Below, piece by piece: positions 1-64,000 of a stretch of 64,000 nt of DNA; within the stretch, counting starts at the first letter, position 1, and each line of letters opens with the position of its first letter. The position numbers and the translations under genes were made by a program. The stretch lies in the NCBI RefSeq assembly GCF_003555505.1, contig NZ_CP032152.1, positions 434,001-498,000 of the forward strand, read 5' to 3'. A model generated the notes under the pieces. It did not search any database and had not been told where the DNA came from. It saw nothing but the letters and a program-made list of their open reading frames with translations. Origin of the DNA: Thermosynechococcus sichuanensis E542. Lineage in GTDB: Bacteria; Cyanobacteriota; Cyanobacteriia; Thermosynechococcales; Thermosynechococcaceae.

Positions 1-197
1 CAGACGGGCAAGGTCGTTAGTTCCTTGGCAAGGTGCACCAGTTCCGGATCGGCAGCAATATCCACAAAGGTGGCGCCCCCTTGATCGGCAGCAGTTACCA
101 CCGCCCGCACGCGATCGCGATCAAAATTGTTGAGGCCACTAATAATCTTGAGAACAGAACGCTGCTCAAAGGCAGCAGCCAAACGCGGATGCAGCAT
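1..197 (-). CDS. ycf23: Ycf23 / DUF561 family protein, 5' part only
   Basis: The reverse strand reads into the window edge from an ATG at 197, giving about 65 N-terminal residues that begin MLHPRLAAAFEQRSVLKIISG and continue with FDRDRVRAV and GATFVDIAADPELV. This is the start of the Ycf23/DUF561 family, a TIM-barrel-like protein encoded by cyanobacteria and some red-algal plastids; its biochemical function is not established. The 3' end lies outside the window. The gene is divergent from the CobW-type GTPase, and the roughly 110 nt between them should hold both promoters. I saw no clear operator there. Confidence 0.8.
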   Translation of the reverse strand, partial: MLHPRLAAAFEQRSVLKIISGLNNFDRDRVRAVVTAADQGGATFVDIAADPELVHLAKELTTLPV

Positions 198-306
198 AGA
201 CTTGAAACTTTCCGTAGTTGTGCATTTTTTTATCCTACCGCCCTTTTCACAATGACTGTGAGTGATATTTGTTAAGCTCGTAGAGTCTCTAGCTGTCGTT
301 CAGCCT

Positions 307-1251
307 ATGACCGTTCCCGTGACAGTGCTCACTGGCTACTTGGGCGCCGGTAAAACCACACTCCTCAACCGCATTCTCACCCACGAACACGGCAAGAAGG
401 TGGCTGTGATTGTCAACGAGTTTGGCGAAGTAGGCATTGATCATCAACTGGTGGTCAATACCGATGAAGAAATTTTCGAGATGAATAATGGCTGCATTTG
501 CTGTACGGTGCGCGGCGACTTGATTCGCATTATTGGCAACCTGATGAAGCGGCGGCACAAGTTTGATCACCTTGTTATTGAAACCACAGGGCTGGCGGAT
601 CCGGCACCCGTGATCCAAACCTTTTTCATGGATGAGGATATCCGCAGCCAAACCCACTTAGATGCGGTGATTACCGTCGTCGATGCCAAGCACATTCACT
701 ACCACTGGGAAGCAGATGAAGCCCAAGAGCAAATTGCCTTTGCCGATGTGATTTTACTCAATAAGACCGACTTGGTGAGCGAAGCAGACCTCGCCCAGTT
801 GCGCGATCGCATCCACGCCATGAACCCCTTGGCCAAGGTGTACTCCACCCAGCAGGCCGCCGTACCCATGGAGTACATCCTCAATGTAGGGGGCTTTGAC
901 CTAGAGCGTGCCCTCGAACTCGACCCAGACTTCCTTGGCGAAGATCACCATGAACACGATGACTCCGTTGGTTCTGTGGCCATTGTTGCTGAGGGCAAAT
1001 TGGATGGCGCCAAGCTGCAAACGTGGCTAACCCAGCTCCTGCAAACCCAAGGCCCCGATATTTTCCGCATGAAGGGCATTTTGCATCTGGCGGAGCAGTC
1101 CCAACCCTTTGTGTTTCAAGGGGTGCATATGCTCTTTGATGGTCGGCCCCTCGATCGCCCCCTTAACCATCAGCGCAATGAACTCATTTTTATTGGTCGC
1201 AACCTCAATGAGAGCCAACTGCGCCAAGCCTTTAGGGCGTGTCTCCTTTAG
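307..1251 (+). CDS. CobW/P47K-family metal-binding GTPase (COG0523)
   Basis: This 314-residue G3E-family GTPase has a P-loop GYLGAGKTT at residues 10-18, the family metal motif CICC at residues 63-66 (CxCC), a Walker-B-like IETTGLADP, and the guanine motif NKTD near residue 156. A CobW C-terminal domain follows. An acidic, His-rich stretch (DHHEHDD) in the C-terminal half could bind metal. COG0523 proteins insert or deliver metals such as Zn, Ni or Co; the sequence does not say which metal applies here. The frame is open back to a GTG at 262, but the ATG at 307 directly precedes the conserved beta strand (TVPVTVLTG) and is preferred. It converges on the porin gene, with the two stop codons interlocked at 1248-1251. 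It is not in a cobalamin operon, so a B12 role is not implied. Confidence 0.9.
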   Translation: MTVPVTVLTGYLGAGKTTLLNRILTHEHGKKVAVIVNEFGEVGIDHQLVVNTDEEIFEMNNGCICCTVRGDLIRIIGNLMKRRHKFDHLVIETTGLADPAPVIQTFFMDEDIRSQTHLDAVITVVDAKHIHYHWEADEAQEQIAFADVILLNKTDLVSEADLAQLRDRIHAMNPLAKVYSTQQAAVPMEYILNVGGFDLERALELDPDFLGEDHHEHDDSVGSVAIVAEGKLDGAKLQTWLTQLLQTQGPDIFRMKGILHLAEQSQPFVFQGVHMLFDGRPLDRPLNHQRNELIFIGRNLNESQLRQAFRACLL

Positions 1252-2837
1252 AAGCTAAAGGTCGTGCGGATCAGCCCCTGAAAAATCGGGCTATTGGTGG
1301 AGCTATTGTTGGCATTAGTAATCGCCATAAACACGGGCGTAATCGAGATATTGTCGCTGAGGGGATAGCGGAAAAAGAGTTCATAGTTGGTTTGGGTGGA
1401 ATCATTGATCCCCGGTGCTGAGGCCAACGAGTTAATAAAGGGCTGACCCACCGCCGCCGCCAATAGCGATCCTGCCGTGAGCAAATCCCGATAAGCCAAA
1501 CCCGCCATCCAAGTTTGCGCCGTGGTATTCACTCGGCCACCAGCGGGAATGACCTCCGGCGCCACAGCAAAAGACCCTAAGCCATCAACGGTTGCTCCAT
1601 CACCATAGAGTTTCATATCGGAGTAGGCATAGCGACCAAAGAGGCCAAACTTACCGAGGGTGAGTTCCACATTCACACCACCGGCATTCTGGGAGATGTT
1701 TAGTGAAGATGAATTCGTGTATTGCAAGCGCACGGCAAAGTTATTCCGTTCATTGGCACCAAAGGCGCGAGCAAACTCCAGTTCCACAGTTCCCTGATAG
1801 GGATCGCCAAAAAGCCCCCCTCCTGTAGGGACACCGCTTGGTGCGCTTGCTTGAGCAGCCACATAAACACCGCGCAGCGTGAAGAACCCTCCCCCCGGAT
1901 TCCACTCAATACTGACCCCCGCTCCTCCGGGATCATTGACAGCGTAGGGGACAATCAGCGGGTTGTTGATAAAGAAATTGGAACTAAAATCCGTGAAAGA
2001 ATCGTTGGCGTAGCTATTGGCATCGACAATATCACTGGGATAGAATTGCGGCCCTACACCAATCGTTAAATCCTCAGTGGGCTTGAAACTGTAAAAAAGG
2101 CGAGATAATTCCACGCGTGATTCCACCCCGCTGTAATCCACAGAGCCACCTGCAATCAAGCCATCGGTACCAATTCCCGTTGCTCCAAACGTATCCAGCC
2201 CGTTGTTGCCCACTTCAAGGGTTGTTGTCAGTAAGTCGGTACCGCGAAAACTGGTATTGAGGTTAATTTCCACCTTGCTGATCACCGTGGGATTGTAGCT
2301 CCCCCCTGTGAACGTCGTCCCAGAGACAGGGTCAAAGACTTGGCGAGTATTGCCACCCGCTTGAAAGGCCATCACCGCATCTACAGAGAGCTTGGTGGTT
2401 GTTGAAAATTGCGTTGCCTCAAGATTAGCAGTACGGGCTTCGAGGTTGTCCACCCGTCCGCGTAGGGTCGCCAGTTCAGCGGCAAATTCCTCAGAGAGTC
2501 GTTGCAGGGTGGCTAAATCTTCCTTGGTGGCAAAGCGATCGCTCACCACATCGAGGCAGGCATTCAAAGCTGCCGCCATTTCAAAGCGCGTCAGGGCACG
2601 ATTCCCCCGGAAGGTGCCATCGGGATAGCCGGCAATACAGCCGTATCTTTCCACCAAGGAGGCAAGGGCTTGATAGGCCCAATCGGTGGGGCGCACATCG
2701 GCAAGCTGCGAGACGGAGGTCACTTGACCAATGTTGGCACTTGCTGGCAGAGAATGCTGAGCAACAACTGCTGAATTCAGGAGCAAAACGTTAATGCCAA
2801 GGGCACCCACAATGACTGTTGTTGGGGATTTTTGCAT
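1248..2837 (-). CDS. Iron-uptake-type porin with SLH domain (OprB family)
   Basis: This 529-residue outer-membrane protein has an N-terminal signal peptide, an SLH domain (about residues 40-100; LADVRPTDWAYQALASLVER and GYPDGTFRG), a short coiled coil (about 100-145, repeated LRGRVDNLEARTANLEA pattern), and then an OprB-like beta barrel ending in Phe (TTFSF), as is typical of barrel proteins. The architecture matches cyanobacterial SLH/OprB porins, several of which are linked to iron uptake. The ATG at 2837 is chosen over an upstream GTG-type start because GAGGAGGT lies just before it. The upstream region carries a Fur-like box (2895-2913), so iron repression is inferred. The gene is divergent from recJ. 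Confidence 0.9.
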   Translation of the reverse strand: MQKSPTTVIVGALGINVLLLNSAVVAQHSLPASANIGQVTSVSQLADVRPTDWAYQALASLVERYGCIAGYPDGTFRGNRALTRFEMAAALNACLDVVSDRFATKEDLATLQRLSEEFAAELATLRGRVDNLEARTANLEATQFSTTTKLSVDAVMAFQAGGNTRQVFDPVSGTTFTGGSYNPTVISKVEINLNTSFRGTDLLTTTLEVGNNGLDTFGATGIGTDGLIAGGSVDYSGVESRVELSRLFYSFKPTEDLTIGVGPQFYPSDIVDANSYANDSFTDFSSNFFINNPLIVPYAVNDPGGAGVSIEWNPGGGFFTLRGVYVAAQASAPSGVPTGGGLFGDPYQGTVELEFARAFGANERNNFAVRLQYTNSSSLNISQNAGGVNVELTLGKFGLFGRYAYSDMKLYGDGATVDGLGSFAVAPEVIPAGGRVNTTAQTWMAGLAYRDLLTAGSLLAAAVGQPFINSLASAPGINDSTQTNYELFFRYPLSDNISITPVFMAITNANNSSTNSPIFQGLIRTTFSF

Positions 2838-2894
2838 TACTGACCTCCTCACCTCACACCAAAACACTGCCTCGGGAATTCACCAAGGCGCAAT

Positions 2895-2913
2895 GAGAAT
2901 AATAACGATTATC
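2895..2913. promoter_or_regulatory. Fur-like (iron box) operator upstream of the porin
   Basis: The 19 bases GAGAATAATAACGATTATC match 15 of 19 positions of the classical Fur consensus GATAATGATAATCATTATC. They sit in a wider AT-rich imperfect palindrome running to about 2917, about 60-80 bp upstream of the porin start codon and about 85-105 bp upstream of recJ. The porin is the natural target. Zur boxes in cyanobacteria look similar, so a zinc regulator is the alternative. Confidence 0.65.
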
Positions 2914-2998
2914 ATTCTATTTTTTTAAGCTGTCAACCAAAGCTTTACTCAAGTTAGCATTGAGGTTATCGCTCTGCCTATCTCTCCCCCTCCCCATC

Positions 2999-5275
2999 AT
3001 GGGTGCGCTTCCCCAGCAACGTTGGCTTTTTCCACCGATTGATTCTGAGCGTTGTGACGCCTTGAAGCGGGCACTGGGTTGCCCCTCCGCCCTCGCGGAA
3101 ATTTATCTGCGGCGAGGTCTGACCACTGCCACAGCGGTGCAGGCGTTTCTGGCACCCGAAACCCTAGAGCTACCGCCTCCCCACACCGTCTTTCCTGATC
3201 TGGATCGCGCGGTGGCATTGCTGCAACGGGCGATCGCCGACGGTGACAAAATGACGATTTGTGGGGATTATGATGCCGATGGCATGACCAGCACCGCCCT
3301 TCTCTTGCGTGCTTTGCGGCATCTGGGAGCCGACATTGACTATGAAATTCCCTCGCGGATGCAGGAAGGCTACGGCATCAATGAGCGGATTGTGCAGGAG
3401 TGCTATGAGCGGGGGGTCAAACTGATTCTCACGGTGGACAATGGCATTGCTGCCCTGCAACCAATTCGCAAGGCACGGGAACTGGGACTGACGGTGATTG
3501 TGACGGATCATCATGAGGTACCGCCGCAATTGCCCCCTGCCGATGCCATTCTCAATCCCAAACTGGTGCCGCCAGACTCCCCTTACCACAGCCTTGCAGG
3601 GGTGGGAATGGCCTATACCCTTGCACTGTCCTTAGCCCAGCGACTGGGGAAATGGCGGGAACTAGTGCGACCCCTGCGGGAACTGTGTACCCTCGGCACG
3701 ATTGCGGATTTGGCGCCCTTAACGGGGGTGAATCGCCGCTGGGTGAAACAGGGATTGCAAACGCTGCCCACGTCTCCCCTTGTGGGGGTGCAAGCGCTGA
3801 TGCAAATGGCGGGTTGTTTGCCTGCCCAGAATACCGCCCTCAAGCCCACCGCGGTGGGGTTTCGGCTTGGCCCCCGCATCAATGCCATTGGTCGTATTGG
3901 GAATCCCCAAGTGGTGATTGACCTCCTGACCACAGAAGATGAGCAGCGTGCTTTGGAACTGGCCAGCGTCTGCGAGGCAACGAACCGTCGTCGTCAGGAA
4001 CTCTGCGCTGAGATTGAGAGAGAGGCGATCGCCCATCTGGAAGAGATCGGCTTTGATCCCCAACAGGAGTGGGTGTTAGTGATTGTCCAGCCCAACTGGC
4101 ACCATGGGGTGATTGGGATTGTCGCCTCGCGGCTTGTGGAGCGCTATGGGGTACCGGTGTTTATTGGTACCTATGAGGATGAGACGACCATTCGCGGCTC
4201 AATTCGCAGTATTCCCGAATTCCATGTCTTTGAGGCCCTTGAGGCCACCAAGGATCTGCTCTTGAAATATGGCGGTCATCGGGCAGCCGGGGGGTTTAGC
4301 CTACGGGCAGAACATTTAGCCGCTTGGCGCGATCGCCTGCGCGCCTTTGCCCAAACCTGTCTCCAACCAGAGGATTTGCGTCCCCTTGTCACCATTGATG
4401 CCGAAGTCTCCTTTGAGCAACTAACGTGGGACTTTTATGAACAAGTGGAGCAACTGCAACCCTTTGGCAGTGAGAATCCGCAGCCGATTTTCTGTAGTCG
4501 CGGGGTCAAGATTCTCGAGCAAGCCCCCATGGGTCAGCAGGGGGAACATCTGAAACTGACCCTAGAGCAGAAGGGGCAGCAGATGACCGCTAAGGCTTGG
4601 CGTTGGGGCGAGTTTTTCCCGTTGCCCACCACCGTGGATATTGCCTATCACCTCACCGCCCATACGTGGAATGGCGAAACCTTTCTCGAACTCGAACTCA
4701 AGGGGGTTAAACCGTCACTGACGTGGCACGTCCCTGAGCCGCCAAGTCACCCGCTGCCCCGTTGGCAGCCCCTACCCCCCTTAACGACGCTCCTGCCACA
4801 CTTGCGCGACAATGTTTTGCTCTATGGCTATGGCCGTCCTGACATCCCCCCACACTTAACCACTGCCAACCTTCACTACGATCGCCCCCGCGATCGCTGT
4901 CGCACCCTCATTCTCTGGTCACTGCCCCCCTCGTCCACCCATTTGCGTTGGCTATTGGCCATTGCCCAGCCAGAAATCGTTTATGTGGGGGATCAACGAC
5001 CGGCGATCGCCCCCCTGCCGACCCTGATTCTCGCGATTCAAAATGACCTCAAAGAACAGGCGAAGGTGAATCTTTTAGCCTTGAGTCAAACCTATTGGAT
5101 TGCCCCCTGTACGCTGGTAGCGATTCTGCGCCACTTGGGCTATAGCTGTGAAGAATTTGCCCCCACCCTGAGCCTCACCGCAGAACTGGCGCGATTGCAA
5201 CGCTGGTATCAACTGCAAGCCAAGGATTTGGCACGGCTTGCCCAAACGTGGGGGACTTCCTCGTTCTTGGAATGA
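2999..5275 (+). CDS. recJ: Single-stranded-DNA-specific exonuclease RecJ
   Basis: This 758-residue DHH-family 5'-3' ssDNA exonuclease acts in recombinational and mismatch repair. Visible motifs are CGDYDADGMTSTALLLRAL (motif I, near residue 85), LTVDNGIAA, VTDHHEVPPQLP (the DHH motif, near residue 166), the DHHA1 domain with GGHRAAGGF, and an OB-fold region. The frame extends upstream to a TTG at 2960, but the ATG at 2999 starts the normal family N-terminus. The protein is longer than E. coli RecJ because of a C-terminal extension of roughly 170 residues, as is common in cyanobacteria. Its stop is one base from the convergent psb30 stop. Confidence 0.95.
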   Translation: MGALPQQRWLFPPIDSERCDALKRALGCPSALAEIYLRRGLTTATAVQAFLAPETLELPPPHTVFPDLDRAVALLQRAIADGDKMTICGDYDADGMTSTALLLRALRHLGADIDYEIPSRMQEGYGINERIVQECYERGVKLILTVDNGIAALQPIRKARELGLTVIVTDHHEVPPQLPPADAILNPKLVPPDSPYHSLAGVGMAYTLALSLAQRLGKWRELVRPLRELCTLGTIADLAPLTGVNRRWVKQGLQTLPTSPLVGVQALMQMAGCLPAQNTALKPTAVGFRLGPRINAIGRIGNPQVVIDLLTTEDEQRALELASVCEATNRRRQELCAEIEREAIAHLEEIGFDPQQEWVLVIVQPNWHHGVIGIVASRLVERYGVPVFIGTYEDETTIRGSIRSIPEFHVFEALEATKDLLLKYGGHRAAGGFSLRAEHLAAWRDRLRAFAQTCLQPEDLRPLVTIDAEVSFEQLTWDFYEQVEQLQPFGSENPQPIFCSRGVKILEQAPMGQQGEHLKLTLEQKGQQMTAKAWRWGEFFPLPTTVDIAYHLTAHTWNGETFLELELKGVKPSLTWHVPEPPSHPLPRWQPLPPLTTLLPHLRDNVLLYGYGRPDIPPHLTTANLHYDRPRDRCRTLILWSLPPSSTHLRWLLAIAQPEIVYVGDQRPAIAPLPTLILAIQNDLKEQAKVNLLALSQTYWIAPCTLVAILRHLGYSCEEFAPTLSLTAELARLQRWYQLQAKDLARLAQTWGTSSFLE

Positions 5276-5276
5276 A

Positions 5277-5417
5277 TTACAAATTGCCGCGACGCACCGC
5301 CAAGAGGAAAATAATCATCGGCCCCGCAATGCCAATCATGGCAATCATCGTCAGTTGGGCGATGACTTCAAAGTTGATATTGCTAAGAAAGTCAATAATG
5401 CCATTGAAAATTCCCAT
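5277..5417 (-). CDS. psb30: Photosystem II protein Psb30 (Ycf12)
   Basis: This short reading frame encodes 46 residues: MGIFNGIIDFLSNINFEVIA, then one hydrophobic helix (QLTMIAMIGIAGPMIIFLLA), then a basic tail VRRGNL. It matches Psb30/Ycf12, a single-helix PSII core subunit near cytochrome b559 known from thermophilic cyanobacterial crystal structures. A GAGGAG ribosome-binding site stands 5-6 nt before the ATG. The gene is monocistronic and convergent with recJ, with one base between the stops. Its upstream region holds helically phased GGAAA repeats (see separate entry). Confidence 0.93.
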   Translation of the reverse strand: MGIFNGIIDFLSNINFEVIAQLTMIAMIGIAGPMIIFLLAVRRGNL

Positions 5418-5970
5418 AGGTTCTCCTCAGCTTTTCCACTTTTTTCCGTTTAATTTCCATTTAATTTCCATTTAATCAGCTCTTTTGAAAGCCAGCAAGA
5501 GTGTTTTCAACATAACCTCTCCCTGAGCGGATTGCAATCCCTTGTTGCGAGGGATGTCTGACAAGGGAAGCCAAATTATTTTCTACAGGCCTTCCAAAAA
5601 AAATACTCAAACCCTCTTCCAGAGCGACTTCAAACGATTTTAGCAAAAAATGCGCTTAGCAGGAATTTGCCGAATCGGTTAGATTTGAAGCTGGTAGGAA
5701 ATGTTAATTTTCTTTGCGAAGTCTTGGATGCTGTGGAAGTTGTTCCAAATTTGAGGCACCGCCTGAGACGGAACGGCAATCGTTTCCGATGGTGTCTCAA
5801 GAAGTGTTAGTTCGAGAACGGCCTCGCCGACTTCACTTGTTGGGGATCAGCGGTTTCAGCACCGCCTATTGCTTAATTGGTTAAATCGTGCCTGCTCACG
5901 CCGCTATGTTAGTCATTAGGAGCTATTTTTGAGATAACTCCTAAACTGTAGAAGTTCAGAAGATTGGTCG
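5418..5970. other. Gene-free region with a fold-back (possible structured RNA) segment
   Basis: No convincing gene with a start codon lies in these 550 bases. From about 5718 to 5834 there is strong fold-back potential: GAGGCACC (5753-5760) can pair with GGTGTCTC (5791-5798). Inside that, CGGAAC (5769-5774) pairs with GTTTCCG (5782-5788). GAAGTC (5718-5723) can close the whole segment with GACTTC (5829-5834), and GCGGT/ACCGC form a further hairpin near 5850-5865. On the minus strand the same DNA is an open frame of about 54 codons without a start, ending in YQLQI and a stop near 5690; this could be the tail of a lost gene. Either a small RNA or a gene remnant is possible. Confidence 0.3.
5440..5476 (-). 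repeat. 11-bp tandem repeat upstream of psb30
   Basis: On the plus strand the unit TTTAATTTCCA occurs twice perfectly (5449-5459 and 5460-5470), followed by a partial third copy. Read on the psb30 strand, TGGAAA/CGGAAA/TGGAAA motifs recur at 11, 11 and about 10 bp, close to one DNA helical turn, within 60 bp upstream of the start codon. It could be a protein-binding array or a curved promoter/leader element, or simple slippage. Presence is certain; function is unknown. Confidence 0.6.
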
Positions 5971-5973
5971 GTG

Positions 5974-6786
5974 ATGGGCGTGGACAAACTAGCGGCCTTG
6001 CGCGATCTCATTGGTGAACTCGATCAAGCCTTGATTGCCTACTCCGGTGGCATTGATAGTACGCTCGTGGCCAAGGTGGCTCAGGATGTCTTGGGCGATC
6101 GCGCGGTGGCGGTCACAGCGGTTTCTCCGTCGCTATTTCCAGCGGACTTAGAGGATGCCCGTATTCAGGCGGCGGCCATTGGCATTCGCCATGAACTGAT
6201 TGAAACCCATGAACTGGACAACCCCAACTACGCCACCAACCCCGTGAATCGCTGCTACTTTTGCAAAAGTGAACTCCATGATCGCCTGCGGGAACTGGCT
6301 CAGGCGTGGGGCTATGACTATATTCTCGATGGCGTGAATGCCGATGATCTTCAAGACTATCGCCCCGGCATTGCTGCGGCCAAAGAACGGGGGGTGCGAT
6401 CGCCCCTAGCCGAGGTGGGGATTACCAAACTAGAGGTGCGGGAAATTGCCAAATCCCTTGGTCTGCCGTGGTGGAATAAACCCGCCCAACCCTGCCTCAG
6501 CTCGCGCTTTCCCTACGGTGAAGAAATTACCCTTGCCAAGCTACAACGGGTAGGCAATGCTGAATACTACCTCCGCCAGCAGGGCTGGGAACTGTGCCGC
6601 GTCCGCAGCCATGGCGATACGGCTCGCATTGAGGTGCCCCAAGCGCAAATTGCTGAGTTTGTGACGATGACGGATCTCGAGAAGCTGGTGAACCACTTTC
6701 AGTCCCTTGGTTTTACCTATGTCACTTTAGATCTGGAGGGCTTTCGCAGTGGCAAACTCAACGCGGTGATTGGGCGCGATCGCTAA
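5974..6786 (+). CDS. larE: LarE-type ATP-dependent sacrificial sulfur transferase
   Basis: This 270-residue PP-loop (ATP pyrophosphatase) protein has the signature AYSGGIDSTLVAKVA near residue 23, then NRCYFCKSELHDRL and KPAQPCLSSRFPYG. In LarE of Lactiplantibacillus the Cys of the last motif donates its sulfur to pyridinium-dicarboxylate mononucleotide, building the nickel-pincer cofactor of lactate racemase; that Cys is kept here. Neither larB/larC nor a racemase is in this window, so its target is unknown. The ATG at 5974 follows an in-frame GTG at 5971; either may be used. The 3' end overlaps the convergent DinG-like gene by 29 bp. Confidence 0.88.
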   Translation: MGVDKLAALRDLIGELDQALIAYSGGIDSTLVAKVAQDVLGDRAVAVTAVSPSLFPADLEDARIQAAAIGIRHELIETHELDNPNYATNPVNRCYFCKSELHDRLRELAQAWGYDYILDGVNADDLQDYRPGIAAAKERGVRSPLAEVGITKLEVREIAKSLGLPWWNKPAQPCLSSRFPYGEEITLAKLQRVGNAEYYLRQQGWELCRVRSHGDTARIEVPQAQIAEFVTMTDLEKLVNHFQSLGFTYVTLDLEGFRSGKLNAVIGRDR

Positions 6787-8230
6787 CGCGGTTGTAGGGA
6801 CTGAGACTCTGGAGAATTTCCCGGCCATAGCTGCGCTCCGTGAGCCGCCGATCCAAAATAGCCACCAGCGTGTCATCCTGACGCACCGGGGCAAGGGCAC
6901 GATCCAGCACGGTCAAGCACTCTGGCAAGAGATACTGGCGAAACCAATCCTGTTTTTGTTGCTTGTGCCATTCAATGCGGGCACTCACCACCGCTTTTTC
7001 CGGCGAGGGCAAGGGCAACGTCGTCAAAACAAAGAGAGCCGGACAGGGCAACTGCGCCCCATGCCGCAGCCAAAAGGCTTCCCCTGTCACTAAAATTGTG
7101 TTCGTGTCAAGGGTCGTCGTCTCCACCTGCACCCGTGAACCGTAAAGAGCAGCCAATTGGGTGGCCAACTGTTCCCGCAGGGGCACATCACTAACGAGGA
7201 TTACTGCCCGCCGATGGCCAATGGTGCCAATGAGATCATAGAGGCGTCGCAAAACCGCTGGGGCAAATTCTGGGGTGTTGGGCAAGGGTAAGTCTTCGGC
7301 AATCGCAAGGGTAATCGCTTCACTGTGGCGATCGCCAGCAAATTTGATCGTTGTTTGGGGCGGAATACCCAGTTCCTGCTGCACATAGGCTAGAGGGGGG
7401 TCTGTCTCTGGTCCACTACCGATGAAGACAAAGGGTGCCTGGCACCAAAGATGCTCAAAATAGCAGCGGAAACTGAGGGGATGTCCTTGGAGGCTGAAGT
7501 AGCCCACGGTGGGGTGGCGCCGTCCCCAAATCACCGTGTCACTGCGGTTGAGGTAATCCCGCAATTGCAACCATTGGGGAGGCAAGGCTTGCGGCCATTG
7601 ATGGAGCAGTTCAAGGAGCGGTTGCCGTTCTGTGGAGGTAAGCAGATAGTCGCCATAGGGATTCTGCGGTCGCTGAAAGAGGTGCTGCGCCAACTGGGCA
7701 TAGACTTGGCGAATGGCATCAACAGCACTGGGAATCGCTAGTTTCAAATGCTCCCAATCGCTGGTGGTAATTGTACAGGTCATCTGCTGCTGGGCAATTT
7801 GCGGCAAGGCTTCAATGCCATCAATGATTGTGACGACATTGGGATGGGCGTTGGCGTGGCGACACCAGTCCTCAAGGCTCATTACAAGCAACCCCTCAAA
7901 GGCTGGCTGCGGGCAGTGGCTCTGCTGAATCGGTTTCGTTACCGCAAGAAAGGTGAGCAGCTCAGGAATTTCTTGGTGTAGCAGTCGCGTCAGTCGCTCT
8001 TGGGGGACGACGAGCAGGGCCGGCTCAGGATACAACAGCAGCGGCAGCAGATAACTCAGACCATAGCGATGCTGCAACACCGCCCGCTGGCTAACCTGAA
8101 GTAAGCACCCCCGCCGCAGCCGCAGGGCACGGGCAACCAACCGCGCCAAGGTGAGATGGTGAGGCCACCGGCGATCGCCACTGCTGCGTAAAAATGCCCG
8201 TAATTGGCGGTGAACCTCTGCCTCAATCAC
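6758..8230 (-). CDS. DinG-related helicase-like protein lacking Walker A
   Basis: The product is about 490 residues. The C-terminal part looks like the DinG/XPD helicase C-terminal domain: LFVLTTLPLPSPEKAVVSAR, then WFRQYLLPECLTVLDRA, then VAILDRRL..YG near the end, in the order found in DinG motifs V-VI. The N-terminal half has a motif-Ia-like strand and VTIIDGIEALP where a DEAH box would be. I find no GKT/GKS Walker A, and the DEAH and QxxGRxxR motifs are degraded, so ATP-dependent unwinding is doubtful. The GTG at 8230 (IEAEVHRQLRAFLRS) is preferred; the frame is open to a TTG at 8254. It lies 41 nt downstream of murE on the same strand. Function is unknown. Confidence 0.7.
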   Translation of the reverse strand: MIEAEVHRQLRAFLRSSGDRRWPHHLTLARLVARALRLRRGCLLQVSQRAVLQHRYGLSYLLPLLLYPEPALLVVPQERLTRLLHQEIPELLTFLAVTKPIQQSHCPQPAFEGLLVMSLEDWCRHANAHPNVVTIIDGIEALPQIAQQQMTCTITTSDWEHLKLAIPSAVDAIRQVYAQLAQHLFQRPQNPYGDYLLTSTERQPLLELLHQWPQALPPQWLQLRDYLNRSDTVIWGRRHPTVGYFSLQGHPLSFRCYFEHLWCQAPFVFIGSGPETDPPLAYVQQELGIPPQTTIKFAGDRHSEAITLAIAEDLPLPNTPEFAPAVLRRLYDLIGTIGHRRAVILVSDVPLREQLATQLAALYGSRVQVETTTLDTNTILVTGEAFWLRHGAQLPCPALFVLTTLPLPSPEKAVVSARIEWHKQQKQDWFRQYLLPECLTVLDRALAPVRQDDTLVAILDRRLTERSYGREILQSLSPYNRVSDRAQSPR

Positions 8231-8271
8231 AATCTGCTCGCTGTGGAACAACAATCCCCTATTGTGGCACG

Positions 8272-9765
8272 TTAGCCTTGCTCCGGTCGTTGTTTGCGTC
8301 GCTGTTCGAGGGCAGTGCGGGCTTCTTCGCGATCGTCAAAGTGAACTTTTTCAGTGCCCAGAATTTGGTAGTCCTCATGACCTTTACCGGCAATAATCAC
8401 GCCATCGCCGGGGGCTGCGCTCAGAATTGCCTGGAGAATGGCTTGGCGGCGATCGGCTTCAACAATCAGCGGCGTTTGCGGTGGGATACCAGCCAAGATG
8501 TCATCCAGAATGCGGCGGGGATCCTCAGTGCGCGGGTTATCGGAGGTCACCACCACTTGATCCGCAAGGCGGGCAGCAATGGCACCCATTTGGGGACGTT
8601 TGGTGCGATCGCGATCGCCCCCACAGCCAAAGACACAGATCAGCTTACCGGGAATAAAGGGACGGGCAGCTTTTAACAAGTTCTCAAGGCTATCGGGGGT
8701 ATGGGCATAATCCACAAGCACGGTAATCTCTTGGTCTGGGCTAATGCGCACCTGCTCCATCCGCCCCGGTACCCCGGCAAAGTCACGAATGGCCTTGAGC
8801 ATCGATTCTAAGGGCAGTCCCACCGCTGCCCCCATGGCGATCGCTGCTAGCACATTGGCCACATTAAACTGTCCCACCAAGGGTGAGTCTAGGGTGCCGC
8901 TACCGATAGGGGTATGAACTGTGCCTGTCACACCATTGACACGATAGTTAAGGTTCTCAGCTCGAAAATCGGCATTCTCGCTGAGGCCATAGGTCCAGTA
9001 GCGATCGCGCGGCAACTGTTGAGCCAGTCGCTGGCCAAAGGGATCATCGCCATTGAGAATTGCTCGACCCTTGAGATAGTCAGCAGTAAAGAGCTTAGCC
9101 TTAGCGGCAAAATAGTCCTCCAGATCGCGGTGATAGTCTAGATGATCTTGGGTCAAGTTGGTAAAAGCCGCCACTTCAAACTGACAGCCCCACACCCGAT
9201 CCTGCGCTAAAGCATGGGAACTCACCTCCATTACCCCGAACCGACAGCCCGCTGCAACTGCTGCCGCCAATTGTTCCTGAAGGGTCACCGCGAAGGGCGT
9301 GGTGTGACTGGCCATCTCACAGTGTCCCGGCCAGCGGCTGTAGAGCGTTCCCAAGAGTGCTGTTGGATAGCCCACACTGTTGAGGAGATGTTCCACCAAG
9401 TGGGTGGTGGTTGTTTTGCCATTCGTCCCCGTAACTCCCAAGAGACTGAGCTGTTGACTGGGGTAACCATAAAATGCGGCAGCGAGCCGACCACAGGCAC
9501 GTTCAATATCGGGGACTACAATTACGCAGGCATCCCCTTCACGGGGTTTGGCTTGAGGAGACACCACTGCGGCGATCGCCCCTGCTGCCAAGGCACTCGG
9601 CCAAAAATTGCCCCCGTCCACCCGCGTGCCGGGCATACCAATAAACAACGAGCCACGCTGACACTCCCAAGAATTCGTACTCAGGGACTTCACCTCTTGA
9701 TCGAGGGCAGGATGCTCAAAACTGGGCGTAATCGCTGCCGCGGTCAGGAGTTCCCGTAGGTTCAT
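8272..9765 (-). CDS. murE: UDP-MurNAc-tripeptide synthetase MurE (meso-DAP-adding)
   Basis: This 497-residue cytoplasmic Mur ligase adds meso-diaminopimelate to UDP-MurNAc-L-Ala-D-Glu in peptidoglycan synthesis. It shows the ATP-binding loop GVTGTNGKTTTTHLVEHLL, the carbamoylated-Lys region with MEVSSHAL, the ADP-proximal NGDDPFG, and DNPRTEDP near residue 415. The DNPR motif marks meso-DAP rather than Lys specificity. The length is normal for the family. The ATG at 9765 gives the expected N-terminus MNLRELLTAA. The 350 nt upstream, shared with a divergent small gene, should hold its promoter. Confidence 0.95.
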   Translation of the reverse strand: MNLRELLTAAAITPSFEHPALDQEVKSLSTNSWECQRGSLFIGMPGTRVDGGNFWPSALAAGAIAAVVSPQAKPREGDACVIVVPDIERACGRLAAAFYGYPSQQLSLLGVTGTNGKTTTTHLVEHLLNSVGYPTALLGTLYSRWPGHCEMASHTTPFAVTLQEQLAAAVAAGCRFGVMEVSSHALAQDRVWGCQFEVAAFTNLTQDHLDYHRDLEDYFAAKAKLFTADYLKGRAILNGDDPFGQRLAQQLPRDRYWTYGLSENADFRAENLNYRVNGVTGTVHTPIGSGTLDSPLVGQFNVANVLAAIAMGAAVGLPLESMLKAIRDFAGVPGRMEQVRISPDQEITVLVDYAHTPDSLENLLKAARPFIPGKLICVFGCGGDRDRTKRPQMGAIAARLADQVVVTSDNPRTEDPRRILDDILAGIPPQTPLIVEADRRQAILQAILSAAPGDGVIIAGKGHEDYQILGTEKVHFDDREEARTALEQRRKQRPEQG

Positions 9766-10044
9766 GGTTGTCCATCTCCAGTGATAGGCTGTTTAGGGTA
9801 TTGTGGCACTACGGCACTCACCTGTGAAAGATACGGAAATAAACGACCCCACTGCATGAATGAGGAATTCTGCGAAAGGAGTTCAAGCCTAGGCACGTAC
9901 CAGTTTGTGAAGTGTCTTGAGTTGTACTGAAAGCGCATGGACGCTAGCGGATTGGCGTACTTGCTCAACACAGCAGGTGACGGGAGTTGCAGGCTGTCTG
10001 ACTAGCATCCTGTGACAATTTTTGCCCAAAGCTTGCCTTTTGTT

Positions 10045-10077
10045 AAAAATCCGATAATCTAGTTCATAAAAATCCGA
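10045..10077. repeat. Direct repeat AAAAATCCGA x2 upstream of the small gene and glmS
   Basis: AAAAATCCGA occurs at 10045-10054 and again at 10068-10077, 23 bp apart start to start, about two helical turns. It lies 45-80 bp upstream of the ATG at 10123 in an otherwise AT-rich stretch. The placement suggests an activator or repressor site, or a promoter element. No known regulator is recognised. The remaining 9766-10044 region shows no gene. Confidence 0.4.
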
Positions 10078-10122
10078 CTAATTAATCTTTTATTAAGTTT
10101 ATTAAGGTGTGGGTGTTGGGTG

Positions 10123-10428
10123 ATGAGTGAGTGGCAGAAAGTAGAGTGGACTATGGATGATCACGAATGGCAAGCGATCGCCAATTCTCGCCGCCAAATT
10201 GAGCAGTCGTGGCACAGGACAGTTCACCGAGTTCAGGTTCCCTCAAGAACCACCTCGAAACCCTTAGACGCGATCACCATGCCAGCAGTTTCCCATCCGC
10301 GTTCGATTCAACCCATTGGCATTCAACCGTGGCAAGCTGAATTCACCAAAGAACGCTTTGCCTCCCGCTCACGACTTCCTCTCAAACGGTCACAGGTGGA
10401 ACTGCCGCAATTTGCCAGCCGTCGTTAG
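10123..10428 (+). CDS. Small basic protein of unknown function
   Basis: This open frame encodes 101 residues, beginning MSEWQKVEWTMDDHEWQAIA and ending in a basic tail (RRSQVELPQFASRR-like). It is rich in Ser, Arg and Pro, with no membrane segment or known motif. The ATG at 10123 is preceded by an in-frame GTG at 10120. It lies 39 nt upstream of glmS on the same strand, so it may be co-transcribed and could act as a leader gene. Composition and length suggest a disordered protein. I do not recognise the family; a chance frame cannot be excluded. Confidence 0.45.
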   Translation: MSEWQKVEWTMDDHEWQAIANSRRQIEQSWHRTVHRVQVPSRTTSKPLDAITMPAVSHPRSIQPIGIQPWQAEFTKERFASRSRLPLKRSQVELPQFASRR

Positions 10429-10467
10429 AGCACTCCTGTTTCTCTGCACATTACGAGGTTTATAACT

Positions 10468-12348
10468 ATGTGTGGCATTGTTGGTTATATTGGCCCACAG
10501 CGAGCAGCACAAGTCCTGCTTCAGGGGCTGCAAAAGCTGGAATATCGGGGCTATGATTCTGCTGGCATTGCCACACTCAATGAGGGCGAACTCCTTTGTG
10601 TGCGCGCCAAGGGCAAACTCCGCAACTTAGCCGAAAAGGTTGAACAGCTTGACATTGTTGCCCATGTTGGTATTGGCCACACCCGTTGGGCGACCCATGG
10701 TAAACCAGAGGAGCACAATGCCCACCCCCATCGCGACAGTCGCGATCGCCTAGCCGTGGTGCAAAATGGCATCATTGAAAACTATCGTGAACTACGGGAG
10801 CAACTTCAGGCGCGGGGGCACATTTTCCGCTCCGAGACCGATACAGAAGTCATTCCCCACCTGATTGCTGAAGCATTGCCCGCCACCCCCAGCGCCAATG
10901 GTCTCCTAGAAGCGGTGCGTCAAGCTGTCCATCAATTGGAAGGGGCGTTCGCGATCGCCGTTATCTGTGCGGACTACCCAGATGAATTGATCGTGGCCCG
11001 GCAGCAAGCTCCTCTTGTGATTGGTTTTGGCCAAGGGGAATTCTTCTGTGCCTCGGATACCCCAGCGATTATTCCCTATACCCGTGCTGTGTTGCCACTG
11101 GAAAATGGTGAACTGGCTCGGCTGACGCCCACAGGGGTTGAAGTGTATGACTTTGAGGGGCACCGCCTGCGCAAAACCCCCCGCACTCTCAACTGGAACC
11201 CCGTCATGGTCGAGAAGCAGGGCTTCAAGCACTACATGCTCAAAGAAATCTATGAGCAGCCGGGGGTCGTGCGCACCTGCTTAGAGGACTATTTGCGCGC
11301 CGATTGGGATGGGGACAGTCCCTTTAGCCCGGTGCAGTTGCCCCTAGACCCCAGCCTCCTCGAGAATCTCCAGCACATTCAAATTGTTGCCTGTGGCACC
11401 AGTTGGCACGCTGGCCTTGTGGGCAAATATCTCCTCGAACAGGTGGCTCAGATTCCCACCAGTGTGCAATATGCCTCAGAGTTTCGCTACGCGCCGCCGC
11501 CCCTGTTACCCAATACCCTGACTATTGGTGTCACCCAGTCGGGGGAAACAGCCGACACCCTTGCGGCCCTAGAGATGGAACTAAAACGCCGCCAAGGACT
11601 CGAAGGTGCTCTCCAACCCCGTTTGCTGGGAATTACCAATCGTCCAGAAAGTAGTCTGGGACATCTGGTGCCCCACATTATTGATACCCGTGCGGGCATT
11701 GAAATTGGTGTGGCTGCCACAAAAACATTTGTTGCCCAGTTGATGGCCTTCTATCTGCTGACCCTAGAATTGGCGTGGCAGCGTCAGTCGTGCGATCGCC
11801 CCCGTTTGGCGGAACTGGTCACTGGCCTGCGCCAACTGCCTGCCCAGATGGAGCAAATCTTAGAAAGCCAAGAACGCTATATTGAAGCTCTCTCCCATGA
11901 CTTCGCTGAAACCCAAGACTTTATCTTTTTGGGACGCGGCATTAACTTTCCCATTGCCCTCGAAGGTGCCCTCAAACTCAAGGAAATTAGCTATATCCAT
12001 GCCGAGGGATATCCTGCGGGTGAGATGAAACATGGTCCGATTGCCCTCCTTGATGCCAAAGTACCGGTAGTCACGATCGCCATGCCCGGCAGTGTCTTTG
12101 AGAAGGTTCTCTCCAATGCCCAAGAAGCCCGTGCCCGCGATGCCCGCCTCATTGGGGTCACCCCCCTTGACGAAGCCGAAGCCCAGCACACCTTTGATAA
12201 CCTCTTACCCGTCCCCGAGGTGGATGAGCTTCTCTCCCCTATCCTGACGGTAATGCCCCTGCAACTGTTGGCCTATCACATTGCTGCCCGCCGTGGTTTA
12301 GATGTGGATCAACCCCGTAACCTCGCCAAGTCAGTAACGGTTGAGTAG
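10468..12348 (+). CDS. glmS: Glutamine--fructose-6-phosphate aminotransferase (isomerizing)
   Basis: This 626-residue enzyme makes glucosamine-6-phosphate, the entry point to UDP-GlcNAc, peptidoglycan and LPS. The N-terminal class II glutaminase domain starts MCGIVGYIG with the catalytic Cys2 and shows EYRGYDSAGIA and GHTRWATHGKP. Two SIS domains follow, with CGTSWHAGLVGKYLLE, TQSGETADTLAAL and the C-terminal NLAKSVTVE typical of GlmS. The length is close to the family norm. No glmS ribozyme is visible in the short 39-nt upstream gap. The next feature downstream is a decayed IS630 copy. Confidence 0.97.
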   Translation: MCGIVGYIGPQRAAQVLLQGLQKLEYRGYDSAGIATLNEGELLCVRAKGKLRNLAEKVEQLDIVAHVGIGHTRWATHGKPEEHNAHPHRDSRDRLAVVQNGIIENYRELREQLQARGHIFRSETDTEVIPHLIAEALPATPSANGLLEAVRQAVHQLEGAFAIAVICADYPDELIVARQQAPLVIGFGQGEFFCASDTPAIIPYTRAVLPLENGELARLTPTGVEVYDFEGHRLRKTPRTLNWNPVMVEKQGFKHYMLKEIYEQPGVVRTCLEDYLRADWDGDSPFSPVQLPLDPSLLENLQHIQIVACGTSWHAGLVGKYLLEQVAQIPTSVQYASEFRYAPPPLLPNTLTIGVTQSGETADTLAALEMELKRRQGLEGALQPRLLGITNRPESSLGHLVPHIIDTRAGIEIGVAATKTFVAQLMAFYLLTLELAWQRQSCDRPRLAELVTGLRQLPAQMEQILESQERYIEALSHDFAETQDFIFLGRGINFPIALEGALKLKEISYIHAEGYPAGEMKHGPIALLDAKVPVVTIAMPGSVFEKVLSNAQEARARDARLIGVTPLDEAEAQHTFDNLLPVPEVDELLSPILTVMPLQLLAYHIAARRGLDVDQPRNLAKSVTVE

Positions 12349-12456
12349 CATTGCATTTTATCGGCGGCGATGCTCCTATATCTATTTCGAAAGGGAGTGA
12401 GATATTTTCAAGAGGAATAGGCTATACTCAAAGAGTCATGAATGTTACTCAAGAAT

Positions 12457-12777
12457 ATGAGCTATAGCTTGGACTTAAGAGAGCGAGTTGTCTCCTATAT
12501 CAAGCAAGGCGGCAAAATCAGTGAAGCGACTCAAATCTTTCAGGTGAGCCGTGCCACCATCCATCGCTGGCTGAAGCGAGAGGACTTAGCGCCGACGGTT
12601 GTCCCCCGTCGTCCTTGGAAACTGGATTGGGCGGCCTTAGCAGCGGATGTTGCGGCTCATCCCGATGACCGTTTAATCGACCGCGCCCAGCGATTTGGGG
12701 TACAAGTGTCCACCATTAGTTACGCCCTCAACCAGATGGGCATCACCCGAAAAAAAACAAAAAAACAGATGCGTTAA
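12457..12777 (+). pseudogene. IS630-family transposase, N-terminal remnant (ORF A)
   Basis: The frame starts MSYSLDLRERVVSYIKQGGK and continues with a helix-turn-helix (EATQIFQVSRATIHRWLKRE) and a second HTH-like segment (DRAQRFGVQVSTISYALNQM), as in the DNA-binding half of IS630/Tc1-like transposases. It ends in a run of A (12750-12765, AAAAAAAACAAAAAAAC type) where such elements often shift frame to reach ORF B. In the shifted frame coding continues as VKERQAYQAVVKAAGHEVLL, then stops. The frame is open from an ATG at 12442, but MSYSLDL at 12457 is the usual start. The catalytic domain is gone. Confidence 0.8.
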
Positions 12778-12836
12778 AGAGCGACAAGCGTATCAGGCAG
12801 TAGTCAAAGCGGCGGGTCACGAGGTGTTACTCTCCT

Positions 12837-12944
12837 GATTTGCATGGGATTGAGCAGGACTTTAGTGTGCTGAAGCGAGCGCGGATGTATGCAGGGTCAA
12901 AGAGTTCGATTGATGAAGTGATTCGCAATTATTGTGCTGGATAA
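12837..12944 (+). pseudogene. IS630-family transposase, C-terminal remnant (ORF B)
   Basis: About 35 codons remain of the transposase C-terminus: LHGIEQDFSVLKRARMYAG then SSIDEVIRNYCAG and a stop. In intact elements the equivalent region follows the last acidic catalytic residue (typically DLNPIE). Only IEQDF of that motif is left here, so an internal deletion joined the early ORF B to its last 35 codons. Confidence 0.75.
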
Positions 12945-13098
12945 CGTGTCATTCTTGATTGGAATAGCTATACTCTTAACAATTTTCAGTTCAGGGTCTC
13001 TAGTCCGTGGCTAATTTGATACAGGTTTTGCGCGATCGCCCATTTTGAGACCTTGACCACTCAAGATACGATCAACCGCAGAAACGTCATCTGTTTCA

Positions 13099-14100
13099 TC
13101 AGTGCTGAATACGTGGATCAGCCCATCTTAGGAGTAAATCTGCAAGGAGGTTGCCGACAATCAGCATCACTGCCCCCATCATCAGGCTTGCCATGACAAC
13201 ATAGATATCTTGGGCAGTGACCGCCTGTAAAATCAGCCGCCCCAAACCCGGCCAGTTAAAGAAAAACTCAGCAATAAAGGCACCACTGAGGAGGCTGGCA
13301 AATTCAAAGCCCAAAAGGGTGATTAGGGGGTTCACCGCATTGCGCAGGGCATGGACATAGATCACCCGTGATTCCGGGAGGCCCTTGGCGCGTGCCGTTT
13401 GAATATAGTTTTGCCGCAGCACATCCAGTAAATTGCCGCGCATCAGGCGTTGTAAACCTGCAAAACTGGTGAGGGTAAGGGCAACAGTCGGTAAAATCAG
13501 GTGCCAGCCAATATCCAAAACTTTGCCCCACCAGGGCAGCTCATCGTAAAAGAGGCTGGTCATGCCCCCCACCGGAAACAAGGGGGTGCTTTGGGCAAGA
13601 AAGAGCAGCAAGAGGGCAGTAATAAAACTGGGAAACCCTTGGCCAATGTAACTAATGACCCGCAGCAGGCGATCGCTCCACCGATCTTGGGTCACCGCTG
13701 CCCAAATCCCCAAGGGAATGGCTAATCCCCATGTCAGGAGAATTGAACTCAAAGAGAGGAGCAGGGTGGCAGGTACGCGCTCCCACAATAGAGAGGCCAC
13801 CGATCGCTGATAGACAAAACTAGTACCGAAGTTGCCATAGCGAATAATCTGCCACAGCCAGCGAAAGTATTGCTCCACGGGGGACTTATCGAGGCCAAAT
13901 TGCCGCTCCAATTCCTGCAAGCGTTCCAAGGAAATTTGTGGATCTGCTTTGAGATTGTCGAGATAGTTCCCCGGTGCCAACTGCATAATGGCAAAACTCA
14001 ACGCCGAGGCCAGTAGCAATGTGATTAGAGCTTCCCCCAAGCGTCGCAAAATCAGGCGGCTCGTTTCATTCCCAAGGCCTTGGCCAATGGATTTGAGCAT
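13099..14100 (-). CDS. ABC transporter permease, DppB/OppB type
   Basis: This 333-residue inner-membrane permease shows the DppB pattern: an N-terminal helix (LLLASALSFAIMQLAPGNYL), a periplasmic loop with QFGLDKSPVEQYFRWLWQ, and a BPD_transp_1 domain of five helices containing the EAA-like loop YIQTARAKGLPESRVIYVHALRN. It belongs to the peptide/nickel family, but the substrate cannot be told from the permease. It is the last gene of the purK-side minus-strand run, 3 nt after the DUF2103 gene. A DppC-type partner lies 20 kb away at 33766-34902; no binding protein or ATPase of this family is in the window. Confidence 0.9.
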   Translation of the reverse strand: MLKSIGQGLGNETSRLILRRLGEALITLLLASALSFAIMQLAPGNYLDNLKADPQISLERLQELERQFGLDKSPVEQYFRWLWQIIRYGNFGTSFVYQRSVASLLWERVPATLLLSLSSILLTWGLAIPLGIWAAVTQDRWSDRLLRVISYIGQGFPSFITALLLLFLAQSTPLFPVGGMTSLFYDELPWWGKVLDIGWHLILPTVALTLTSFAGLQRLMRGNLLDVLRQNYIQTARAKGLPESRVIYVHALRNAVNPLITLLGFEFASLLSGAFIAEFFFNWPGLGRLILQAVTAQDIYVVMASLMMGAVMLIVGNLLADLLLRWADPRIQH

Positions 14101-14103
14101 GGC

Positions 14104-14397
14104 TTATTTAGAGGCCAGCACGGCATCAATGGCTGCTTTCAACTCGGCTTCACTCAGTTGGGTGACAACAAAGACTTCCTGCACGGTTTTGCCGCGCCGC
14201 GCAATCAGCTTAAACCCGCCTTTGATGGGCACCGAAACCCGTAGGTGCAGATGGGGAGATTTACCTTTGACGGGAGCAATGACACCGGGCGTGAGCGTAC
14301 TAATCCCCGCCACTTTGGCTAATTTTTCCAAGACGGGAATCAAACCTTCAATATGGGTAGAGTGATTTAGGACAACCCGACCAGTTGCTGCTGCCAT
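14104..14397 (-). CDS. DUF2103 domain protein (predicted metal-binding)
   Basis: This small protein of 97 residues begins MAAATGRVVLNHSTHIEGLI and continues with PVLEKLAKVAGISTLTPGVI, SPHLHLRVS and GGFKLIARRGKTVQEVFVVT. The pattern fits DUF2103, a short family in cyanobacteria and archaea annotated as possible metal-binding. The function is unknown. The start at 14397 is preferred over an upstream frame start at 14412 because it avoids overlapping the preceding stop (14400). It sits between the TolB-like gene and the DppB permease with gaps of 2-3 nt, so all are probably co-transcribed. Confidence 0.8.
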   Translation of the reverse strand: MAAATGRVVLNHSTHIEGLIPVLEKLAKVAGISTLTPGVIAPVKGKSPHLHLRVSVPIKGGFKLIARRGKTVQEVFVVTQLSEAELKAAIDAVLASK

Positions 14398-14399
14398 TG

Positions 14400-15941
14400 T
14401 TAAGGTAACCACCGTGCCTGCAAGCCGGGTGCCAAGGGTTCTGGCATCCCAACGACAATTTTATCTTGATTTAATTCTAGGGGGAAGAGCCAAATTTGAT
14501 GCTGTTGAGGGGGCAGTTGAGGCGGTGGCGGGGGTGATACTTGGGGGTCAGTGGGCAGTTCTGCCAGAGCACTGGGACTGGGGTTAAGGGGGGCAGTCTC
14601 GCTATACAAATCGCTATTGTCCACCTCATCGGGAATTTCGCGTCCCTCAACATAGTCAACGGCTAGTGTCCGGCCATCCGGTGCCAAGCTGAGATAGAGT
14701 TCCTGCTGCGGGTCAAAATCCTTGAGCTTAAACAGTTCCTTGGTTTTGAGATCAAAGAGGGCAAGGTAGGGGACTTCGCGGTAATTGCCTTCGCCTTCCC
14801 CTTCAATACGGGTGAGGATGGCATAGAGAAATTCCCCCTTGGGGTCAAATTGACCGGCAATGATTGACCCATTAATGGTTAGCAGTTCTCGATGCTCGCC
14901 AAAGATGTCCACCACATAGAGCGATCGCGAGAAGTTGGGGTTAAACTTCACCGCTGCCACTTGTCGCCCATCCCGGCTAAAGTCCAGCACCATGCCATAC
15001 TGCGGCAAAAAGTCAAAGTCACTCTTGCCATTGCCGGGTTCTAGGGGCACAATCGCTAACCCCTGCCCTTGGGCAATAATTAAATGCTGGTTGTCAGGGG
15101 CAATGCGAAAATCACCGGCAGCCGCTTGGTTGAGCCGTCGGGGCTGAAAATTTTCATCGAGGAGCCACAGGGAGCTATCCGCAGGCTGGAGGCGATTCAC
15201 CCGCTGGACAACGATCTTGCTGCCGTCATTGGCCAACTGAAAGCGCAGGTTTTGGTACTCGCTGTTGTCAAGGATCAGAGCAATTTCGCCCACTGGTCGG
15301 GGTTGACGGCGCGGCGTCTCAGGGGCATTGAAGTATAACCCAGTAGTAACGGTGTACAGTTGGGGGTCAAAACCCATTTGCTCGCCCCGCTCGCCGGCAC
15401 TAAAGAGAATGCGATCGCCGGCAGGATAGGGCTGAAAGTCAAACACCCGTAGATTGGGGGGACTGAGGAAGGTCTTCTGTTGCAGTGTTAGGTTGTAGAG
15501 GATCAGCCGCCCCTCTTCGACCCCGGAGCCAAGATAGACCAGAACGCGATCGCGACTGCGAAACTGTCCCTGAAAGGGTTTGATCGGTTTCCCTTGGGGC
15601 ACAGAAACGGCATCCTCGAGGGAGACTTTGAAGGTTTGACCGTAGGGAATCGGCTGCGTTAGCGTGTAGGCAAAACGGCGCCCCGACCAACTGGCCTTGC
15701 CCTCAAGGGGTGGCTCAATCTTGAGATGCTCCGCCACCGATGCCCAATCCATCAGCCGATTAAAGGCGAGGATAAAGGCGCGATCGTCAGCCCCCACATC
15801 ACGGTTTTGCCATGTAAAGTCCCGCACTTGGGCTTGGGTGCGATCGCCCCCCCACAGCAGGAGGAGTGTGAAGACAACAGCCACAAAGCACACACCCAAA
15901 GCAGCGCGATCCAGAGGCTGAGGAAAGGAGTGAGGACGCAT
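14400..15941 (-). CDS. Membrane-anchored TolB/WD40-like beta-propeller protein
   Basis: The product is 513 residues. An N-terminal hydrophobic segment (AALGVCFVAVVFTLLLLWGG, about residues 14-33) acts as a signal anchor or signal peptide. A domain with an Ig-like fold follows (KIEPPLEGKASWSGRRFAYT; FKVSLEDAVSVPQGKPI), then about five repeats of a propeller type (DNSEYQNLRFQLANDGSKIV, APDNQHLIIAQGQGL, SRDGRQVAAVKF, DPKGEFLYAIL, APDGRTLAVDYVEG). The C-terminus is Pro-rich. It is probably periplasmic with a binding or scaffold role; no enzymatic motif is seen. It lies 12 nt downstream of purK. Confidence 0.75.
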   Translation of the reverse strand: MRPHSFPQPLDRAALGVCFVAVVFTLLLLWGGDRTQAQVRDFTWQNRDVGADDRAFILAFNRLMDWASVAEHLKIEPPLEGKASWSGRRFAYTLTQPIPYGQTFKVSLEDAVSVPQGKPIKPFQGQFRSRDRVLVYLGSGVEEGRLILYNLTLQQKTFLSPPNLRVFDFQPYPAGDRILFSAGERGEQMGFDPQLYTVTTGLYFNAPETPRRQPRPVGEIALILDNSEYQNLRFQLANDGSKIVVQRVNRLQPADSSLWLLDENFQPRRLNQAAAGDFRIAPDNQHLIIAQGQGLAIVPLEPGNGKSDFDFLPQYGMVLDFSRDGRQVAAVKFNPNFSRSLYVVDIFGEHRELLTINGSIIAGQFDPKGEFLYAILTRIEGEGEGNYREVPYLALFDLKTKELFKLKDFDPQQELYLSLAPDGRTLAVDYVEGREIPDEVDNSDLYSETAPLNPSPSALAELPTDPQVSPPPPPQLPPQQHQIWLFPLELNQDKIVVGMPEPLAPGLQARWLP

Positions 15942-15953
15942 GGAGAAAAACAG

Positions 15954-17090
15954 TCAGACAGCAACAGGCGTACCATACCAGATGGCTTCAATTTGCTGGA
16001 TCATTGGCAAGGCTGCCGCCGGTTGTTGCAACAGCACCGTGACATGACCCAACTTGCGACCTGCGTAGGTTTGACTTTTACCATACCAGTGAAGGTTCGC
16101 GCGGGGGAGAGCCGCCAAGGCGTCACATTTTGCCCCATAGTCCACCTGCGGTTCGGCTAAGCCCAAGAGATTCACCATCACGGCTGCGGGGACATGCATG
16201 GCGGGACTGCCCAAGGGTTGACCACTAATGGCGCGCAAGTGCTGCTGAAATTGACTGGTAACACAGGCATCAATGGTGTAGTGGCCAGAATTGTGGGTGC
16301 GGGGGGCAATTTCATTCACCAGTACCTCACCTGTGGCCGTTAGGAAAAACTCAATGCCAAAGATACCCACGGCGTCAAGGGCTGTTAGGATTTGGCGGGC
16401 AATCTGCTGAATTTGCTTGCTCACGGCGGGGTCAATGGGGGCAGGGGCAATCACCCAGCGACAGATGGCATCCACCTGCTGCGTTTCTACCACAGGATAA
16501 AGGGCAATCTCCCCTTGGGGCGATCGCGCTGCCATGATGGCCAATTCTTTGACATAGGGCACAAAGGCTTCCACCAAAAACCCTTGGGGCGGGATTTCTG
16601 GCCAGCGCTGCTGAAACTGCTGCCATGCCTGCTCATTGGAGATGACAAATGTGCCTTGGCCGTCATAGCCGTGGCGACAGGCCTTAATCACACAGGGCAA
16701 GGTGGGGGGGCGATCGCCCAAATAGCTAAAGGCGGGTACAGGAATCCCCAGTGTCTGCAAAAAGTGCCGCTGCTGGTACTTGTCCAAAAGGGGAGCTAGG
16801 GAAGCAAGGCGAGGATAAAAACAAACCCCCCGCTGCTCAAGGCGCTGCAACCCCTCAAGATCCACAAACTCATTCTCAAAGGTAATCACGTCAACCTGCT
16901 CAGCCAGTTGCGCTGTCGTTGCCCCATCGGCGATCGCCCCATAGCAGACCCCGTCTGCAACCGCGACGGCTGGATCCGTGGCCGCAGGCGTTTGTACCCA
17001 CAGCGAGAGTCCCATCTCCTTGGCCGCTAGCCCCAACATCCAAGCCAACTGACCGCCACCAATCACCCCAATTTTGGTTACTTTGTTCAC
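15954..17090 (-). CDS. purK: 5-(carboxyamino)imidazole ribonucleotide synthase PurK
   Basis: This 378-residue ATP-grasp enzyme carboxylates AIR to N5-CAIR in purine synthesis. It starts with a Rossmann-like IGVIGGGQLAWMLGLAAKEMG, then ITFENEFVDLEGLQRLEQRG, and ATP-grasp segments PCVIKACRHGYDGQGTFVI, GIFGIEFFLTATGEVLVNEI and APRTHNSGHYTIDACVTSQF, all diagnostic of PurK. The start is GTG at 17090 (MNKVTKIGVIGGG). It heads a minus-strand run of four genes. In some cyanobacteria the 6S RNA gene is next to purK; there is no room for it here. Confidence 0.95.
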   Translation of the reverse strand: MNKVTKIGVIGGGQLAWMLGLAAKEMGLSLWVQTPAATDPAVAVADGVCYGAIADGATTAQLAEQVDVITFENEFVDLEGLQRLEQRGVCFYPRLASLAPLLDKYQQRHFLQTLGIPVPAFSYLGDRPPTLPCVIKACRHGYDGQGTFVISNEQAWQQFQQRWPEIPPQGFLVEAFVPYVKELAIMAARSPQGEIALYPVVETQQVDAICRWVIAPAPIDPAVSKQIQQIARQILTALDAVGIFGIEFFLTATGEVLVNEIAPRTHNSGHYTIDACVTSQFQQHLRAISGQPLGSPAMHVPAAVMVNLLGLAEPQVDYGAKCDALAALPRANLHWYGKSQTYAGRKLGHVTVLLQQPAAALPMIQQIEAIWYGTPVAV

Positions 17091-17162
17091 GCTTCCTGTA
17101 ATCGACTCAACGGAACCTATTGTCCTACATCAATGATCCTAGGGTTCTATCCTTGGTCTCCC

Positions 17163-19880
17163 CTAGAGGGCAAGCTGCACAAACCAAACACTGGGATCAT
17201 CACCCGCAGCGAATTCAAAGTTCAATTTGCGGCAAATACGAATCATCCCCTCGTTGTCCTTGAGCACATAGGCGTGAATGGCACTCAGTCCTTCGTCACG
17301 GCCAATTTGAATCAAACGGTGCAGCAACTCAGTACCAAGGCCTTGCCGCTGCCAGCGATCGCTAATCAACAGCGAAAACTCGGCGGTATTGCGAAAGTGA
17401 TCCTTGCTGAGGCGAGCCGCACCAATAATTTGCGGTTCACTGGCGCCCTGATGCTCCACCACTAGGGCTATCTCGCGATCGTAGTCCACAAAACAGATGC
17501 GCACTAGGCGCTCGTGGGCAACCCGCTGCGACAACTTCATCAAGTGGAAATAGCGCAAATAAACACTCTGCTCCGAGAGGGTAGCATGGTACTGCCGCAT
17601 CAGGGGTTCATCCTCTGGCCGAATGGGGCGAATCAGCACCGAGGTACCATCGCGCAACTGCCACGGACTGACGTACTGGGTGGGATAGGGACGAATCGCC
17701 GGCTTGACAAAGTCACTTTCTTCTTTGTGGAGCACAATGCGGGCATCCAAGGCCATCAGGCGATCGGGGGGCGCCACCAAGAGGGGGTTGATGTCAATTT
17801 CCTTAATCCACGGCTGTTCCACCACCAGCAGGCTAAAACGCACTAGGAGATCTTCTAATAGGGCAAGGTTGACGGCTGGCCAGCCCCGCACGCCGGCAAA
17901 GGCACGGGAAATTTTCGTTTGCTGAATCAGGCGGCGTGCCAAGGTGGTGTTCAAAGGCGGGAGGGCGATCGCCGTGTCTTCGAGGACTTCCACCAACTGT
18001 CCGCCCGTACCAAAGAGAATCACCGGGCCAAACTGAGCATCGGTGGAACTGCCCAAAATCAGCTCAAACCCCTTCCAAGGGATCATCGGCTGCACCGTAA
18101 CACCGGCAAAATGACCCGCCCCAGCAGCAGTTGTCACATTCTTCTCAATCTGGTGGTAGGCGGTGATCACCGCAGCAGCATCGGGCAGATTCAGGGCGAC
18201 ACCACCGACATCGGTTTTGTGGGTAATTGTGGGCGAATAGAGCTTAAGCACCACGGGATACCCTAGGCGATCGGCAGCAGCCACCGCCTCTGCTTCACTG
18301 CGGGCAATACAGGTTTCCACTACGGGCAGACCGTAGGCAGCAAGAACCGCCTTGGCTTCCCACTCTGTTAACAGGGTACGCCCTTCACTGCGCACTTGCG
18401 CCAACAGTTGACTGACAGTCTCCCGATCCGGGGGGGCGGTGGTGAGGGGCAGGGAAGGAGTTTGATAGAGGGCCTGCAGGTGATCGCTATAGCGCCACAT
18501 ATAACTAAAGATGCGGGCAGCGGTATCGGCATAGGCATAGGTGGGAATGCCCGCCTGATTGAGAATCGCTTCTCCCCCTTTGACACTGGTGCCCCCCATC
18601 CAACTGGCCAGAATCGGTTTGGCACCACTGGGGCGGTTTTTAGCATAGGTAGCGAGATCTTGGGCGATCGCCAGCGGATCCGTCATTGCTTGGGGCGTGA
18701 GAATTACCAATAGGCCATCACTGTTGGCATCGGTTTCACAGTGTTGCAGTGCCTTGAGGTAGCGATCGGCAGTGGCATCCCCCAAAATATCCACAGGGTT
18801 GCCGTGGCTCCAAGCGGGGGGGAGCACTTGATTCAGTGCCTGTAGCGTATCCCCAGAGAGGGGACTGAGTTGACCACCCGCTCGAATTAGAGCATCAGTG
18901 GCTAAGACACCGGGGCCGCCGGCATTGGTGAGAATCGTCAGATGGGGGCCTTTGGGGCGCGATTGCTTGTCCAAGACCTCTGCCATGTCAAATAAATCTT
19001 CAATGGTTTCCACCCGCAGCACCCCACAGCGTTCCAGCGCTGCATCCACCACTGCATCGGATCCCATCAATGCCCCAGTATGGGAAGCGGCAGCCTGAGC
19101 GGCGGCGGCAGTGCGTCCGGCTTTGATGACAATAATCGGCTTCACATAGGCCACTTCCCGTGCCGCTGAGAGGAACGATCGCGCATCCCCCAAAGATTCC
19201 ATGTAAATAACAATGCAGCGAGTTTGCGGGTCATCACCCAAGTAGTAGATGAGGTCGCCCCAGCCCACATCCAGCATCGTACCAATGGAAACAAAGGCAC
19301 TAAAGCCCACATTCTCCTGAAGACTCCAGTCCAAAATCGAAGTGCACAGGGCACCACTTTGACTGAGAAACCCCACATGACCCGATCGCGCCATCGTCGC
19401 GGCAAAGGTGGCATTCAACCCCGTGGGCGGACACATCACCCCCAGACAATTGGGACCAATAATGCGCATCCGCGCCTGACGGGCAATGGTTAAAATCTCC
19501 TCTTCGAGGGCAAGACCCGCCGCCCCCACTTCCCGAAACCCCGCCGAGACAATGATGGCGCCTTTCACACCCGCTGCTGCACACTCGGCAACCACCCCTG
19601 GCACTGTAGCCGCAGGGGTAGCAATGACTGCGAGATCAACCGCTTCGGGGATAGCCGTCACACTGGCATAGGCCTTAATGCCCAACACCGAACTACGGCG
19701 TGGGTTGACCGGAAAAACCGTGCCGCCAAAGGGAGTTTGAATGAGATTCCACAGCAGGGTGCGGCCAACACTGCCTTCTTTTTCACTGGCACCGATGACA
19801 GCCACACTCTTGGGGGCAAAGAGGGGACGCAGGGGCTGATGACCGGCGCGCCAAATGTCGTAGGCTGTAGTTCGAGTCAT
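17163..19880 (-). CDS. Fused NDP-forming acyl-CoA synthetase / GNAT acetyltransferase (Pat-like)
   Basis: This 905-residue protein has a CoA-binding domain (about 15-145, [20 protein letters not shown]), succinyl-CoA-synthetase-like domains with [16 protein letters not shown] (which keeps the His of the phosphohistidine loop), an ATP-grasp domain (about 490-720, [20 protein letters not shown]), and a C-terminal GNAT domain (about 735-905, [20 protein letters not shown] for acetyl-CoA binding). The architecture is that of the Pat/PatZ lysine acetyltransferases and of bifunctional acetate--CoA ligase proteins. Because the His is present, synthetase activity may remain alongside protein acetylation. 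It lies 72 nt upstream of purK on the same strand. Confidence 0.88.
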
Positions 19881-19958
19881 GCTGTTACTCGCGTTACAGA
19901 GGTTGGGAACTGAGCCACCTCTACTCTAGCGAGGGCGATCGCTCGTAGTTACTATTCG

Positions 19959-22145
19959 TTACGCGGGGTGCACTTCCCAGTCACAACCCTTCTCGCCGGT
20001 GCGCCAGAGCCGCAGGTGAAAGTGAGTGTCACCGACCCGCAGATTCCGCATGTGGAGTTCCTCGATACTCGTGGGCAAGAGGGGTTGATGTACCAAGAAC
20101 TTGCCCTGGGAGGCATCCACCAGTGGCCAAACCATAATTTGGATGAACTGGAAGAGGCTGCCGGTCGCCCAAGCTTGGGGAGAGCAGGCCACGGGATATT
20201 GCACTGGTTGGGGATAGGTGTGGCGATCAAAGCCACAGAAGAGTTCCGGTGGGCGCAGATCCGGTTGGCGACACACCATCTCAAAGAGCGTCTCCACCAA
20301 GGTCAGGGCAAAGTCACCATCACCAATGGCGCGTAGTCCTAAGGCAATGAGGCTGGTATCGTGGGGCCAGACCGACCCCAAGTGATAGCCAATGGGATTG
20401 TAGGCGGGGGAGGTACTGCTGAGGGTGCGAATGCCCCAACCGTTAAAAAGATCAGGTAGCCGCAGCCGTTGCCCTACCTGTTGAGCTTTCTCTAGGTCAC
20501 AGATGCCCGTCATTAAGCACTGACCCGCATTGGAGGTGAGGCTATCCACTGGCCGACCGTCGCCATCGAGGGCAAGGGCATAGAAGCCTTCCGATTCTAG
20601 CCAAAAGTCGCGGTTGAAGCGATCTTTGAGGGCAGCGGCCTCGTTTTGCCAGCGATCGCCCCATTCGCCATAGCCAAATTCTCGGGCAAGGGCACTCAGA
20701 CGGGTTTTGGCGGCATAGACATAGCCTTGGACTTCACACAGGGCAATGGGACCGTGGGCCAGTTGACCGCGACGGTTAACAATACAGTTGCCAGAATCTT
20801 TCCAGCCTTGGTTGTCAATGCCCTTTGCTGCTTGGCGATTGTAAGTGAGGTAGCCCGTAGCCGCCATTTGCTGATCAATCCAATTCATCGCTGCCAAGGC
20901 ATGGGGCCATAACTGCTCTAGGGTGGCGCGATCGCCCGTCCAATGGTAGTAGTCGGCATAGAGCATCAGCCAGAGGGGCGTGGCATCCACGGTGCCGTAG
21001 TAGGGCGTATGGGGAATTTCGCGGTTGCGCGCCATCTCGCCAAAGCGCAGCTCGTGGAGAATTTTCCCCGGTTGCTCATCCCGCTCAGGACAGACCTGTT
21101 TCCCTTGGTAATGGGCAAGGGTGCGCAGCGTATCGCGGGCGATCGCGGGATTCAAGATCAGCGTTTGCATCGCGGCAATAATTGAGTCGCGGCCAAAGAG
21201 CGTGGCAAACCAAGGAATACCCGCCGTCAAGACCTTGCCGTGACCAAAGGACTGCAACAGCATATAGAGATCCGCCATCCCCCGCCGCAGGATGCGATTC
21301 CACTGAGGATTTGAAGTAACAATCTCCGTACACTGGCTCCACCATTGTTGTCGTTCTTCTTGAGCCAAGCGATCCGCCGTCGCTAAGGAGGAAGGTACCG
21401 GTACGCGCGAGGTGGCTGCTCCATTGGTAAAGGGGCGCACACAGTAGTGAATGGTGTGGTAGCCTTGGGGTTCGAGTTTGAGGTGCCATTTGGCAGTCAT
21501 GCCCTCTAAGTACGTCGGTGGTGTGCCCAAAAACTGCACTTGGGTCTCCATGAGGGCACCATCAAGCCCTTGGTAGGCAAAACAAAAGTCAGCCCGCCCT
21601 TTGGCATGGCGCAGGTCACAACAGATCGGTTGCAGTGTCTGTCCTCGCTGCGGACGGGGGTTACCATACTGGCGGATTTCAAACAAGTCTTGAAAGTCAG
21701 AGGCAAAGCTGAGGCTGAGAGTGACTGAGGCGGGTACTGCTTGGTGGTTGGTAACAAGAAGCGTCTCAAACAGGGCACCACGAATCACCAGCGATCGCTC
21801 AATAGAGAGGGCTTCCGCAGGTAAATTGGGCTGCTTAGGATTGGTGCACACCACCTTGAGGGCGTGGCTACCCGTACAGTGAAAACTCAGAAGCACCGGG
21901 CGATCGCCCCCCACCCGCAGCTCCGCTTGACTGAGAAAGCGGGTATCTTGGCAAAATAGACCTGTGATCGCTGTTTGCTGCTCGCCATTGCAGATATTGC
22001 CCAACTCATCACAGATGAGCAACACATCATCATCCTTGAGGACGGGAACCGTTTTGGGATGGGTTTGAATCTTGGTAGCAGGCAGGGGCGGGGCGACAAT
22101 GGGAATGTAATCGCGCCCGTACAGGGAAACGACATCAGTCTCCAT
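19959..22145 (-). CDS. Amylo-alpha-1,6-glucosidase family (glycogen-debranching type)
   Basis: The protein is 728 residues. The N-terminal half is the glycogen debranching N-terminal beta domain (ICDELGNICNGEQQTAITGL, FCQDTRFLSQAELRVGG). The C-terminal half is an (alpha/alpha)6 toroid with GIPWFATLFGRDSIIAAMQT, DATPLWLMLYADYYHW, GQCLMTGICDLEKA and HLGSVWPHDTSLIALGL, typical of this glucosidase group. A role in glycogen or storage/compatible-sugar breakdown is inferred; the exact substrate is uncertain. It starts at ATG 22145. No overlap with neighbours; the gaps of 78 and 101 nt suggest its own promoter. Confidence 0.85.
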   Translation of the reverse strand: METDVVSLYGRDYIPIVAPPLPATKIQTHPKTVPVLKDDDVLLICDELGNICNGEQQTAITGLFCQDTRFLSQAELRVGGDRPVLLSFHCTGSHALKVVCTNPKQPNLPAEALSIERSLVIRGALFETLLVTNHQAVPASVTLSLSFASDFQDLFEIRQYGNPRPQRGQTLQPICCDLRHAKGRADFCFAYQGLDGALMETQVQFLGTPPTYLEGMTAKWHLKLEPQGYHTIHYCVRPFTNGAATSRVPVPSSLATADRLAQEERQQWWSQCTEIVTSNPQWNRILRRGMADLYMLLQSFGHGKVLTAGIPWFATLFGRDSIIAAMQTLILNPAIARDTLRTLAHYQGKQVCPERDEQPGKILHELRFGEMARNREIPHTPYYGTVDATPLWLMLYADYYHWTGDRATLEQLWPHALAAMNWIDQQMAATGYLTYNRQAAKGIDNQGWKDSGNCIVNRRGQLAHGPIALCEVQGYVYAAKTRLSALAREFGYGEWGDRWQNEAAALKDRFNRDFWLESEGFYALALDGDGRPVDSLTSNAGQCLMTGICDLEKAQQVGQRLRLPDLFNGWGIRTLSSTSPAYNPIGYHLGSVWPHDTSLIALGLRAIGDGDFALTLVETLFEMVCRQPDLRPPELFCGFDRHTYPQPVQYPVACSPQAWATGSLFQFIQIMVWPLVDASQGKFLVHQPLLPTSIEELHMRNLRVGDTHFHLRLWRTGEKGCDWEVHPA

Positions 22146-22246
22146 GGCTGCGGCAGCGGTCTCTCTATTAGAAGGAACAATTTTGGCTCATTTGTTAGAT
22201 CTTCCCCCAGTACTCGGGCGATCGCAATAAGTACATATACAGAAAA

Positions 22247-23251
22247 TTAGGAACTGGCCAAAAGTTCCGCCACAGCGTTGCGAATCACCGCAGCATCCGC
22301 AGGACTTTGGCGAGGATTGCCCGCGCGGTGCCCCCAAATTGAATCAATCACCTGAAAACGGGCATGGGGGATGCATTTTGCCTCTGCCTCGCAATTTTCT
22401 GGCGTAAAGTAAAGGTCAGTACTGGCAGCCATCACGAGGGTTTTGGCGGTTATTTGCCCAAGGGCAGCGGCGTAGTCACCATCGGGACGGAGGGAACCGA
22501 CATCGCAGTTCAGCCATGTGTCAATCATCGCCAATAAATCATGGGGATCATGACGGCGATAATTAGCTTCCCAGCCCTGCTGTAGATATTCCTCTAGAGA
22601 GGCATAGCCCAACTGGCGGTAGATGCCTTGGCGGTAAAAGGCTTGGGATGCTGCCCAACTGGCATAGATATAGCTAAAGGCGCGATACCCCCGCTCAGGA
22701 GTGCCCTGAAACCGCCGACCATCCCACGCTGGATCCGCTGTCAAGGCTGCCCGCAAGCTCTCCAAGAAAAGGCGATTGTGATCGGTCGTGCGGGCGGTGC
22801 CACAAAGGGCAGCAATTCGTTGGACGCGATCGCCAAAAGGCACACCCCAATAGTAGGCCTGTTGTGCCCCCATTGACCAGCCATAGATCAAGGCCAACCG
22901 CTCAATGCCAAAAACTTCCTCAAGGAGCTGCGCTTGGGCACGGATATTGTCCCAATGGCTAAACCAAAAGCCTGTTTCCCGCAGACCACAGTGGCGATCA
23001 TTACTGGGGGAGGTAGATAGGCCATTCCCCAGCATATTGATAATAATCACAAACCAATCTTGGGGGTTGAGGATACCCTTCGGGTCAATCAGCCAGTCAA
23101 TATCGGGGTGCTGGGCACCATAGGAGGTGGGGTAGAGAATAGCATTGTCCCCCCGGTACTCCCCATAGGTGGCATAGACCAATTTCAGGGTCGGCAACGT
23201 CACGCCACAGGCAAGGGGAAAGTTGTGGGTTTGCCATGTCCCTACCGTCAT
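22247..23251 (-). CDS. Alpha/beta hydrolase, MetX-like family
   Basis: This 334-residue protein has the alpha/beta-hydrolase fold of the homoserine O-acetyltransferase (MetX) branch: LPTLKLVYATYGEYRGDNAI near the start, NMLGNGLSTSPSN, nucleophile elbow IYGWSMGAQQAYYWG (Ser in GWSMG), a Cys-rich core region RIAALCGTARTTDHNR, Asp in TLVMAASTDLYFTPENC and catalytic His in WGHRAGNP. Many members of this branch are esterases or acyltransferases of unknown substrate rather than true MetX. The ATG overlaps the desaturase stop by 4 nt (ATGA), so the two are translationally coupled and probably functionally linked. Confidence 0.8.
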   Translation of the reverse strand: MTVGTWQTHNFPLACGVTLPTLKLVYATYGEYRGDNAILYPTSYGAQHPDIDWLIDPKGILNPQDWFVIIINMLGNGLSTSPSNDRHCGLRETGFWFSHWDNIRAQAQLLEEVFGIERLALIYGWSMGAQQAYYWGVPFGDRVQRIAALCGTARTTDHNRLFLESLRAALTADPAWDGRRFQGTPERGYRAFSYIYASWAASQAFYRQGIYRQLGYASLEEYLQQGWEANYRRHDPHDLLAMIDTWLNCDVGSLRPDGDYAAALGQITAKTLVMAASTDLYFTPENCEAEAKCIPHARFQVIDSIWGHRAGNPRQSPADAAVIRNAVAELLASS

Positions 23252-24162
23252 GCTTGCTTGAACTGCGCCACAATTTGGCGGTGCACTTGGAAATAGCCCG
23301 AGACACAGTGTCCTAAATGGGGTTTCAGCAGTGTATGCGCCTTAGCAAGGGCATGGAAAGGAATCGAAGGATAGAGGTGATGCTCCGTGTGGTAGGGCAT
23401 ATTCCACATCAAGAAACGAATTGGCCAGAGGGTAAGGGTGGTGCGCGTATTGGTTAAGCCATTATTGTCATTGCTGCAATTTGTATGCTCCGCTAGCAAA
23501 ATGAACCGCAGTACGGGCTGACCCACTGCCAAGGGCACCACCCAAGCCAAGACAAACCAAGGATAGCCCAAGGCCACCGAAAGGGCGATCGCTCCCCCAT
23601 AGACCAACAGTTGCACCCGTGCCGAGCGGATCACCTCAGGACGTGCCTCAGGAGTGATGTAGGGATAGCGCTCCAAGCGACCAAGGAGCAGGTTCCAGAA
23701 GGTGTGGAGTTTGCCCCACCACCAAGGCAAGCCACTCAGTTCCCACAGATACTCCCGCCAGTTTGTGGGCTTGGGATCATCGAGTTCTGGGTCTTTGCCG
23801 AGAATTTGTGTATAGCGATGGTGCCATTTGTGATAGCGACGGTAAAAATCACTGTTGTAAAAGCACAGCAGCCCCGCCAACCACGCCACCGCGTCATTCA
23901 ACCGTTGACTGGCAAAGGCCGTGCGGTGGGAACATTCATGGAGCGTGGCAAACATCGTCGCTAAACTGGTGCCACAGAGGAAGAGAGCCGGAATGACCAA
24001 CCACCAGCGTTCCCCCAGTTGCGTCAGCCACACCGCATCACTGACAAGGATAATGCCTAAATGGAGGGTTAACTGTCGGAGGCCAGCCCAATTGCTGCGT
24101 TGGTTGAGGTCTTGCAGCTCGGCAACCGAGAGCAGGCTAGGGGAACTCGCAGATAGGGTCAT
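23248..24162 (-). CDS. Membrane fatty-acid-desaturase family protein
   Basis: This membrane diiron enzyme of about 304 residues has the three histidine boxes HECSH (TLHECSHRTAFAS), HKWHH (RRYHKWHHRYTQIL) and HTEHH (MPYHTEHHLYPSIPFHAL), plus hydrophobic segments between them. This fits the fatty acid desaturase / carotenoid hydroxylase superfamily; the layout resembles small DesC/CrtR-like members, but the substrate (acyl lipid, carotenoid or other) is not decided by motifs. The ATG at 24162 is chosen; the frame is open to a TTG at 24177. It is followed by the coupled alpha/beta hydrolase. The 180 nt upstream hold no gene. Confidence 0.85.
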   Translation of the reverse strand: MTLSASSPSLLSVAELQDLNQRSNWAGLRQLTLHLGIILVSDAVWLTQLGERWWLVIPALFLCGTSLATMFATLHECSHRTAFASQRLNDAVAWLAGLLCFYNSDFYRRYHKWHHRYTQILGKDPELDDPKPTNWREYLWELSGLPWWWGKLHTFWNLLLGRLERYPYITPEARPEVIRSARVQLLVYGGAIALSVALGYPWFVLAWVVPLAVGQPVLRFILLAEHTNCSNDNNGLTNTRTTLTLWPIRFLMWNMPYHTEHHLYPSIPFHALAKAHTLLKPHLGHCVSGYFQVHRQIVAQFKQA

Positions 24163-24356
24163 AGGTGCTTGTCTCAATGCTTTGAACTGAATGTCAGGGA
24201 CTATTTGGCACAGGAGACTAATTCACTAGGCTAACTGATTTGATCGGGAGTCGTTGTATTTTTGGATACCAGTCACAGCCCGCATCCTCTGTAAGCTGAC
24301 CGCACGACTAGGGTGATAAGGCTGCCAGTCCTATTCATGGTGGTAAAAGAACTGTA

Positions 24357-26822
24357 CTAGCCTCTGCGCCGTTGCAGATAGGTGGCCGCGCCTATGTAAA
24401 TCAGGCTGTGGAGAATCAGCATTCCCCAGTTCAGCAGCAGATTACCCCAAGTGGGGGCATAGACAGGCGTTGGCTCAAAGGGCTGAGGCGGTGGTTCAAA
24501 GAGGCCAAAATCGAGGGGCGGCGGTACCATGCCATTCACGTCAATCAAGGCACCATAGGCACCCATTGTCCAACGGCCAATCGTCAGCCAAGAGAGCACC
24601 GTTGCAATTCCTGTGAGCTTAAAGAGGACGCCGGCAAAGATAATTTGCGGCAGGAGCAATGGCGGTAGAATCTTGCTCGCTTGATCACTATTACTCACGG
24701 CAGCGGAGATCAAAAGTCCTAGACAGAGACTGGCCACCAGCGTCAGGAAGGTGGTGATGCCAAACCCCAAAGGCCAAGGGAGGAGGGCACCCTTCGGCAG
24801 ACCAAAGGCTAGTAGCGCCACAAGGGTAATGAGCAGCATTTGTACCAAAGCCATTCCCTTGCCAAGGGTGAGTTTGGCTGCCATGTAGGCCCAGAGACTG
24901 AGATTGGCAAGGCGTTCGCGGCGGTAGATGGCTACCTCTGTAATCAAGGCTTGCGCCCAGCCGGAGAGTCCCACCCAAAGACAGGCACAGGTAAAGACAA
25001 AGAGAATGCGCAGGGTTTGAGCCGCTTGCAGCAGGCCGGGGGGATCTTGGGGCACAAAGGGGGAGCGATCAATAGCAAAGCGGGTGAGCAGCAGGGCAAT
25101 AGGGACGCTGATCAGATTCAAGACAAGGCTGAGACGATCGCGCCACAGGAGTTGCCACTGGCGTTGACACAATACCCGCCATTGATAGAGGTGAGGTGGG
25201 GCTGGCTGTTGGGGAGGGGGTTCGGCACTGGCACGGTTCTCGCCCCCCAGAACACTGGTGCTCTCATAGTGGTGCCCCATGCTGAGGTGGTTGGCAAGGT
25301 AGCGTTGATAGTCCGTGGATTGGCGAAATTTTTGACTCCATTCGGCACTATTTTCGGGGGTCAAGAGGGCATAGATTTCAGCCACGGAATTCAGGGGGCG
25401 ATCGCCCGTTGGACTAAAGAATTGCCGCGCCTGATCGGCGGGGCCAAAATAGCAAAGACGCCCGCCCGAACCAAGAACCAGCAGGCGATCGCACAAATGC
25501 ACATAACTGGTAGCATGGGTAACCAAGACAATCGTGCGTTCTTGATCCGCCAATTGCCGCAGCAACTGCATCAGCAAAAAGTCCAAGCCAGGATCCAGAC
25601 CGGAGGTGGGTTCATCAAGGAAAAAGAGCTTGGGGTTGGCCAATAGCTCAACGGCAATACTCACTCGCTTGCGCTGACCACCACTGAGACTGGCCACCAG
25701 TTGATGTTCAGTCCCTGTTAACTGCACCTGTTCCAGAACTCGCTGAATGGCTACTTTGCGGTTTTGGGCATCGGTATCCGCTGGTAAGCGCAGTTGCGCC
25801 GCATAGTTCAGGACTTCGGCCACTGTGAGGCGGGCATGGACAATATCATCTTGGGGCACATAACCAATTTGGTGACGGTAGGTGGCAAGATTGTGATGCA
25901 GATTGAGACCATTGAGTAGCACCTGTCCCGCCTGAAGGGGATCCAGCCCCATCAACACTTTTAAGAGGGTGGATTTCCCCGTACCACTGCCACCGACAAT
26001 ACCCACAAGCTGCTTTGGCTCCGCCACAAAGGAGACATCTTGTAAAAGGGGGCGATCGCCCGCTGGGGTTTTTACCCGTCGTTGCAATCCCCAAGCATCA
26101 ATGCGAATGTGACTGCCCTGATCCGTAATCTCTAGGGTTTCGTGGCGGTAGATCAGGACAAAAGGCCCAATGCGAATCTGATCACCATTGCGCAGCGTGT
26201 AGGGGTCTTTGAGGAGTTTGGCATTGACATAGGTGCCGTTGCTGCTGCCCAAATCTCGTAGGACGTAGAGGCCGGCACTAGTGCGATCAATACTGGCGTG
26301 GCGCAAAGACACCGTGGGTGCATCCAGTTGCCAATGCTGATAGCTGTTGCTCGCTGCGCGCCCTAACGTCAGCGGCCATTCCTTGAGGGTTTTCAGGACA
26401 AGGCGGCGCTGCTGTGGCAAGGGCGGGGGACTGGCCGTGCCCGGAAACTGGAGCTGCACCAGCAATTGCACTTTGTTTTTCGGGTCTTGGCCAATTTCGA
26501 GGCGCAGCGTTTCCCCAAGGGCAAAGCCCTCGTCAATGCCGATGCGGCGTTGGTTGTAGAACGTGCCATTGGTACTGCGGCGTTGATAGCCATCCCCATC
26601 CCAGAGATAGTAGGTTGCCCCCTCTTGCTTAAACACAGCATGGCGGCTGGAAATCACTGACCACAGGGGATCATCGGGCACCACTAAATCTGCCCACTGG
26701 TGATCGCGCCCCAGACGATGCTCCGGTTGTGTCAGGGAGTAGGTTAGCGTTTTCCCCTGACTTTCGAGGGTGAGGGTAACGGTGGGGAGATCAACAACCG
26801 TTTTTGGCGGGGGCGATCGCAT
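24357..26822 (-). CDS. FHA-FHA-ABC transporter (ABCG type, ATPase-permease fusion)
   Basis: The product is 821 residues. FHA domain 1 (about 35-110: HRLGRDHQWADLVVP, ISSRHAVF, STNGTFYNQR) and FHA domain 2 (about 150-225: VSLRHASIDR, LGSSNGTYVN) are followed by an ABC ATPase with Walker A GIVGGSGTGKSTLLKVL (near 276), signature SLSGGQRKRVSIA and Walker B LFFLDEPTSGLDPG. A C-terminal ABC2-type membrane domain has about six helices (about 570-821). This is the half-transporter layout of ABCG proteins, with phosphothreonine-reading FHA domains at the front, so transport is probably tied to Ser/Thr phosphorylation. The substrate is unknown. The window also encodes two Ser/Thr kinases and a PP2C. 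Confidence 0.92.
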   Translation of the reverse strand: MRSPPPKTVVDLPTVTLTLESQGKTLTYSLTQPEHRLGRDHQWADLVVPDDPLWSVISSRHAVFKQEGATYYLWDGDGYQRRSTNGTFYNQRRIGIDEGFALGETLRLEIGQDPKNKVQLLVQLQFPGTASPPPLPQQRRLVLKTLKEWPLTLGRAASNSYQHWQLDAPTVSLRHASIDRTSAGLYVLRDLGSSNGTYVNAKLLKDPYTLRNGDQIRIGPFVLIYRHETLEITDQGSHIRIDAWGLQRRVKTPAGDRPLLQDVSFVAEPKQLVGIVGGSGTGKSTLLKVLMGLDPLQAGQVLLNGLNLHHNLATYRHQIGYVPQDDIVHARLTVAEVLNYAAQLRLPADTDAQNRKVAIQRVLEQVQLTGTEHQLVASLSGGQRKRVSIAVELLANPKLFFLDEPTSGLDPGLDFLLMQLLRQLADQERTIVLVTHATSYVHLCDRLLVLGSGGRLCYFGPADQARQFFSPTGDRPLNSVAEIYALLTPENSAEWSQKFRQSTDYQRYLANHLSMGHHYESTSVLGGENRASAEPPPQQPAPPHLYQWRVLCQRQWQLLWRDRLSLVLNLISVPIALLLTRFAIDRSPFVPQDPPGLLQAAQTLRILFVFTCACLWVGLSGWAQALITEVAIYRRERLANLSLWAYMAAKLTLGKGMALVQMLLITLVALLAFGLPKGALLPWPLGFGITTFLTLVASLCLGLLISAAVSNSDQASKILPPLLLPQIIFAGVLFKLTGIATVLSWLTIGRWTMGAYGALIDVNGMVPPPLDFGLFEPPPQPFEPTPVYAPTWGNLLLNWGMLILHSLIYIGAATYLQRRRG

Positions 26823-26852
26823 AGGATTTCATCACAATTGGGTTCAGTGTCT

Positions 26853-27713
26853 TTAATTCACCGTTACCCAAAAGGGAGCGGTAACAATTTGCTCCCCTCG
26901 TTGGAACTGTGCCCAGAGCTTGTAGCGTCCGGGGGTCGGAAACTGGGTCATAAAACGAACCGTTTCCTTGGGTTGACGATCCACAGCATGGGCATGGAGA
27001 TAATCAACGGGTTTGAGGGGAGTCGTCTCCCGTAAAATCACTAGATGCCCTGCTTCACCGAGGTAGGGGCGGAGATCCGTAACGGCTTGCTGGGTGGCAG
27101 CATCCCGTAGTCGAAATGCCACTTCTACGGCTGAACCAGCTTTGAGGGGTTGAGGGAGTTTTAGTTCAACTGTCGTTGTGCCAATCACTTGGGTGGTTTG
27201 GGCAGTGGGGGCAGGGGGAGACGGCGCTGCGCCTTGAGCTGCGATTGGGATCATCGCCACCGTTTCGTTAGCACCAGTGGGTTTGTAATCAGCAATGAGG
27301 GTGTAGCCGCCTCCTTGGGGCAATGTGGTTGTGACTTGAAACTGACCGTCACCCAGATAGCGGGGATGCAGGTGCTGAAACACTTGAAAATCATCACTGA
27401 CAATGATCAGGTGCATTAGCTCCTCTTGAAAACGCTCAAACTGCGTCACTGCCTCGCCACTGTGGCTGCGAATCGCCAGCGTAAAGGTGGTTGCTTGTTG
27501 AGGAGGCGGTGTGGGCGCATTCACCAGTTCCGCATGGGTGTTTGGCGCACCTCCACTGTGATGCTGAGTCGCGGTGGAACTGTGATGGTCATGGTGGGGA
27601 TGATGGGGAGTGGCAACTTGTTTTTGCTGCATTGTAGCGACGATAGCGATCGCTCCCCCAAACAGGAGTGCAAGTCCTACCACGACTGGTTGCATAAAAG
27701 GCAGTTTGGCCAT
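26853..27713 (-). CDS. Membrane-anchored protein with His-rich segment
   Basis: The product is 286 residues. It has a single N-terminal hydrophobic helix (VVVGLALLFGGAIAIVATM), then a His cluster (HHPHHDHHSS, TQHHSGG) and two beta-sandwich-like parts: one with HLIIVSDDFQVFQHLHPRYL and GGGYTLIADYKP, the other with EAGHLVILRETTPLKPVDYL and FPTPGRYKLWAQFQRG. It looks like periplasmic metal-binding proteins seen near copper genes, with several conserved His, but no named family is certain. It lies 30 nt upstream of the FHA-ABC transporter on the same strand and may be co-transcribed. Metal binding is inferred from composition only. Confidence 0.6.
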   Translation of the reverse strand: MAKLPFMQPVVVGLALLFGGAIAIVATMQQKQVATPHHPHHDHHSSTATQHHSGGAPNTHAELVNAPTPPPQQATTFTLAIRSHSGEAVTQFERFQEELMHLIIVSDDFQVFQHLHPRYLGDGQFQVTTTLPQGGGYTLIADYKPTGANETVAMIPIAAQGAAPSPPAPTAQTTQVIGTTTVELKLPQPLKAGSAVEVAFRLRDAATQQAVTDLRPYLGEAGHLVILRETTPLKPVDYLHAHAVDRQPKETVRFMTQFPTPGRYKLWAQFQRGEQIVTAPFWVTVN

Positions 27714-27782
27714 GCTTGGGTTGCTCCATTAGTGGGTTATAAGGACACCAGTATTAGCTTGAACTGTCCTCGCATCCTTTCT

Positions 27783-28295
27783 CTAAAATATGCTGGATTG
27801 AGTTTTTATTCGCTGGCAAAACTGAGCAGCAGTTTCAATCAGGACAGGAACAAACTCGTGGGCAGCTTGCAAACTAGTGGCTAAAACGGCTGCATCTCGA
27901 AGGTAATCGTGAGCCATTGGATTGCGCAGTTGCCGCATTGTAAGCCAAACCTCTGCATCGGGCACAAGGCCAAGCCGTTCAGCATGGTCAAGGTTTTCCA
28001 AAAAAGTTGCCACTGGTTTGCCAAAGGCACTCAGATAGGCGGGCAAGAGCTTGCTCCTTAGGGTATCCTGAAGGCAGCCAAAGCGTGTCAGAAACGCATC
28101 CACACGCTCTGCAAGATCAATGTCTGCCTCCAATTGTGCTGCCCGTCCTGCCGTAAAGGGTTCCTGAAAGAGGCGCTGATCCGTCACCTGTAGGTGTGCC
28201 ACTTCTCGCTCCACCAATTCACAAAGCGAATGTAGCCGTTTCTGAAGTTGCAGACTTATAGCTATTCCAATAAAGGATGAGAGATTATGCAGCAT
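27783..28295 (-). CDS. HEPN-domain (HepT-like) protein, 5' end altered by IS scar
   Basis: The open frame is 170 codons. From about residue 17 on it reads as an all-alpha HEPN/HepT-like protein: FTAGRAAQLEADIDLAERVD, RFGCLQDTLRSKLLPAYL, ENLDHAERLGLVP and MRQLRNPMAHDYLRD. RNPMAH fits the HEPN RNase motif R-x4-H. HepT toxins normally pair with an MNT nucleotidyltransferase; none is next to it. The first about 13 codons are read from an IS630 right end (28256-28320), so the native start and any upstream partner appear to have been removed. It may be a pseudogene or a still-expressed fusion. Confidence 0.55.
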   Translation of the reverse strand: MLHNLSSFIGIAISLQLQKRLHSLCELVEREVAHLQVTDQRLFQEPFTAGRAAQLEADIDLAERVDAFLTRFGCLQDTLRSKLLPAYLSAFGKPVATFLENLDHAERLGLVPDAEVWLTMRQLRNPMAHDYLRDAAVLATSLQAAHEFVPVLIETAAQFCQRIKTQSSIF

Positions 28296-28320
28296 AGTAG
28301 TTGCGGATCGCGCGAACGGT
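28256..28320 (-). mobile_element. Solo IS630 right-end scar
   Basis: About 65 bases repeat the end of the 12.4-13.0 kb IS630 copy in inverse orientation: both read TATAGCTATTCCAAT, then a diverged stretch, then CAGCA.A.TA.TTGCG.ATC. On the minus strand the scar still encodes the last transposase codons, NTVRAIRNYYAA and a stop, aligning with VIRNYCAG of the other copy. Nothing else of the element remains here. It separates thyX from the HEPN frame. Confidence 0.7.
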
Positions 28321-28369
28321 GTTCCCCTTGCACTAGCCTAGAAAAGGCAGAGATTCAGAAGAGACAAAG

Positions 28370-29185
28370 ATGCAAGACGGGCGTGTAATTGCCGATTCAA
28401 TTTCACCAGCAGGGGTGCGCTTGGTAACGCTGCAACTGACATATCCGCGTTTTATCCACAGTGAATTCCTCACCCATCGCGTGTTTTCCCGTAATTCCGC
28501 CAGTTCGCGGGCAGTGCCAGTCACAAAGATGATGGCGCAGGTGGAGGAGGATCCGGTCATTCCTTACCATTGGGGGCAAAATCAGCGCGGCATGCAGGCG
28601 CGCCAAGAAAGTGAACATAAAGAGGCGGCAAAGGAAATTTGGTTGAAAACTCGCCTAGCGGTTCTTGAGGGGGCACGCCAACTCCATGAACTAGGCATTC
28701 ACAAGCAGGTGGTGAACCGTATGCTGGAGCCGTGGATGTGGATGCAAACGGTGGTGAGTAGCACGGAGTGGGAAAACTTTTTGCGCCTGCGCAACCACCC
28801 CGATGCTCAGCCCGAAATGCAAGCCTTGGCGAAGCTGATTCAGCATCTGCTGGAAACTCACGAACCGACACCCGTGGCTGTGGGGGATTGGCACCTTCCC
28901 TATATTGACGCCCATGAACGGGAACAATACAGTTTGGAGGAATGTAAGTATATGGCTGTGGCACGTTGTGCCCGAGTGTCCTACTATCTGCGGGATGGTC
29001 AACGCAGTGACCCCGCCTCTGATCTGGCACTGTATCAACGCTTGGCGGGGGCAGAACCAAAGCACCTGTCTCCCTTAGAACATGTGGCTGAATGTATGGG
29101 CGATCGCCAGCCCTATGCGAATTTTGTCGGTTGGCGACAACTGCGTTACTTTGAGGAGAGAAAATCAGCAAATCCTCGCCAATGA
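28370..29185 (+). CDS. thyX: FAD-dependent thymidylate synthase ThyX
   Basis: This 271-residue flavin-dependent enzyme methylates dUMP to dTMP. It is recognised by THRVFSRNSASSRAVPV near residue 35-50, which matches the ThyX motif (xHRx2SxNx2SxR) except that the first Arg of the usual RHR is Thr, and by NRMLEPWMWMQTVVSSTEWENF. It is somewhat longer than many ThyX (about 210-250). No thyA is in the window. It starts at ATG 28370, 50 nt from the IS scar. Transfer from a phage or other bacterium would fit the divergent motif, but base composition is not visibly different. Confidence 0.88.
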   Translation: MQDGRVIADSISPAGVRLVTLQLTYPRFIHSEFLTHRVFSRNSASSRAVPVTKMMAQVEEDPVIPYHWGQNQRGMQARQESEHKEAAKEIWLKTRLAVLEGARQLHELGIHKQVVNRMLEPWMWMQTVVSSTEWENFLRLRNHPDAQPEMQALAKLIQHLLETHEPTPVAVGDWHLPYIDAHEREQYSLEECKYMAVARCARVSYYLRDGQRSDPASDLALYQRLAGAEPKHLSPLEHVAECMGDRQPYANFVGWRQLRYFEERKSANPRQ

Positions 29186-29249
29186 TCCGCGATACACTGA
29201 GTAGCAGAAGCCACCCTTGACTCCGTTCACTACAGCGAGGAGCACAACC

Positions 29250-29384
29250 ATGGATGCTGTCATTAACGTGAAGCCAATTCTACTAGCCCTTACGCCGCTG
29301 TTTATTTTGCTGTGTTTGGTCTTTGGCACCCGCAATGGTTTCTACGACACCGATAATTACCACGGTAACGGCTCTGCTCACTAA
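29250..29384 (+). CDS. ndhP: Small NDH-1 subunit, NdhP-like
   Basis: This 44-residue peptide was found by reading the gap between thyX and the MBL gene: MDAVINVKPILLALTPLFIL, then LCLVFGTRNGFYDTDNYHGN and GSAH. It has one transmembrane helix and a polar C-terminus. The size and tail fit my memory of the NdhP subunit of the cyanobacterial photosynthetic NDH-1 complex (cyclic electron flow), though NdhQ or another small thylakoid subunit cannot be excluded. A GAGGAG ribosome-binding site stands 6 nt before the ATG, and a TTGACT -35-like hexamer lies about 35 nt upstream. Confidence 0.7.
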   Translation: MDAVINVKPILLALTPLFILLCLVFGTRNGFYDTDNYHGNGSAH

Positions 29385-29416
29385 AACTGACGAAGGAGGG
29401 TGACTGATCGCCATTC

Positions 29417-31039
29417 ATGATCGAGTGCCTCAACTATGGGGTGGGTCACGCCGATGAGGGGGTGTGCATTGGCTTAGGAATTGGCACCTATCGGATTTTG
29501 CTGGACTGTGGGGTGCCGTCCCTTGATGTTTTGCCCCTGGATGAAATTGAACAGCATCCCTTTGACCTAGTGCTCTGTAGCCATGCCCACGCGGATCATG
29601 CCCAGAGTCTGTTGGCACTCCATCGCCGCTTTCCCCACATTCCCATCTATGCCAGTGAGGTGACAACGCAGCTTTTGCCCCTCAATTGGCCGGATGAAAC
29701 GGTACCCCCTTTTTGCCGCGCCTTGCCTTGGCGATCGCCCGTTGAGTTTGGGGATGGCCTGACGGCCGAACTCTTTCCTGCGGGACATTTACCGGGAGCC
29801 GCTGTTTTTGCCCTTACCTACCAAGACCCCAACACAGAGCAACCGCCCCTGAGCGTCGTCTATACCGGGGATTTTTTCCTGTCCCATACTCGCTTTACGG
29901 AAGGACTGCCCCTTGCGGAGCTGCGGGGATTGCAGCCGGATGTGCTGATCATTGAGGCAAGCCTAGGTACGGCGCGTCATCCCCACCGCCGTCAACAGGA
30001 AAACCAACTGGCAGAACGCATCCGCACGGCGGTGGATCAAGGCTACAATGTGCTACTGCCGCTGCCGCCCCTCGGTACCGCTCAAGAAATTCTCATCCTG
30101 CTGCGCAGTCATCATCTTTTTACGGGACAGCCGATTCAAATTTGGGTCACGCCAGCGATCGCTCGCGGCTGTGATGCCTACCTCACGGTTTTGCCCCATT
30201 TACCCACGGCCATTCAAAATTTTGCCCAACACCAGTCTCTCTTTTGGGATCAGCGGGTCAAACCCCAAGTGCAGCCCTTGCGCAGTTTGGCGCAAATTCG
30301 AGGCGAAGCCCCCACCATTGTCCTTGTGGAGGAGGATCAAGACCTGCGTCCCTACGTGGCTCAGGGGAGACGGCCTTGGCTGGTGCTCTATCCGCGTCTG
30401 CGCTATGGTCAGCCCTTTCGGGGCATAGACCCTGACTTGGCCAGATTACCCAATGTGGAAGTGGATACGTTTTTACTCTCCCTCCATGCCGATGGCCCTG
30501 CGACGACGCAACTGATTCACAATATTCGCCCACAGCATGTGGTGCTGATCCACGGCGACCCCAACTACCTTGCCGATTTAGCCAGCCTGAATGAATTGAG
30601 CAACCGCTACCATCTGCACACCCCCACCAGTGGCTCGACGATTCAATTTCCCATTGGCCAACTGACGCTTTCGACGCCAAGTTCATTGGTGCAACTGGCC
30701 TATGAGGGGGAGGTGAGTGAGTGGAACGATGAAGCGATGATTCGCCTACCCGCGTCTATTACCACGGATCCGCGTTGGCGACGGTTGGCGGATACCGGTT
30801 TTGTCCTTGCCTCATGGCAGGGAGAGCAACTGCTGATTCGCGGTATGACCCCCAAGGAAGTGCTGGGTGGAGCATCGGTTCCGATCGCCCCCGATCAGGA
30901 GAGCTGTTTTAATTGCCAGTTTTATCGGGGTCAGCGCTGCTGGAATGAGGCTTCTGCGCTCTACAACTTCAAAGTGGCACCGGAGGGCTATTGTCCAGCT
31001 TTTGAGCGGGCAGAAACACAACCGGAACCGGAAAGCTAG
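29417..31039 (+). CDS. MBL-fold hydrolase (COG1236-like) with C-terminal Cys cluster
   Basis: The protein is 540 residues. The N-terminal metallo-beta-lactamase domain has the metal motif CSHAHADHAQSL (HxHxDH) near residue 55, AELFPAGHLPGAAVF and VVYTGDFFL. The middle part follows the beta-CASP style of RNase J/CPSF-like enzymes (VVLIHGDPNYLADLASLNEL). The C-terminus has CFNCQFYRGQRCWNEASA, then YCPAFE, a four-Cys pattern (C-x2-C-x6-C then C) that could hold zinc or an iron-sulfur cluster. Nuclease activity is plausible but not shown. Its stop interlocks with the convergent unknown gene at 31036-31039. Confidence 0.75.
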   Translation: MIECLNYGVGHADEGVCIGLGIGTYRILLDCGVPSLDVLPLDEIEQHPFDLVLCSHAHADHAQSLLALHRRFPHIPIYASEVTTQLLPLNWPDETVPPFCRALPWRSPVEFGDGLTAELFPAGHLPGAAVFALTYQDPNTEQPPLSVVYTGDFFLSHTRFTEGLPLAELRGLQPDVLIIEASLGTARHPHRRQQENQLAERIRTAVDQGYNVLLPLPPLGTAQEILILLRSHHLFTGQPIQIWVTPAIARGCDAYLTVLPHLPTAIQNFAQHQSLFWDQRVKPQVQPLRSLAQIRGEAPTIVLVEEDQDLRPYVAQGRRPWLVLYPRLRYGQPFRGIDPDLARLPNVEVDTFLLSLHADGPATTQLIHNIRPQHVVLIHGDPNYLADLASLNELSNRYHLHTPTSGSTIQFPIGQLTLSTPSSLVQLAYEGEVSEWNDEAMIRLPASITTDPRWRRLADTGFVLASWQGEQLLIRGMTPKEVLGGASVPIAPDQESCFNCQFYRGQRCWNEASALYNFKVAPEGYCPAFERAETQPEPES

Positions 31040-32469
31040 GCCACTTGGAGCTGCCGCCGCAGGGTCACCGTCGGACTTTCCGCGCCTGTTTTGGGGTCAA
31101 TAGCGATCGCCATGAGAGCAATGGAACGCACGCTGGCGGGCACGTCAATGTGAAGCACGGTTTGCCAGTAATCCCCATAGCGATAAAAATCAAACTCCAC
31201 CAGCCAGCGGGGACCAGCAATTAACTCTCCGGTTTCGCCATTGGTGATCCACACTTTGACGGAGCAGCCCCGTTGTGTTGCGGGCAAATTCACCTTGAGG
31301 TGCAGCGGCGATACCAGTGGTTCAGGGGCTACAATCAACTGCGGTGGACTTAATAGATACGTCGCTTCAGGGCTGAGGGGCGTCGGCTCGACTGACGATC
31401 TGTCCACAGGGGGAGCTAACTCAGCTAACCGTTGCAATCGCGACCAAAATCGCTCTTGGCGATCGATGGGCAACTCCCGAGGCGGCGGTACAGTAACGGC
31501 AGAGAGGGGCTGGCAAAAGCTAGGCAAATCCACGACAACAGGAGCTTTTACGGGCTTCAGTTGGGGCGGTAGGGAAAAGCCACTCACCGGCACCGGTTCG
31601 AGGGCAATATCTCCTAAGACTGGCAACTGCGGGCCATGGGTTGTTTCCCTTGTTGGCGAGACTGGTTCAGGGGCAGGGGGTGGCGCAGCGACAACAGGAA
31701 TCTCCGGTGCCGGTAACACCGTGACCATAAAGGCTTGGACTTGGCGGAGATCACTCTGCTCTAGGGGTTCCTTGGGCAGGAGGCGGGCTTCTCCCACCAT
31801 GACTGGATAATCGGCTAAGGGCGTGAGCGTACAGTGAAACCCCCATTTCCCCTCGCGGGCGATCGCTGGCACTGCGTGCTCCTGTACCACATCGCGGCTG
31901 ACGGGATTGCGCAAACGAATCACCACCGTACCCGGAACGGCAACTGCACCCTCTAAAACCAACGTTTCATCGGCAAAGATCGTATAGGCACTTTGGGGCA
32001 GCTCAATCAGCGTCCTGGGCAGCTCAGCAGGGGAGGGGTCTTGCGGCTTAGGGGGGTCGGCAGCTTTCACTGGCTGCTCTGGAACCGCAGGACAGGTTTC
32101 TGGTGCCGGCAAATCCCACTCTTCGCTTTGGGCAAGGACATCAAGGGCGATCGCAAACACCTCTGAGTCGAGCACCCCCTCTTGTGCCACACGGCATTGA
32201 AATTCCCAACGTCCCGGCTGCAAATAGGTAAAGGGCAAAATGCCCATCAGTCCCGTCGAACTGCTGCGGTGGGTGCGGCGCTGATAGCGCTGCTTAGGTA
32301 CCCCCTGATCATCGTAAAGATGGGTAATTTGCACTTCCACCGAGGTTTCGGCAACGGGACAGCGCGCCATCAAGCGGTAACTGCCCTCCAACACTTCCGC
32401 CGAGGGTGGCTCTAGGGGCAACCAAGCGCGATCGCCCTCTCTTTGCAGTAAAAACTCCCATCCGCCCAT
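31036..32469 (-). CDS. Cyanobacterial multi-domain beta-sandwich protein, function unknown
   Basis: The protein is 477 residues with no signal peptide or membrane segment. Three segments look like beta-sandwich modules: about 1-115 (GRWEFQCRVAQEGVLDSEVF), about 155-245 (LVLEGAVAVPGTVVIRLRNP, GKWGFHCTLTPLADYPV) and about 375-477 (LHLKVNLPATQRGCSVKVWI, RYGDYWQTVLHIDVPASVRS), joined by Pro-rich linkers (VVAAPPPAPEPVSPTRE). It is likely a cytoplasmic structural or binding protein. I do not recognise a named family. Upstream, about 75 nt separate it from the PP2C gene on the same strand. Confidence 0.6.
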   Translation of the reverse strand: MGGWEFLLQREGDRAWLPLEPPSAEVLEGSYRLMARCPVAETSVEVQITHLYDDQGVPKQRYQRRTHRSSSTGLMGILPFTYLQPGRWEFQCRVAQEGVLDSEVFAIALDVLAQSEEWDLPAPETCPAVPEQPVKAADPPKPQDPSPAELPRTLIELPQSAYTIFADETLVLEGAVAVPGTVVIRLRNPVSRDVVQEHAVPAIAREGKWGFHCTLTPLADYPVMVGEARLLPKEPLEQSDLRQVQAFMVTVLPAPEIPVVAAPPPAPEPVSPTRETTHGPQLPVLGDIALEPVPVSGFSLPPQLKPVKAPVVVDLPSFCQPLSAVTVPPPRELPIDRQERFWSRLQRLAELAPPVDRSSVEPTPLSPEATYLLSPPQLIVAPEPLVSPLHLKVNLPATQRGCSVKVWITNGETGELIAGPRWLVEFDFYRYGDYWQTVLHIDVPASVRSIALMAIAIDPKTGAESPTVTLRRQLQVA

Positions 32470-32543
32470 AGCTCATTTTCACTCTGCCACTGCTTAAGGA
32501 TATTGCCCAGAAAGGGTCACATTATGCAATCTCAGATGCAAAG

Positions 32544-33719
32544 TTAGGCCGCTGGAAAGGCCACTTGCACCAATGAAACATCGTCACTGCCAAAGGCATC
32601 GGGCGCTGCATGGCGCTGCACTTGGGCAATCAACTGGGGCAACGCAGGCACGGGGTCTTGGGTGTGGGCAGCCATGAGCAACTCCCTAAAGGCTTCGAGA
32701 CCCCAAACCCGATTGGCGGTTGTTTCAAACTCATAGATGCCGTCACTAAAGAGGTAGAGAACTGTCGAAGGGGGAACTTCAATCGTGGCTTGGGTAAAGG
32801 CCATGTCAGCAAACATGCCAATGGGAATGCCCGGTGTCTTGAGGAGGGTAGCTTGCCATCCATCAGCCTCAGGGGCGAGGAGGAGTGCCGGCGGGTGCCC
32901 ACCACTGGCATAGGTCAACTGCCGCCTTTGGCGATCGTACACGCCGTACCAAATCGTGAAATACTTCTCGTGCTGATCCGTCATTTGAAAGCCATTGTTG
33001 AGGGCTTCGAGGACTTGGGCAGGGTGCAGATAATCAAACGTGCCGCTGGTTTGCTCCCGCGTTGTGCTCCGCAGCAGGTTCAAGACAGAGACCGAAGGCA
33101 GAGCAGCCCCCAAGCCATGGCCTGACACATCAAGAATGTAGAGCACTAAATAGCGATCGCCCACCCAAAAAAAATCAAAGCAATCGCCGCCCAACTGACT
33201 CGACGGCAAGAAATAGTAGTTGATTTTGCAGGGGGCTTCTTGGGGAGCCGGCAAGAGCGATCGCACATAATCAGCGGCCTCGTGAAGTTCCGCCTCAAGC
33301 AGTTGCTTTTGCTTGAGCAGATCTTGGTTGAGTTGATAAAGGCGCAGACCCGCCTGAATTCGTGCCCGCAGTTCATTGGGGTCAATGGGCTTTGATAAGA
33401 ATTCATCCGCACCCGCATCCAAGCCCTGAATGCGATCCTCCAGTTCCCCCTTGGCGGTGAGCAGCACAAAAAAACTGCGGGAGAGTTCCTGATCCTGCTT
33501 GATTTGACGACACACCTCTAGGCCATCGAGTTCGGGCATCATCCAGTCGCAGATGATCAGGGCGGGTTTTTCAGCAGTCGCGATCGCAATTCCCTCGCGG
33601 CCATGACTCGCCACAGAGACTTGATAGCCCAGATCCTTTAGCGTTTTCCGCAGCAGGAGTCGGGTAGTGGGATCATCATCAATAACCAGAATTTGATAGG
33701 GCTGGCGATCGCCACTCAT
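32544..33719 (-). CDS. Response regulator with PP2C (RsbU/SpoIIE-type) phosphatase domain
   Basis: The protein is 391 residues. The N-terminal receiver (about 8-125) has the acidic pair DDD, the phospho-acceptor Asp in ALIICDWMMPELDGLEVCRQ, and the Lys in DEFLSKPIDPNE. A coiled-coil linker (about 130-170, LLKQKQLLEAELHEAADYV) leads to a SpoIIE/PP2C domain with SSQLGGDCFDFFWVGD, LDVSGHGLGAALPS, TYASGGHPPALLL and the late acidic motif FGSDDVSLVQV. Such proteins dephosphorylate anti-anti-sigma or other phosphoproteins in a partner-switch or phosphorylation pathway. The cognate histidine kinase is not in the window. Confidence 0.88.
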   Translation of the reverse strand: MSGDRQPYQILVIDDDPTTRLLLRKTLKDLGYQVSVASHGREGIAIATAEKPALIICDWMMPELDGLEVCRQIKQDQELSRSFFVLLTAKGELEDRIQGLDAGADEFLSKPIDPNELRARIQAGLRLYQLNQDLLKQKQLLEAELHEAADYVRSLLPAPQEAPCKINYYFLPSSQLGGDCFDFFWVGDRYLVLYILDVSGHGLGAALPSVSVLNLLRSTTREQTSGTFDYLHPAQVLEALNNGFQMTDQHEKYFTIWYGVYDRQRRQLTYASGGHPPALLLAPEADGWQATLLKTPGIPIGMFADMAFTQATIEVPPSTVLYLFSDGIYEFETTANRVWGLEAFRELLMAAHTQDPVPALPQLIAQVQRHAAPDAFGSDDVSLVQVAFPAA

Positions 33720-33765
33720 AGCCTAATTCTTAAAATCTCCCCCTAGTGTATCCCAAGGACCTTGG

Positions 33766-34902
33766 CTATTTTTGTATCCGCTTGGGATCAAGGGCATCCC
33801 GCAGGCCATCGCCGACAATGTTGAAACACAGCACCGTCAGCACAATTAGTGTGGCTGGTGCCCAAACTAACCACGGCTGCAAGACTAAGATTGAGGCATT
33901 GGTTGCCAAAGAGAGCATATTGCCCCAAGAGGGATCCGGCTGCTGAATCCCTAGACCAATGAGACTGAGCACCGACTCCGCCACAATAAAGCTAGGAATC
34001 GAGAGGGTTGCGGCAATAATCACGTAGGTCGCTGTTTGGGGAATAATGTGCCGCACAATAATGTAGAGCGATCGCCCCCCCATGACCTGCGCTGCTTGGA
34101 CAAAGGCCATTTCTTTGATGCCCAGCACCTGACCGCGAATCACCCGTGCTAGCCCTGCCCAACTCACAAAGGATGTGATCACAGTAATCAGCAGGAATCG
34201 TTCGCCACTACTGAGTCCTACGGGAAGTACTGCTGCTAGCGCCACCAGCAGATAGATGGTCGGCAGTGTCATTAGCACCTCAACACCCCGCATCAAGACT
34301 GCATCAATCCAGCCGCCAAAGTAGCCGGAAATCGCCCCCACGAGAATGCCAATCGGAAAGGCGATCGCCACCCCCACAAGGCCAATACTGAGGCTAATGC
34401 GGGCACCAAAGAGCAGCCGGCTTAACTGATCGCGTCCTTGATCATCCGTTCCCAACAGATTCAGATAGCCCTTGCCCACCGTGCCAAAGAGATGGCGATC
34501 GCTGGGAAACCCCGCAAAAATAGTGCGCGGTTCAATTTGGGGATTCCTCAGACTCCAGCGAGTCGGCAGCGGCAGGGTAATTTCCAAGAAGCGATAGGGG
34601 CTGCCCTTGACAAAAAGGCGAATTGGCGAAGGCTCGTCCCAGTCCACAATCAGAGGTCGTTCCCCGGTTTCTAAGCTCACCGGACCTAAGCGGGTGGGAT
34701 AGACATGGGGGCCAATCCACTCACCCTCGGGAGTACGCCAATAGATGCGGGTGGGGGGCAGCAGGGCACCATCCACTTGAAAGGCATAGGGGCTATAGGG
34801 GGCAATAAAATCAGCGGCGATCGCCAGCAGGTACAACGTCAGCAACACCCCCAAACTAAACATCACCAAAGGATTGCGCCGCAACGTTTGCCAAGGGGTC
34901 AT
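33766..34902 (-). CDS. ABC transporter permease, DppC/OppC type
   Basis: The protein is 378 residues. It has one N-terminal helix (VMFSLGVLLTLYLLAIAADF), a long periplasmic insert of about 130 residues, then five BPD_transp_1 helices with the EAA loop AFVQAAQVMGGRSLYIIVRH and GLIGLGIQQPDPSWGNML, typical of DppC/OppC. It would pair with the DppB-type permease at 13099-14100. The two subunits and the missing binding protein/ATPases are scattered, as is common in cyanobacteria. Peptide or nickel specificity cannot be decided. Length exceeds the 280-310 residues usual for DppC because of the insert. Confidence 0.88.
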   Translation of the reverse strand: MTPWQTLRRNPLVMFSLGVLLTLYLLAIAADFIAPYSPYAFQVDGALLPPTRIYWRTPEGEWIGPHVYPTRLGPVSLETGERPLIVDWDEPSPIRLFVKGSPYRFLEITLPLPTRWSLRNPQIEPRTIFAGFPSDRHLFGTVGKGYLNLLGTDDQGRDQLSRLLFGARISLSIGLVGVAIAFPIGILVGAISGYFGGWIDAVLMRGVEVLMTLPTIYLLVALAAVLPVGLSSGERFLLITVITSFVSWAGLARVIRGQVLGIKEMAFVQAAQVMGGRSLYIIVRHIIPQTATYVIIAATLSIPSFIVAESVLSLIGLGIQQPDPSWGNMLSLATNASILVLQPWLVWAPATLIVLTVLCFNIVGDGLRDALDPKRIQK

Positions 34903-35310
34903 TCGTCACTTATCCGCTAGGGTACAGCCACTATACAGCTTTTTTGTCTCCTAGGGCTGCTCTGGCAGACTGCATGCCGAGATATCCCCCGTAACTGTAC
35001 TGGAGATAAATTTGACCCAAAAATCAATCAGTGATAAACAAAACTTAACAAACTAACACTAAGTCCCCTTTCTTGTTAAATAGATTCGGTATCACTATAT
35101 GATTATATTGATTGCTTCAAACTAACATATTGTTAAAAAAAATACTTTGTGTTTCAAATAAAGTGGTAGCTTGATTAAATCTAATGATTTCTAGTCAGAT
35201 CATTGTCCCAGACAGACTTTTTCTCTCTAGTGTGGGACCCTGTTGATTAAAGAACAATTTAGTTGCTTTATTCACTTGAATAGCGTTCTGATAGAGGAAA
35301 TATAGAGCGA
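34903..35310. promoter_or_regulatory. AT-rich upstream region of cyAbrB, no gene
   Basis: These 408 bases carry no convincing gene. The part from about 35020 to 35220 is very AT-rich, with A/T runs (TTGTTAAAAAAAATACTTTG near 35131) in a moderately GC-rich genome. TATA-like stretches near 35095-35110 and TTGATTAAAG near 35240 could be promoter parts, but I could not define a clean -35/-10 pair. Such length suggests several promoters, a long leader, or autoregulatory AbrB binding, which favours flexible AT-rich DNA. Confidence 0.4.
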
Positions 35311-35721
35311 ATGGAAAAACCGAAGCCCCTAACTGGTAAAGCACTTTTACAGCGCTTAAGTGAACTGGGTTCTGCATCCCGTAAAGAAGCTGCAAAGCTT
35401 TGTGGCTACTATCGCGTCACAAAATCCGGTGAGGTGCGTGTCAACTTAGGGAAATTTTATGAAGCGGTGCTCGCTGCTGGGGGACTGGCCGTACAGTCAT
35501 CGGAAAAATCGGAAAAAGAAGCCAATGGTCAATCAGGACGGGGGCGATCGCCCTCCTATCGGGTGAAAGTGCACCAAAATGGTCAGATTGTCATTGGTTC
35601 TGCCTATACCAAAGCGATGAACCTAAAACCGGGGGATACCTTCAAAATTAAGCGGGGGTACAAACATATTCATCTCTATCTCATCGATCCAGAAGAAGTG
35701 GATGATAATCCCACAGAGTAA
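35311..35721 (+). CDS. cyAbrB-type transcriptional regulator
   Basis: The protein is 136 residues. The N-terminal cyanobacterial part reads PLTGKALLQRLSELGSASRK, CGYYRVTKSGEVRVNLGKFY and EAVLAAGGLAV. The C-terminal AbrB-like DNA-binding part reads SYRVKVHQNGQIVIGSAYTK and LKPGDTFKIKRGYKHIHLYL. cyAbrB proteins are small DNA-binding regulators conserved in all cyanobacteria, linked to carbon/nitrogen balance, inorganic carbon uptake and hydrogenase. Which of the two paralogues (cyAbrB1 or 2) this is cannot be settled by eye. The stop overlaps the start of coaX by about 20 nt, and ccmO follows. Confidence 0.9.
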   Translation: MEKPKPLTGKALLQRLSELGSASRKEAAKLCGYYRVTKSGEVRVNLGKFYEAVLAAGGLAVQSSEKSEKEANGQSGRGRSPSYRVKVHQNGQIVIGSAYTKAMNLKPGDTFKIKRGYKHIHLYLIDPEEVDDNPTE

Positions 35722-36466
35722 TCAATGGTTTGCCCTGATGATTGGCAATAGTCGGCAGCACTGGGCACTCTTTACGGGTGAACACCTAAGCCATACTTGG
35801 CACCTCACCCCTGAGGAATTGGCCGTTAATCCTGCCCAAGACTATCCCCACCTCCCCTGCTGGGGGGCGAGTGTTGGTTCTGTACCACTGCACCAAGTCT
35901 ATCCGACGGCGATCGCCCTCACCCTCAAGGATATTCCAATTCCCCAGATGTATCCCACCCTAGGGATTGACCGTGCCCTTGCCCTCTGGGGGGCGCTCCA
36001 AGTTTATGGGGCACCCGTGTGTGTGGTGGATGGGGGCACCGCACTGACATTCACCTTGGCCAACGATCGCGGTGAGTTTGCGGGCGGTGTCATTCTCCCC
36101 GGTCTTGGATTAATGGCGCGAGCACTGGCGGACTCTACGGCAGCTTTACCCTATGTGACGCTTCCCCCAGACCCACCTCCCCGCTGGGGCACTACCACCA
36201 CCACAGCGATTGAAAGCGGTCTTTACTACGGCACTGCCGCCATGCTGCACAGCTACTTGGGCGCCTTTTTTCAGGAGTTTCCCCAAGGCACAGTGATTGT
36301 GACCGGGGGCGATCGCCCCTTTCTCAGTGAACTATTACGAACATTCCTAGACCCTGATCGCTGGCGTGAAGACGATCATCTGGTTTTTTGGGGCATCCGC
36401 GCCCTCCGCAAGCCAACCGCTAAGATAGAAATGCACCCAATGAACAGAATTGACGAATTCCGCTAA
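35702..36466 (+). CDS. coaX: Type III pantothenate kinase
   Basis: This 254-residue kinase phosphorylates pantothenate in CoA synthesis. It belongs to the ASKHA fold: ALMIGNSRQHWALF near the start replaces the DxGNT phosphate motif. GIDRALALWGALQVYG, CVVDGGTALTFTLA, FAGGVILPGLGLMARAL and VIVTGGDRPFLSELL are the CoaX signatures. The ATG at 35702 lies inside the end of cyAbrB; an internal ATG at 35738 is an alternative. The stop overlaps the ccmO start by one base (TAATG), so the three genes are probably translated from one mRNA. Confidence 0.9.
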   Translation: MIIPQSNQWFALMIGNSRQHWALFTGEHLSHTWHLTPEELAVNPAQDYPHLPCWGASVGSVPLHQVYPTAIALTLKDIPIPQMYPTLGIDRALALWGALQVYGAPVCVVDGGTALTFTLANDRGEFAGGVILPGLGLMARALADSTAALPYVTLPPDPPPRWGTTTTTAIESGLYYGTAAMLHSYLGAFFQEFPQGTVIVTGGDRPFLSELLRTFLDPDRWREDDHLVFWGIRALRKPTAKIEMHPMNRIDEFR

Positions 36467-37227
36467 TGGAGCGACGGGATGACTTTACGGATTTAGCCTT
36501 GGGACTAGTTTCAGCCCAGAGCTTTCCGGCGATCGTGGGCATTGCCGATCACATGCTCAAATCCTCCGATGTCCTCCTCGTGGGCTATGAAAAAATTGGC
36601 GGTGGCCACTGTACTGCGATCGTGCGGGGGCGAATTGCCGATGTCCGTCTGGCTGTGGAAGAGGGTGCCGAGCGGGCGCAGCAGTTTGGTCAAGAACTCA
36701 GTACGTTAGTCATTCCTCGACCTGACCCCAACCTCGAGAAAATTCTGCCCATTGGCAGTCTCCTCGCCCAGATTGCCTCTAAACATCGCGGTCATCGCCT
36801 CAGTAGCCACGCGGTCGGTCTATTGGAAACTCGAGGCTTTCCAGCCATGGTGGGGGCAGCGGATGCGATGCTCAAGGCGGCAGATGTGATGCTCACAGCC
36901 TACGAAACCATTGGCGCCGGTCTGTGTACGGCCATTATTCGTGGTACGGCCTCCAATACCGCGATCGCCCTTGAAGCCGGGATGGCAGAAGCGGATCGCA
37001 TTGGTGAACTCCATGCTGTAATGTTAGTGCCCCGTCCCCTTGAGGATTTGGATCAATCGTTGCCCTTGGCACCTGCCCTGCAACGGGAACTGCAACCGCT
37101 GCGGCTACCCCTCACCCTCCAGCAAAAAGAAACCGAACCCCTTGCCCTCCAAGGTGCAGCTCAAGAAAGTGTGGCGGTGGAAGCACCTGCCGAAACGGTG
37201 CCCGTCGAACCCCCCGCCAATCCCTGA
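36466..37227 (+). CDS. ccmO: Carboxysome shell protein CcmO (tandem BMC domains)
   Basis: The protein is 253 residues with two bacterial-microcompartment (BMC) domains: about 9-90 (ALGLVSAQSFPAIVGIADHM, VGYEKIGGGHCTAIVRG) and about 112-195 (AVGLLETRGFPAMVGAADAM, TAYETIGAGLCTAIIRG). The C-terminal tail is Pro/Glu-rich. This tandem arrangement is diagnostic of CcmO, a minor shell protein needed for beta-carboxysomes. The other ccm genes are not here, and pairing with cyAbrB and coaX suggests separate regulation. It overlaps coaX by one base and its 3' end overlaps the convergent YhiN gene by 67 bp. Confidence 0.93.
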   Translation: MERRDDFTDLALGLVSAQSFPAIVGIADHMLKSSDVLLVGYEKIGGGHCTAIVRGRIADVRLAVEEGAERAQQFGQELSTLVIPRPDPNLEKILPIGSLLAQIASKHRGHRLSSHAVGLLETRGFPAMVGAADAMLKAADVMLTAYETIGAGLCTAIIRGTASNTAIALEAGMAEADRIGELHAVMLVPRPLEDLDQSLPLAPALQRELQPLRLPLTLQQKETEPLALQGAAQESVAVEAPAETVPVEPPANP

Positions 37228-38435
37228 CCGGCAATCCAGCCGGTTGTCCACGCACTTTGCAGGTTAAAGCCGCCCGTTACACCATCAATATCAAGAATTT
37301 CGCCTGCAAGGAATAAGCCCTCACAGCAGCGGCTAGCCATGGTCTTGAAATCCACCTCCTTGAGAGCCACGCCACCACAGGTGACAAACTCCTCTTTGAA
37401 GGCACCCTTACCAGCGATCGCGAAGGTGCCTCGGTGCAAGGCTGCCGCCAGTGCCAGCAGTTGTTTTTTACTCAGGTGTGCCCAAGTTTGCTCAGCGGGA
37501 ATCCCCACGCTGGTTGTCCAGTAGCGCCAGAGGCGACGGGGCAGCGGAAAGGGACAATGGTTAGCGATCGCCCGCTTGGGTCTCTGGCTGCGACAGGCTG
37601 CCAACTCCGCTTCAATCTGGGACAGCGATAGATGGGGGAGCCAATTTACCACCAAGGTGCCGCGATAGTTCTGCGCCGCTAAGGCACGTGCTCCCCATGC
37701 CGAGAGTTTCAAAACCACCGGGCCACTCAGGCCCCAATGGGTAACGAGAATCGCACCGCTTTGAATCAAGGGCGGCTGCTGCGGGAGTTGAAGGGTCGCT
37801 TGTACCCGTTCGACACTGAGGCCGGAGCGCTCCTGCAAGAGGGGATCATCAATTTGAAAGGTAAACAGAGAAGGAACGGGGGGAATTATGGTGTGTCCCA
37901 ATTGTGCTGCCAAGCGATAGCCTTGGGAACTGCTGCCTGTGGCCAGAAGCAGGCGATCGCCCACAAGGGGTTGGGACTGCTGAGCCACTGTGACTTGAAA
38001 CTCACCGCCGACTTTCACAATCTGCTTCACCGCTGCGCGGGTACGGATGCGAATGCCCAAGGCCGTTGCTTCCTGCACTAGACAATCAATAATCGTTTCT
38101 GAATCATCAGTAACGGGAAAAACTCGCCCATCGGCCTCCGTTTTTAACTTCACCCCCCGCGCCTCGAACCAAGCAATCGTGTCTTGGGGTTGAAAGCGAC
38201 TAAAGGCACCGCGCAAGGCCTTGCCACCACGGGGATAGTGCTGCACCAATAGCGCTGGATCAAAACAATGGTGGGTGACATTGCAGCGACCACCGCCAGA
38301 AATGCGGACCTTGCTCAGCACCCTTGCCCCAGCTTCTAAAATCGTGACGCGATCGCGGGGATTAGCCGTCGCACAGGCGATCGCCCCAAAAAATCCAGCG
38401 GCACCACCGCCAATGACTAAAATGCGCTGACCCAC
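37161..38435 (-). CDS. YhiN/HI0933-family FAD-dependent oxidoreductase
   Basis: The protein is 424 residues. It begins with a dinucleotide-binding motif ILVIGGGAAGFFGAIACA, then VLSKVRISGGGRCNVTHHCF (the family signature), VFPVTDDSETIIDCL, GDRLLLATGSSSQGYRLA and, near the end, VTCGGVALKEVDFKTM and GLFLAGEILDIDGVTGGFNL. This is the HI0933 (YhiN) flavoprotein group, whose reaction is undefined. The start is GTG at 38435, two bases after the MscS stop, so the two are co-transcribed. The C-terminal codons overlap ccmO on the opposite strand. Confidence 0.9.
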   Translation of the reverse strand: MGQRILVIGGGAAGFFGAIACATANPRDRVTILEAGARVLSKVRISGGGRCNVTHHCFDPALLVQHYPRGGKALRGAFSRFQPQDTIAWFEARGVKLKTEADGRVFPVTDDSETIIDCLVQEATALGIRIRTRAAVKQIVKVGGEFQVTVAQQSQPLVGDRLLLATGSSSQGYRLAAQLGHTIIPPVPSLFTFQIDDPLLQERSGLSVERVQATLQLPQQPPLIQSGAILVTHWGLSGPVVLKLSAWGARALAAQNYRGTLVVNWLPHLSLSQIEAELAACRSQRPKRAIANHCPFPLPRRLWRYWTTSVGIPAEQTWAHLSKKQLLALAAALHRGTFAIAGKGAFKEEFVTCGGVALKEVDFKTMASRCCEGLFLAGEILDIDGVTGGFNLQSAWTTGWIAGQGLAGGSTGTVSAGASTATLS

Positions 38436-38437
38436 GA

Positions 38438-40186
38438 TCAGGATTCCAAGGGAGAAGGATAGGTCTTTTCATCGCTGCCGTTTTTGCCGTTGCGATCGCG
38501 CGCCAAATGAAGCTGTTGATGCAGCCGACCCACGGCAATCCCCTCTGCGGCCATCAGGTTGAGTACTCGCCGCCGAAACTCCCGCCCCACAGCCCATTGT
38601 TGTCCTGGTCGGGTTTTAATCCAGATGCGCACGAGTAACCCACTGGCAGTAATCTCATCAATTCCCAGCACCTCTGGCCGCTCCAGCATCTTCAGTTGCC
38701 ATTGGGGTTCTTCATAAAAGTGACGACTCAGGTCATCCAGCAACGACAACAGGCGATCGGGATTGGTCTCAATATCCACCCACAGTTCCAGATTCACCCG
38801 CGACCAAGTCCGGGTAAGGTTCGCCACCTTCGTAATCGTACTATTGGGAATCGTAATCAGCCGACCCTCGGCATTGCGCAACTGAGTAATCCGCAAATTG
38901 AGATTTTCCACCATACCTGAGTAGGGTTCAATTTCCACCACATCACCAATGCCGTACTGGTCTTCCCAGACAATGAGCAGCCCATTGATAATGTCCTTCA
39001 CCAAGTTCTGCGACCCCAAGGAAATAGCCAAGGCTAGAAAGCCCCCCACCGCGAGAATCGAGGACACGGGAACACCTAGAGAGCCAAGAATGACCACCAG
39101 TCGAGTGAGGTAGATCACAGCGGTCTTAAAGCCGCGCATTACTTCCACCGTGGTACTAATCCGCAGGGTCTTGCGCTGGGTATCGGCAAACTTGAGCAGA
39201 TTATTTTGCTCCCAGAAAACACGAATGCGATCGAAAGCCAAGTCAGCAAATTGGTTGAGCAGCCCCGTGCCAAACCACACCACCATCCAAAGAATCGGCA
39301 AGCCATAGACTTGGGAACTCAGCCAGCGGGTCATGGGGAAGAGGCGCAGAATTGCTGCTAGGCCGAGTAGCCACAGAGCCACTTGTCCCCACAACAGCAG
39401 ATACCGAACGAGACTAATTAGCTTGAGGCGCTGCTTGAGAAAAAAATGGTGCCGCAGATGAGGCAAGAGGGGCAAAACCCACTCTGGTTCTGTGGTCTCA
39501 GGTGCCGCTGTCTCGAGTTGCTGTTGCAGACGCTTGCGTTGGTGGATCAAGAAGCGTTGGACAATTAAAATGACGAAACTACCGGCACTCACCTTGACAA
39601 AGATCAAGACAGCCTCCTGAATTTGCGACATCAGGGCTGTGTCGGTGCGTTCCTGAATCGCTCGGTTCATCTGCGCCTGCAAAATGTCTCGCCACTGCTG
39701 GGCAAGGGTGTCGGGGGGCAGTTGATGGTAGTCGCTGTCAGCTTCTGTGACGGTCAGGAGGCGAGTGGTGCGTTCCGCTTGGCCAATGCGGGCACTGATG
39801 ACTAAAACATTATTGAGGCGAGCAACCCCAATATCGACTCTCGCTGGCGATCGCCGCCCATGATCAAGGGCAGTTTGAAGTACCCGTCGTAGGTTCGATT
39901 GAATTAAATCCGCTCGGACTTCAACAGGAATTGCGTTCCCGGGGTTATCGCGATCGCGAACTGTTGGCGCAGCAATTGTAAAGAGCGTGTTGCCATCAAA
40001 GCGCACATCGGTAATTTCTAGTTCGCCAATGCGGGTGACACCGGGGGGTGGGGGGGCAACCGAGGTTTGACTAATTCCCGGCAGGGCTACTTGGGCGACG
40101 GTCGGCCACGGGGAGAGAATGGCTAAAAAAAAGGCCAAAAGGGCGATCGCTCCCCACCGCCATAGTCGTTGATGTAGGTTGATCAT
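38438..40186 (-). CDS. MscS-family mechanosensitive channel
   Basis: The protein is 582 residues. It has a signal or first helix (AIALLAFFLAILSPWPTVAQ), a periplasmic N-terminal domain of about 150 residues, several helices, then the MscS core: pore-lining helix region FLALAISLGSQNLVKDIING, beta domain QYGIGDVVEIEPYSGMVENL and LRNAEGRLITIPNSTITKVA. It is larger than E. coli MscS (286 residues), as is common in cyanobacteria. It should release osmolytes under hypo-osmotic shock. It is followed by the YhiN gene 2 nt later. Confidence 0.92.
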   Translation of the reverse strand: MINLHQRLWRWGAIALLAFFLAILSPWPTVAQVALPGISQTSVAPPPPGVTRIGELEITDVRFDGNTLFTIAAPTVRDRDNPGNAIPVEVRADLIQSNLRRVLQTALDHGRRSPARVDIGVARLNNVLVISARIGQAERTTRLLTVTEADSDYHQLPPDTLAQQWRDILQAQMNRAIQERTDTALMSQIQEAVLIFVKVSAGSFVILIVQRFLIHQRKRLQQQLETAAPETTEPEWVLPLLPHLRHHFFLKQRLKLISLVRYLLLWGQVALWLLGLAAILRLFPMTRWLSSQVYGLPILWMVVWFGTGLLNQFADLAFDRIRVFWEQNNLLKFADTQRKTLRISTTVEVMRGFKTAVIYLTRLVVILGSLGVPVSSILAVGGFLALAISLGSQNLVKDIINGLLIVWEDQYGIGDVVEIEPYSGMVENLNLRITQLRNAEGRLITIPNSTITKVANLTRTWSRVNLELWVDIETNPDRLLSLLDDLSRHFYEEPQWQLKMLERPEVLGIDEITASGLLVRIWIKTRPGQQWAVGREFRRRVLNLMAAEGIAVGRLHQQLHLARDRNGKNGSDEKTYPSPLES

Positions 40187-40268
40187 CCGCTTGTACTGAT
40201 CTGCTGCAAGGCCACTGTGCCAAGACTATCCTCTCACTTTTTGAAGGACTGGCCTAAGTTGAGGTTCC

Positions 40269-40505
40269 CTAGGGGCGATCGCCAAAGCTGCGGGAAGTGC
40301 AGTTGCTGGCCACATCGCGGATTAACGAAAGACGCGAGGAAATGTAGCGTTCCAGATGATGGCGCTGGTTATGTTCTAGGGGATAAAGATCGCTAAATTG
40401 CGTCACTAGCCACCCCTGTAGGGCGTGATCATCCAGACTCAAGAATCGTCCCACCTGGGCTTGCTCAACAAAGTGCCAAAACTGCCGGAGGAGAGAGGGA
40501 GTCAT
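40269..40505 (-). CDS. Small conserved-looking protein of unknown function
   Basis: This 78-residue protein begins MTPSLLRQFWHFVEQAQVGR and continues FLSLDDHALQGWLVTQFSDL, YPLEHNQRHHLERYISSRLS, LIRDVA. It looks mostly helical and soluble, with a well-formed composition. An AGGAGGG-like ribosome site lies about 8 nt before the ATG, supporting translation. No family is recognised, though small proteins of this pattern are common in cyanobacteria. It is divergent from aspS and 82 nt upstream of the MscS start on the same strand. Confidence 0.65.
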   Translation of the reverse strand: MTPSLLRQFWHFVEQAQVGRFLSLDDHALQGWLVTQFSDLYPLEHNQRHHLERYISSRLSLIRDVASNCTSRSFGDRP

Positions 40506-40765
40506 ACTTGCCCTCCTTTTAAGGTTTTCTTTAGATTTTGCCTATCTACTACCATACGTTGCCCCTTGGGGATTGGGGGGGAATCTGCTGAAGCTGCAAC
40601 TAAAGTTAGGGAATCCACATGAAGTCCTGTAAACTTCTGTTGCGATTTCTAAAGCGCAGCCCTCTTGCAAACCGGTGATTCCTTGGGGATGCCCTGCTAA
40701 CGCTAGGGCGGTGAGCCGCTAAAATAGTAAGGCTTTACCAACATACTCACAAATCATTGGGGTCT

Positions 40766-42571
40766 ATGCGCACACACTACTGTGGCGATGTTCGGCTAAC
40801 GGATGTCGGAACAACGGTCACCCTCTACGGTTGGGTGGATCGGCGGCGAGATCATGGCGGCGTGATCTTTATTGACCTGCGCGATCGCTCCGGCATTGTC
40901 CAAATTGTCAGTGACCCCCAGCGCACTCCCGACTCCTATGCTCAAGCCGATCGCCTGCGCAGTGAGTATGTGGTGAAAATTGTTGGCCGTGTCAGCAAGC
41001 GCCCTGCGGATTCGGTGAACCCGAAATTGGCCACGGGCGACATCGAGATCTACGCCGATCACATTGATGTCCTCAATACGGTGCGCCAACAACTCCCCTT
41101 TGCCATCTCCAGTACCGAGAATGAGCCAGTGCGGGAAGAGGTGCGGCTGCGCTACCGCTATCTTGATCTACGGCGGGAACGGATGGCACGGAATTTACAG
41201 TTACGCCATCGCGTTGTCCAAGCCATGCGCCGCTTCCTCGAGGATGAAGCCGGCTTTATTGAAGTGGAAACTCCCATTCTCACCCGCTCGACTCCGGAGG
41301 GTGCCCGCGATTATTTAGTGCCCAGTCGGGTGAATCCGGGAGAATGGTTTGCTCTGCCTCAATCGCCGCAGTTGTTCAAGCAGTTGTTGATGGTGGCGGG
41401 GTGCGATCGCTATTACCAGATTGCCCGCTGTTTTCGCGATGAGGATTTGCGAGCCGATCGCCAACCCGAATTTACGCAACTGGACATGGAGATGAGCTTC
41501 ATGGATCAGGATGAAATTATTGATCTCAACGAAGCACTCATCTGCCACATTTTCAAAACCGTGAAGGGCATTGATCTGCCGCGCCCCTTTCCCCGCCTGA
41601 GTTACCAAGAGGCCATGGATCGCTATGGCACCGATAAGCCCGATACCCGCTATGGCCTTGAACTGGTGGATGTCTCCGATATTCTGAAAGATTCGGGTTT
41701 CAAAGTCTTTAGTGGGGCGATCGCCCAAGGGGGCGTGGTAAAAATTTTGCCCATTCCCAATGGCAACGATCGCATCTCCAACGTGCGCATTAAACCCGGC
41801 GGCGATCTCTTCCAAGAGGCCACCACTGCCGGCGCCAAGGGACTGGCCTACATCCGCGTTCGTGACAATGGCGAGATTGATACCATTGGTGCCATCAAAG
41901 ATAATCTTTCCCCAGAGCAAAAAGCGATGCTCCTCAAGCGTACCGGTGCCGAGCCGGGGCATCTTCTCCTCTTTGGGGCAGGGGACAGGGCAACGGTGAA
42001 TAAAACCCTCGATCGCCTGCGGCAGACCATTGCCCATGAGTTTGACCTTATTGATCCAACAGCAATCCATCTCCTGTGGGTGGTGGATTTCCCTATGTTT
42101 GAGTGGAACGCCGAGGAAAAACGCCTTGAAGCATTGCACCACCCCTTTACAGCCCCCCATCCCGCCGACCTAGACGATCTCAAAACCGCCCGTGCCCAAG
42201 CCTATGACCTCATCTTCAATGGCTACGAAGTGGGCGGCGGCAGCTTGCGGATTTATCAACCGGAATTGCAGCGGCAAGTTTTTGAAACCATTGGCCTTGA
42301 TGAGGCGACGGCTCAAGAAAAATTTGGTTTTCTCCTAGAAGCCTTTGAATTTGGCACCCCACCCCACGGCGGCATTGCCTATGGTTTAGATCGTTTGGTC
42401 ATGCTCCTAGCGGGCGAAGATTCGATTCGCGATACGATCGCCTTCCCGAAAACCCAGCAGGCGCGTTGCCTTCTCACCGGTGCCCCCAGCAGTGTCGAAC
42501 CGCAGCAACTTAAGGAACTTCATGTAACGCCGGCTAAGCCCGCGAAAACCACTGCTAAAACCAAAGCCTAG
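40766..42571 (+). CDS. aspS: Aspartyl-tRNA synthetase
   Basis: This 601-residue class II synthetase has an N-terminal OB anticodon-binding domain ([20 protein letters not shown]), class II motif 2 ([28 protein letters not shown]), the bacterial GAD insert, and motif 3 ([20 protein letters not shown]). It charges tRNA-Asp (possibly also tRNA-Asn). The ATG at 40766 ([11 protein letters not shown]) is the true start; the frame opens at a TTG at 40757. Upstream, TAAAAT at 40720-40725 could be a -10, preceded by the fold-back GCCCT/AGGGC at 40691-40709. Its stop interlocks with the convergent GGCT-like gene. Confidence 0.96.
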
Positions 42572-42990
42572 GCACGTAGATCCGTTGGCCGATTCCACAC
42601 CCCCGCTGGCAACCATTCACCGTTGACATGCCGCACTTGCTCAGTGCTCATAATGTAAGCCCATGCTGTGCCCAAGGGTTGATGATTTAAGTCATACACT
42701 GGCACCTCTTGGCGATGGTAGGCATTCGCTTCGGGAGATAAGTTGGGATTGTAGCCCTCAAAGGCATCCAGCCGCGCCAATACACTGGGAGGTGGGTCAT
42801 TAAAGATCAATAACTCCCCTTGTACCCAACCCTCTTCCGCCGTCAGAGCGGGATACCCCATCGGCAGGTGATAAAGGCGGCCTCTCACCAACGCCGGTTG
42901 ATGGGCACTGAGCCAAGGCCGACAGAGGATGTCATGGGGTTGATAGCCGGGTTTGAGGGTGCCATAGACAAAAAGGCGTAGTAGCGTCAT
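42568..42990 (-). CDS. Gamma-glutamylcyclotransferase (GGCT)-like protein
   Basis: This protein of about 140 residues has the GGCT fold signature [19 protein letters not shown] at the N-terminus (the YGTLxxG loop), [20 protein letters not shown], and [18 protein letters not shown] (the acidic Asp/Glu region). Members release 5-oxoproline from gamma-glutamyl amines or act on related substrates; the substrate here is unknown. The ATG at 42990 places the start at [10 protein letters not shown]; the frame is open to 43020. It lies 39 nt downstream of MarC on the same strand. Confidence 0.85.
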
Positions 42991-43029
42991 GTTGCAAGGG
43001 AATGACATCCATTTGCTCAAAGGCTTAGT

Positions 43030-43671
43030 TTAGCGAGTTTGATCTAGGTTTGCTCTGACGAATTCCAGACTGCCCTCGGCAATCAACTGCACCGCGATCG
43101 CCAAAATCAAAAATCCGAGAATGCGGGTTAGCGCCCCCACGCCAGTTTTACCCCACTTTTGCAGGAGTGGCTGGCCCAAAACAAGACAAAGATAGACCAC
43201 ACCGCTAAACAGACCAATCCCCAACAGACAGCCAAGGTACTCTTCCCAGTGTTGGCAGCGGGTTGACAGGGTCATGGTCACGCCGATCGCCCCCGGCCCA
43301 CTAATCAAAGGAACGGCCATGGGCGTAAAGGTAATATCTTCCTTATCAATCGCTTCTGCATGCTCCTGAAGCGTTAAGCGTTGGTGGGAAGTCACCATTT
43401 GCCAAGCAGTATGAGCCACGATCAGCCCCCCCGCAATGCGTACTACGGCTAAGGAAATACCAAAGAAACCAAGAACAAGCTTACCCCCCAGAAAAAACGT
43501 GACCAAAACGGCAAAGACATTTAGGGCAACTTGTTTGGCTTGTTGGCGACGGTATTTGGGCGGATGTTTCGCCGTGAGGGTGCAAAAGATGGGAATGGCA
43601 CCAATCGGGTCTGCAATCGGAAACAACGCCGCCAGTGTTCCCAGCAGAAAAGAGAAGGTTGGATGCACCAT
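43030..43671 (-). CDS. MarC/NAAT-family membrane protein
   Basis: This 213-residue integral membrane protein has six predicted helices, starting FSFLLGTLAALFPIADPIGA. It includes IPIFCTLTAKHPPKYRRQQA and FTPMAVPLISGPGAIGVTMT, the conserved loop of the MarC family. MarC was once thought to be a multiple-antibiotic-resistance protein; the actual function is unclear, with an amino-acid transporter suggested for some members. The ATG at 43671 is supported by the family start. Upstream is the 141-residue unknown protein, 23 nt away on the same strand. Confidence 0.88.
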   Translation of the reverse strand: MVHPTFSFLLGTLAALFPIADPIGAIPIFCTLTAKHPPKYRRQQAKQVALNVFAVLVTFFLGGKLVLGFFGISLAVVRIAGGLIVAHTAWQMVTSHQRLTLQEHAEAIDKEDITFTPMAVPLISGPGAIGVTMTLSTRCQHWEEYLGCLLGIGLFSGVVYLCLVLGQPLLQKWGKTGVGALTRILGFLILAIAVQLIAEGSLEFVRANLDQTR

Positions 43672-43693
43672 TGCCAGATATTTCTAGAAAAAC

Positions 43694-44119
43694 TTAAGTA
43701 TTGAGGACAGCAATAATCTCATGGCTAATGGTGCGCAGTTGGTTTTGCAGATCTTCACTGGGCAAATTCTTGCCACTAAAAACCCCCTGACCAATACTAC
43801 TGAACCGCCACTGCTCACTCATATAGCTAAACCCCACAATGTCTAGACCAATGGCACGGCGCTGGGGAGAGTCGGGATCACAATAGAGGCGGATTTGCAG
43901 GAGTAAACTGCGGGCTTGCCAGCGGCGACTCCAGCCGGGGAGGTGAAAGCCAATATCAATGGAATCCGGATCCACCCAGTTGCGGGTGTGGGGATCATCG
44001 GCCCAAGGGTGTAGATCTGCCCGCAGATCTGGATTGCACTGCTTAAAGAGATGGACGATCGCCCCCAATTTACTGGCCATCTGCACCGTCACTGCCTGCT
44101 CTGCTGCATTCACCGTCAT
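43694..44119 (-). CDS. Cyanobacterial protein of unknown function
   Basis: This protein of about 141 residues, likely soluble, begins MTVNAAEQAVTVQMASKLGA. Notable segments are PWADDPHTRNWVDPDSIDIG, FHLPGWSRRWQARSLLLQIR and SYMSEQWRFSSIGQGVFSGK. The frame extends to 44209, but the ATG at 44119 is preferred because the upstream part overlaps the end of cruA. No motif points to a function. It lies between cruA and marC in a minus-strand run with short gaps, so co-transcription with both is likely. Confidence 0.7.
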   Translation of the reverse strand: MTVNAAEQAVTVQMASKLGAIVHLFKQCNPDLRADLHPWADDPHTRNWVDPDSIDIGFHLPGWSRRWQARSLLLQIRLYCDPDSPQRRAIGLDIVGFSYMSEQWRFSSIGQGVFSGKNLPSEDLQNQLRTISHEIIAVLNT

Positions 44120-44147
44120 TCTCTCCGCAACACCGTTGTTCCCAAGG

Positions 44148-46193
44148 TTAGCGGGGGGAAACGGCTTGATCAACTCTAGGGGTGGGTAGCGGTGCCAAAG
44201 GACGCTCAAGGCGAGGTTGACCCACAGAGTAACTCAGGGCATAGCTGTGCACCAAGAGCCAAAACCACAGTTGGGGTGCCAAAGGTTCTAGCCACGGTTG
44301 ACAACGGCGCACCAAGGGGGGTAGCCAAAAGCCAAAGAGGGCATGGTACAGGGCATCCAAGCTAAAACTGAGGTAGCTTTGCAGCCAACGCAGCAGATCC
44401 CCAAGCCCCACCATGTCGTAGATCCACCAGAGGAGGCCGGGATTTTGCCAAGCAGCTCGCAGCGCCATACGGTTAAAGGGCAGCCAACCCGCACGGTCTT
44501 TGATAAAGCGATCGGCTAATTCGGGGGATTCCTGTCCGAGGATACCAAAAAAGGTGTTGAGCATAGCATTCACCCGCTCGGGGGGTAGGGGGCGATCGCT
44601 GGGCACCATCATGCCCCGTGAAAAGAGCCATGTCACTGCTGTATTGCTCTGATAAGCGCGAATTTGGTTCAGAAATTGCTTTTGCACAAGGTCATGACGT
44701 AGTGCAGTGTCCAGTAGATCCGTCAAGCGTGGCAGGTTGCGCACCAGCGAGCCAAAGCCAGTAAACACCAAGGGGGATTGCAGTGAGGCAGCATCGCCAA
44801 TGGCCAAGACGCGATCAAAGGCCACGGCGCGATCGCCCCGGTGGTGGCTAAAGTAGCCGGGGATGTAACCAAACGTCGGCTTCACCCAAGTCAGTTGATC
44901 TAAATCGCAGCGGCGGTACTCCGGCAAGATTGTAAAGAAGTCTTCGTAGAGTTCCAGCAAAGAGCCGGGAAACGCTGGCTGAATGTGGTGGTAGTGAAAA
45001 AGATAAATCGTGCGCTCTTCTCCTGCCCCCGGAAACAGTTCCCAAATGAGTTGCCGTCCCCGCGAAATATCACCGTGACTAAAGAGGACATCCCCATAAT
45101 CGCCGTCCCAAACCTCTGGGGCAATGCCCTTAACAATCGCCCCCACTGTCGGACAAACGCTATCGTAGGCACGACCACCGTTCAGTTGACGGGCAATGGG
45201 AGAGGCGGTACCCATGGCATCCACAAGAACACGGGCGATCGCCTGTCGCTGTTGCTGGGTTTGGCGGTGCTGGGCTTGTAAAACCACCCCATTGGGATGA
45301 ATGGTGGCTGTCTCAAATTCTGTCCAATCCCAAATCTCACCGCCCGCTTGGCGCAGTTTCTCACCGCATAAATGCAGGAATTTCCCTGAATCAAGGGCAA
45401 TGTTGAGAACCGTCGGGGTGTGCAGTACGGGTGCCCGACAATGGGCAGGACTCGTGGCATCAAAGAACTTGTTAAAACCATCACGGTATTCGCGGGCAAT
45501 GAGGGTCTCAAACTCCGCAGCCGTAAACAAGCCCAGATCAATTAGGCTCTGAAACTCCATGCGGGAGATATTCCACTCCCGATTCATGCGGCCAAAGGGC
45601 AACCGCTCGATCACCAGCACCCGATAGCCCAACCGCGCCATTACCGCTGCGTGGATTACCCCCAAGGCACCCCCCACATAAACCAAGTCATAGCTGGGAG
45701 GCTCGCAATGTGTTGTTGCCCTGTGCAACACCGCAAGCGGGGGGCTGGGCTGTTGTACCCCTTGGCGCCAGCGTTGCTCCCACCAATAGACCCGCTCTAG
45801 ATCCGCTTCCCCTTGGGGCATGCGTTGGAAGTATTTCACCGTCAGTGGATAGCGATCGGCCAAGGCCTCAAAAATGGTCTTGCCAGCCGGCCAAGGAGGA
45901 AGTACCTCAGGTTTAAGGGGAAAGGCCAAACGCAGTTCCCCCTGAAGGTGTTGGAGACAGGCACGCTCCTGCGGAAAACGCTGCTCTCCCCAGCGCATCA
46001 CCTTGAGGTACGTGGTACGTTGCAGACTCCACAGAAAAATGGCGAGTTCCGTAGTGGTATTGGGAACCTGCCAACAGCCGCCGCTGGATTTGGGCGCAAT
46101 GGCGCCAATGCGTGGCTGAAAGGTGTGGTGCAGCCAGTGAATCACCGCTGCGGTATCGGGAGTGGGCACCTCAAGGTATAGGAGTTCTTGCAT
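44148..46193 (-). CDS. cruA: Lycopene cyclase, CruA-type (CruA/CruP family)
   Basis: This 681-residue flavoprotein has a dinucleotide-binding segment YDLVYVGGALGVIHAAVMAR (near residue 170), then LGYRVLVIERLPFGRMNREW and NISRMEFQSLIDLGLF. The FGRMNREWNISR stretch is the mark of CruA/CruP flavoproteins, the third class of lycopene cyclases, which make cyclic carotenoids. Later segments include GDISRGRQLIWELFPGAGEE and RVLAIGDAASLQSPLVFTGF. I call CruA rather than CruP from this motif by memory; a CruP-like function in stress is the alternative. The N-terminal about 150 residues are extra to the flavin fold. It is the first gene of a minus-strand run leading to marC. Confidence 0.75.
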   Translation of the reverse strand: MQELLYLEVPTPDTAAVIHWLHHTFQPRIGAIAPKSSGGCWQVPNTTTELAIFLWSLQRTTYLKVMRWGEQRFPQERACLQHLQGELRLAFPLKPEVLPPWPAGKTIFEALADRYPLTVKYFQRMPQGEADLERVYWWEQRWRQGVQQPSPPLAVLHRATTHCEPPSYDLVYVGGALGVIHAAVMARLGYRVLVIERLPFGRMNREWNISRMEFQSLIDLGLFTAAEFETLIAREYRDGFNKFFDATSPAHCRAPVLHTPTVLNIALDSGKFLHLCGEKLRQAGGEIWDWTEFETATIHPNGVVLQAQHRQTQQQRQAIARVLVDAMGTASPIARQLNGGRAYDSVCPTVGAIVKGIAPEVWDGDYGDVLFSHGDISRGRQLIWELFPGAGEERTIYLFHYHHIQPAFPGSLLELYEDFFTILPEYRRCDLDQLTWVKPTFGYIPGYFSHHRGDRAVAFDRVLAIGDAASLQSPLVFTGFGSLVRNLPRLTDLLDTALRHDLVQKQFLNQIRAYQSNTAVTWLFSRGMMVPSDRPLPPERVNAMLNTFFGILGQESPELADRFIKDRAGWLPFNRMALRAAWQNPGLLWWIYDMVGLGDLLRWLQSYLSFSLDALYHALFGFWLPPLVRRCQPWLEPLAPQLWFWLLVHSYALSYSVGQPRLERPLAPLPTPRVDQAVSPR

Positions 46194-46219
46194 TTTATTT
46201 CAAAAGTCCGTTAAGGAGC

Positions 46220-46267
46220 TTGACAACGACACGATTTGGCGTAAACTGCACTGTACTAAACAGTTTA
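46220..46267 (+). promoter_or_regulatory. Promoter with inverted repeat, upstream of small gene
   Basis: TTGACA (46220-46225), 16 nt, then TAAACT (46242-46247) make a near-consensus sigma-70 promoter facing the small gene at 46339. The -10 lies in a 7-bp inverted repeat: TAAACTG (46242-46248) and CAGTTTA (46261-46267) with a 12-nt loop. This could be a repressor operator or a leader hairpin. Confidence 0.55.
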
Positions 46268-46338
46268 AGAGAGTTTACGATTTCTCAGAATTGCCCTGTT
46301 GCCCTATGCATTATCCCATTCCAAGGAGTCTCGAAGAA

Positions 46339-46575
46339 ATGGCAGCCCTCAGCCAGCAGCCGGTCAGTGAAGAAGTGGTGGCGGCAGCGATCGCCGGCGT
46401 GATTACCATCTGCCGTGCCCAAGGCCACAGTTTAGCGCAGGTGCAGGAATGGGTACTCGCAGACGATGATCTACTGGATCAAAAAACGCGCCAATGGCTC
46501 AGTGAAGCAGTGGAAGTGGCTTGGTCAACTGTTGATGCTGTCGCAGTGGCGACTGGCTGTGAGGGCGATCGCTAG
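46339..46575 (+). CDS. Small protein of unknown function
   Basis: This 78-residue protein begins [20 protein letters not shown] and continues with [20 protein letters not shown] and [14 protein letters not shown]. It is acidic and mostly helical with no known motif. AAGGAG lies about 10 nt before the ATG at 46339; the frame is open to 46162 and includes an ATG at 46306, but the upstream part has no ribosome site. A good promoter stands 90 nt upstream. The last 51 bases overlap the end of ruvC on the other strand. Confidence 0.6.
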
Positions 46576-47004
46576 GGCATCGGCAGCGTCATCGGGCTTG
46601 GGCAGTGTGCTGAGATTGAGTTCCCGTTGCACCGCCTGTTGAACGTCCATTTTCGCAGCATTGCCATAGCCAGTCAGGGCTTGCTTCACTTGGGGAGGGG
46701 TGAATTCCATTAGGGGACAGTGCAGTTGACTTAAAACCAAGAGAATCACACCCCGCGCTTGGGCAACCACAATCGTATGACTCATTTTGTAGAAAAAGAG
46801 CCGCTCCAAGGCCACCCAATCCGGTTGGAGAGCGGGAATCAGTGTGTGCAGATCGGTGTAGAGACTCTGGAGGCGATCGCCCACCGGCGCATCTGATGGC
46901 GTGGTAATTACGCCAAAATCACACACTTGGCAGGTGTTGCCGTGAATTTCAATACAGCCATAGCCAAGGGTCGCAAGGCCGGGGTCTAGGCCAAGGATGC
47001 GCAC
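46525..47004 (-). CDS. ruvC: Holliday junction resolvase RuvC
   Basis: This 159-residue endonuclease cuts Holliday junctions in recombination. It has the RNase H-like catalytic motifs: [15 protein letters not shown] (first Asp), [20 protein letters not shown] (the Glu), [20 protein letters not shown], and [16 protein letters not shown] (final Asp pair). Length and motif order are normal for the family. The ATG at 47004 starts 5 nt after the Ndb stop, placing it last in the operon thf1-HAD-ndb-ruvC. Confidence 0.95.
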
Positions 47005-47009
47005 ACGTT

Positions 47010-48212
47010 CTAGTTCGTGATACCGGTCAACAGATCCAAAATTGGTTTTGCCATCCAGTTCAGCCCCACCTTCAGTTGATGTTCGAGGGTGGGCATGCGG
47101 TAGAGGTAGGCCAGTCGCCGTGCCAAGTAGGCCAGAGGGCCATCAAGGGTCAGCCCCAAACCCGCCAAGGCAGCGCGATCTGTACCGAGGGTGAGCATTT
47201 CACCGAGATGGGAATAACGACAGGGAAGTAGGGGGCGATCGCTGAGACTGGCCCAAAGATTCCACGCGGCATAATCCGCCTGTTGAAACGCCGCCTGGGC
47301 CGTATGGGGAATTGCTTGTCCCTGCTCATCCACGGCATCCGCTGCATCCCCTAGGGCAAAAATCTCCGGATGATCAACAACCTGTAATGTCGGCATTACC
47401 TGAAGGCGTCCCGTGGGCGTTTTGGGCAAATCAAGGGCTGCAATTACCGGTGAAACCGCTGTCCCCACCGTCCATAGGACAATATCCACGGGCAGATCAT
47501 CCACGCGGTCTTTGTATTGCAGGGAAATTTGATCAGCAGTAACAGCAACCGGCGTTGTTTCTAGGTCAATCCAAACGCCCCGCTCTTCAAGGGCACGCAA
47601 GGCTGCCTTGCGATTAAATTCGGGAGAAGACTTGAGAATCTCGCTGTTGCGATCCACCAAACGAATACGCCCGCGGCTGCCTAAGCGCTCCGCTAGCTTA
47701 CAGGCCAATTCCACCCCACTCGGACCAGCACCCACCACCACAACTCGAATGCGATCGCGATCGGAGTGCTCGCAGCGTTGCAGTGCTTCCTCTAGGCGGT
47801 AGGCATCACTGAGGGTACGGAAGGTCAAGGCATATGCCGCCACACCGGGGATACTGTTTTTGGGCGTTTCCCCCCCTAGGGCGAGAACCAGTTTTTCATA
47901 GGTGAGGGGGTTGCCCTCGCTCAAGTGCACCGTTTTTGTCTTGAGATCGACAGCGGCCACCCTTCCCTGATGAAAGACCACGGGAGTCTCCTTGAGCAAC
48001 TCCACAAAGGGCGGCGCAATTTCCCACGCCTGTAGCTCCCCCGTAATCAATTCGTAAAGGAGGGGAGTAAACACAAAGCGATCGCTATGATCCACAAGGG
48101 TAATTTCTAAAGGTGAAGACCAAGGGAATTGAGCAAGGCGGAGGGCGGTATAAAGCCCGCCAAAACCACCACCGAGAATGCAAATTTGGCTTGTCACCGC
48201 TGCTTCCGTCAT
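47010..48212 (-). CDS. Type II NAD(P)H dehydrogenase (NdbB-like)
   Basis: This 400-residue pyridine-nucleotide-disulfide-type flavoprotein has an FAD motif [38 protein letters not shown] (the quinone-side motif of NDH-2), and [18 protein letters not shown]. The NAD(P) motif is [18 protein letters not shown], and [20 protein letters not shown] ends the FAD site. NDH-2 enzymes pass electrons from NAD(P)H to quinone without pumping; NdbB in Synechocystis reduces demethylphylloquinone. The gene type (ndbA/B/C) is not decided. The ATG overlaps the HAD stop by 4 nt (ATGA), so it is coupled to it. Confidence 0.88.
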
Positions 48213-48967
48213 GACGCTGTCCCCCTCAGTATAACTTGCGCATCTGCGAGGTCACTAATTTCGGGCACAGCTAAGGCCGCGTTGATGACTTGATCTGGTA
48301 ATAGGGGGCGATCGCGCCGCAGCCAAATCGCTTGCAGACCAGCACCCTGGGCACCAAGGACATCATCCTCCCAACTGTCACCAATGTGCCAGACCTGAGA
48401 CGCTGGATAGGAAGCCACTGCCCGCTCAAAAATCAGCCGATCCGGTTTCGCCGCCCCCACCTCACTGGAAATCCACACCTCCTTGAAAAACGGCGCTAAC
48501 CCCAAGGCCTCGAGGACACCATACAGACGGCTATCAAAATTGGACACCACCATCAAGGCAATGCCCTGCCCTTGCCAATCCTTCAAAGCAGGCAAGACAT
48601 CCTCATAGAGGAACCAAGGTTCAGCCGTGGCATAGTAGGCAAAGACGGGAGCAAAAAATGCGCCAAAATCAGCAAATTGCTCCAGTACGCCCGCACGACG
48701 AAATGTGTCCGCCGCAACCCCTTGCCACCAGCGCAATTCTGCCTCTGTTCGTTGTGAAGCCTTAAGCTCAGGGAAAGCACAGGGCGGAGCAGCCTTAAAG
48801 GCCTTAAAGAAGGCCACATCCAACGCGGCTGGATCAACCTGAACCCCTACTTCGGCCGCAAAGCGACCATAAACAGTACCCACGGATTCCCGTAGGCCAA
48901 AGAGGGTGCCGACCGCATCGAGGGTAATGAGTTGGGGCGGATCAAGCGGGAGCATCGGAACTGGCAT
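48209..48967 (-). CDS. HAD-superfamily hydrolase
   Basis: This phosphatase-like protein of about 252 residues has HAD motif I LITLDAVGTLFG (Asp first), motif II LMVVSNFDSRLYGVLEALGL (Ser/Asn) and motif III/IV VGAAKPDRLIFERAVASY and WHIGDSWEDDVLGAQGAGL. In motif I the usual second Asp (DxD) is Val (DAVGT), a REG-2-like variant in which phosphatase activity is uncertain. The ATG at 48967 overlaps the thf1 end; the ATG at 48955 is a second choice. The operon continues into ndb. Confidence 0.82.
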   Translation of the reverse strand: MPVPMLPLDPPQLITLDAVGTLFGLRESVGTVYGRFAAEVGVQVDPAALDVAFFKAFKAAPPCAFPELKASQRTEAELRWWQGVAADTFRRAGVLEQFADFGAFFAPVFAYYATAEPWFLYEDVLPALKDWQGQGIALMVVSNFDSRLYGVLEALGLAPFFKEVWISSEVGAAKPDRLIFERAVASYPASQVWHIGDSWEDDVLGAQGAGLQAIWLRRDRPLLPDQVINAALAVPEISDLADAQVILRGTAS

Positions 48968-49610
48968 CCACAGCGGGTGGGGGAGAGGCCTCCTGAGCAC
49001 GGCGCTTGCGTTCTTGCTCCACAAGTTCTTTCATCAGACTACGAGCCTGATTTATTTTGTCGAGGTTGCTGCGGTAGAGTTCGAGATCGCGCTTGACTTT
49101 CTCAATTGGCAGCTTAATGACGGGAGCGAGTTGATCGAGTGTCTCGTTGAGATTCGTTGTCAGATCCCCCGCCAGCTCCTGCAGGAAGGCATAGAGTCCC
49201 ACCGCATGAAGGCGGCTATATTTGCCCTCATGGTTGAGGCTGTTGAGGGGAGCACTGGGTTGGTTACTGTTGAGTTCATCAAGGATTTGACTCAAGGGAC
49301 GGCCTTGGTACTGTTGCCAACTGGCGGCATCCTCCTTGAGCTGTTGCGGGTTCATTTCCTCAGCCCCACAGAGGGCATGGAAAATATTGGCGCGATCGCC
49401 CTCGGGCTGATAACCCTCCATAAACTGGTCAAAGGCGGTAACGACCCCAAGGGCAAAGAGGGGAGAGTAGCGAAAATCTACATTGACGCGCAGCAGGTGA
49501 ATCTCAACCAGCAGTTCTTCAATAAAGCGACGGTAGATCGAGTGAATCGGTCGCGTGTGAGCCGCGTAAAAGGCGCGTTTGGTATCAGAGACAGTTCGAG
49601 GATTTTGCAC
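48942..49610 (-). CDS. thf1: Thf1/Psb29, photosystem II biogenesis protein
   Basis: This 222-residue thylakoid-associated protein begins (GTG) MQNPRTVSDTKRAFYAAHTR and continues with PIHSIYRRFIEELLVEIHLL, FDQFMEGYQPEGDRANIFHA, LCGAEEMNPQQLKEDAASWQ. These are the Thf1/Psb29 hallmarks. The protein assists PSII assembly and FtsH protease function under light stress. The C-terminal coiled coil (LRRAQEASPPPAVDA-type tail) is acidic and Pro-rich. It heads the operon thf1-HAD-ndb-ruvC. It is divergent from DUF309 with 71 nt between them. Confidence 0.93.
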   Translation of the reverse strand: MQNPRTVSDTKRAFYAAHTRPIHSIYRRFIEELLVEIHLLRVNVDFRYSPLFALGVVTAFDQFMEGYQPEGDRANIFHALCGAEEMNPQQLKEDAASWQQYQGRPLSQILDELNSNQPSAPLNSLNHEGKYSRLHAVGLYAFLQELAGDLTTNLNETLDQLAPVIKLPIEKVKRDLELYRSNLDKINQARSLMKELVEQERKRRAQEASPPPAVDASSDAPA

Positions 49611-49681
49611 AAGCTCTGCCGATATTCGTTAAAAAATGTCATGATTCTTTACTATTATCGCCCATTGCGCTTTCCCAATCA

Positions 49682-50050
49682 ATGATGCGTCCTGAGCTTG
49701 CCCTCGCCATTACTCAATTCAACAACGGCGAATTCTATGCCTGTCACGACACCCTCGAAGCCCTCTGGTTAGAGGCCAGTGAACCTGAGCGCACGTTTTA
49801 CCAAGGCTTGCTACAAATTGCCGTGGCCTGCTATCACCTGAGGCGGGGCAACCAGCGGGGGGCAATTTTGCTATTGGGGGAAGGGCGGCGTCGCCTTGAA
49901 CAGTGTGATCCAGACGTTTGCGGCCTAGACTTGACAACCTTTTTGACGGCGGTAGCGGCGTTACAGGTGCAGCTTCAGACCCCCCTTGACTCAGAGCCGA
50001 AAATTCAACTGCATCTTGCTGTTGCTAAATCCCTGCCTGACAGCCCTTAA
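49682..50050 (+). CDS. DUF309 domain protein
   Basis: This protein is 122 residues, with the DUF309 pattern FNNGEFYACHDTLEALWLEA then ERTFYQGLLQIAVACYHLRR and GNQRGAILLLGEGRRRLEQC. DUF309 proteins are small all-helical proteins with the conserved FYxCHDxLExxW motif; the function is unknown. Two Met codons in a row (49682 and 49685) are possible starts. The last four bases interlock with the dnaX stop on the opposite strand. It is short, soluble and possibly monocistronic. Confidence 0.85.
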   Translation: MMRPELALAITQFNNGEFYACHDTLEALWLEASEPERTFYQGLLQIAVACYHLRRGNQRGAILLLGEGRRRLEQCDPDVCGLDLTTFLTAVAALQVQLQTPLDSEPKIQLHLAVAKSLPDSP

Positions 50051-51813
50051 AAGTCAAGCTCATCCTCTTCAGACCCTTCAGTAATTGCGGTGTCTGGACT
50101 TTCTCCCTCATCCGGTAGGCGAATGACCACTCCGTTAAAGAAGCGAGCCAGTTTTTCGGCGGATTCACGCACAGGATCGGGGGTAGTAGTGAGAGGGGGT
50201 GGGGGTGGTGGTTCTTCCCGTGGCCGAAAGGGAACGACGACAGCGGATTGCGGTGGCTCCTTGGTTTTTGGCGCAGGCTTGGTTTTGTGGGGCAGGGGAG
50301 CAATCTCAAAGGCGACTTTGATGCGGCGGCCTAGAACTTGGGAAAAGGCGGCTTCAATTTTGGCTTGGTTATTTTTGGTCAGATTTAACAGTGTTTGATT
50401 CACAATGCCGATGTGCACCTCGCGATCGCTAATTTGTCGCAGGTGACCATGTTGCGAGAGCAGCGCATAGGTACTCATTTGCATCTGCTGCAAAACCCGT
50501 AGCGCCTGCTCCCAAATAGCTTCGGTATTACTTACTTGCGGTTCAGGAGATGGCTTGGGTTCAGAAGCTGGAGCAACCGTGTCTTTAGTGTCTTTCGTTT
50601 GAACCTGTTTAACTTCCGATGCCTTGAGGGGGTTAGGCGCAGTAACCGCTTGCGACTCGCGGGAGACAATTGTCAGTTTCGGACTGGTGATTGCTGTAAC
50701 ATTTGCCACAGTGGATTGTGGTGCCGTCTCCGTCATCAGCCCTAGAAGGCTAATTTCCAGCCAGAGACGGGGTTGATTGCTCTGTTTGATTTGGCTTTCA
50801 CAGGTGCGCAGATGTTGTTGGGCCTGCAGAATCTCTTCAACGGACCATGTCTTAGCAAGGGCAATGAGTGCCTGCCAAGTTTCCGCTGTGAGGGCGACTA
50901 AGTCCTGCCGTTCAGGAACGGTTTTCGCCAAGAGCAGATCCCGATAGAGACTGGCCAGATTTTGCAGAATCGTCAGCGGATCGCGCCCCCGTTCCAGTAA
51001 TTGGCGGGTGTGCTCAAGAACCGCCACCGCATCGCGACGGGCGATCGCCCCCAACAATTGCCGCAGATCCTCTTCGGGTACTGCCCCGGCCAGTTGCCAA
51101 ACATGTTCTACCGTGATCCGTTCAGGGTATAGGCTCAACTGGTCTAGCAAGCTTTCCGCATCCCGCAGTCCCCCTTGGGACAATTGCGCCACCAGCGTCA
51201 AGGCCGCCGGTTCAATGTCAATTTGCTCCTTGTCAGCAATGTGCTGAAGGTGGGCAACCATCTCCCCAAGGGGAATCCGCCGAAAATCAAAGCGCTGACA
51301 GCGGGAAATAATCGTTGGCAGGACGCGCTGCGGATCCGTGGTGGCAAGGACAAAGACCACATGGGGCGGCGGCTCCTCTAGGGTTTTGAGGAGGGCATTG
51401 AAGGCCGACACACTGAGCATGTGGCATTCGTCAATCACATAAACCTTGTAGCGACACTGTACGGGGGCAAATTGTGCTTTCTCAATCAGTTCGCGAATGT
51501 TGTCCACCCCGGTGTGGCTAGCGGCATCAATTTCAATCACATCCAAACTGGTGCCATTGGCCACCTGCTGACAAACTTCGCACTGGCCACAGGGGTCGGG
51601 GGTCGGCTTGGGACTCTTCAAGCAGTTGAGGGATTTCGCCAGAATTCGCGCACTAGAGGTTTTGCCGGTGCCTCGTGGACCACAAAAAAGATAGGCAGGG
51701 GCAATGCGCTCTTTGAGTAGGGCTTGGGTCAGTGTGGTGGCGATCGCCCCTTGACCCACTAGATCTGCAAAGCGTTGGGGACGATACTTGTGATGCAGGG
51801 GTTCGTAGGTCAC
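50047..51813 (-). CDS. dnaX: DNA polymerase III gamma/tau subunit
   Basis: This 588-residue clamp-loader ATPase has Walker A FCGPRGTGKTSSARILAKSL, a zinc module CGQCEVCQQVANG, Walker B YVIDECHMLSVSAFNALLK (DExH variant), and sensor 1 VVFVLATTDPQRVLPTIISR. The C-terminal tau extension is present, with a Pro-rich and acidic tail. There is no intein, unlike the split dnaE/dnaX story in some cyanobacteria. The start is GTG at 51813 (MTYEPLHHKYRPQRFADLVG). A frameshift signal to make gamma is not obvious. Its stop interlocks with DUF309. Confidence 0.95.
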   Translation of the reverse strand: MTYEPLHHKYRPQRFADLVGQGAIATTLTQALLKERIAPAYLFCGPRGTGKTSSARILAKSLNCLKSPKPTPDPCGQCEVCQQVANGTSLDVIEIDAASHTGVDNIRELIEKAQFAPVQCRYKVYVIDECHMLSVSAFNALLKTLEEPPPHVVFVLATTDPQRVLPTIISRCQRFDFRRIPLGEMVAHLQHIADKEQIDIEPAALTLVAQLSQGGLRDAESLLDQLSLYPERITVEHVWQLAGAVPEEDLRQLLGAIARRDAVAVLEHTRQLLERGRDPLTILQNLASLYRDLLLAKTVPERQDLVALTAETWQALIALAKTWSVEEILQAQQHLRTCESQIKQSNQPRLWLEISLLGLMTETAPQSTVANVTAITSPKLTIVSRESQAVTAPNPLKASEVKQVQTKDTKDTVAPASEPKPSPEPQVSNTEAIWEQALRVLQQMQMSTYALLSQHGHLRQISDREVHIGIVNQTLLNLTKNNQAKIEAAFSQVLGRRIKVAFEIAPLPHKTKPAPKTKEPPQSAVVVPFRPREEPPPPPPLTTTPDPVRESAEKLARFFNGVVIRLPDEGESPDTAITEGSEEDELDF

Positions 51814-51970
51814 TGCTGGGCTGCAATGGATATGCCAGAAGACGCCGGTGGTTAAGGCAGCAAAGCAAAAAGGAAATGCCGCGCATGTTATTCTAACAGG
51901 CCAACGATGGCGACCGGCTCGCTGTCGGCGATCGCCCCTTATGCGTCCCCGATGGAACCAGCCCTAGCCC

Positions 51971-52177
51971 CTAGAACCAACCTTTTTTACTGGCAATATA
52001 CGTTCTATGGAATTCTTCATCACTCTTGGTACCGCAGGTCAAAAGACTCACCAAGAGCATAATCAAGCCCTCAGTGTTGTAGCCAAGCACAAATTTGTGA
52101 ATGCCGAAGGCACCCAAGAGGATACCGCAAATGCCGGCTGCCACTTTCTTCCCTGAAATATCGGAATTTGAGGTCAT
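51971..52177 (-). CDS. TM2-domain protein lacking its second helix
   Basis: The protein is 68 residues: MTSNSDISGKKVAAGICGIL, then LGAFGIHKFVLGYNTEGLIM, LLVSLLTCGTKSDEEFHRTY, IASKKGWF. Cyanobacterial TM2 proteins read LLTCG-IG... with a second membrane helix before TKSDEEF. Here LLTCG joins directly to TKSDEEF, so about 18-20 residues (one helix) are missing in frame. The C-terminal SDEEF..IASKKGWF is intact. This suggests a recent in-frame deletion, leaving a one-helix protein, or a sequencing artefact. It lies downstream of ndhN on the same strand. Confidence 0.75.
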   Translation of the reverse strand: MTSNSDISGKKVAAGICGILLGAFGIHKFVLGYNTEGLIMLLVSLLTCGTKSDEEFHRTYIASKKGWF

Positions 52178-52307
52178 CGTCCCTTCCCCAATGGTTATTT
52201 TTGATACAGCGCGATCGCGCCTTCTTGGCCTATATCCTTCAGGGTTTCAGTGGAACTGTCAAGGGGGAAGTAGGCAGTTTGTTAATTGAGGCCAGCAATG
52301 TGCAGTC

Positions 52308-52760
52308 TTAAGCGGCAGTGACCCAATCGGCAAGGGGTTCCCAGCGCACAGAGCGATCGCCCCCCACTTCCACCACCACTTTGAATTTCGGCAGCGTCTG
52401 GGTCAACTGTGCCAAGTAGGCAAATTCCTGCTTTGAGAGGCGTTTACCATCAATCAGCCACAGCACTAAGCCTTTGGCGTTAGGAGGGAGATTTTCCAAG
52501 TGATAGGTAACAAGAGGAGGCTGGAAATATACCCGAATGTTCTCCTTGCCTGTGTGAGCCGGACGAATCCCGTGCTCTTGGGTCAGGTAGGCGGCTAAAT
52601 CCCCCAAGCCGGGTGCGCTCATATGCAGGGTGGTATAGCCCTTGGAACGCAGTCGCCGTTGATAGCGCCCCTCAAAGCCGCCCTCCGGCGGAACAAAGAG
52701 TGCCAATGCCCCAGCGGACTCTAAATCTTTAACAAATTGATAGCCAGCCAACAGACCCAT
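52308..52760 (-). CDS. ndhN: NDH-1 subunit N
   Basis: This 150-residue protein of the cyanobacterial NDH-1 complex begins MGLLAGYQFVKDLESAGALA and continues with LFVPPEGGFEGRYQRRLRSK, GYTTLHMSAPGLGDLAAYLT and PNAKGLVLWLIDGKRLSKQE. NdhN is one of the oxygenic-type subunits of the peripheral arm that takes part in cyclic electron flow and CO2 uptake. It starts at ATG 52760 and lies 69 nt after DUF1614 on the same strand. The window's other NDH-1 piece is the NdhP-like peptide at 29250. Confidence 0.93.
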   Translation of the reverse strand: MGLLAGYQFVKDLESAGALALFVPPEGGFEGRYQRRLRSKGYTTLHMSAPGLGDLAAYLTQEHGIRPAHTGKENIRVYFQPPLVTYHLENLPPNAKGLVLWLIDGKRLSKQEFAYLAQLTQTLPKFKVVVEVGGDRSVRWEPLADWVTAA

Positions 52761-52829
52761 AGATCTTTTCTCACAGGTTTCAGCGTTCCATCCAGCACTT
52801 TACCATGCACATTCCTGCTGCGGGTATGC

Positions 52830-53501
52830 CTAAGTTAATAGCAGTGCAAATAACCCACATAAGGCAATACCATCAAAGACACCTGCACCCCCAATACTCA
52901 GTACCCCTGCCGACATCCGCTCAATTTCCCGTAGGTGGAGTAAATCTGCTCCAATCAGGGTTCCCAGCACACCGCCGGCAAAGGCAATAGGTGCCGCCGC
53001 CACGCCCCCAGAAATCAAAATCGCCGCCATTGCTGCCGTCAGGGGGGCGACCAAGGCATTCATTTGAATACCAATTCCCGGTACCACCTGAGCAGAGTAG
53101 TAACTGACAGCGGCCACGATCGCCGTCACCAAGAGAATCGCCAAGGGACTGACGCGGCTAAATTGATAGAGGGCTAGCACCGTCGGGATCAAGCCGCCCC
53201 CCACATTCAGTGCCACAATCGTCTTCTGCTCAATTTTGCGCAGGGGAATGCCCCAAAACCGGCTCAACCAGAGTTCCTCAAAGTCGGGAACGATGGCTAC
53301 TGTGGAAACCCGCTCATAGAGGGGGATATTAATCGTACTGCCGAGAATCACCAGCAGCAGTAAAACTGAGGCAGCAGTGGGTGAAAAGCCCAACTTGGCA
53401 ACGGCTACCTGTACGGCATCGAGGGCGATCGCCAGCCACAGGAAAGGCAGCGACAGCAGCAGCAGCACAAAGAGGAGAGCGGTAACGGGCAGATAAATCA
53501 T
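52830..53501 (-). CDS. DUF1614 membrane protein
   Basis: This 223-residue integral membrane protein has about six to seven helices, starting LPVTALLFVLLLLSLPFLWL, with LLLLVILGSTINIPLYERVS and GGLIPTVLALYQFSRVSPLA. It ends with SAGVLSIGGAGVFDGIALCG. The pattern fits DUF1614, a membrane family found in cyanobacteria and thermophiles with no known function. It starts 17 nt after the FHA-kinase stop, suggesting joint transcription with the kinase. It is followed by ndhN. Confidence 0.85.
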   Translation of the reverse strand: MIYLPVTALLFVLLLLSLPFLWLAIALDAVQVAVAKLGFSPTAASVLLLLVILGSTINIPLYERVSTVAIVPDFEELWLSRFWGIPLRKIEQKTIVALNVGGGLIPTVLALYQFSRVSPLAILLVTAIVAAVSYYSAQVVPGIGIQMNALVAPLTAAMAAILISGGVAAAPIAFAGGVLGTLIGADLLHLREIERMSAGVLSIGGAGVFDGIALCGLFALLLT

Positions 53502-53518
53502 AGGAATTGACGATCACG

Positions 53519-54760
53519 TTAAACTTGCAAGGATTCTTGGGGCAACTCAGCAACAGCCTCCTTGAGGGCTTTGGCTAGGGCAATGGCGGAAGGATAGCGA
53601 TCGGGCAACAGGGGCGCCGTGGCACGGTGCAACACCTGTTTCAAGGGGTCGGGAATCTCTGGGCGATCCGAAACATCGAGGCGATGGCAACCATCACGGT
53701 GGTGATAGAAGCGAATCGGACTATCCCCTAATAGTAAAAAAGCTAATGTTGCCCCCACTGCAAACAAATCCGACTGAATGGTGGGTTTGCCCATGATCTG
53801 TTCGGGGGCACTGTAGCCCTCCACGGCGATGCGGGTGCCACCGGGGGAATGCCCTAGTTCTTTGACCGCCCCAAAGTCAATCAAAACAATTTGGTTATCC
53901 CGCGATCGCACCAGCAGGTTGCTGGGTTTAAGGTCACGGTGAATTACCGGTGGATCCTGGTTGTGCAGATAGTCCAAAACACCACAGGTTTGAATCATCC
54001 ACTGCACCGCCTGGGGAATCGGTACCGCACCATTGCGCAGCACCCAGCGCTCTAGGTCAATGCCATGAATGAGTTCCATGACCAAATAGCTTTTCCCATC
54101 TTCGACAAAAAAGTCATAAAAGCGGGGGATCCCTGCATGGTCAAGGAGTTGTAAGATACGAGCTTCCCGTTCAAAGAGTTCCTGTGCCTTCTCATTGCCC
54201 TCCATATCAGACCGCAGTTCTTTGAGAACCCGCACCTCCGGCACGCCATTCCATCCCCCAGGGGGTTGCGCCTCACAGGCTAAGTAGGTCGTGCCAATTC
54301 CGCCATGCCCTAAAAGGCGCAGGATGTGATAGTTGCGTACAGTGCGCTGCACATTGAGGGGTTGACCACAGTGAATGCAAAACAGATTCCCCGGCCTATT
54401 GCCGGCATGGGTACACTCACTGAGGGTGGGCGCACTGCGGCGAAAGGTTTGCTCATGGAATTCAAGAATCGGACCTGTGGGGCCTAGCTGAATGAGGCTG
54501 CCACTGGCAAGTTTGCTCTCATCAACAAGGCGACCATCAACAAACGTCCCGATCGCCCCCAAACTTTTGAGATACCAACGACCGAGATTTTCTGCATCCC
54601 GATAGCAACGCAGTTCGGCATGATAGCGACTAATGAGAATATCATTGAGAATAACATCGTTGTCGGCGGCGCGACCAATGCGAATGGTCGTCTTAACTGG
54701 AAAACGCCATGTTTTGATCGGGGTACGTTTCCAAGGGTCTAACAGGTGCAGGATAATCAC
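53519..54760 (-). CDS. FHA-domain Ser/Thr protein kinase with zinc ribbon
   Basis: The protein is 413 residues. An FHA domain (about 27-95: IRIGRAADNDVILNDILISR, YHAEL) is followed by a zinc-ribbon-like segment (CTHAGNRPGNLFCIHCGQPL), then a kinase domain from about residue 145. The Gly loop is LLGHGGIGTTYLA, the Lys lies in VRVLKEL, the catalytic loop is HRDLKPSNLLVRSRDNQ, and DFGAVKEL stands for DFG. The start is GTG at 54760. Zinc ribbon followed by kinase is the same layout as the second kinase at 55204, suggesting a shared origin. The FHA domain could bind a partner after phosphorylation. Confidence 0.9.
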   Translation of the reverse strand: MIILHLLDPWKRTPIKTWRFPVKTTIRIGRAADNDVILNDILISRYHAELRCYRDAENLGRWYLKSLGAIGTFVDGRLVDESKLASGSLIQLGPTGPILEFHEQTFRRSAPTLSECTHAGNRPGNLFCIHCGQPLNVQRTVRNYHILRLLGHGGIGTTYLACEAQPPGGWNGVPEVRVLKELRSDMEGNEKAQELFEREARILQLLDHAGIPRFYDFFVEDGKSYLVMELIHGIDLERWVLRNGAVPIPQAVQWMIQTCGVLDYLHNQDPPVIHRDLKPSNLLVRSRDNQIVLIDFGAVKELGHSPGGTRIAVEGYSAPEQIMGKPTIQSDLFAVGATLAFLLLGDSPIRFYHHRDGCHRLDVSDRPEIPDPLKQVLHRATAPLLPDRYPSAIALAKALKEAVAELPQESLQV

Positions 54761-55031
54761 AGGCGTGCAACTGCCACAGCAAACTAAAGCCCTTTTACCA
54801 TGGATAGAACACGTTCAAAACAGCGAAAGCCACTATGAGGATCAGGACTGCGTCCCCTTAACGTATCCCACCTTTTAGAGCAGGGCTGTAATCAGAATTT
54901 AGCCTATTTTCTTCCGCTTTGCGGATGCTCGCTCTCGTTTGCCATGCAGGGGACGAGATCATCAATTTAGTTTCACTTGCCAATGCGCAGGGTTCCCGCT
55001 GCTGCCAAAGCATAGTAAGCTAGAGAATAGT

Positions 55032-55104
<73 letters not shown>

Positions 55105-55203
55105 TTTGCCAAGTTTTGCCCAAACACTCTTGCTTTTTCAGCTCAGCCTTGCCTGCCATGACAGCACTATGATGATCAAGGAAACGATCGCGCCATCCCT
55201 GCC

Positions 55204-56712
55204 ATGCTTGTCTATTGCACCCGTCCCCACTGTAGTCGTCCCCAAAACGATGTTCCAGACTTAGACAACCCCAACAAACGCTATAGCCGTGTGGCGGAAC
55301 GATTTTGTACGGCCTGTGGGATGCCCTTGATTCTACGGGGACGATATGTTGCAGAGCGGCTTTTAGGGCGGGGGGGCTTCGGGGCGGCCTATCTAGCACG
55401 GGATTTGGATACCCCCGGTCGGCGCGAGTGCGTGATTAAACAGTTTATGCCGATGATGTCTGATCCCCAGAGTCGGCAAAAAGCACTGGAACTCTTTGAG
55501 CGGGAGGGACAAGTGCTCGATCAACTGGGGCAGCATGCCCAGATTCCAGACTTACTGGCCTTTTTTGCTGAAGAAGTCCCCAGTGTAGATGGCCAAGGGG
55601 TAGAGCAGTATTTCTACTTGGTACAGGAATATATTGACGGCGAAACCCTCGAGGATGAACTGGCTCAACAGGGATGCTTTAGCGAAGAACAGGTGCGGCA
55701 GGTACTGCGGGAACTCCTACCCGTGTTGCAGTACGTCCATGACCACGGCTCAATCCACCGTGACATTAAGCTCTCGAATATCATGCGCCAGCACCCCAGC
55801 AAGACCAAGTTTCCCGGCCAAGGGCGGCTCTATCTGCTGGATTTTGGTGCGGTGAAGCAGATTTCCCAAGCAGGTGGACAGCAAGGACACTTTACGGGCA
55901 TTTATACCCAATACTATGCGCCACCAGAACAAGCGCGGGGGGAGCGGGTCTATCCCAGTTCAGATCTCTATGCCTTGGCTGTCACCTGTATTGTGCTGCT
56001 GACAGGTAAAGACCCGAGTCAACTATTTGATGCCTATAACAACCGTTGGGATTGGCATTCCTATGCCCAAGTCAGTCCACAACTGCAAGCCATCTTGGAT
56101 CGCATGCTGCAACCGGCGCCTAGCGATCGCTACCAATCTGCCGCAGAGGTCTTAGCGGACTTAAATGCTTCTCCTGCCTCTGCCCCAGCACCACCCCCAC
56201 CACCGCAACCAGTCGTCCCCCCCTCCCCACCGCCCCCACCAGTAACGCCACCAGTTCTGTCGCAACTCGTACCTCCGCCTTCACCTAGCCCGGTGACGCC
56301 ACCGACAAGCACACCGCGTCCGAAAGCACAACCGACCCGCCAGCCGGCACCCCCCTTACCGGCATTGAAAATTCTCATTGGCGCTGGCTTTACAGGCTTT
56401 GAAATGACGGCCTTGGGGTTGATGATTTTTAGCTTGATGACGGCTTGGCAGTTACCCGTTGGTGTCAGTGCTGGCCTGATGGGTGCGTTGTTTGCCCTCT
56501 TGGTCTTTATGCAATACAAACGCTGGATTGAACACTGGGAACAGTTGATCATTGCGGTCATTTCAGGGGCAGTGCTCTTTTTTGTGCCCCTCTTGCAAGC
56601 GGGATTAGGGGGTGTGACAGCGCTGCTCATTTGTGGTTTAGTGGGGTTGGGTTGCGTGGTCATGGGCAACATCTTTTTGCTGATTTACAATATCTTGGCG
56701 CGGTTCCTGTAG
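55204..56712 (+). CDS. Zinc-ribbon Ser/Thr protein kinase with C-terminal membrane domain
   Basis: The protein is 502 residues. An N-terminal zinc ribbon (CTRPHCSRPQN and RFCTACGMPL, four Cys) precedes the kinase. Its Gly loop is LLGRGGFGAAYLARD, the Lys is in ECVIKQF, the catalytic loop is HRDIKLSNIM and DFGAVKQI replaces DFG. A Pro-rich linker of about 60 residues (PPPPPQPVVPPSPPPPP) leads to a membrane domain of about four helices (about 390-502). It resembles cyanobacterial Spk kinases. The next gene (MBL) starts 10 nt later, then PsiE, so the three probably form one operon. Confidence 0.9.
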   Translation: MLVYCTRPHCSRPQNDVPDLDNPNKRYSRVAERFCTACGMPLILRGRYVAERLLGRGGFGAAYLARDLDTPGRRECVIKQFMPMMSDPQSRQKALELFEREGQVLDQLGQHAQIPDLLAFFAEEVPSVDGQGVEQYFYLVQEYIDGETLEDELAQQGCFSEEQVRQVLRELLPVLQYVHDHGSIHRDIKLSNIMRQHPSKTKFPGQGRLYLLDFGAVKQISQAGGQQGHFTGIYTQYYAPPEQARGERVYPSSDLYALAVTCIVLLTGKDPSQLFDAYNNRWDWHSYAQVSPQLQAILDRMLQPAPSDRYQSAAEVLADLNASPASAPAPPPPPQPVVPPSPPPPPVTPPVLSQLVPPPSPSPVTPPTSTPRPKAQPTRQPAPPLPALKILIGAGFTGFEMTALGLMIFSLMTAWQLPVGVSAGLMGALFALLVFMQYKRWIEHWEQLIIAVISGAVLFFVPLLQAGLGGVTALLICGLVGLGCVVMGNIFLLIYNILARFL

Positions 56713-56722
56713 GAGCGGGGGA

Positions 56723-57478
56723 ATGCAGTTAACGTGGTTGGAGAGCAATACTTGGTTGTGGGAGCTGGGTTGTACGCGGATTTTGGTTGATCCGTGGTTT
56801 GTGGGGGCACTGACCTTTGGCAATACGCCTTGGCTCTTTCAGGCGGAGCGATCCCGCCCCTGTGCCCTGCCGACCGATGTGGATGTCATTTTGCTCTCCC
56901 AAGGGTTACCGGATCACTGCCATGAACCTACCCTCCGCGCCTGCGATCGCGCCCTACCGGTCATTGCCTCCCCCAGTGCTGCCAAAGTTGCCCAGAGCCT
57001 TGGCTTTGAAACAGTGATTGCCCTTCGCCCCCACCAAACCCACACGTACCGCGATCTGACAATTCAAGCCACGAAAGGTGCTAGCATTGGCTCTCGTCAA
57101 CAAGAAAATGGCTATATTCTGCGCTGTGGCAGTCAAACCCTTTACTATGAACCCCACGGTTGCCATGATTCGTGGCTGCGCACCTACGGCAAGGTGGATG
57201 TGGTGATTACACCTCTGTTGGATGTCTGTTTACCCGTGGTGGGTGCGATTCTCAAGGGGGGCAAAACGGCATTGGAATTAGGGCAATGGCTTCAGCCCAA
57301 GGTGATGATCACCACCGCTGGCAATGGGAGTTTGCGCCTTCAGGGATGGCTACCGCGACTGCTCTCGGTCAAAGGCACCCTTGAGGAACTGCAAGCCCAA
57401 TTTCAGCGGCGCAATTTAGACACCCGTCTTGTAGAACCTGTGGCCTACACTCCTCTTTTGCTTCTGGCTGAGGTCTAG
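56723..57478 (+). CDS. MBL-fold hydrolase, UlaG-like
   Basis: This 251-residue protein looks like the UlaG-type metallo-beta-lactamase group: MQLTWLESNTWLWELGCTRI then LVDPWFVGALTFG (the first metal Asp region) and SQGLPDHCHEPTLRA, where the normal HxHxDH becomes QGLPDHCH. The first His pair is therefore altered, so metal binding and activity are doubtful. ILRCGSQTLYYEPHGCHDSW carries another His pair. It is common in cyanobacteria as an uncharacterised MBL protein. It lies between the zinc-ribbon kinase and PsiE. Confidence 0.8.
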   Translation: MQLTWLESNTWLWELGCTRILVDPWFVGALTFGNTPWLFQAERSRPCALPTDVDVILLSQGLPDHCHEPTLRACDRALPVIASPSAAKVAQSLGFETVIALRPHQTHTYRDLTIQATKGASIGSRQQENGYILRCGSQTLYYEPHGCHDSWLRTYGKVDVVITPLLDVCLPVVGAILKGGKTALELGQWLQPKVMITTAGNGSLRLQGWLPRLLSVKGTLEELQAQFQRRNLDTRLVEPVAYTPLLLLAEV

Positions 57479-57480
57479 GG

Positions 57481-57972
57481 ATGCGATCTTGGGGGCGGCC
57501 TTTGATCCGCTTGTGGCAAGAGACAGTTCTTCTCCTTCGGGACAATCAGCGGTTTTTGCAGTTACTCAGTCAGATTGAGGGAATCGCGACCCGGGTGCTG
57601 GCGATTGGGATGCTGCTGGTGGTTATCGTCGCCATTATTGATTTGGGGCGAATTTTGACCGTAGAGCTATTCTCACCGCCCTTGGGGCAGTTTAGTTTTG
57701 AACTGGTGAAAATCTTTGGCCTCTTTCTCAATGTGCTTGTGGCCTTGGAGATCCTCGAAAATATCACTGCCTACTTGAAAACCCACGTCTCGTCGCAAAT
57801 CGTTGAGCTGGTGATTGTTACGTCTCTGATTGCCATTGCCCGCAAAATTATCATTTTGGATATTAGTCAACCGGAAACCGTGGCGAAGCTTTTGGGGCTG
57901 GCGATCGCCATCTTGGCCTTGTCTGCCAGTTACTGGATTGTGCGTCGTCTAAACTACCGGCGGCGTCCCTGA
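57481..57972 (+). CDS. PsiE-like membrane protein
   Basis: This 163-residue protein has four hydrophobic helices (VLAIGMLLVVIVAIIDLGRI; LVKIFGLFLNVLVALEILEN; VELVIVTSLIAIARKIII; LGLAIAILALSASYWIV). The layout and the motif LEILENITAYLK fit the phosphate-starvation-inducible PsiE family; the function is unknown. It starts 2 nt after the MBL stop, so is co-transcribed with it and the kinase. The last 24 bases overlap the end of tyrA on the other strand. Confidence 0.83.
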   Translation: MRSWGRPLIRLWQETVLLLRDNQRFLQLLSQIEGIATRVLAIGMLLVVIVAIIDLGRILTVELFSPPLGQFSFELVKIFGLFLNVLVALEILENITAYLKTHVSSQIVELVIVTSLIAIARKIIILDISQPETVAKLLGLAIAILALSASYWIVRRLNYRRRP

Positions 57973-58812
57973 AGGATAGACCTGCTCGCGGTAGGCTTGC
58001 GCCTCTTCTAAGGTGGTGTGCAGCCGCTCCCAGTCCTCCTGCTCCACTTGGCGAATCAGATCATCAAGGGTGGCACGGTAGTGGATCAGGCAGTGGCGCA
58101 CCGCCGCGCGGTTATATTCGGCCATCATCCGTCCCAACGCTGGATTGCCGCCCCCCACACGGCTGGTATCGCGAAAGCCGGAGCTGGCCAACTGCTGTGC
58201 AAGCTTCCGAATCGGCTCATTGGCTTCTTGGGCATTCGCCAAAAGCAGGGCCGCACTCACTAGGACGGGAAGGTGGGAAATCCAAGCAACGGCGCGATCG
58301 TGATCCGCCGGGGTGGCATAGAGTAGCTTGGCGCCGAGATCGTTGACCACGCCAGCCACACAGTCAATGGCCGCACTGTCAGTGTAGAGAGTTGGGGTGA
58401 GAACATAGGGGGCATTCTCAAAGAGATGGGCTTGCGCCGCTTCAATGCCGGATTCTGCGGTACCGGCCATGGGGTGACCACCCACATAGCGAGGCCAGAG
58501 TTTTTCAAGGGCAGGGACAATTTCTCCCTTGACGGATCCGACATCTGTTAGCACCGTTTCTGGACTGAGATAAGGTCTAATGTCCAAGGCCACAGGGAGG
58601 ATGCTGCCAATGGGGGGACAGAGAAACACCAGATCAAGGGCACGCAAAATTTCTGGCTCCGTACTGCCCCAGTCAATGGCTCCCTTGGCGATCGCCCGCT
58701 CACAGGTTTCTGGGCGCCGACTTAACCCAACCACATAGTGCCCCTTTGCCCGCAAATCAATGCCCAGGGAACCCCCAATCAGTCCCAGCCCGACGATGCC
58801 AATCCGCAGCAT
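57949..58812 (-). CDS. tyrA: Prephenate/arogenate dehydrogenase
   Basis: This 287-residue enzyme of tyrosine synthesis begins with the NAD(P) motif MLRIGIVGLGLIGGSLGIDL, and shows LVFLCPPIGSILPVALDIRP, VLTDVGSVKGEIVPALEKLW, GGHPMAGTAESGIEAAQAHL and FRDTSRVGGGNPALGRMMAE. Cyanobacterial TyrA usually prefers arogenate and NADP; the sequence by eye does not decide. The ATG at 58812 is selected; the frame is open to 58932, but that part is not conserved in look. It is divergent from the HtrA gene. Confidence 0.92.
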   Translation of the reverse strand: MLRIGIVGLGLIGGSLGIDLRAKGHYVVGLSRRPETCERAIAKGAIDWGSTEPEILRALDLVFLCPPIGSILPVALDIRPYLSPETVLTDVGSVKGEIVPALEKLWPRYVGGHPMAGTAESGIEAAQAHLFENAPYVLTPTLYTDSAAIDCVAGVVNDLGAKLLYATPADHDRAVAWISHLPVLVSAALLLANAQEANEPIRKLAQQLASSGFRDTSRVGGGNPALGRMMAEYNRAAVRHCLIHYRATLDDLIRQVEQEDWERLHTTLEEAQAYREQVYPSGTPPVV

Positions 58813-58965
58813 ACTGCCCCTAACGTTGAATACCTTTACGATTCTGACATTGCTTCTTGTTCTGAGGGAGATTCCCCGCCTATGCAGATTTGTGCTTTGG
58901 CTGCCTAGGCAGAGGGGGTGGCTTCGATACAATCAGAGATAAATCTGTTGCGCTTTAGGCCACCA

Positions 58966-60093
58966 ATGATGAAACGCCTTGCCCATTTGCTTCAGCAGAC
59001 CCTCAAATTCTGCCTTGGCCTTGCCCTTGCTTGGTGCCTCAGTAGTGGAACACCGGTGTGGGCAGCAGTGGCTCACCATAGTTTTGTGGCCGCCGCAGTG
59101 GAGCGGGTTGGCGATGCGGTTGTTCGCATTGATACCGAACGCACGATTGTACGCCCAGCGGATCCCCTCTTGAGTGATCCTTTCTTTCGTCAATTTTTCC
59201 CCGGCTTGGCGTTGCCCCCCCAAGAGGATCGGCTGCGGGGTCAGGGGTCGGGGTTCATCATTGATCCCAGTGGTATTGTCATGACCAACGCCCATGTGGT
59301 GAGTCAAGCGGATACGGTGACGGTGCGCCTCAAGGATGGCCGGGTCTTTGAGGGAGAAGTGCGCGGCGTGGATGAGGTATCTGATCTAGCGATTGTCAAA
59401 CTCAAAGGGGTCACTGAACCCTTGCCCACTGCGCCCCTCGGCGATTCCAGTGAGGTGAAAGTGGGGGATTGGGCGATCGCCGTCGGTAATCCCCTTGGCC
59501 TTGATAACACAGTCACCTTGGGGATTGTCAGTACACTCCACCGCTCCAGCGCTCAAGTGGGCATTCCCGATAAGCGCCTTGATTTTATTCAAACGGACGC
59601 GGCCATCAACCCCGGCAACTCTGGGGGACCTTTGCTCAATGAAGAGGGGGAAGTCATTGGCATTAACACTGCCATTCGTGCCGATGCCATGGGGATTGGG
59701 TTTGCGATTCCCATCAACAAGGCCAAAGCCCTGCAAGCCCGCCTGATTCGCGGTGAGAAAATTCAACACGCCTACATTGGCATCCAAATGACCACCTTCA
59801 CGCCGGCCATGGCCAAGGAAAACAATGCCAACCCCAACTCACCGGTGATTCTGCCGGAGGTCAATGGTGTCCTTGTCCTGCAAGTGTTGCCCAATACGCC
59901 TGCCGCAAAAGCCGGTCTGCGCTGGGGGGATGTGATTACAGCCGTGGATGGGGAACCGATTACCAGTGCCGATCAATTGCAGAGCATTGTTGATAACGCC
60001 GCCGTGGGGCAAGTGCTCAATCTAACCATTCAACGGGGCGATCGCAGCCAACGCATTGCTGTGCGCACAGCGGAGTTGCAGGGAGCGGCCTAG
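58966..60093 (+). CDS. HtrA/Deg-family serine protease with PDZ domain
   Basis: This protein of about 375 residues has a signal peptide ([20 protein letters not shown] then AAVAHHS), a trypsin-like domain with the triad His ([13 protein letters not shown]), Asp (VSDLAIVKL) and Ser ([20 protein letters not shown]), and a C-terminal PDZ domain ([20 protein letters not shown]). Cyanobacteria have three such proteases (HtrA, HhoA, HhoB), and the type is not decided here. It degrades damaged proteins in the periplasm or thylakoid lumen. Two Met codons (58966, 58969) are possible starts. The PMT gene begins 1 nt after its stop. Confidence 0.92.
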
Positions 60094-60094
60094 G

Positions 60095-61357
60095 ATGCCT
60101 TTGGGGCTACTGCTGCTGTGGCTCTTTGCCCTTGTGACCCGCTTTTGGGGGCTGACCCGCTTTCCCACCCTCGTTTTTGATGAGGTGTATTTCGCCCGCT
60201 TTGGTCGCAACTATCTCGCCGGTGTTCCCTTCTTTGACGCCCATCCGCCTCTGGGAAAATACCTGATTGCCCTCAGCATTTGGCTGGGGGGTGGCTTTCA
60301 CCCTTGGGGCTATCGCTGGTTGAATGCCCTCATGGGATCGCTGATTCCTGTGGCGGTGGCGGTGTTGGCCTATCTCCTGACGCGGCGATCGCGCATCGCA
60401 CTGTTGTCGGGACTCTTTGTTGCCCTCGATGGCTTCTTTTTGGTGGAGTCCCGCTATGCCCTGATAAATATCTCCCTTGTGCTGTTTGGGGTGGTGGCAC
60501 AGATTCTCTGGCTGTGGGGCTTGCGCTACCAAGGAAGGGGGCGATCGCTCTGGCTGATGGCCGCAGGCATGGCCTTTGGGGCTTGTGTCGCCGTGAAGTG
60601 GAGTGGCTTGGGATTCCTGTTGGGGGTAGGGCTTTTCTGGGTTCTCCAACAGAGGTTGCCGCTGCCTACTGAATGGAAGACCCCCTACCAGTGGTGGCAG
60701 ATGTGCCTGCTGTTACCCCTCGTTGTCTTTGGGGTTTATACCCTGCTCTGGTTGCCCCATCTTCAGTTTCATCCCCACCAGCGCCTACTTGATCTCCATC
60801 AGCAAATGTTTAACTTTCACCGCAGTGTTGCCAGTACTGCCCATCCCTACTGTTCACCGTGGTGGTCTTGGCCGCTGTTGTTGCGTCCCATGAGCTACTT
60901 TTTTCAGCGAGTGCAAACCCTCAACGAACCCGTGCCGGTGATTGGCCCACCCTTACCCATGGCAGATACCCACTGGGTGTATGCTGTCTATGCCCTCTTT
61001 AATCCCCCCCTCCTGTGGCTGGGCACCTTGGCCACGTTGGCTCTTGTCCCCCTTAGATTGACCACAATTGCAGGCCGCTTTGTGCTCTTAAACTATGCTG
61101 CCAATCTCCTGCCTTGGGTACTGGTGAGTCGCTGTGTCTTTATCTATCACTATCTCCCTGCTGCCCTCTATAGCTTTATGGCCTTGGCTTTGGTCTGGGA
61201 AGCCAGCCACGATTGGGGAGCGTGGGCACGCTGGGCACGCATTGCTACCTTAGGGGTCGTTGTTGGGGGCTTCCTCTACTGGCTCCCCCTCTATTTAGGA
61301 CTGCCCTTGACACCCCAAGACTTTTTTAGGCGGATGTGGCTGCCCTCTTGGATCTAA
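60095..61357 (+). CDS. PMT-type dolichyl-phosphate-mannose--protein mannosyltransferase
   Basis: This 420-residue polytopic membrane glycosyltransferase (GT39-like) begins MPLGLLLLWLFALVTRFWGL. It has the signature RFPTLVFDEVYFARFGRNYL (the catalytic Asp-Glu region of PMTs), FDAHPPLGKYLIALSIWLGG, SRYALINISLVLFGVVAQIL and KWSGLGFLLGVGLFW. About ten helices follow. Bacterial PMTs O-mannosylate secreted proteins, using a polyprenyl-phosphate mannose donor. The ATG at 60095 sits 1 nt after the HtrA stop, so the two are co-transcribed; both act at or across a membrane, but a joint role is only inferred. Confidence 0.88.
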   Translation: MPLGLLLLWLFALVTRFWGLTRFPTLVFDEVYFARFGRNYLAGVPFFDAHPPLGKYLIALSIWLGGGFHPWGYRWLNALMGSLIPVAVAVLAYLLTRRSRIALLSGLFVALDGFFLVESRYALINISLVLFGVVAQILWLWGLRYQGRGRSLWLMAAGMAFGACVAVKWSGLGFLLGVGLFWVLQQRLPLPTEWKTPYQWWQMCLLLPLVVFGVYTLLWLPHLQFHPHQRLLDLHQQMFNFHRSVASTAHPYCSPWWSWPLLLRPMSYFFQRVQTLNEPVPVIGPPLPMADTHWVYAVYALFNPPLLWLGTLATLALVPLRLTTIAGRFVLLNYAANLLPWVLVSRCVFIYHYLPAALYSFMALALVWEASHDWGAWARWARIATLGVVVGGFLYWLPLYLGLPLTPQDFFRRMWLPSWI

Positions 61358-61359
61358 AC

Positions 61360-61722
61360 CTATCCTAGGAGGCGTTTGACGGTGGCAATGAGTTCAGCAG
61401 GATCAAAGGGCTTGGTGATGTAGGCATCCACCCCCTGCTTCTTGCCCCAGTGAATATCAAACTCCTCACTTTTGGTGGTGCACATGATCACAGGCACATT
61501 TTGGGAGGCAGCTTCGCCTTTGATCCAGCGGCACAGTTCGTAGCCATTCATGCGCGGCATCACGATGTCCAGAATCACTAAATCGGGACATTGAGCCTTG
61601 ATCTTTTCTTGGGCTTCGACACCATCCTCGGCCTCGACAACGTCATAGTGCTGCTCTTTCATTAGCTCAACAATCATTGCCCGCAGGGTGGGGCTGTCAT
61701 CAACAACCATAATTGTGGCCAT
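61360..61722 (-). CDS. CheY-like single-domain response regulator
   Basis: This 120-residue receiver domain has the acidic pair VVDDSPTLRAMIVELM, acceptor Asp in LVILDIVMPRMNGYELCRWI, Thr in VPVIMCTTKSEEFD and Lys in AYITKPFDPAELIATVKRLL. With no output domain, it belongs to the PilH/PixH-type set that cyanobacteria use in twitching motility and phototaxis signalling. No chemotaxis partner is nearby. The ATG at 61722 is the family start (MATIMVVDDS); the frame opens at 61749. It is convergent with the PMT gene with 2 nt between. Confidence 0.9.
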   Translation of the reverse strand: MATIMVVDDSPTLRAMIVELMKEQHYDVVEAEDGVEAQEKIKAQCPDLVILDIVMPRMNGYELCRWIKGEAASQNVPVIMCTTKSEEFDIHWGKKQGVDAYITKPFDPAELIATVKRLLG

Positions 61723-61845
61723 AGAGGTTCTGCCTGATGCCGCAAACAATACACTGGTAATGATTGGATGAACAGTTAACTATCCTGTCCATCGCCTAGC
61801 TTATCATTTTTTTGATCCGAGTCCTGAACAGGGGAACCTTGGTCT

Positions 61846-62706
61846 TTAGGGGCGATCGCTCCTTTGGAATTCCTGAAAGAGGGCAGCCAATTCTTGACTC
61901 AAGGCTAGGGGGGTGCGGGGCAAGGGGCGCTGGCGACGCCAAAAGGGTGGAAATTGTTGCCACAGGTGCAGTAGGGTGGGGGTTCCCAATTGCGGGACAA
62001 GGGTCGGCCATTGGGCAAAGACATGGCAAGCGCGATCGCTCACGGTGACCTGACCATTGACGAGCACCATGATCCAGTCTGCCCAGCCATAGGCAAAATC
62101 AAGATCATGGGTGGCAATGACAATCGTGGTTCCTTGATGGTGAATTTTCTCTAAAGAGTGCTGCAATTGCTGCCGCTGCTGATAGTCGAGATAGGTGGTG
62201 GGTTCATCCAAGAGTAATAGGGTTGGCGCTAAGGCCATCACCCCAGCCAGTGCTACGCGGCGTTTTTGTCCCAAACTCAGATGATGCAGGGGGCGATCGG
62301 CAAGATCCACTAAATCAAAGTCCTGTAGGGTTTGCTGCAAGCGGGCTTCAATTTCAGCCGTGGGTAGGTCTAAGTTGCATAGCCCATAGGAGATGTCCTC
62401 CGCCACGGTGCCTGCCACCAGTTGCTGTTCGGGGTCTTGGAAGGCCAAGCCAATGCGTTGCCGCCACTGCCGCAGTTGGTTCGGTTGATGAATCAGTCGT
62501 TGCCCCTGCCAGTAAATTTCACCGCGATCGCGCCGATAGAGAGCTGCCGCCAGATAAAACAGCGTTGATTTGCCTGAGCCATTCAGTCCCAAAAGGGCAA
62601 CTTTCTGTCCCGCCTCTAGGCTAAAGGAGCAGTTTTGCAGCACAGGGGTCGGGGTATTGGGATAGCGAAAGCCAACCTGATGAAACTCAAGGAGGGGCAC
62701 AGACAT
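61846..62706 (-). CDS. cbiO: Cobalt/nickel ECF transporter ATPase
   Basis: This protein of about 286 residues is the ATPase of a group I energy-coupling factor transporter. It has Walker A VALLGLNGSGKSTLFYLAAA, Q-loop QDPEQQLVAGTVAEDISYGL, signature LSLGQKRRVALAGVMALAP, Walker B LLLLDEPTTYLDYQQRQQL, and the switch His in IVIATHDLDFAYGWAD. It acts on CbiMNQ to import Co2+ or Ni2+. The ATG at 62706 begins after the cbiQ stop; an in-frame ATG at 62721 would overlap cbiQ. It is the last gene in the cbiMNQO run. Confidence 0.9.
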   Translation of the reverse strand: MSVPLLEFHQVGFRYPNTPTPVLQNCSFSLEAGQKVALLGLNGSGKSTLFYLAAALYRRDRGEIYWQGQRLIHQPNQLRQWRQRIGLAFQDPEQQLVAGTVAEDISYGLCNLDLPTAEIEARLQQTLQDFDLVDLADRPLHHLSLGQKRRVALAGVMALAPTLLLLDEPTTYLDYQQRQQLQHSLEKIHHQGTTIVIATHDLDFAYGWADWIMVLVNGQVTVSDRACHVFAQWPTLVPQLGTPTLLHLWQQFPPFWRRQRPLPRTPLALSQELAALFQEFQRSDRP

Positions 62707-62707
62707 T

Positions 62708-63496
62708 TCAAGCAATTGCATTCAGCAGAATGAGGGCACCGCCACCAATGACGATTTCAAGACCATACCGTTGCGAATAGGCATAGGACTGGGAACGCAA
62801 CACTCGAAACTCCCCTTGAAAACCACGACTGAGGAGCGCAAGGTTGGTTTGGTGATAGCGATGCAAAGATTGCTGGAAAAGTTGACCGGCTAAAAGACTC
62901 ACACTAAAGAGCCAGCGCGATCGCCGTTGATAGCCGCCCCGTGCCCGCTGTGCCAATTGCAGCGTGAAAGCGGTTTCTAGGAGGGTGAAAATGTAGCGGT
63001 ACATTAACATCAGAATATCGAGGAGGAAATGGGGAACCCGCCAGCGCTCAGCCACGCTCAGCAGGGCTGGAAAGGGGGTTGTCAATAAAATCAACAGTAA
63101 ACAGGTGCTGGCAACCATTGTCCGCAGTCCTACCGCTAAACCTTGGTGCCATTTCTCAGCACTGATAAAAAGCGACCAGCCCATTAGGGAGATATCACTG
63201 AGAACCACTTGCCCCGAAGCCCTTAAAGTTTCCGTCGGGATGAGTTGCACCACTAACCCCGGCAAACTCACGAGCCAAAAGGCAGCAACTGTGGCTAAGA
63301 GGGTGAAATAAACCCGCCACGGAATGCGCGCATAACCGAGAATCCATAGACTCAGCCACAGCCAAAGCAAACTCTGGACCAGGGGGCGAGCAAAAAAGGT
63401 CAATAACAGGCTGGCGATCGCGAAAATCAGCTTTTGTTCGGGGTGCAGATGCCGCAGACCATTGGTGTAGGCATAGGTATCGAGGTGATGGTGCAT
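62708..63496 (-). CDS. cbiQ: Cobalt/nickel ECF transporter membrane component CbiQ
   Basis: This protein of about 262 residues is the transmembrane T component. It begins MHHHLDTYAYTNGLRHLHPE (His-rich, family-typical) and continues with FAIASLLLTFFARPLVQSLL, VLLSVAERWRVPHFLLDILM-like coupling helix and TLQLAQRARGGYQRRSRWL (the arginine-containing motif that contacts the ATPase). The frame is open to 63643, but the ATG at 63496 is the conserved start and lies 7 nt after the cbiN stop. It overlaps the cbiO frame start. Confidence 0.9.
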   Translation of the reverse strand: MHHHLDTYAYTNGLRHLHPEQKLIFAIASLLLTFFARPLVQSLLWLWLSLWILGYARIPWRVYFTLLATVAAFWLVSLPGLVVQLIPTETLRASGQVVLSDISLMGWSLFISAEKWHQGLAVGLRTMVASTCLLLILLTTPFPALLSVAERWRVPHFLLDILMLMYRYIFTLLETAFTLQLAQRARGGYQRRSRWLFSVSLLAGQLFQQSLHRYHQTNLALLSRGFQGEFRVLRSQSYAYSQRYGLEIVIGGGALILLNAIA

Positions 63497-63503
63497 TGAC
63501 CGC

Positions 63504-63803
63504 TTAGGACTGTTGCGATTTTGAGGCGGCTTTTTGGCGATGGCGTTCGCGGTACTGTCCCAAAATAAACCCCATGACCCCTGCCCCCAAGGCTGCCTGA
63601 AGGGCAAAAAGCAGTGACTCCACTTCCCCACTCGGTGGCTCAAAGACCGGTTCTACCCAAGGTTCGTAGTTTGGCGAGACCTCACGAACTAAAGCTTGGG
63701 CTTTGGCATCAGCACCTTCAAAGTCACCCTTGACCAGCAGTAGGGGAAGTGTACTTAGGAGAATTGCACCGCCCAATAGGAACGCCACTGTTTTTTTATT
63801 CAT
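63504..63803 (-). CDS. cbiN: Cobalt/nickel ECF transporter component CbiN
   Basis: This 99-residue protein has two helices: an N-terminal one ([20 protein letters not shown]) and a C-terminal one ([20 protein letters not shown]), with a periplasmic loop between, [20 protein letters not shown]. That pattern (EPWxxPxxEPPSGExES) is the CbiN signature. CbiN works with CbiM to capture cobalt, or nickel in NikN variants. It overlaps the end of cbiM by 8 nt, so the two are translationally coupled. Confidence 0.9.
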
Positions 63804-64000
63804 TCGATTCCGCTCCGGACAAGAGTTTTAGGGTTTGTAATTCTGCTGTGCAGTAGGTGGTCAACCAGTTCCACACCAACACCGTGAGTAACCCTTCACT
63901 GATGGCGAGGGGAATCTGCGTCACGGCAAAGAGCGCCGCAAATTTGGCAAAAGCCGTCGCTACCCCACCCAGACTATCGGGAAAGGCCAATGCCAATTGT
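63796..64000 (-). CDS. cbiM: Cobalt/nickel ECF transporter component CbiM, 3' part only
   Basis: Only the last 67 or so codons are in the window. They include [20 protein letters not shown] and [20 protein letters not shown], the conserved C-terminal helix of CbiM, then a tail [14 protein letters not shown]. The Met-Ala at the N-terminal end of this stretch is internal, and the gene continues beyond 64000. The metal-binding N-terminus and any upstream B12 or nickel riboswitch are outside, so the metal cannot be told. Confidence 0.85.

What the first reader, a model, noticed from the sequence alone, without database searches (positions are those of the whole stretch)
6758..8230. DinG-like protein without Walker A or DEAH motif
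The end of the protein keeps DinG-type motifs (PxPSPEKAVVSAR, WFRQYLLPE, AILDRRL..YG) but I find no GKT/GKS and only DGIE in place of DEAH. A helicase fold that cannot hydrolyse ATP may be a regulatory or structural DNA-binding protein. The placement right after murE is also unusual for a repair gene.
Basis: partly seen in the sequence, partly recalled or inferred. Interest (0 to 1): 0.5.

Follow-up and report, generated by a model that had tools for sequence, protein, structure and literature searches.

The report
Inactivated DinG helicase relative in cyanobacteria
This gene encodes a DNA-helicase look-alike whose engine parts (the ATP site and the iron-sulfur domain) are gone, yet about nine in ten of the sampled cyanobacteria keep it; this 'short DinG' type was described in 2025, and what is added here is how widespread it is, which working helicase it seems to come from, and a small unknown protein it tends to travel with.

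Summary
The ORF (minus strand, 6758-8254; from 8230 if the family-typical GTG is the start) is a full-length but dead relative of DinG/YoaA (XPD-type) helicases. Profiles of the family and of intact cyanobacterial YoaA align over 467 columns (E 2.9e-32). The Walker A lysine is Tyr, His, Trp or Ser in 98 of 98 homologs, DEAH is mostly D-G-x-[D/E], and the iron-sulfur domain and arginine finger are lost. It is not decaying: dN/dS is 0.06-0.10 against seven close genus members and 0.14-0.16 against two distant ones. The family is in 132 of 145 sampled genomes of the class; this genome shows no other DinG-type gene. Other classes of the phylum hold intact versions (11 of 11 fetched), which group with the dead clade (UFBoot 88). 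It fits 'sDinG', named in a 2025 review (PMC11981726), so it is a known kind. Added here: breadth, origin and a link to DUF1815 (next downstream in 50 of 120 genomes; both absent in 38 of 38 genomes of one family). The murE neighbourhood is genus-specific. DNA binding is inferred; no structure could be predicted.

The parts
6758..8254 (-). sDinG-type inactive DinG/YoaA-like protein (498 aa from TTG 8254; 490 aa from GTG 8230, the family-typical start)
   Evidence: ORF; Helicase_C_2 above cut-off; hhalign of the family profile to intact YoaA, E 2.9e-32 over 467 columns; dN/dS 0.06-0.10 to seven close, 0.14-0.16 to two distant genus members
8048..8095 (-). Codons for residues 54-69 (V-S-Q-R-A-V-L-Q-H-R-Y-G-L-S-Y-L), the degenerate Walker A region: K to Y64, S/T to G65, loop four residues longer than the P-loop of the intact relatives
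   Evidence: alignment with 18 intact relatives and two E. coli proteins; lysine column K in 0 of 98; loop span 15 here against 11 in 20 of 20 intact proteins
7811..7822 (-). Codons for D145-G-I-E148, in place of Walker B DEAH
6785..6952 (-). Codons for residues 435-490: the best conserved part (DWFRxYLLP ... AP.R ... D.R...SYG ... L.P), equivalent to motif VI and the HD2 C-terminus; the arginine-finger column reads P456
   Evidence: invariant columns W437 F438 P444 R458 D468 R470 G477 P486 in 61 sequences; motif table
8272..9765 (-). murE, directly upstream; context only, adjacency seen only in this genus
   Evidence: compared with positions

Best explanation
The protein is an inactive helicase of the DinG/YoaA (XPD-like) family, of the type named sDinG. 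SHOWN by sequence: it is homologous to full helicases over its length; the ATP-binding lysine, the DEAH box, motifs III and V, the arginine finger and the iron-sulfur domain are lost or degenerate, while the gene, and above all the end of motor domain 2 (HD2), is kept under selection. INFERRED: it neither binds ATP productively nor moves along DNA; it acts as a fixed binding module whose conserved HD2 face holds single-stranded nucleic acid or a partner protein, much as the Deinococcus PriA pseudohelicase keeps DNA and partner binding without ATPase. INFERRED, weaker: it works in the same process as the DUF1815 protein. It is unlikely to be a regulatory subunit of an active DinG, because none was found in this genome or in most of those sampled.
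For: Full-length homology to intact YoaA and to solved DinG structures (6fwr, E 2e-11). Motif columns: K 0 of 98; DEAH E kept in 10 of 98 and H in 7 of 98; SAT columns mostly G, E/G, A; arginine-finger column P in 31 of 37; iron-sulfur columns deleted in 37 of 37. Intact relatives in other classes of the phylum, 11 of 11 fetched, and tree. Purifying selection: dN/dS 0.06-0.10 (seven) and 0.14-0.16 (two), murE 0.03-0.10 (five). F638, which packs on a deoxyribose in E. coli DinG (PMC6300356, passage), is Phe in 37 of 37; D671, R673 and G680 are invariant too. DUF1815 follows it in 50 of 120 genomes that hold both, over 15 families, and both are absent in 38 of 38 genomes of family f24. No canonical DinG found in this genome.
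Against: No biochemistry and no structure prediction. Of 25 canon-invariant columns in the N-terminal HD1 part only 3 are kept, of 13 in the iron-sulfur region none, and even in HD2 most are not (5 of 12 at its end, 6 of 24 around motif VI). F615, the second sugar-packing residue of DinG, is kept in only 14 of 37 and is Leu here. So DNA binding may be lost as well; the 2025 review could model only partial DNA, on MD2. The protein is not basic (pI 7.7; family median 6.5). The motif VI alignment is uncertain by about one residue, and an invariant Arg (R458) lies two positions on, so a displaced arginine is not excluded. DUF1815 is absent from 12 genomes that keep the dead helicase, so it is no obligatory partner, and the joint absence in f24 may be a single event.
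Confidence: 0.68

Rival explanations
1. It has lost DNA binding too and is purely a protein-protein module (for example with DUF1815) in a process unrelated to DNA repair.
For: Most HD1 invariants and the iron-sulfur region are gone, and F615 is mostly changed; neutral to acidic pI; the commonest neighbour is a protein of unknown function, not a repair gene.
Against: The F638 and R673 equivalents on HD2 are invariant in 37 of 37, and in the 2025 review a partial DNA complex could be modelled on MD2.
Confidence: 0.27
2. It still binds or hydrolyses a nucleotide through an unusual site in place of the Walker motifs.
For: The aspartate of Walker B is kept in 80 of 98 and the column after the lysine is Arg in 72 of 98, so the cleft is conserved in its own way.
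Against: K is 0 of 98, the loop is longer than in intact proteins in 83 of 98, and the arginine-finger and SAT columns are changed; AlphaFold3 in the 2025 review could not place ATP and put an extra helix in the site.
Confidence: 0.04
3. It is a decaying relic with no function.
For: The catalytic motifs are lost, and one family (f24) has no copy in 38 of 38 genomes.
Against: 132 of 145 genomes keep it, genomes of 1.6-1.9 Mb among them; dN/dS 0.06-0.16 within the genus; 18 invariant columns over 61 members.
Confidence: 0.01

Closest known systems
sDinG (short-type DinG; Nostoc sp. PCC 7120 representative; Cheng 2025, PMC11981726)
   Same: Two motor domains, no iron-sulfur domain, ATP-binding residues missing; the review's extra helix between beta1 and alpha3 may correspond to the longer P-loop region here (inferred from sequence only)
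   Different: The review lists Nostocales, Chroococcidiopsidales and Pleurocapsales; here relatives are found in 132 of 145 genomes of the class, this genus included. In 15 of 98 members the loop has the canonical length. The Nostoc protein itself was not compared.
Intact YoaA/DinG-type helicases of other classes in the same phylum (L146-L156)
   Same: Full-length homology; shared W-F, L-P, D-x-R and YG positions; closest intact relatives in the tree (UFBoot 88)
   Different: They keep Walker A (AG[TA]G[SC]GKS), DEAH, QG[FV]GRLIR and three or four cysteines between Walker A and DEAH
E. coli YoaA and DinG
   Same: Overall domain order and HD2 end
   Different: Active ATPases and helicases; YoaA works with HolC (PMC11981726 section 3.2)
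Deinococcus radiodurans PriA pseudohelicase (PMC4504706, abstract)
   Same: A replication-restart helicase kept without ATPase or unwinding
   Different: Different helicase family; DNA binding and a DnaB interaction are reported there, nothing is shown here

Membership tests
sDinG (Cheng 2025) | Homology to DinG-like motor domains MD1 and MD2 | tested here: met
   hhalign over 467 columns, E 2.9e-32; Helicase_C_2; 6fwr by profile
sDinG (Cheng 2025) | No iron-sulfur or pseudo-iron-sulfur domain | tested here: met
   cysteine columns deleted in 37 of 37 aligned members; 10 of 13 canon-invariant columns of the region deleted in at least 80%
sDinG (Cheng 2025) | Missing ATP-binding residues | tested here: met
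   Walker A lysine in 0 of 98
sDinG (Cheng 2025) | Extra helix alpha3a between beta1 and alpha3, compact arch | tested here: inconclusive
   the loop at this place is longer than in intact proteins in 83 of 98, the window included; no structure could be predicted
sDinG (Cheng 2025) | Sequence similarity to the Nostoc PCC 7120 protein itself | not tested
Active DinG/YoaA helicase | Walker A, DEAH, arginine finger | tested here: not met
Active DinG/YoaA helicase | Iron-sulfur cluster domain | tested here: not met
Pseudohelicase (functional class) | No ATPase or unwinding but retained binding function | not testable with these tools
   needs purified protein; the sequence agrees with the first half only

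The most novel reading that the evidence does not exclude
On the stem of the oxygenic cyanobacteria an iron-sulfur XPD-family repair helicase was turned into a motor-less protein that became a core part of the lineage, together with the newly arisen DUF1815 protein, while most of the lineage lost its active DinG/YoaA. The pair forms an unrecognised cyanobacterial module acting on single-stranded nucleic acid or the replication fork.
Probability: 0.3. Interest if true: 0.62.

Novelty: new member of a known kind. Interest (0 to 1): 0.42.

Why it matters
A helicase fold kept in most of a class of bacteria without its engine is a good case of a catalytic protein turned into something else. The intact relatives in other classes of the phylum place the change on the stem of the class (inferred; that the class is the oxygenic cyanobacteria is recalled, the window's genus being Thermosynechococcus by the record titles). 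If the membership stands, it extends 'sDinG' from the three orders listed in the review to most of the class, means that a DinG or YoaA helicase label on these proteins would be wrong in function, and gives a testable partner for DUF1815, for which my one search found two papers and, in the one I opened, a single mention.

Tried and rejected
Threonyl-tRNA ligase (E 0.002) and viral replicase hits (E 0.26 and above) in a single-sequence search of solved structures were set aside as chance: the profile search ranks DinG first (2e-11, 4.4e-6) and its other three hits have E above 0.5. A murE-linked role was rejected: outside the genus I see no murE closer than about 5 kb on the same contig; five genomes have it about 5-9 kb away (G046, G048, G071, G113, G141; read by eye; only genes on one contig can be judged). 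Viral contigs gave no relatives. A regulator of a canonical DinG partner is unlikely for most species: none found in this genome, and 8 of 145 have a full or nearly full one (which scored at most 7 candidates a genome). Decay was rejected. Promoter and terminator scans were at chance level. Literature: searches (31 papers, 20 listed; 3; 13; 53, 10 listed; 0) gave one paper on sDinG among those listed, PMC11981726, which states that no study of its function exists.

Structure prediction was asked for six times and not accepted, because 100 jobs were waiting; so no fold search was made.

Limits: the tree uses 478 columns, one model (LG+F+G4), and a very long stem for the dead clade (1.56), so long-branch effects are possible; the support of 88 for the union with the intact enzymes of other classes is below the usual 95. 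The 98 homologs are those in the loci fetched, not one for each of the 132 genomes.

Full report
What is there. It begins 17 nt after murE, and its 3' end overlaps the convergent ORF 5971-6786 by 29 nt. Pfam recognises only the helicase C-terminal domain (30.4 bits, cut-off 25.3); NCBIfam gives YoaA and DinG models far below their cut-offs (best 67.6 against 680 bits). In the whole genome (2.65 Mb, one contig) this is the only match to Helicase_C_2 and to the YoaA model at E 0.001; the same Helicase_C_2 search rings in 10 of 14 control genomes, Synechococcus elongatus among them. The genus is Thermosynechococcus by the titles of the closest records.

Homology. A profile of 61 family members (A1) against six intact YoaA-type proteins of cyanobacteria (A2) aligns 467 columns at E 2.9e-32; nine early-branching members give 4.2e-31. 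Against solved structures the profile finds the DinG helicase 6fwr (2e-11) and a 3'-5' exonuclease DinG, 8zef (4.4e-6). So the N-terminal half is DinG-derived too, although no library model covers it for the window protein.

Motifs. Aligned with 18 intact relatives, the family reads: motif I 'EAGTGSGKS' to 'Q-V-S-G-S-G-E-H-R' in some early branches; the loop has the canonical span (11) in 15 of 98 and is longer in 83, with 15 residues in 58, the window ('QVSQRAVLQHRYGLS') among them. The lysine column is Y68 H21 W8 S1 and the next column R72 G10 W8 L4 and four singles. The DEAH columns keep D in 80, E in 10, A in 47 and H in 7 of 98. The SAT columns are mostly G (28), E or G (28) and A (20 of 37). 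In motif VI the finger arginine column is proline in 31 of 37; the alignment there is uncertain by about one residue. The iron-sulfur cysteine columns are deleted in 37 of 37. Of 25 canon-invariant columns in the first part of HD1, 3 are kept in at least 80% of members; of 13 in the iron-sulfur region, none; of 24 around motif VI, 6; of 12 at the end of HD2, 5. F638 of E. coli DinG, which packs on a sugar of bound ssDNA (PMC6300356, passage seen), is Phe in 37 of 37, and D671, R673 and G680 are invariant; F615, the other sugar-packing residue, is kept in only 14 of 37 and is Leu here.

Selection. Within the genus dN/dS is 0.062-0.098 for seven close comparisons and 0.138-0.159 for two more distant ones with dS above 1.4; one pair outside the genus was saturated. 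For murE in five of the genomes it is 0.029-0.098. The gene is under purifying selection.

Distribution. 132 of 145 sampled genomes of the class have it; the 13 without are 12 of family f24 and G045 (87% complete). A profile search of these 13 at E 0.1 found nothing either, while it found the gene in G000, searched with them. All 38 held genomes of f24, 8 genera, lack it (that call had no positive control of its own, but the same profile rings). Canonical YoaA-type genes, full or nearly so, occur in 8 of 145 genomes, with one fragment at a contig edge in a ninth; all 8 also carry the dead relative, and 7 of the 8 belong to families f14, f30 and f33, whose dead copies form the first-splitting clade of the dead family in the tree. 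One search scored at most 7 candidates a genome.

Origin. In a sample of the phylum 77 of 146 genomes matched the profile, 13 of them outside the class; 69 did not match, of which 20 are listed, all outside the class. I fetched 11 of the 13; all 11 have a Walker A, DEAH and QG[FV]GRLIR and three or four cysteines between Walker A and DEAH. In the tree (57 sequences, 478 columns, rooted on E. coli DinG) the 37 dead proteins form one clade (UFBoot 100), which joins these 11 (88) before the 7 cyanobacterial YoaA (100). The reading is one inactivation on the stem of the class; support for the joining node is moderate and the stem is long.

Neighbourhood. murE adjacency is found in 8 of 8 genomes of the genus and not elsewhere as far as contigs allow. 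In 41 loci read (window plus 40 chosen for breadth) the commonest neighbours are a ~125-aa protein, in 20 of 41, and a prephenate dehydrogenase, in 15 of 41. The first is DUF1815 (PF08844). DUF1815 is in 121 of 145 genomes, and in 1 of 14 control genomes, Synechococcus elongatus. Put together, 120 genomes have both, 12 only the dead helicase (8 of them in f2), 12 neither (all f24; 4 of these are unlisted but listed as empty) and 1 only DUF1815 (G045). It lies downstream on the same strand, 0.4-1.7 kb from the match, in 50 of the 120, over 15 families. It is absent from 16 of 16 genomes of other classes tested and from 38 of 38 of f24. In this genome it is 1.25 Mb away. The gap is too long to claim one transcript, and the joint absence in f24 may be one event, so this is a link, not proof of partnership.

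Literature. A 2025 review (PMC11981726; outline, passages, and sections 2, 3.2, 3.9 and 4 read) names short-type DinG, sDinG, from Nostoc PCC 7120: no iron-sulfur domain, ATP residues missing, no study of function, listed for Nostocales, Chroococcidiopsidales and Pleurocapsales. The window protein fits that description, so the kind is known. My searches listed no paper that gives a function to sDinG or DUF1815; one paper reports higher transcription upstream of a DUF1815 gene in a branchless phenotype and already notes that its homologs are limited to cyanobacteria (PMC5580265, one passage). Pseudohelicases are known elsewhere: Deinococcus PriA (PMC4504706, abstract) and Utp25 (PMC9539457, search listing only).

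Most likely working. With no Walker A lysine, mostly no catalytic glutamate, no clear arginine finger and no iron-sulfur wedge, ATP-driven movement is very unlikely (inference from known motif roles). What selection keeps is the fold and part of the HD2 end, which in DinG contacts ssDNA. I think a fixed ssDNA- or partner-binding role is most likely, perhaps in one process with DUF1815. That it binds anything is not shown.

Noticed in passing
G000:C1:1692318-1692614 (outside the window); many of L161-L196 next to sDinG: DUF1815 (PF08844), found in 121 of 145 sampled genomes of the class and in 0 of 16 tested outside it, often follows sDinG and is missing with it in family f24.
   Followed up: partly
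L035-L042: YoaA-type helicases, motifs intact in the 7 aligned, survive in a few cyanobacterial families (f14, f30, f33, f21) beside the dead copy.
   Followed up: partly
window 5971-6786 (+): A convergent ORF with an SGGIDS motif (LarE-like by recall, not tested) overlaps the end of the sDinG gene by 29 nt.
   Followed up: no
15 of the 41 loci read, e.g. L185:11087-11983: A prephenate dehydrogenase gene (by Pfam, for the L185 copy) lies near sDinG on the opposite strand, mostly divergent.
   Followed up: no

Follow-up and report, generated by a model that had tools for sequence, protein, structure and literature searches.

A 170-codon open reading frame in Thermosynechococcus sichuanensis E542 very probably encodes the toxin of what was once an MNT-HEPN (type VII-like) pair; the antitoxin gene was lost by way of an IS630 element, and the toxin gene would now be a silent and/or attenuated, decaying relic. 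The frame lies within a 64,000-nt stretch of contig NZ_CP032152.1 (hereafter the window; Table 1), and genome-wide statements rest on sequence searches against the 2,650,294-bp source genome. Eleven Thermosynechococcus members were searched in the genus survey (G007 and G009 are drafts); G005 was taken as CL-1, G006 as BP-1, G002 as NK55 and G003 as PCC 6715. In HEPN-MNT systems studied to date, HEPN is an RNase toxin that MNT silences by adding AMP to the tyrosine of its motif (PMC7641770, PMC11586414). An MNT-HEPN module is not described in the titles and abstracts of the Thermosynechococcus toxin-antitoxin literature, or in the portion of the CL-1 genome paper covered here (PMC7005997).

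Table 1. Features of the orphan HEPN locus and its surroundings (window positions).
Feature	Position	Strand	Remark
Orphan HEPN (HepT/HI0074-like) ORF	27783..28295	-	170 aa, frame intact; residues 13-170 equivalent to the native protein in relatives
ATG of orphan HEPN ORF	28295-28293	-	inside IS630 right-end remnant
RX4HXY motif RNPMAHDY	27903..27926	-	R124-NPMA-H129-D-Y131
IS630 right-end remnant, 53 bp	28257..28309	-	ends ...GGAATAGCTA, then target TA and native AGTCTGCAACTTCAG
13 IS-derived codons (MLHNLSSFIGIAI)	28257..28295	-	provide ATG and predicted disordered N-terminus
Junction microhomology GTTGCGGATCGC	28300..28311		IS end AGTTGCGAATC vs ancestral thyX upstream GGTTGCGGATCGC (G005, G008)
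thyX (flavin-dependent thymidylate synthase)	28370..29185	+	new divergent neighbour of HEPN; ATG-to-ATG gap 74 bp
YtkA-like (weak) secreted protein	26853..27713	-	downstream neighbour of HEPN; PF13115 25.2 bits, cut-off 25.9
FHA-ABC transporter	24357..26822	-	directly after HEPN in G001, G002, G004 and G008; marker of kept downstream synteny
IS630-type remnant	about 12379..12974	+	has both ends and a truncated transposase (12442-12777); used as reference for the scar

The initial annotation had assigned the frame to the HEPN RNases from the motif RNPMAH, and this assignment held: a complete RX4HXY signature occupies residues 124-131 of the open frame, reading RNPMAHDY in the orphan as opposed to RNQMVHDY in relatives and RNQMVYDY in G004. 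The range given there, 27783-28320, takes in both the frame and the IS630 scar, although its end lies slightly beyond both. Profile matches were weak (PF08780, E 0.0016, 18.8 bits against a cut-off of 31.8; TIGR01987, E 4e-6, 26.9 bits against a curated cut-off of 55.8). An AlphaFold2 model built from an 11-sequence alignment (mean pLDDT 83.7) displayed a helical bundle with a HEPN-like fold, in which residues 1-9 of the IS-derived tail scored below 50. Foldseek comparison with the PDB returned HEPN toxins of HEPN-MNT modules as the top matches (probability 1.00; E 0.015, a modest value that is usual with helical bundles), with a TM-score of up to 0.79 when normalised by target length. A broad profile (A2) matched HEPN toxins in the PDB strongly, but it includes HI0074-type rows, while the best match of the narrow profile (A1) reached only E 0.028; the orphan is therefore placed in its family by motif and fold together with the weak profiles. 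PADLOC made no HEPN call and gave the MNT genes weak MNT-type matches only, and no relatives were found in plasmids, phages or viral contigs. The only match to the window protein from the contig search (L003) was rejected as spurious, the matched strand carrying no ORF.

We compared the family with known systems. It resembles HepT/MntA type VII pairs (S. oneidensis SO_3166/SO_3165; A. flos-aquae HEPN-MNT) in its RX4HXY motif and its HEPN helical bundle; in relatives, the toxin start is also overlapped by a neighbouring MNT gene of the Pol-beta type. It differs from them in that the adjacent MNT is missing from the source genome (present in G001, G004 and G005), the relatives' MNT1 and MNT2 carry GS-X9-DXD (GSRVNDDLKGGDVD), one residue shorter than the published GSX10DXD, the toxin, at about 160 aa, contains an extra segment, and the proteins fall below the curated HepT and MntA model cut-offs. 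The best structural match was Legionella pneumophila HEPN-MNT (PDB 8xdj, 8xeh, 8yuf), which shares RX4HXY; identity is nonetheless 12-14%, the partner is lost in the source genome, and the Legionella Q44/E47 metal site (PMC11586414) appears, in a low-identity alignment, to face A/T and G in the orphan's family. The HI0074 family (TIGR01987 / PF08780, PDB 1jog) matches weakly around the motif, but the orphan lies under the curated cut-offs of both models. Moreover, HEPN precedes MNT in some cyanobacterial HI0074-type pairs (e.g. L009), whereas MNT comes first in the orphan's family.

Homologues in G005, G001 and G004 are 83-84% identical to the orphan from residue 13 onward, the point at which homology to near full-length relatives begins, and codon 13 of the orphan ORF corresponds to the native HEPN start in these three genomes. 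Directly upstream of HEPN in all three is a gene for a 101-aa nucleotidyltransferase (MNT) that passes the PF01909 gathering score. The scar-free relatives use a different, native ATG, which overlaps the MNT stop as ATGTTGA or ATGCTAA. This different start, the upstream MNT and the predicted HEPN-like fold are the opposite of the outcomes by which the initial annotation would have been refuted. In G005 and G001 the pair directly follows glgP. These arrangements point to glgP-MNT-HEPN as the ancestral order, and suggest that HEPN may be co-transcribed from glgP/MNT and translationally coupled in relatives. On the downstream side, an RND efflux-like plus ytkA-like segment separates HEPN from the FHA-ABC transporter gene in G005 (L032, about 6800-10200); only ytkA of this segment is present in the window, and the segment is missing from four relatives (L030, L031, L033, L034).

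The annotation had further traced about the first 13 codons of the orphan to an IS630 right end, read the transposase tail NYYAA across them and noted that no nucleotidyltransferase is adjacent. All three observations were confirmed. The scar overlaps the ORF by exactly 39 bases, or 13 codons, and its second frame reads RNYYAA*, the counterpart of the IRNYCAG* tail in the window's own IS copy. The 53-bp sequence recurs at five other sites of the 2.65-Mb genome (81-91%, E 1e-7 to 1e-12), including the 3' end of the IS630-type remnant in the window. Elsewhere, then, the repeat forms one end of an element carrying an IS630 transposase, and in the window copy the N-terminus of this transposase matches HTH_Tnp_IS630 (PF01710, E 5e-36). 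We infer that the IS-derived ATG is the start codon of the orphan. The orphan has no neighbouring MNT, and a search of the whole genome at E<=1 recovered nothing similar to the lost gene.

We next polarised the changes between the source genome and G005 by parsimony with G001 and G004 as outgroups; the counts are small, and two double-change codons contribute two changes each. HEPN displayed 19 nonsynonymous and 6 synonymous changes on the source branch versus 1 and 11 on the CL-1 (G005) branch (Fisher p 2e-4). The corresponding source-branch counts for thyX were 5 and 22 (p 6e-5 vs HEPN), and the polarised counts for the ABC neighbour were 10 and 20. Pairwise dN/dS for HEPN was 0.21-0.25 in pairs with the source genome and 0.06-0.08 in others. 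Neutral simulation of 25 changes predicted 6.1-7.8 synonymous changes and reproduced the observed ratio, consistent with the orphan evolving at about the neutral rate. Positive selection was rejected, since the nonsynonymous share did not exceed the neutral expectation. Residues invariant in the other four intact homologues are altered in the orphan (R74C, G80R, R104H, Q126P and V128A, window numbering). As counter-evidence, about 25 to 36 substitutions have left the frame open and the RX4HXY residues in place. Stop-free runs made up about 40% of simulations with 25 changes and 28-30% of those with 36; an open frame is thus allowed by chance (28-42%), and weak constraint on the orphan is possible.

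The initial annotation had proposed that the unpaired toxin must be inactive, silent or controlled from elsewhere. Given the neutral-rate evolution, and with no intact MNT candidate found in the genome, we favor the first two options over the third: the orphan is most likely silent and/or attenuated, judging from its sequence. That it is instead an active toxin, restrained either by self-assembly or by a different MNT acting in trans, is very unlikely. The genome does contain one further PF01909 gene, adjoining a genuine HI0074-type HEPN, and L. pneumophila HEPN tetramers are reported to block their own active site (PMC11586414). However, a one-base insertion unique to the source genome among those aligned truncates this other MNT before the VDVVDL segment with the third Asp, and the neutral divergence of the orphan argues against maintained activity.

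The second HEPN gene, at G000:C1:1698442-1699152 (L066), is a genuine HI0074 member, scoring 64.1 bits against a cut-off of 55.8, and the insertion in its MNT partner is absent from the aligned congeners G007, G005, G008, G001 and G010. With the second MNT frameshifted and the first gone, both HEPN genes of the source genome are without an intact partner.

It is very unlikely that the orphan is a domesticated HEPN that acquired a new function beside thyX, its IS-derived N-terminus contributing to that shift. Such a history would accommodate the intact ORF, the retained catalytic motif and the concentration of changes on the source branch, but the nonsynonymous excess is no larger than expected under neutrality, the 13 new residues are predicted to be mostly disordered, and the module decays likewise in sister lineages. 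We give equally little weight to a scenario in which IS630, by inserting in the start/stop overlap, would first have inactivated the toxin, leaving the antitoxin superfluous, with the orphan still made from its IS-encoded start as an attenuated RNase in a new role.

Across the genus, both genes are intact by frame in 3 of 11 members, among them G004, in which the motif His is replaced by Tyr. Both genes of the pair are broken in G008, G002 retains a HEPN fragment only, the source genome has the orphan, and no match was found in the remaining five (G003, G006, G007, G009 and G010; G007 and G009 as drafts). The MNT-HEPN module is decaying across Thermosynechococcus, which fits the reading of the orphan as a relic.

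Individual loci differ in their state. In G004 (L006:1501-1974) RNQMVYDY occurs beside an intact MNT, and it is possible that the toxin was inactivated while the antitoxin was kept. In G002 (L007:1408-1776) a single long open frame, interrupted by one stop, spans the HEPN remnant and sequence upstream of it. A paralogous MNT2-HEPN2 pair (about 55% identical) is intact in G008, while HEPN2 of G005 contains two stops. The source genome retains a 42-aa HEPN2 remnant paralogous to the orphan (G000:C1:88292-88417; L002 / L029); compared with G005, about 500 bp have been deleted, and MNT2 and half of HEPN2 with them.

We then examined where the IS630 ends lie relative to the intact loci. A left IS end is located beside glgP (genome 428699-428795), is 94% identical over 97 bp to IS positions 19-115 and begins TAGCCATTTCGAAAGGG... 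The left junction reads GCAATTA|TAGCC in the source genome and GCGATTAACGG in relatives, while the right junction reads GGAATAGCTA|TAAGTCTGCAACTTC compared to AATGCTAAGTCCGCAACTTC in relatives. On the HEPN side of the latter, native sequence restarts as TAAGTCTGCAACTTCAG, where G004 and G008 carry ATGCTAAGTCCGCAACTTCAG. TA is therefore found at the outer edge of each end (GCAATTA|TAGCC and GGAATAGCTA|TAAGTC versus native GCGATTAACGG and ATGCTAAGTC). The TA target at both junctions, the terminal repeats TAGCCATTTC / TAGCTATTCC and the helix-turn-helix transposase of the window copy are all shared with IS630 / Tc1-mariner elements; the HEPN locus differs in having end fragments only, now 33 kb apart.

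Since the left IS end lies at the third MNT codon and the right one where the MNT stop and HEPN start overlap, these alignments demonstrate that an insertion-deletion involving IS630 removed the MNT gene. Lost between the ends are MNT codon 4 through the stop, together with HEPN's own ATG, in agreement with the proposal of the initial annotation that such an event took the native start and perhaps the antitoxin. Flanking synteny on both sides agrees with a single ancestral locus. The loss could stem from a pair of IS630 insertions that then recombined, or from a single insertion with a deletion next to it. The least likely alternative, in which the loss of MNT had nothing to do with IS630 and the IS ends arrived later as unrelated insertions, finds a parallel in G002, where MNT disappeared along with the 3' end of glgP and the 5' end of HEPN with no recognised IS at the junction, but is opposed by the complementary nature of the left and right ends, each of which is at a TA and which together bracket exactly the missing MNT codons.

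Beyond what the annotation had proposed, a later rearrangement placed the HEPN locus beside thyX, splitting IS630 such that the left 97 bp remained by glgP and the right 53 bp stayed fused to HEPN. glgP and HEPN are now separated by 33 kb in the source genome. The left IS part now lies upstream of an RND-transporter-like gene (recognised by eye), and the right part joins the thyX upstream region at a 12-base stretch largely common to both. Extensive rearrangement among Thermosynechococcus genomes is described in PMC7005997.

We suggest that the IS end would have provided a chance in-frame ATG in place of the coupled HEPN start, with no evident promoter; no sigma-70-like promoter was seen in 28150-28450. 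The toxin would thereby have been deprived of the glgP/MNT transcript and of the translational coupling that drove HEPN. Once cut off in this manner it would have been harmless, such that loss of MNT was tolerated, and the orphan would now be drifting neutrally, with several residues that are invariant in intact homologues altered.

Taken together, these findings provide a base-resolved case of how a genome may lose an antitoxin without dying, since the element landed on the shared stop/start and the toxin start was lost together with the antitoxin. The locus likewise links one of the many Thermosynechococcus synteny breaks to an IS630 element. A solo HEPN toxin gene can thus be a relic under neutral drift and need not be a free toxin, which matters for the many solo toxins that surveys have counted (PMC2701414).
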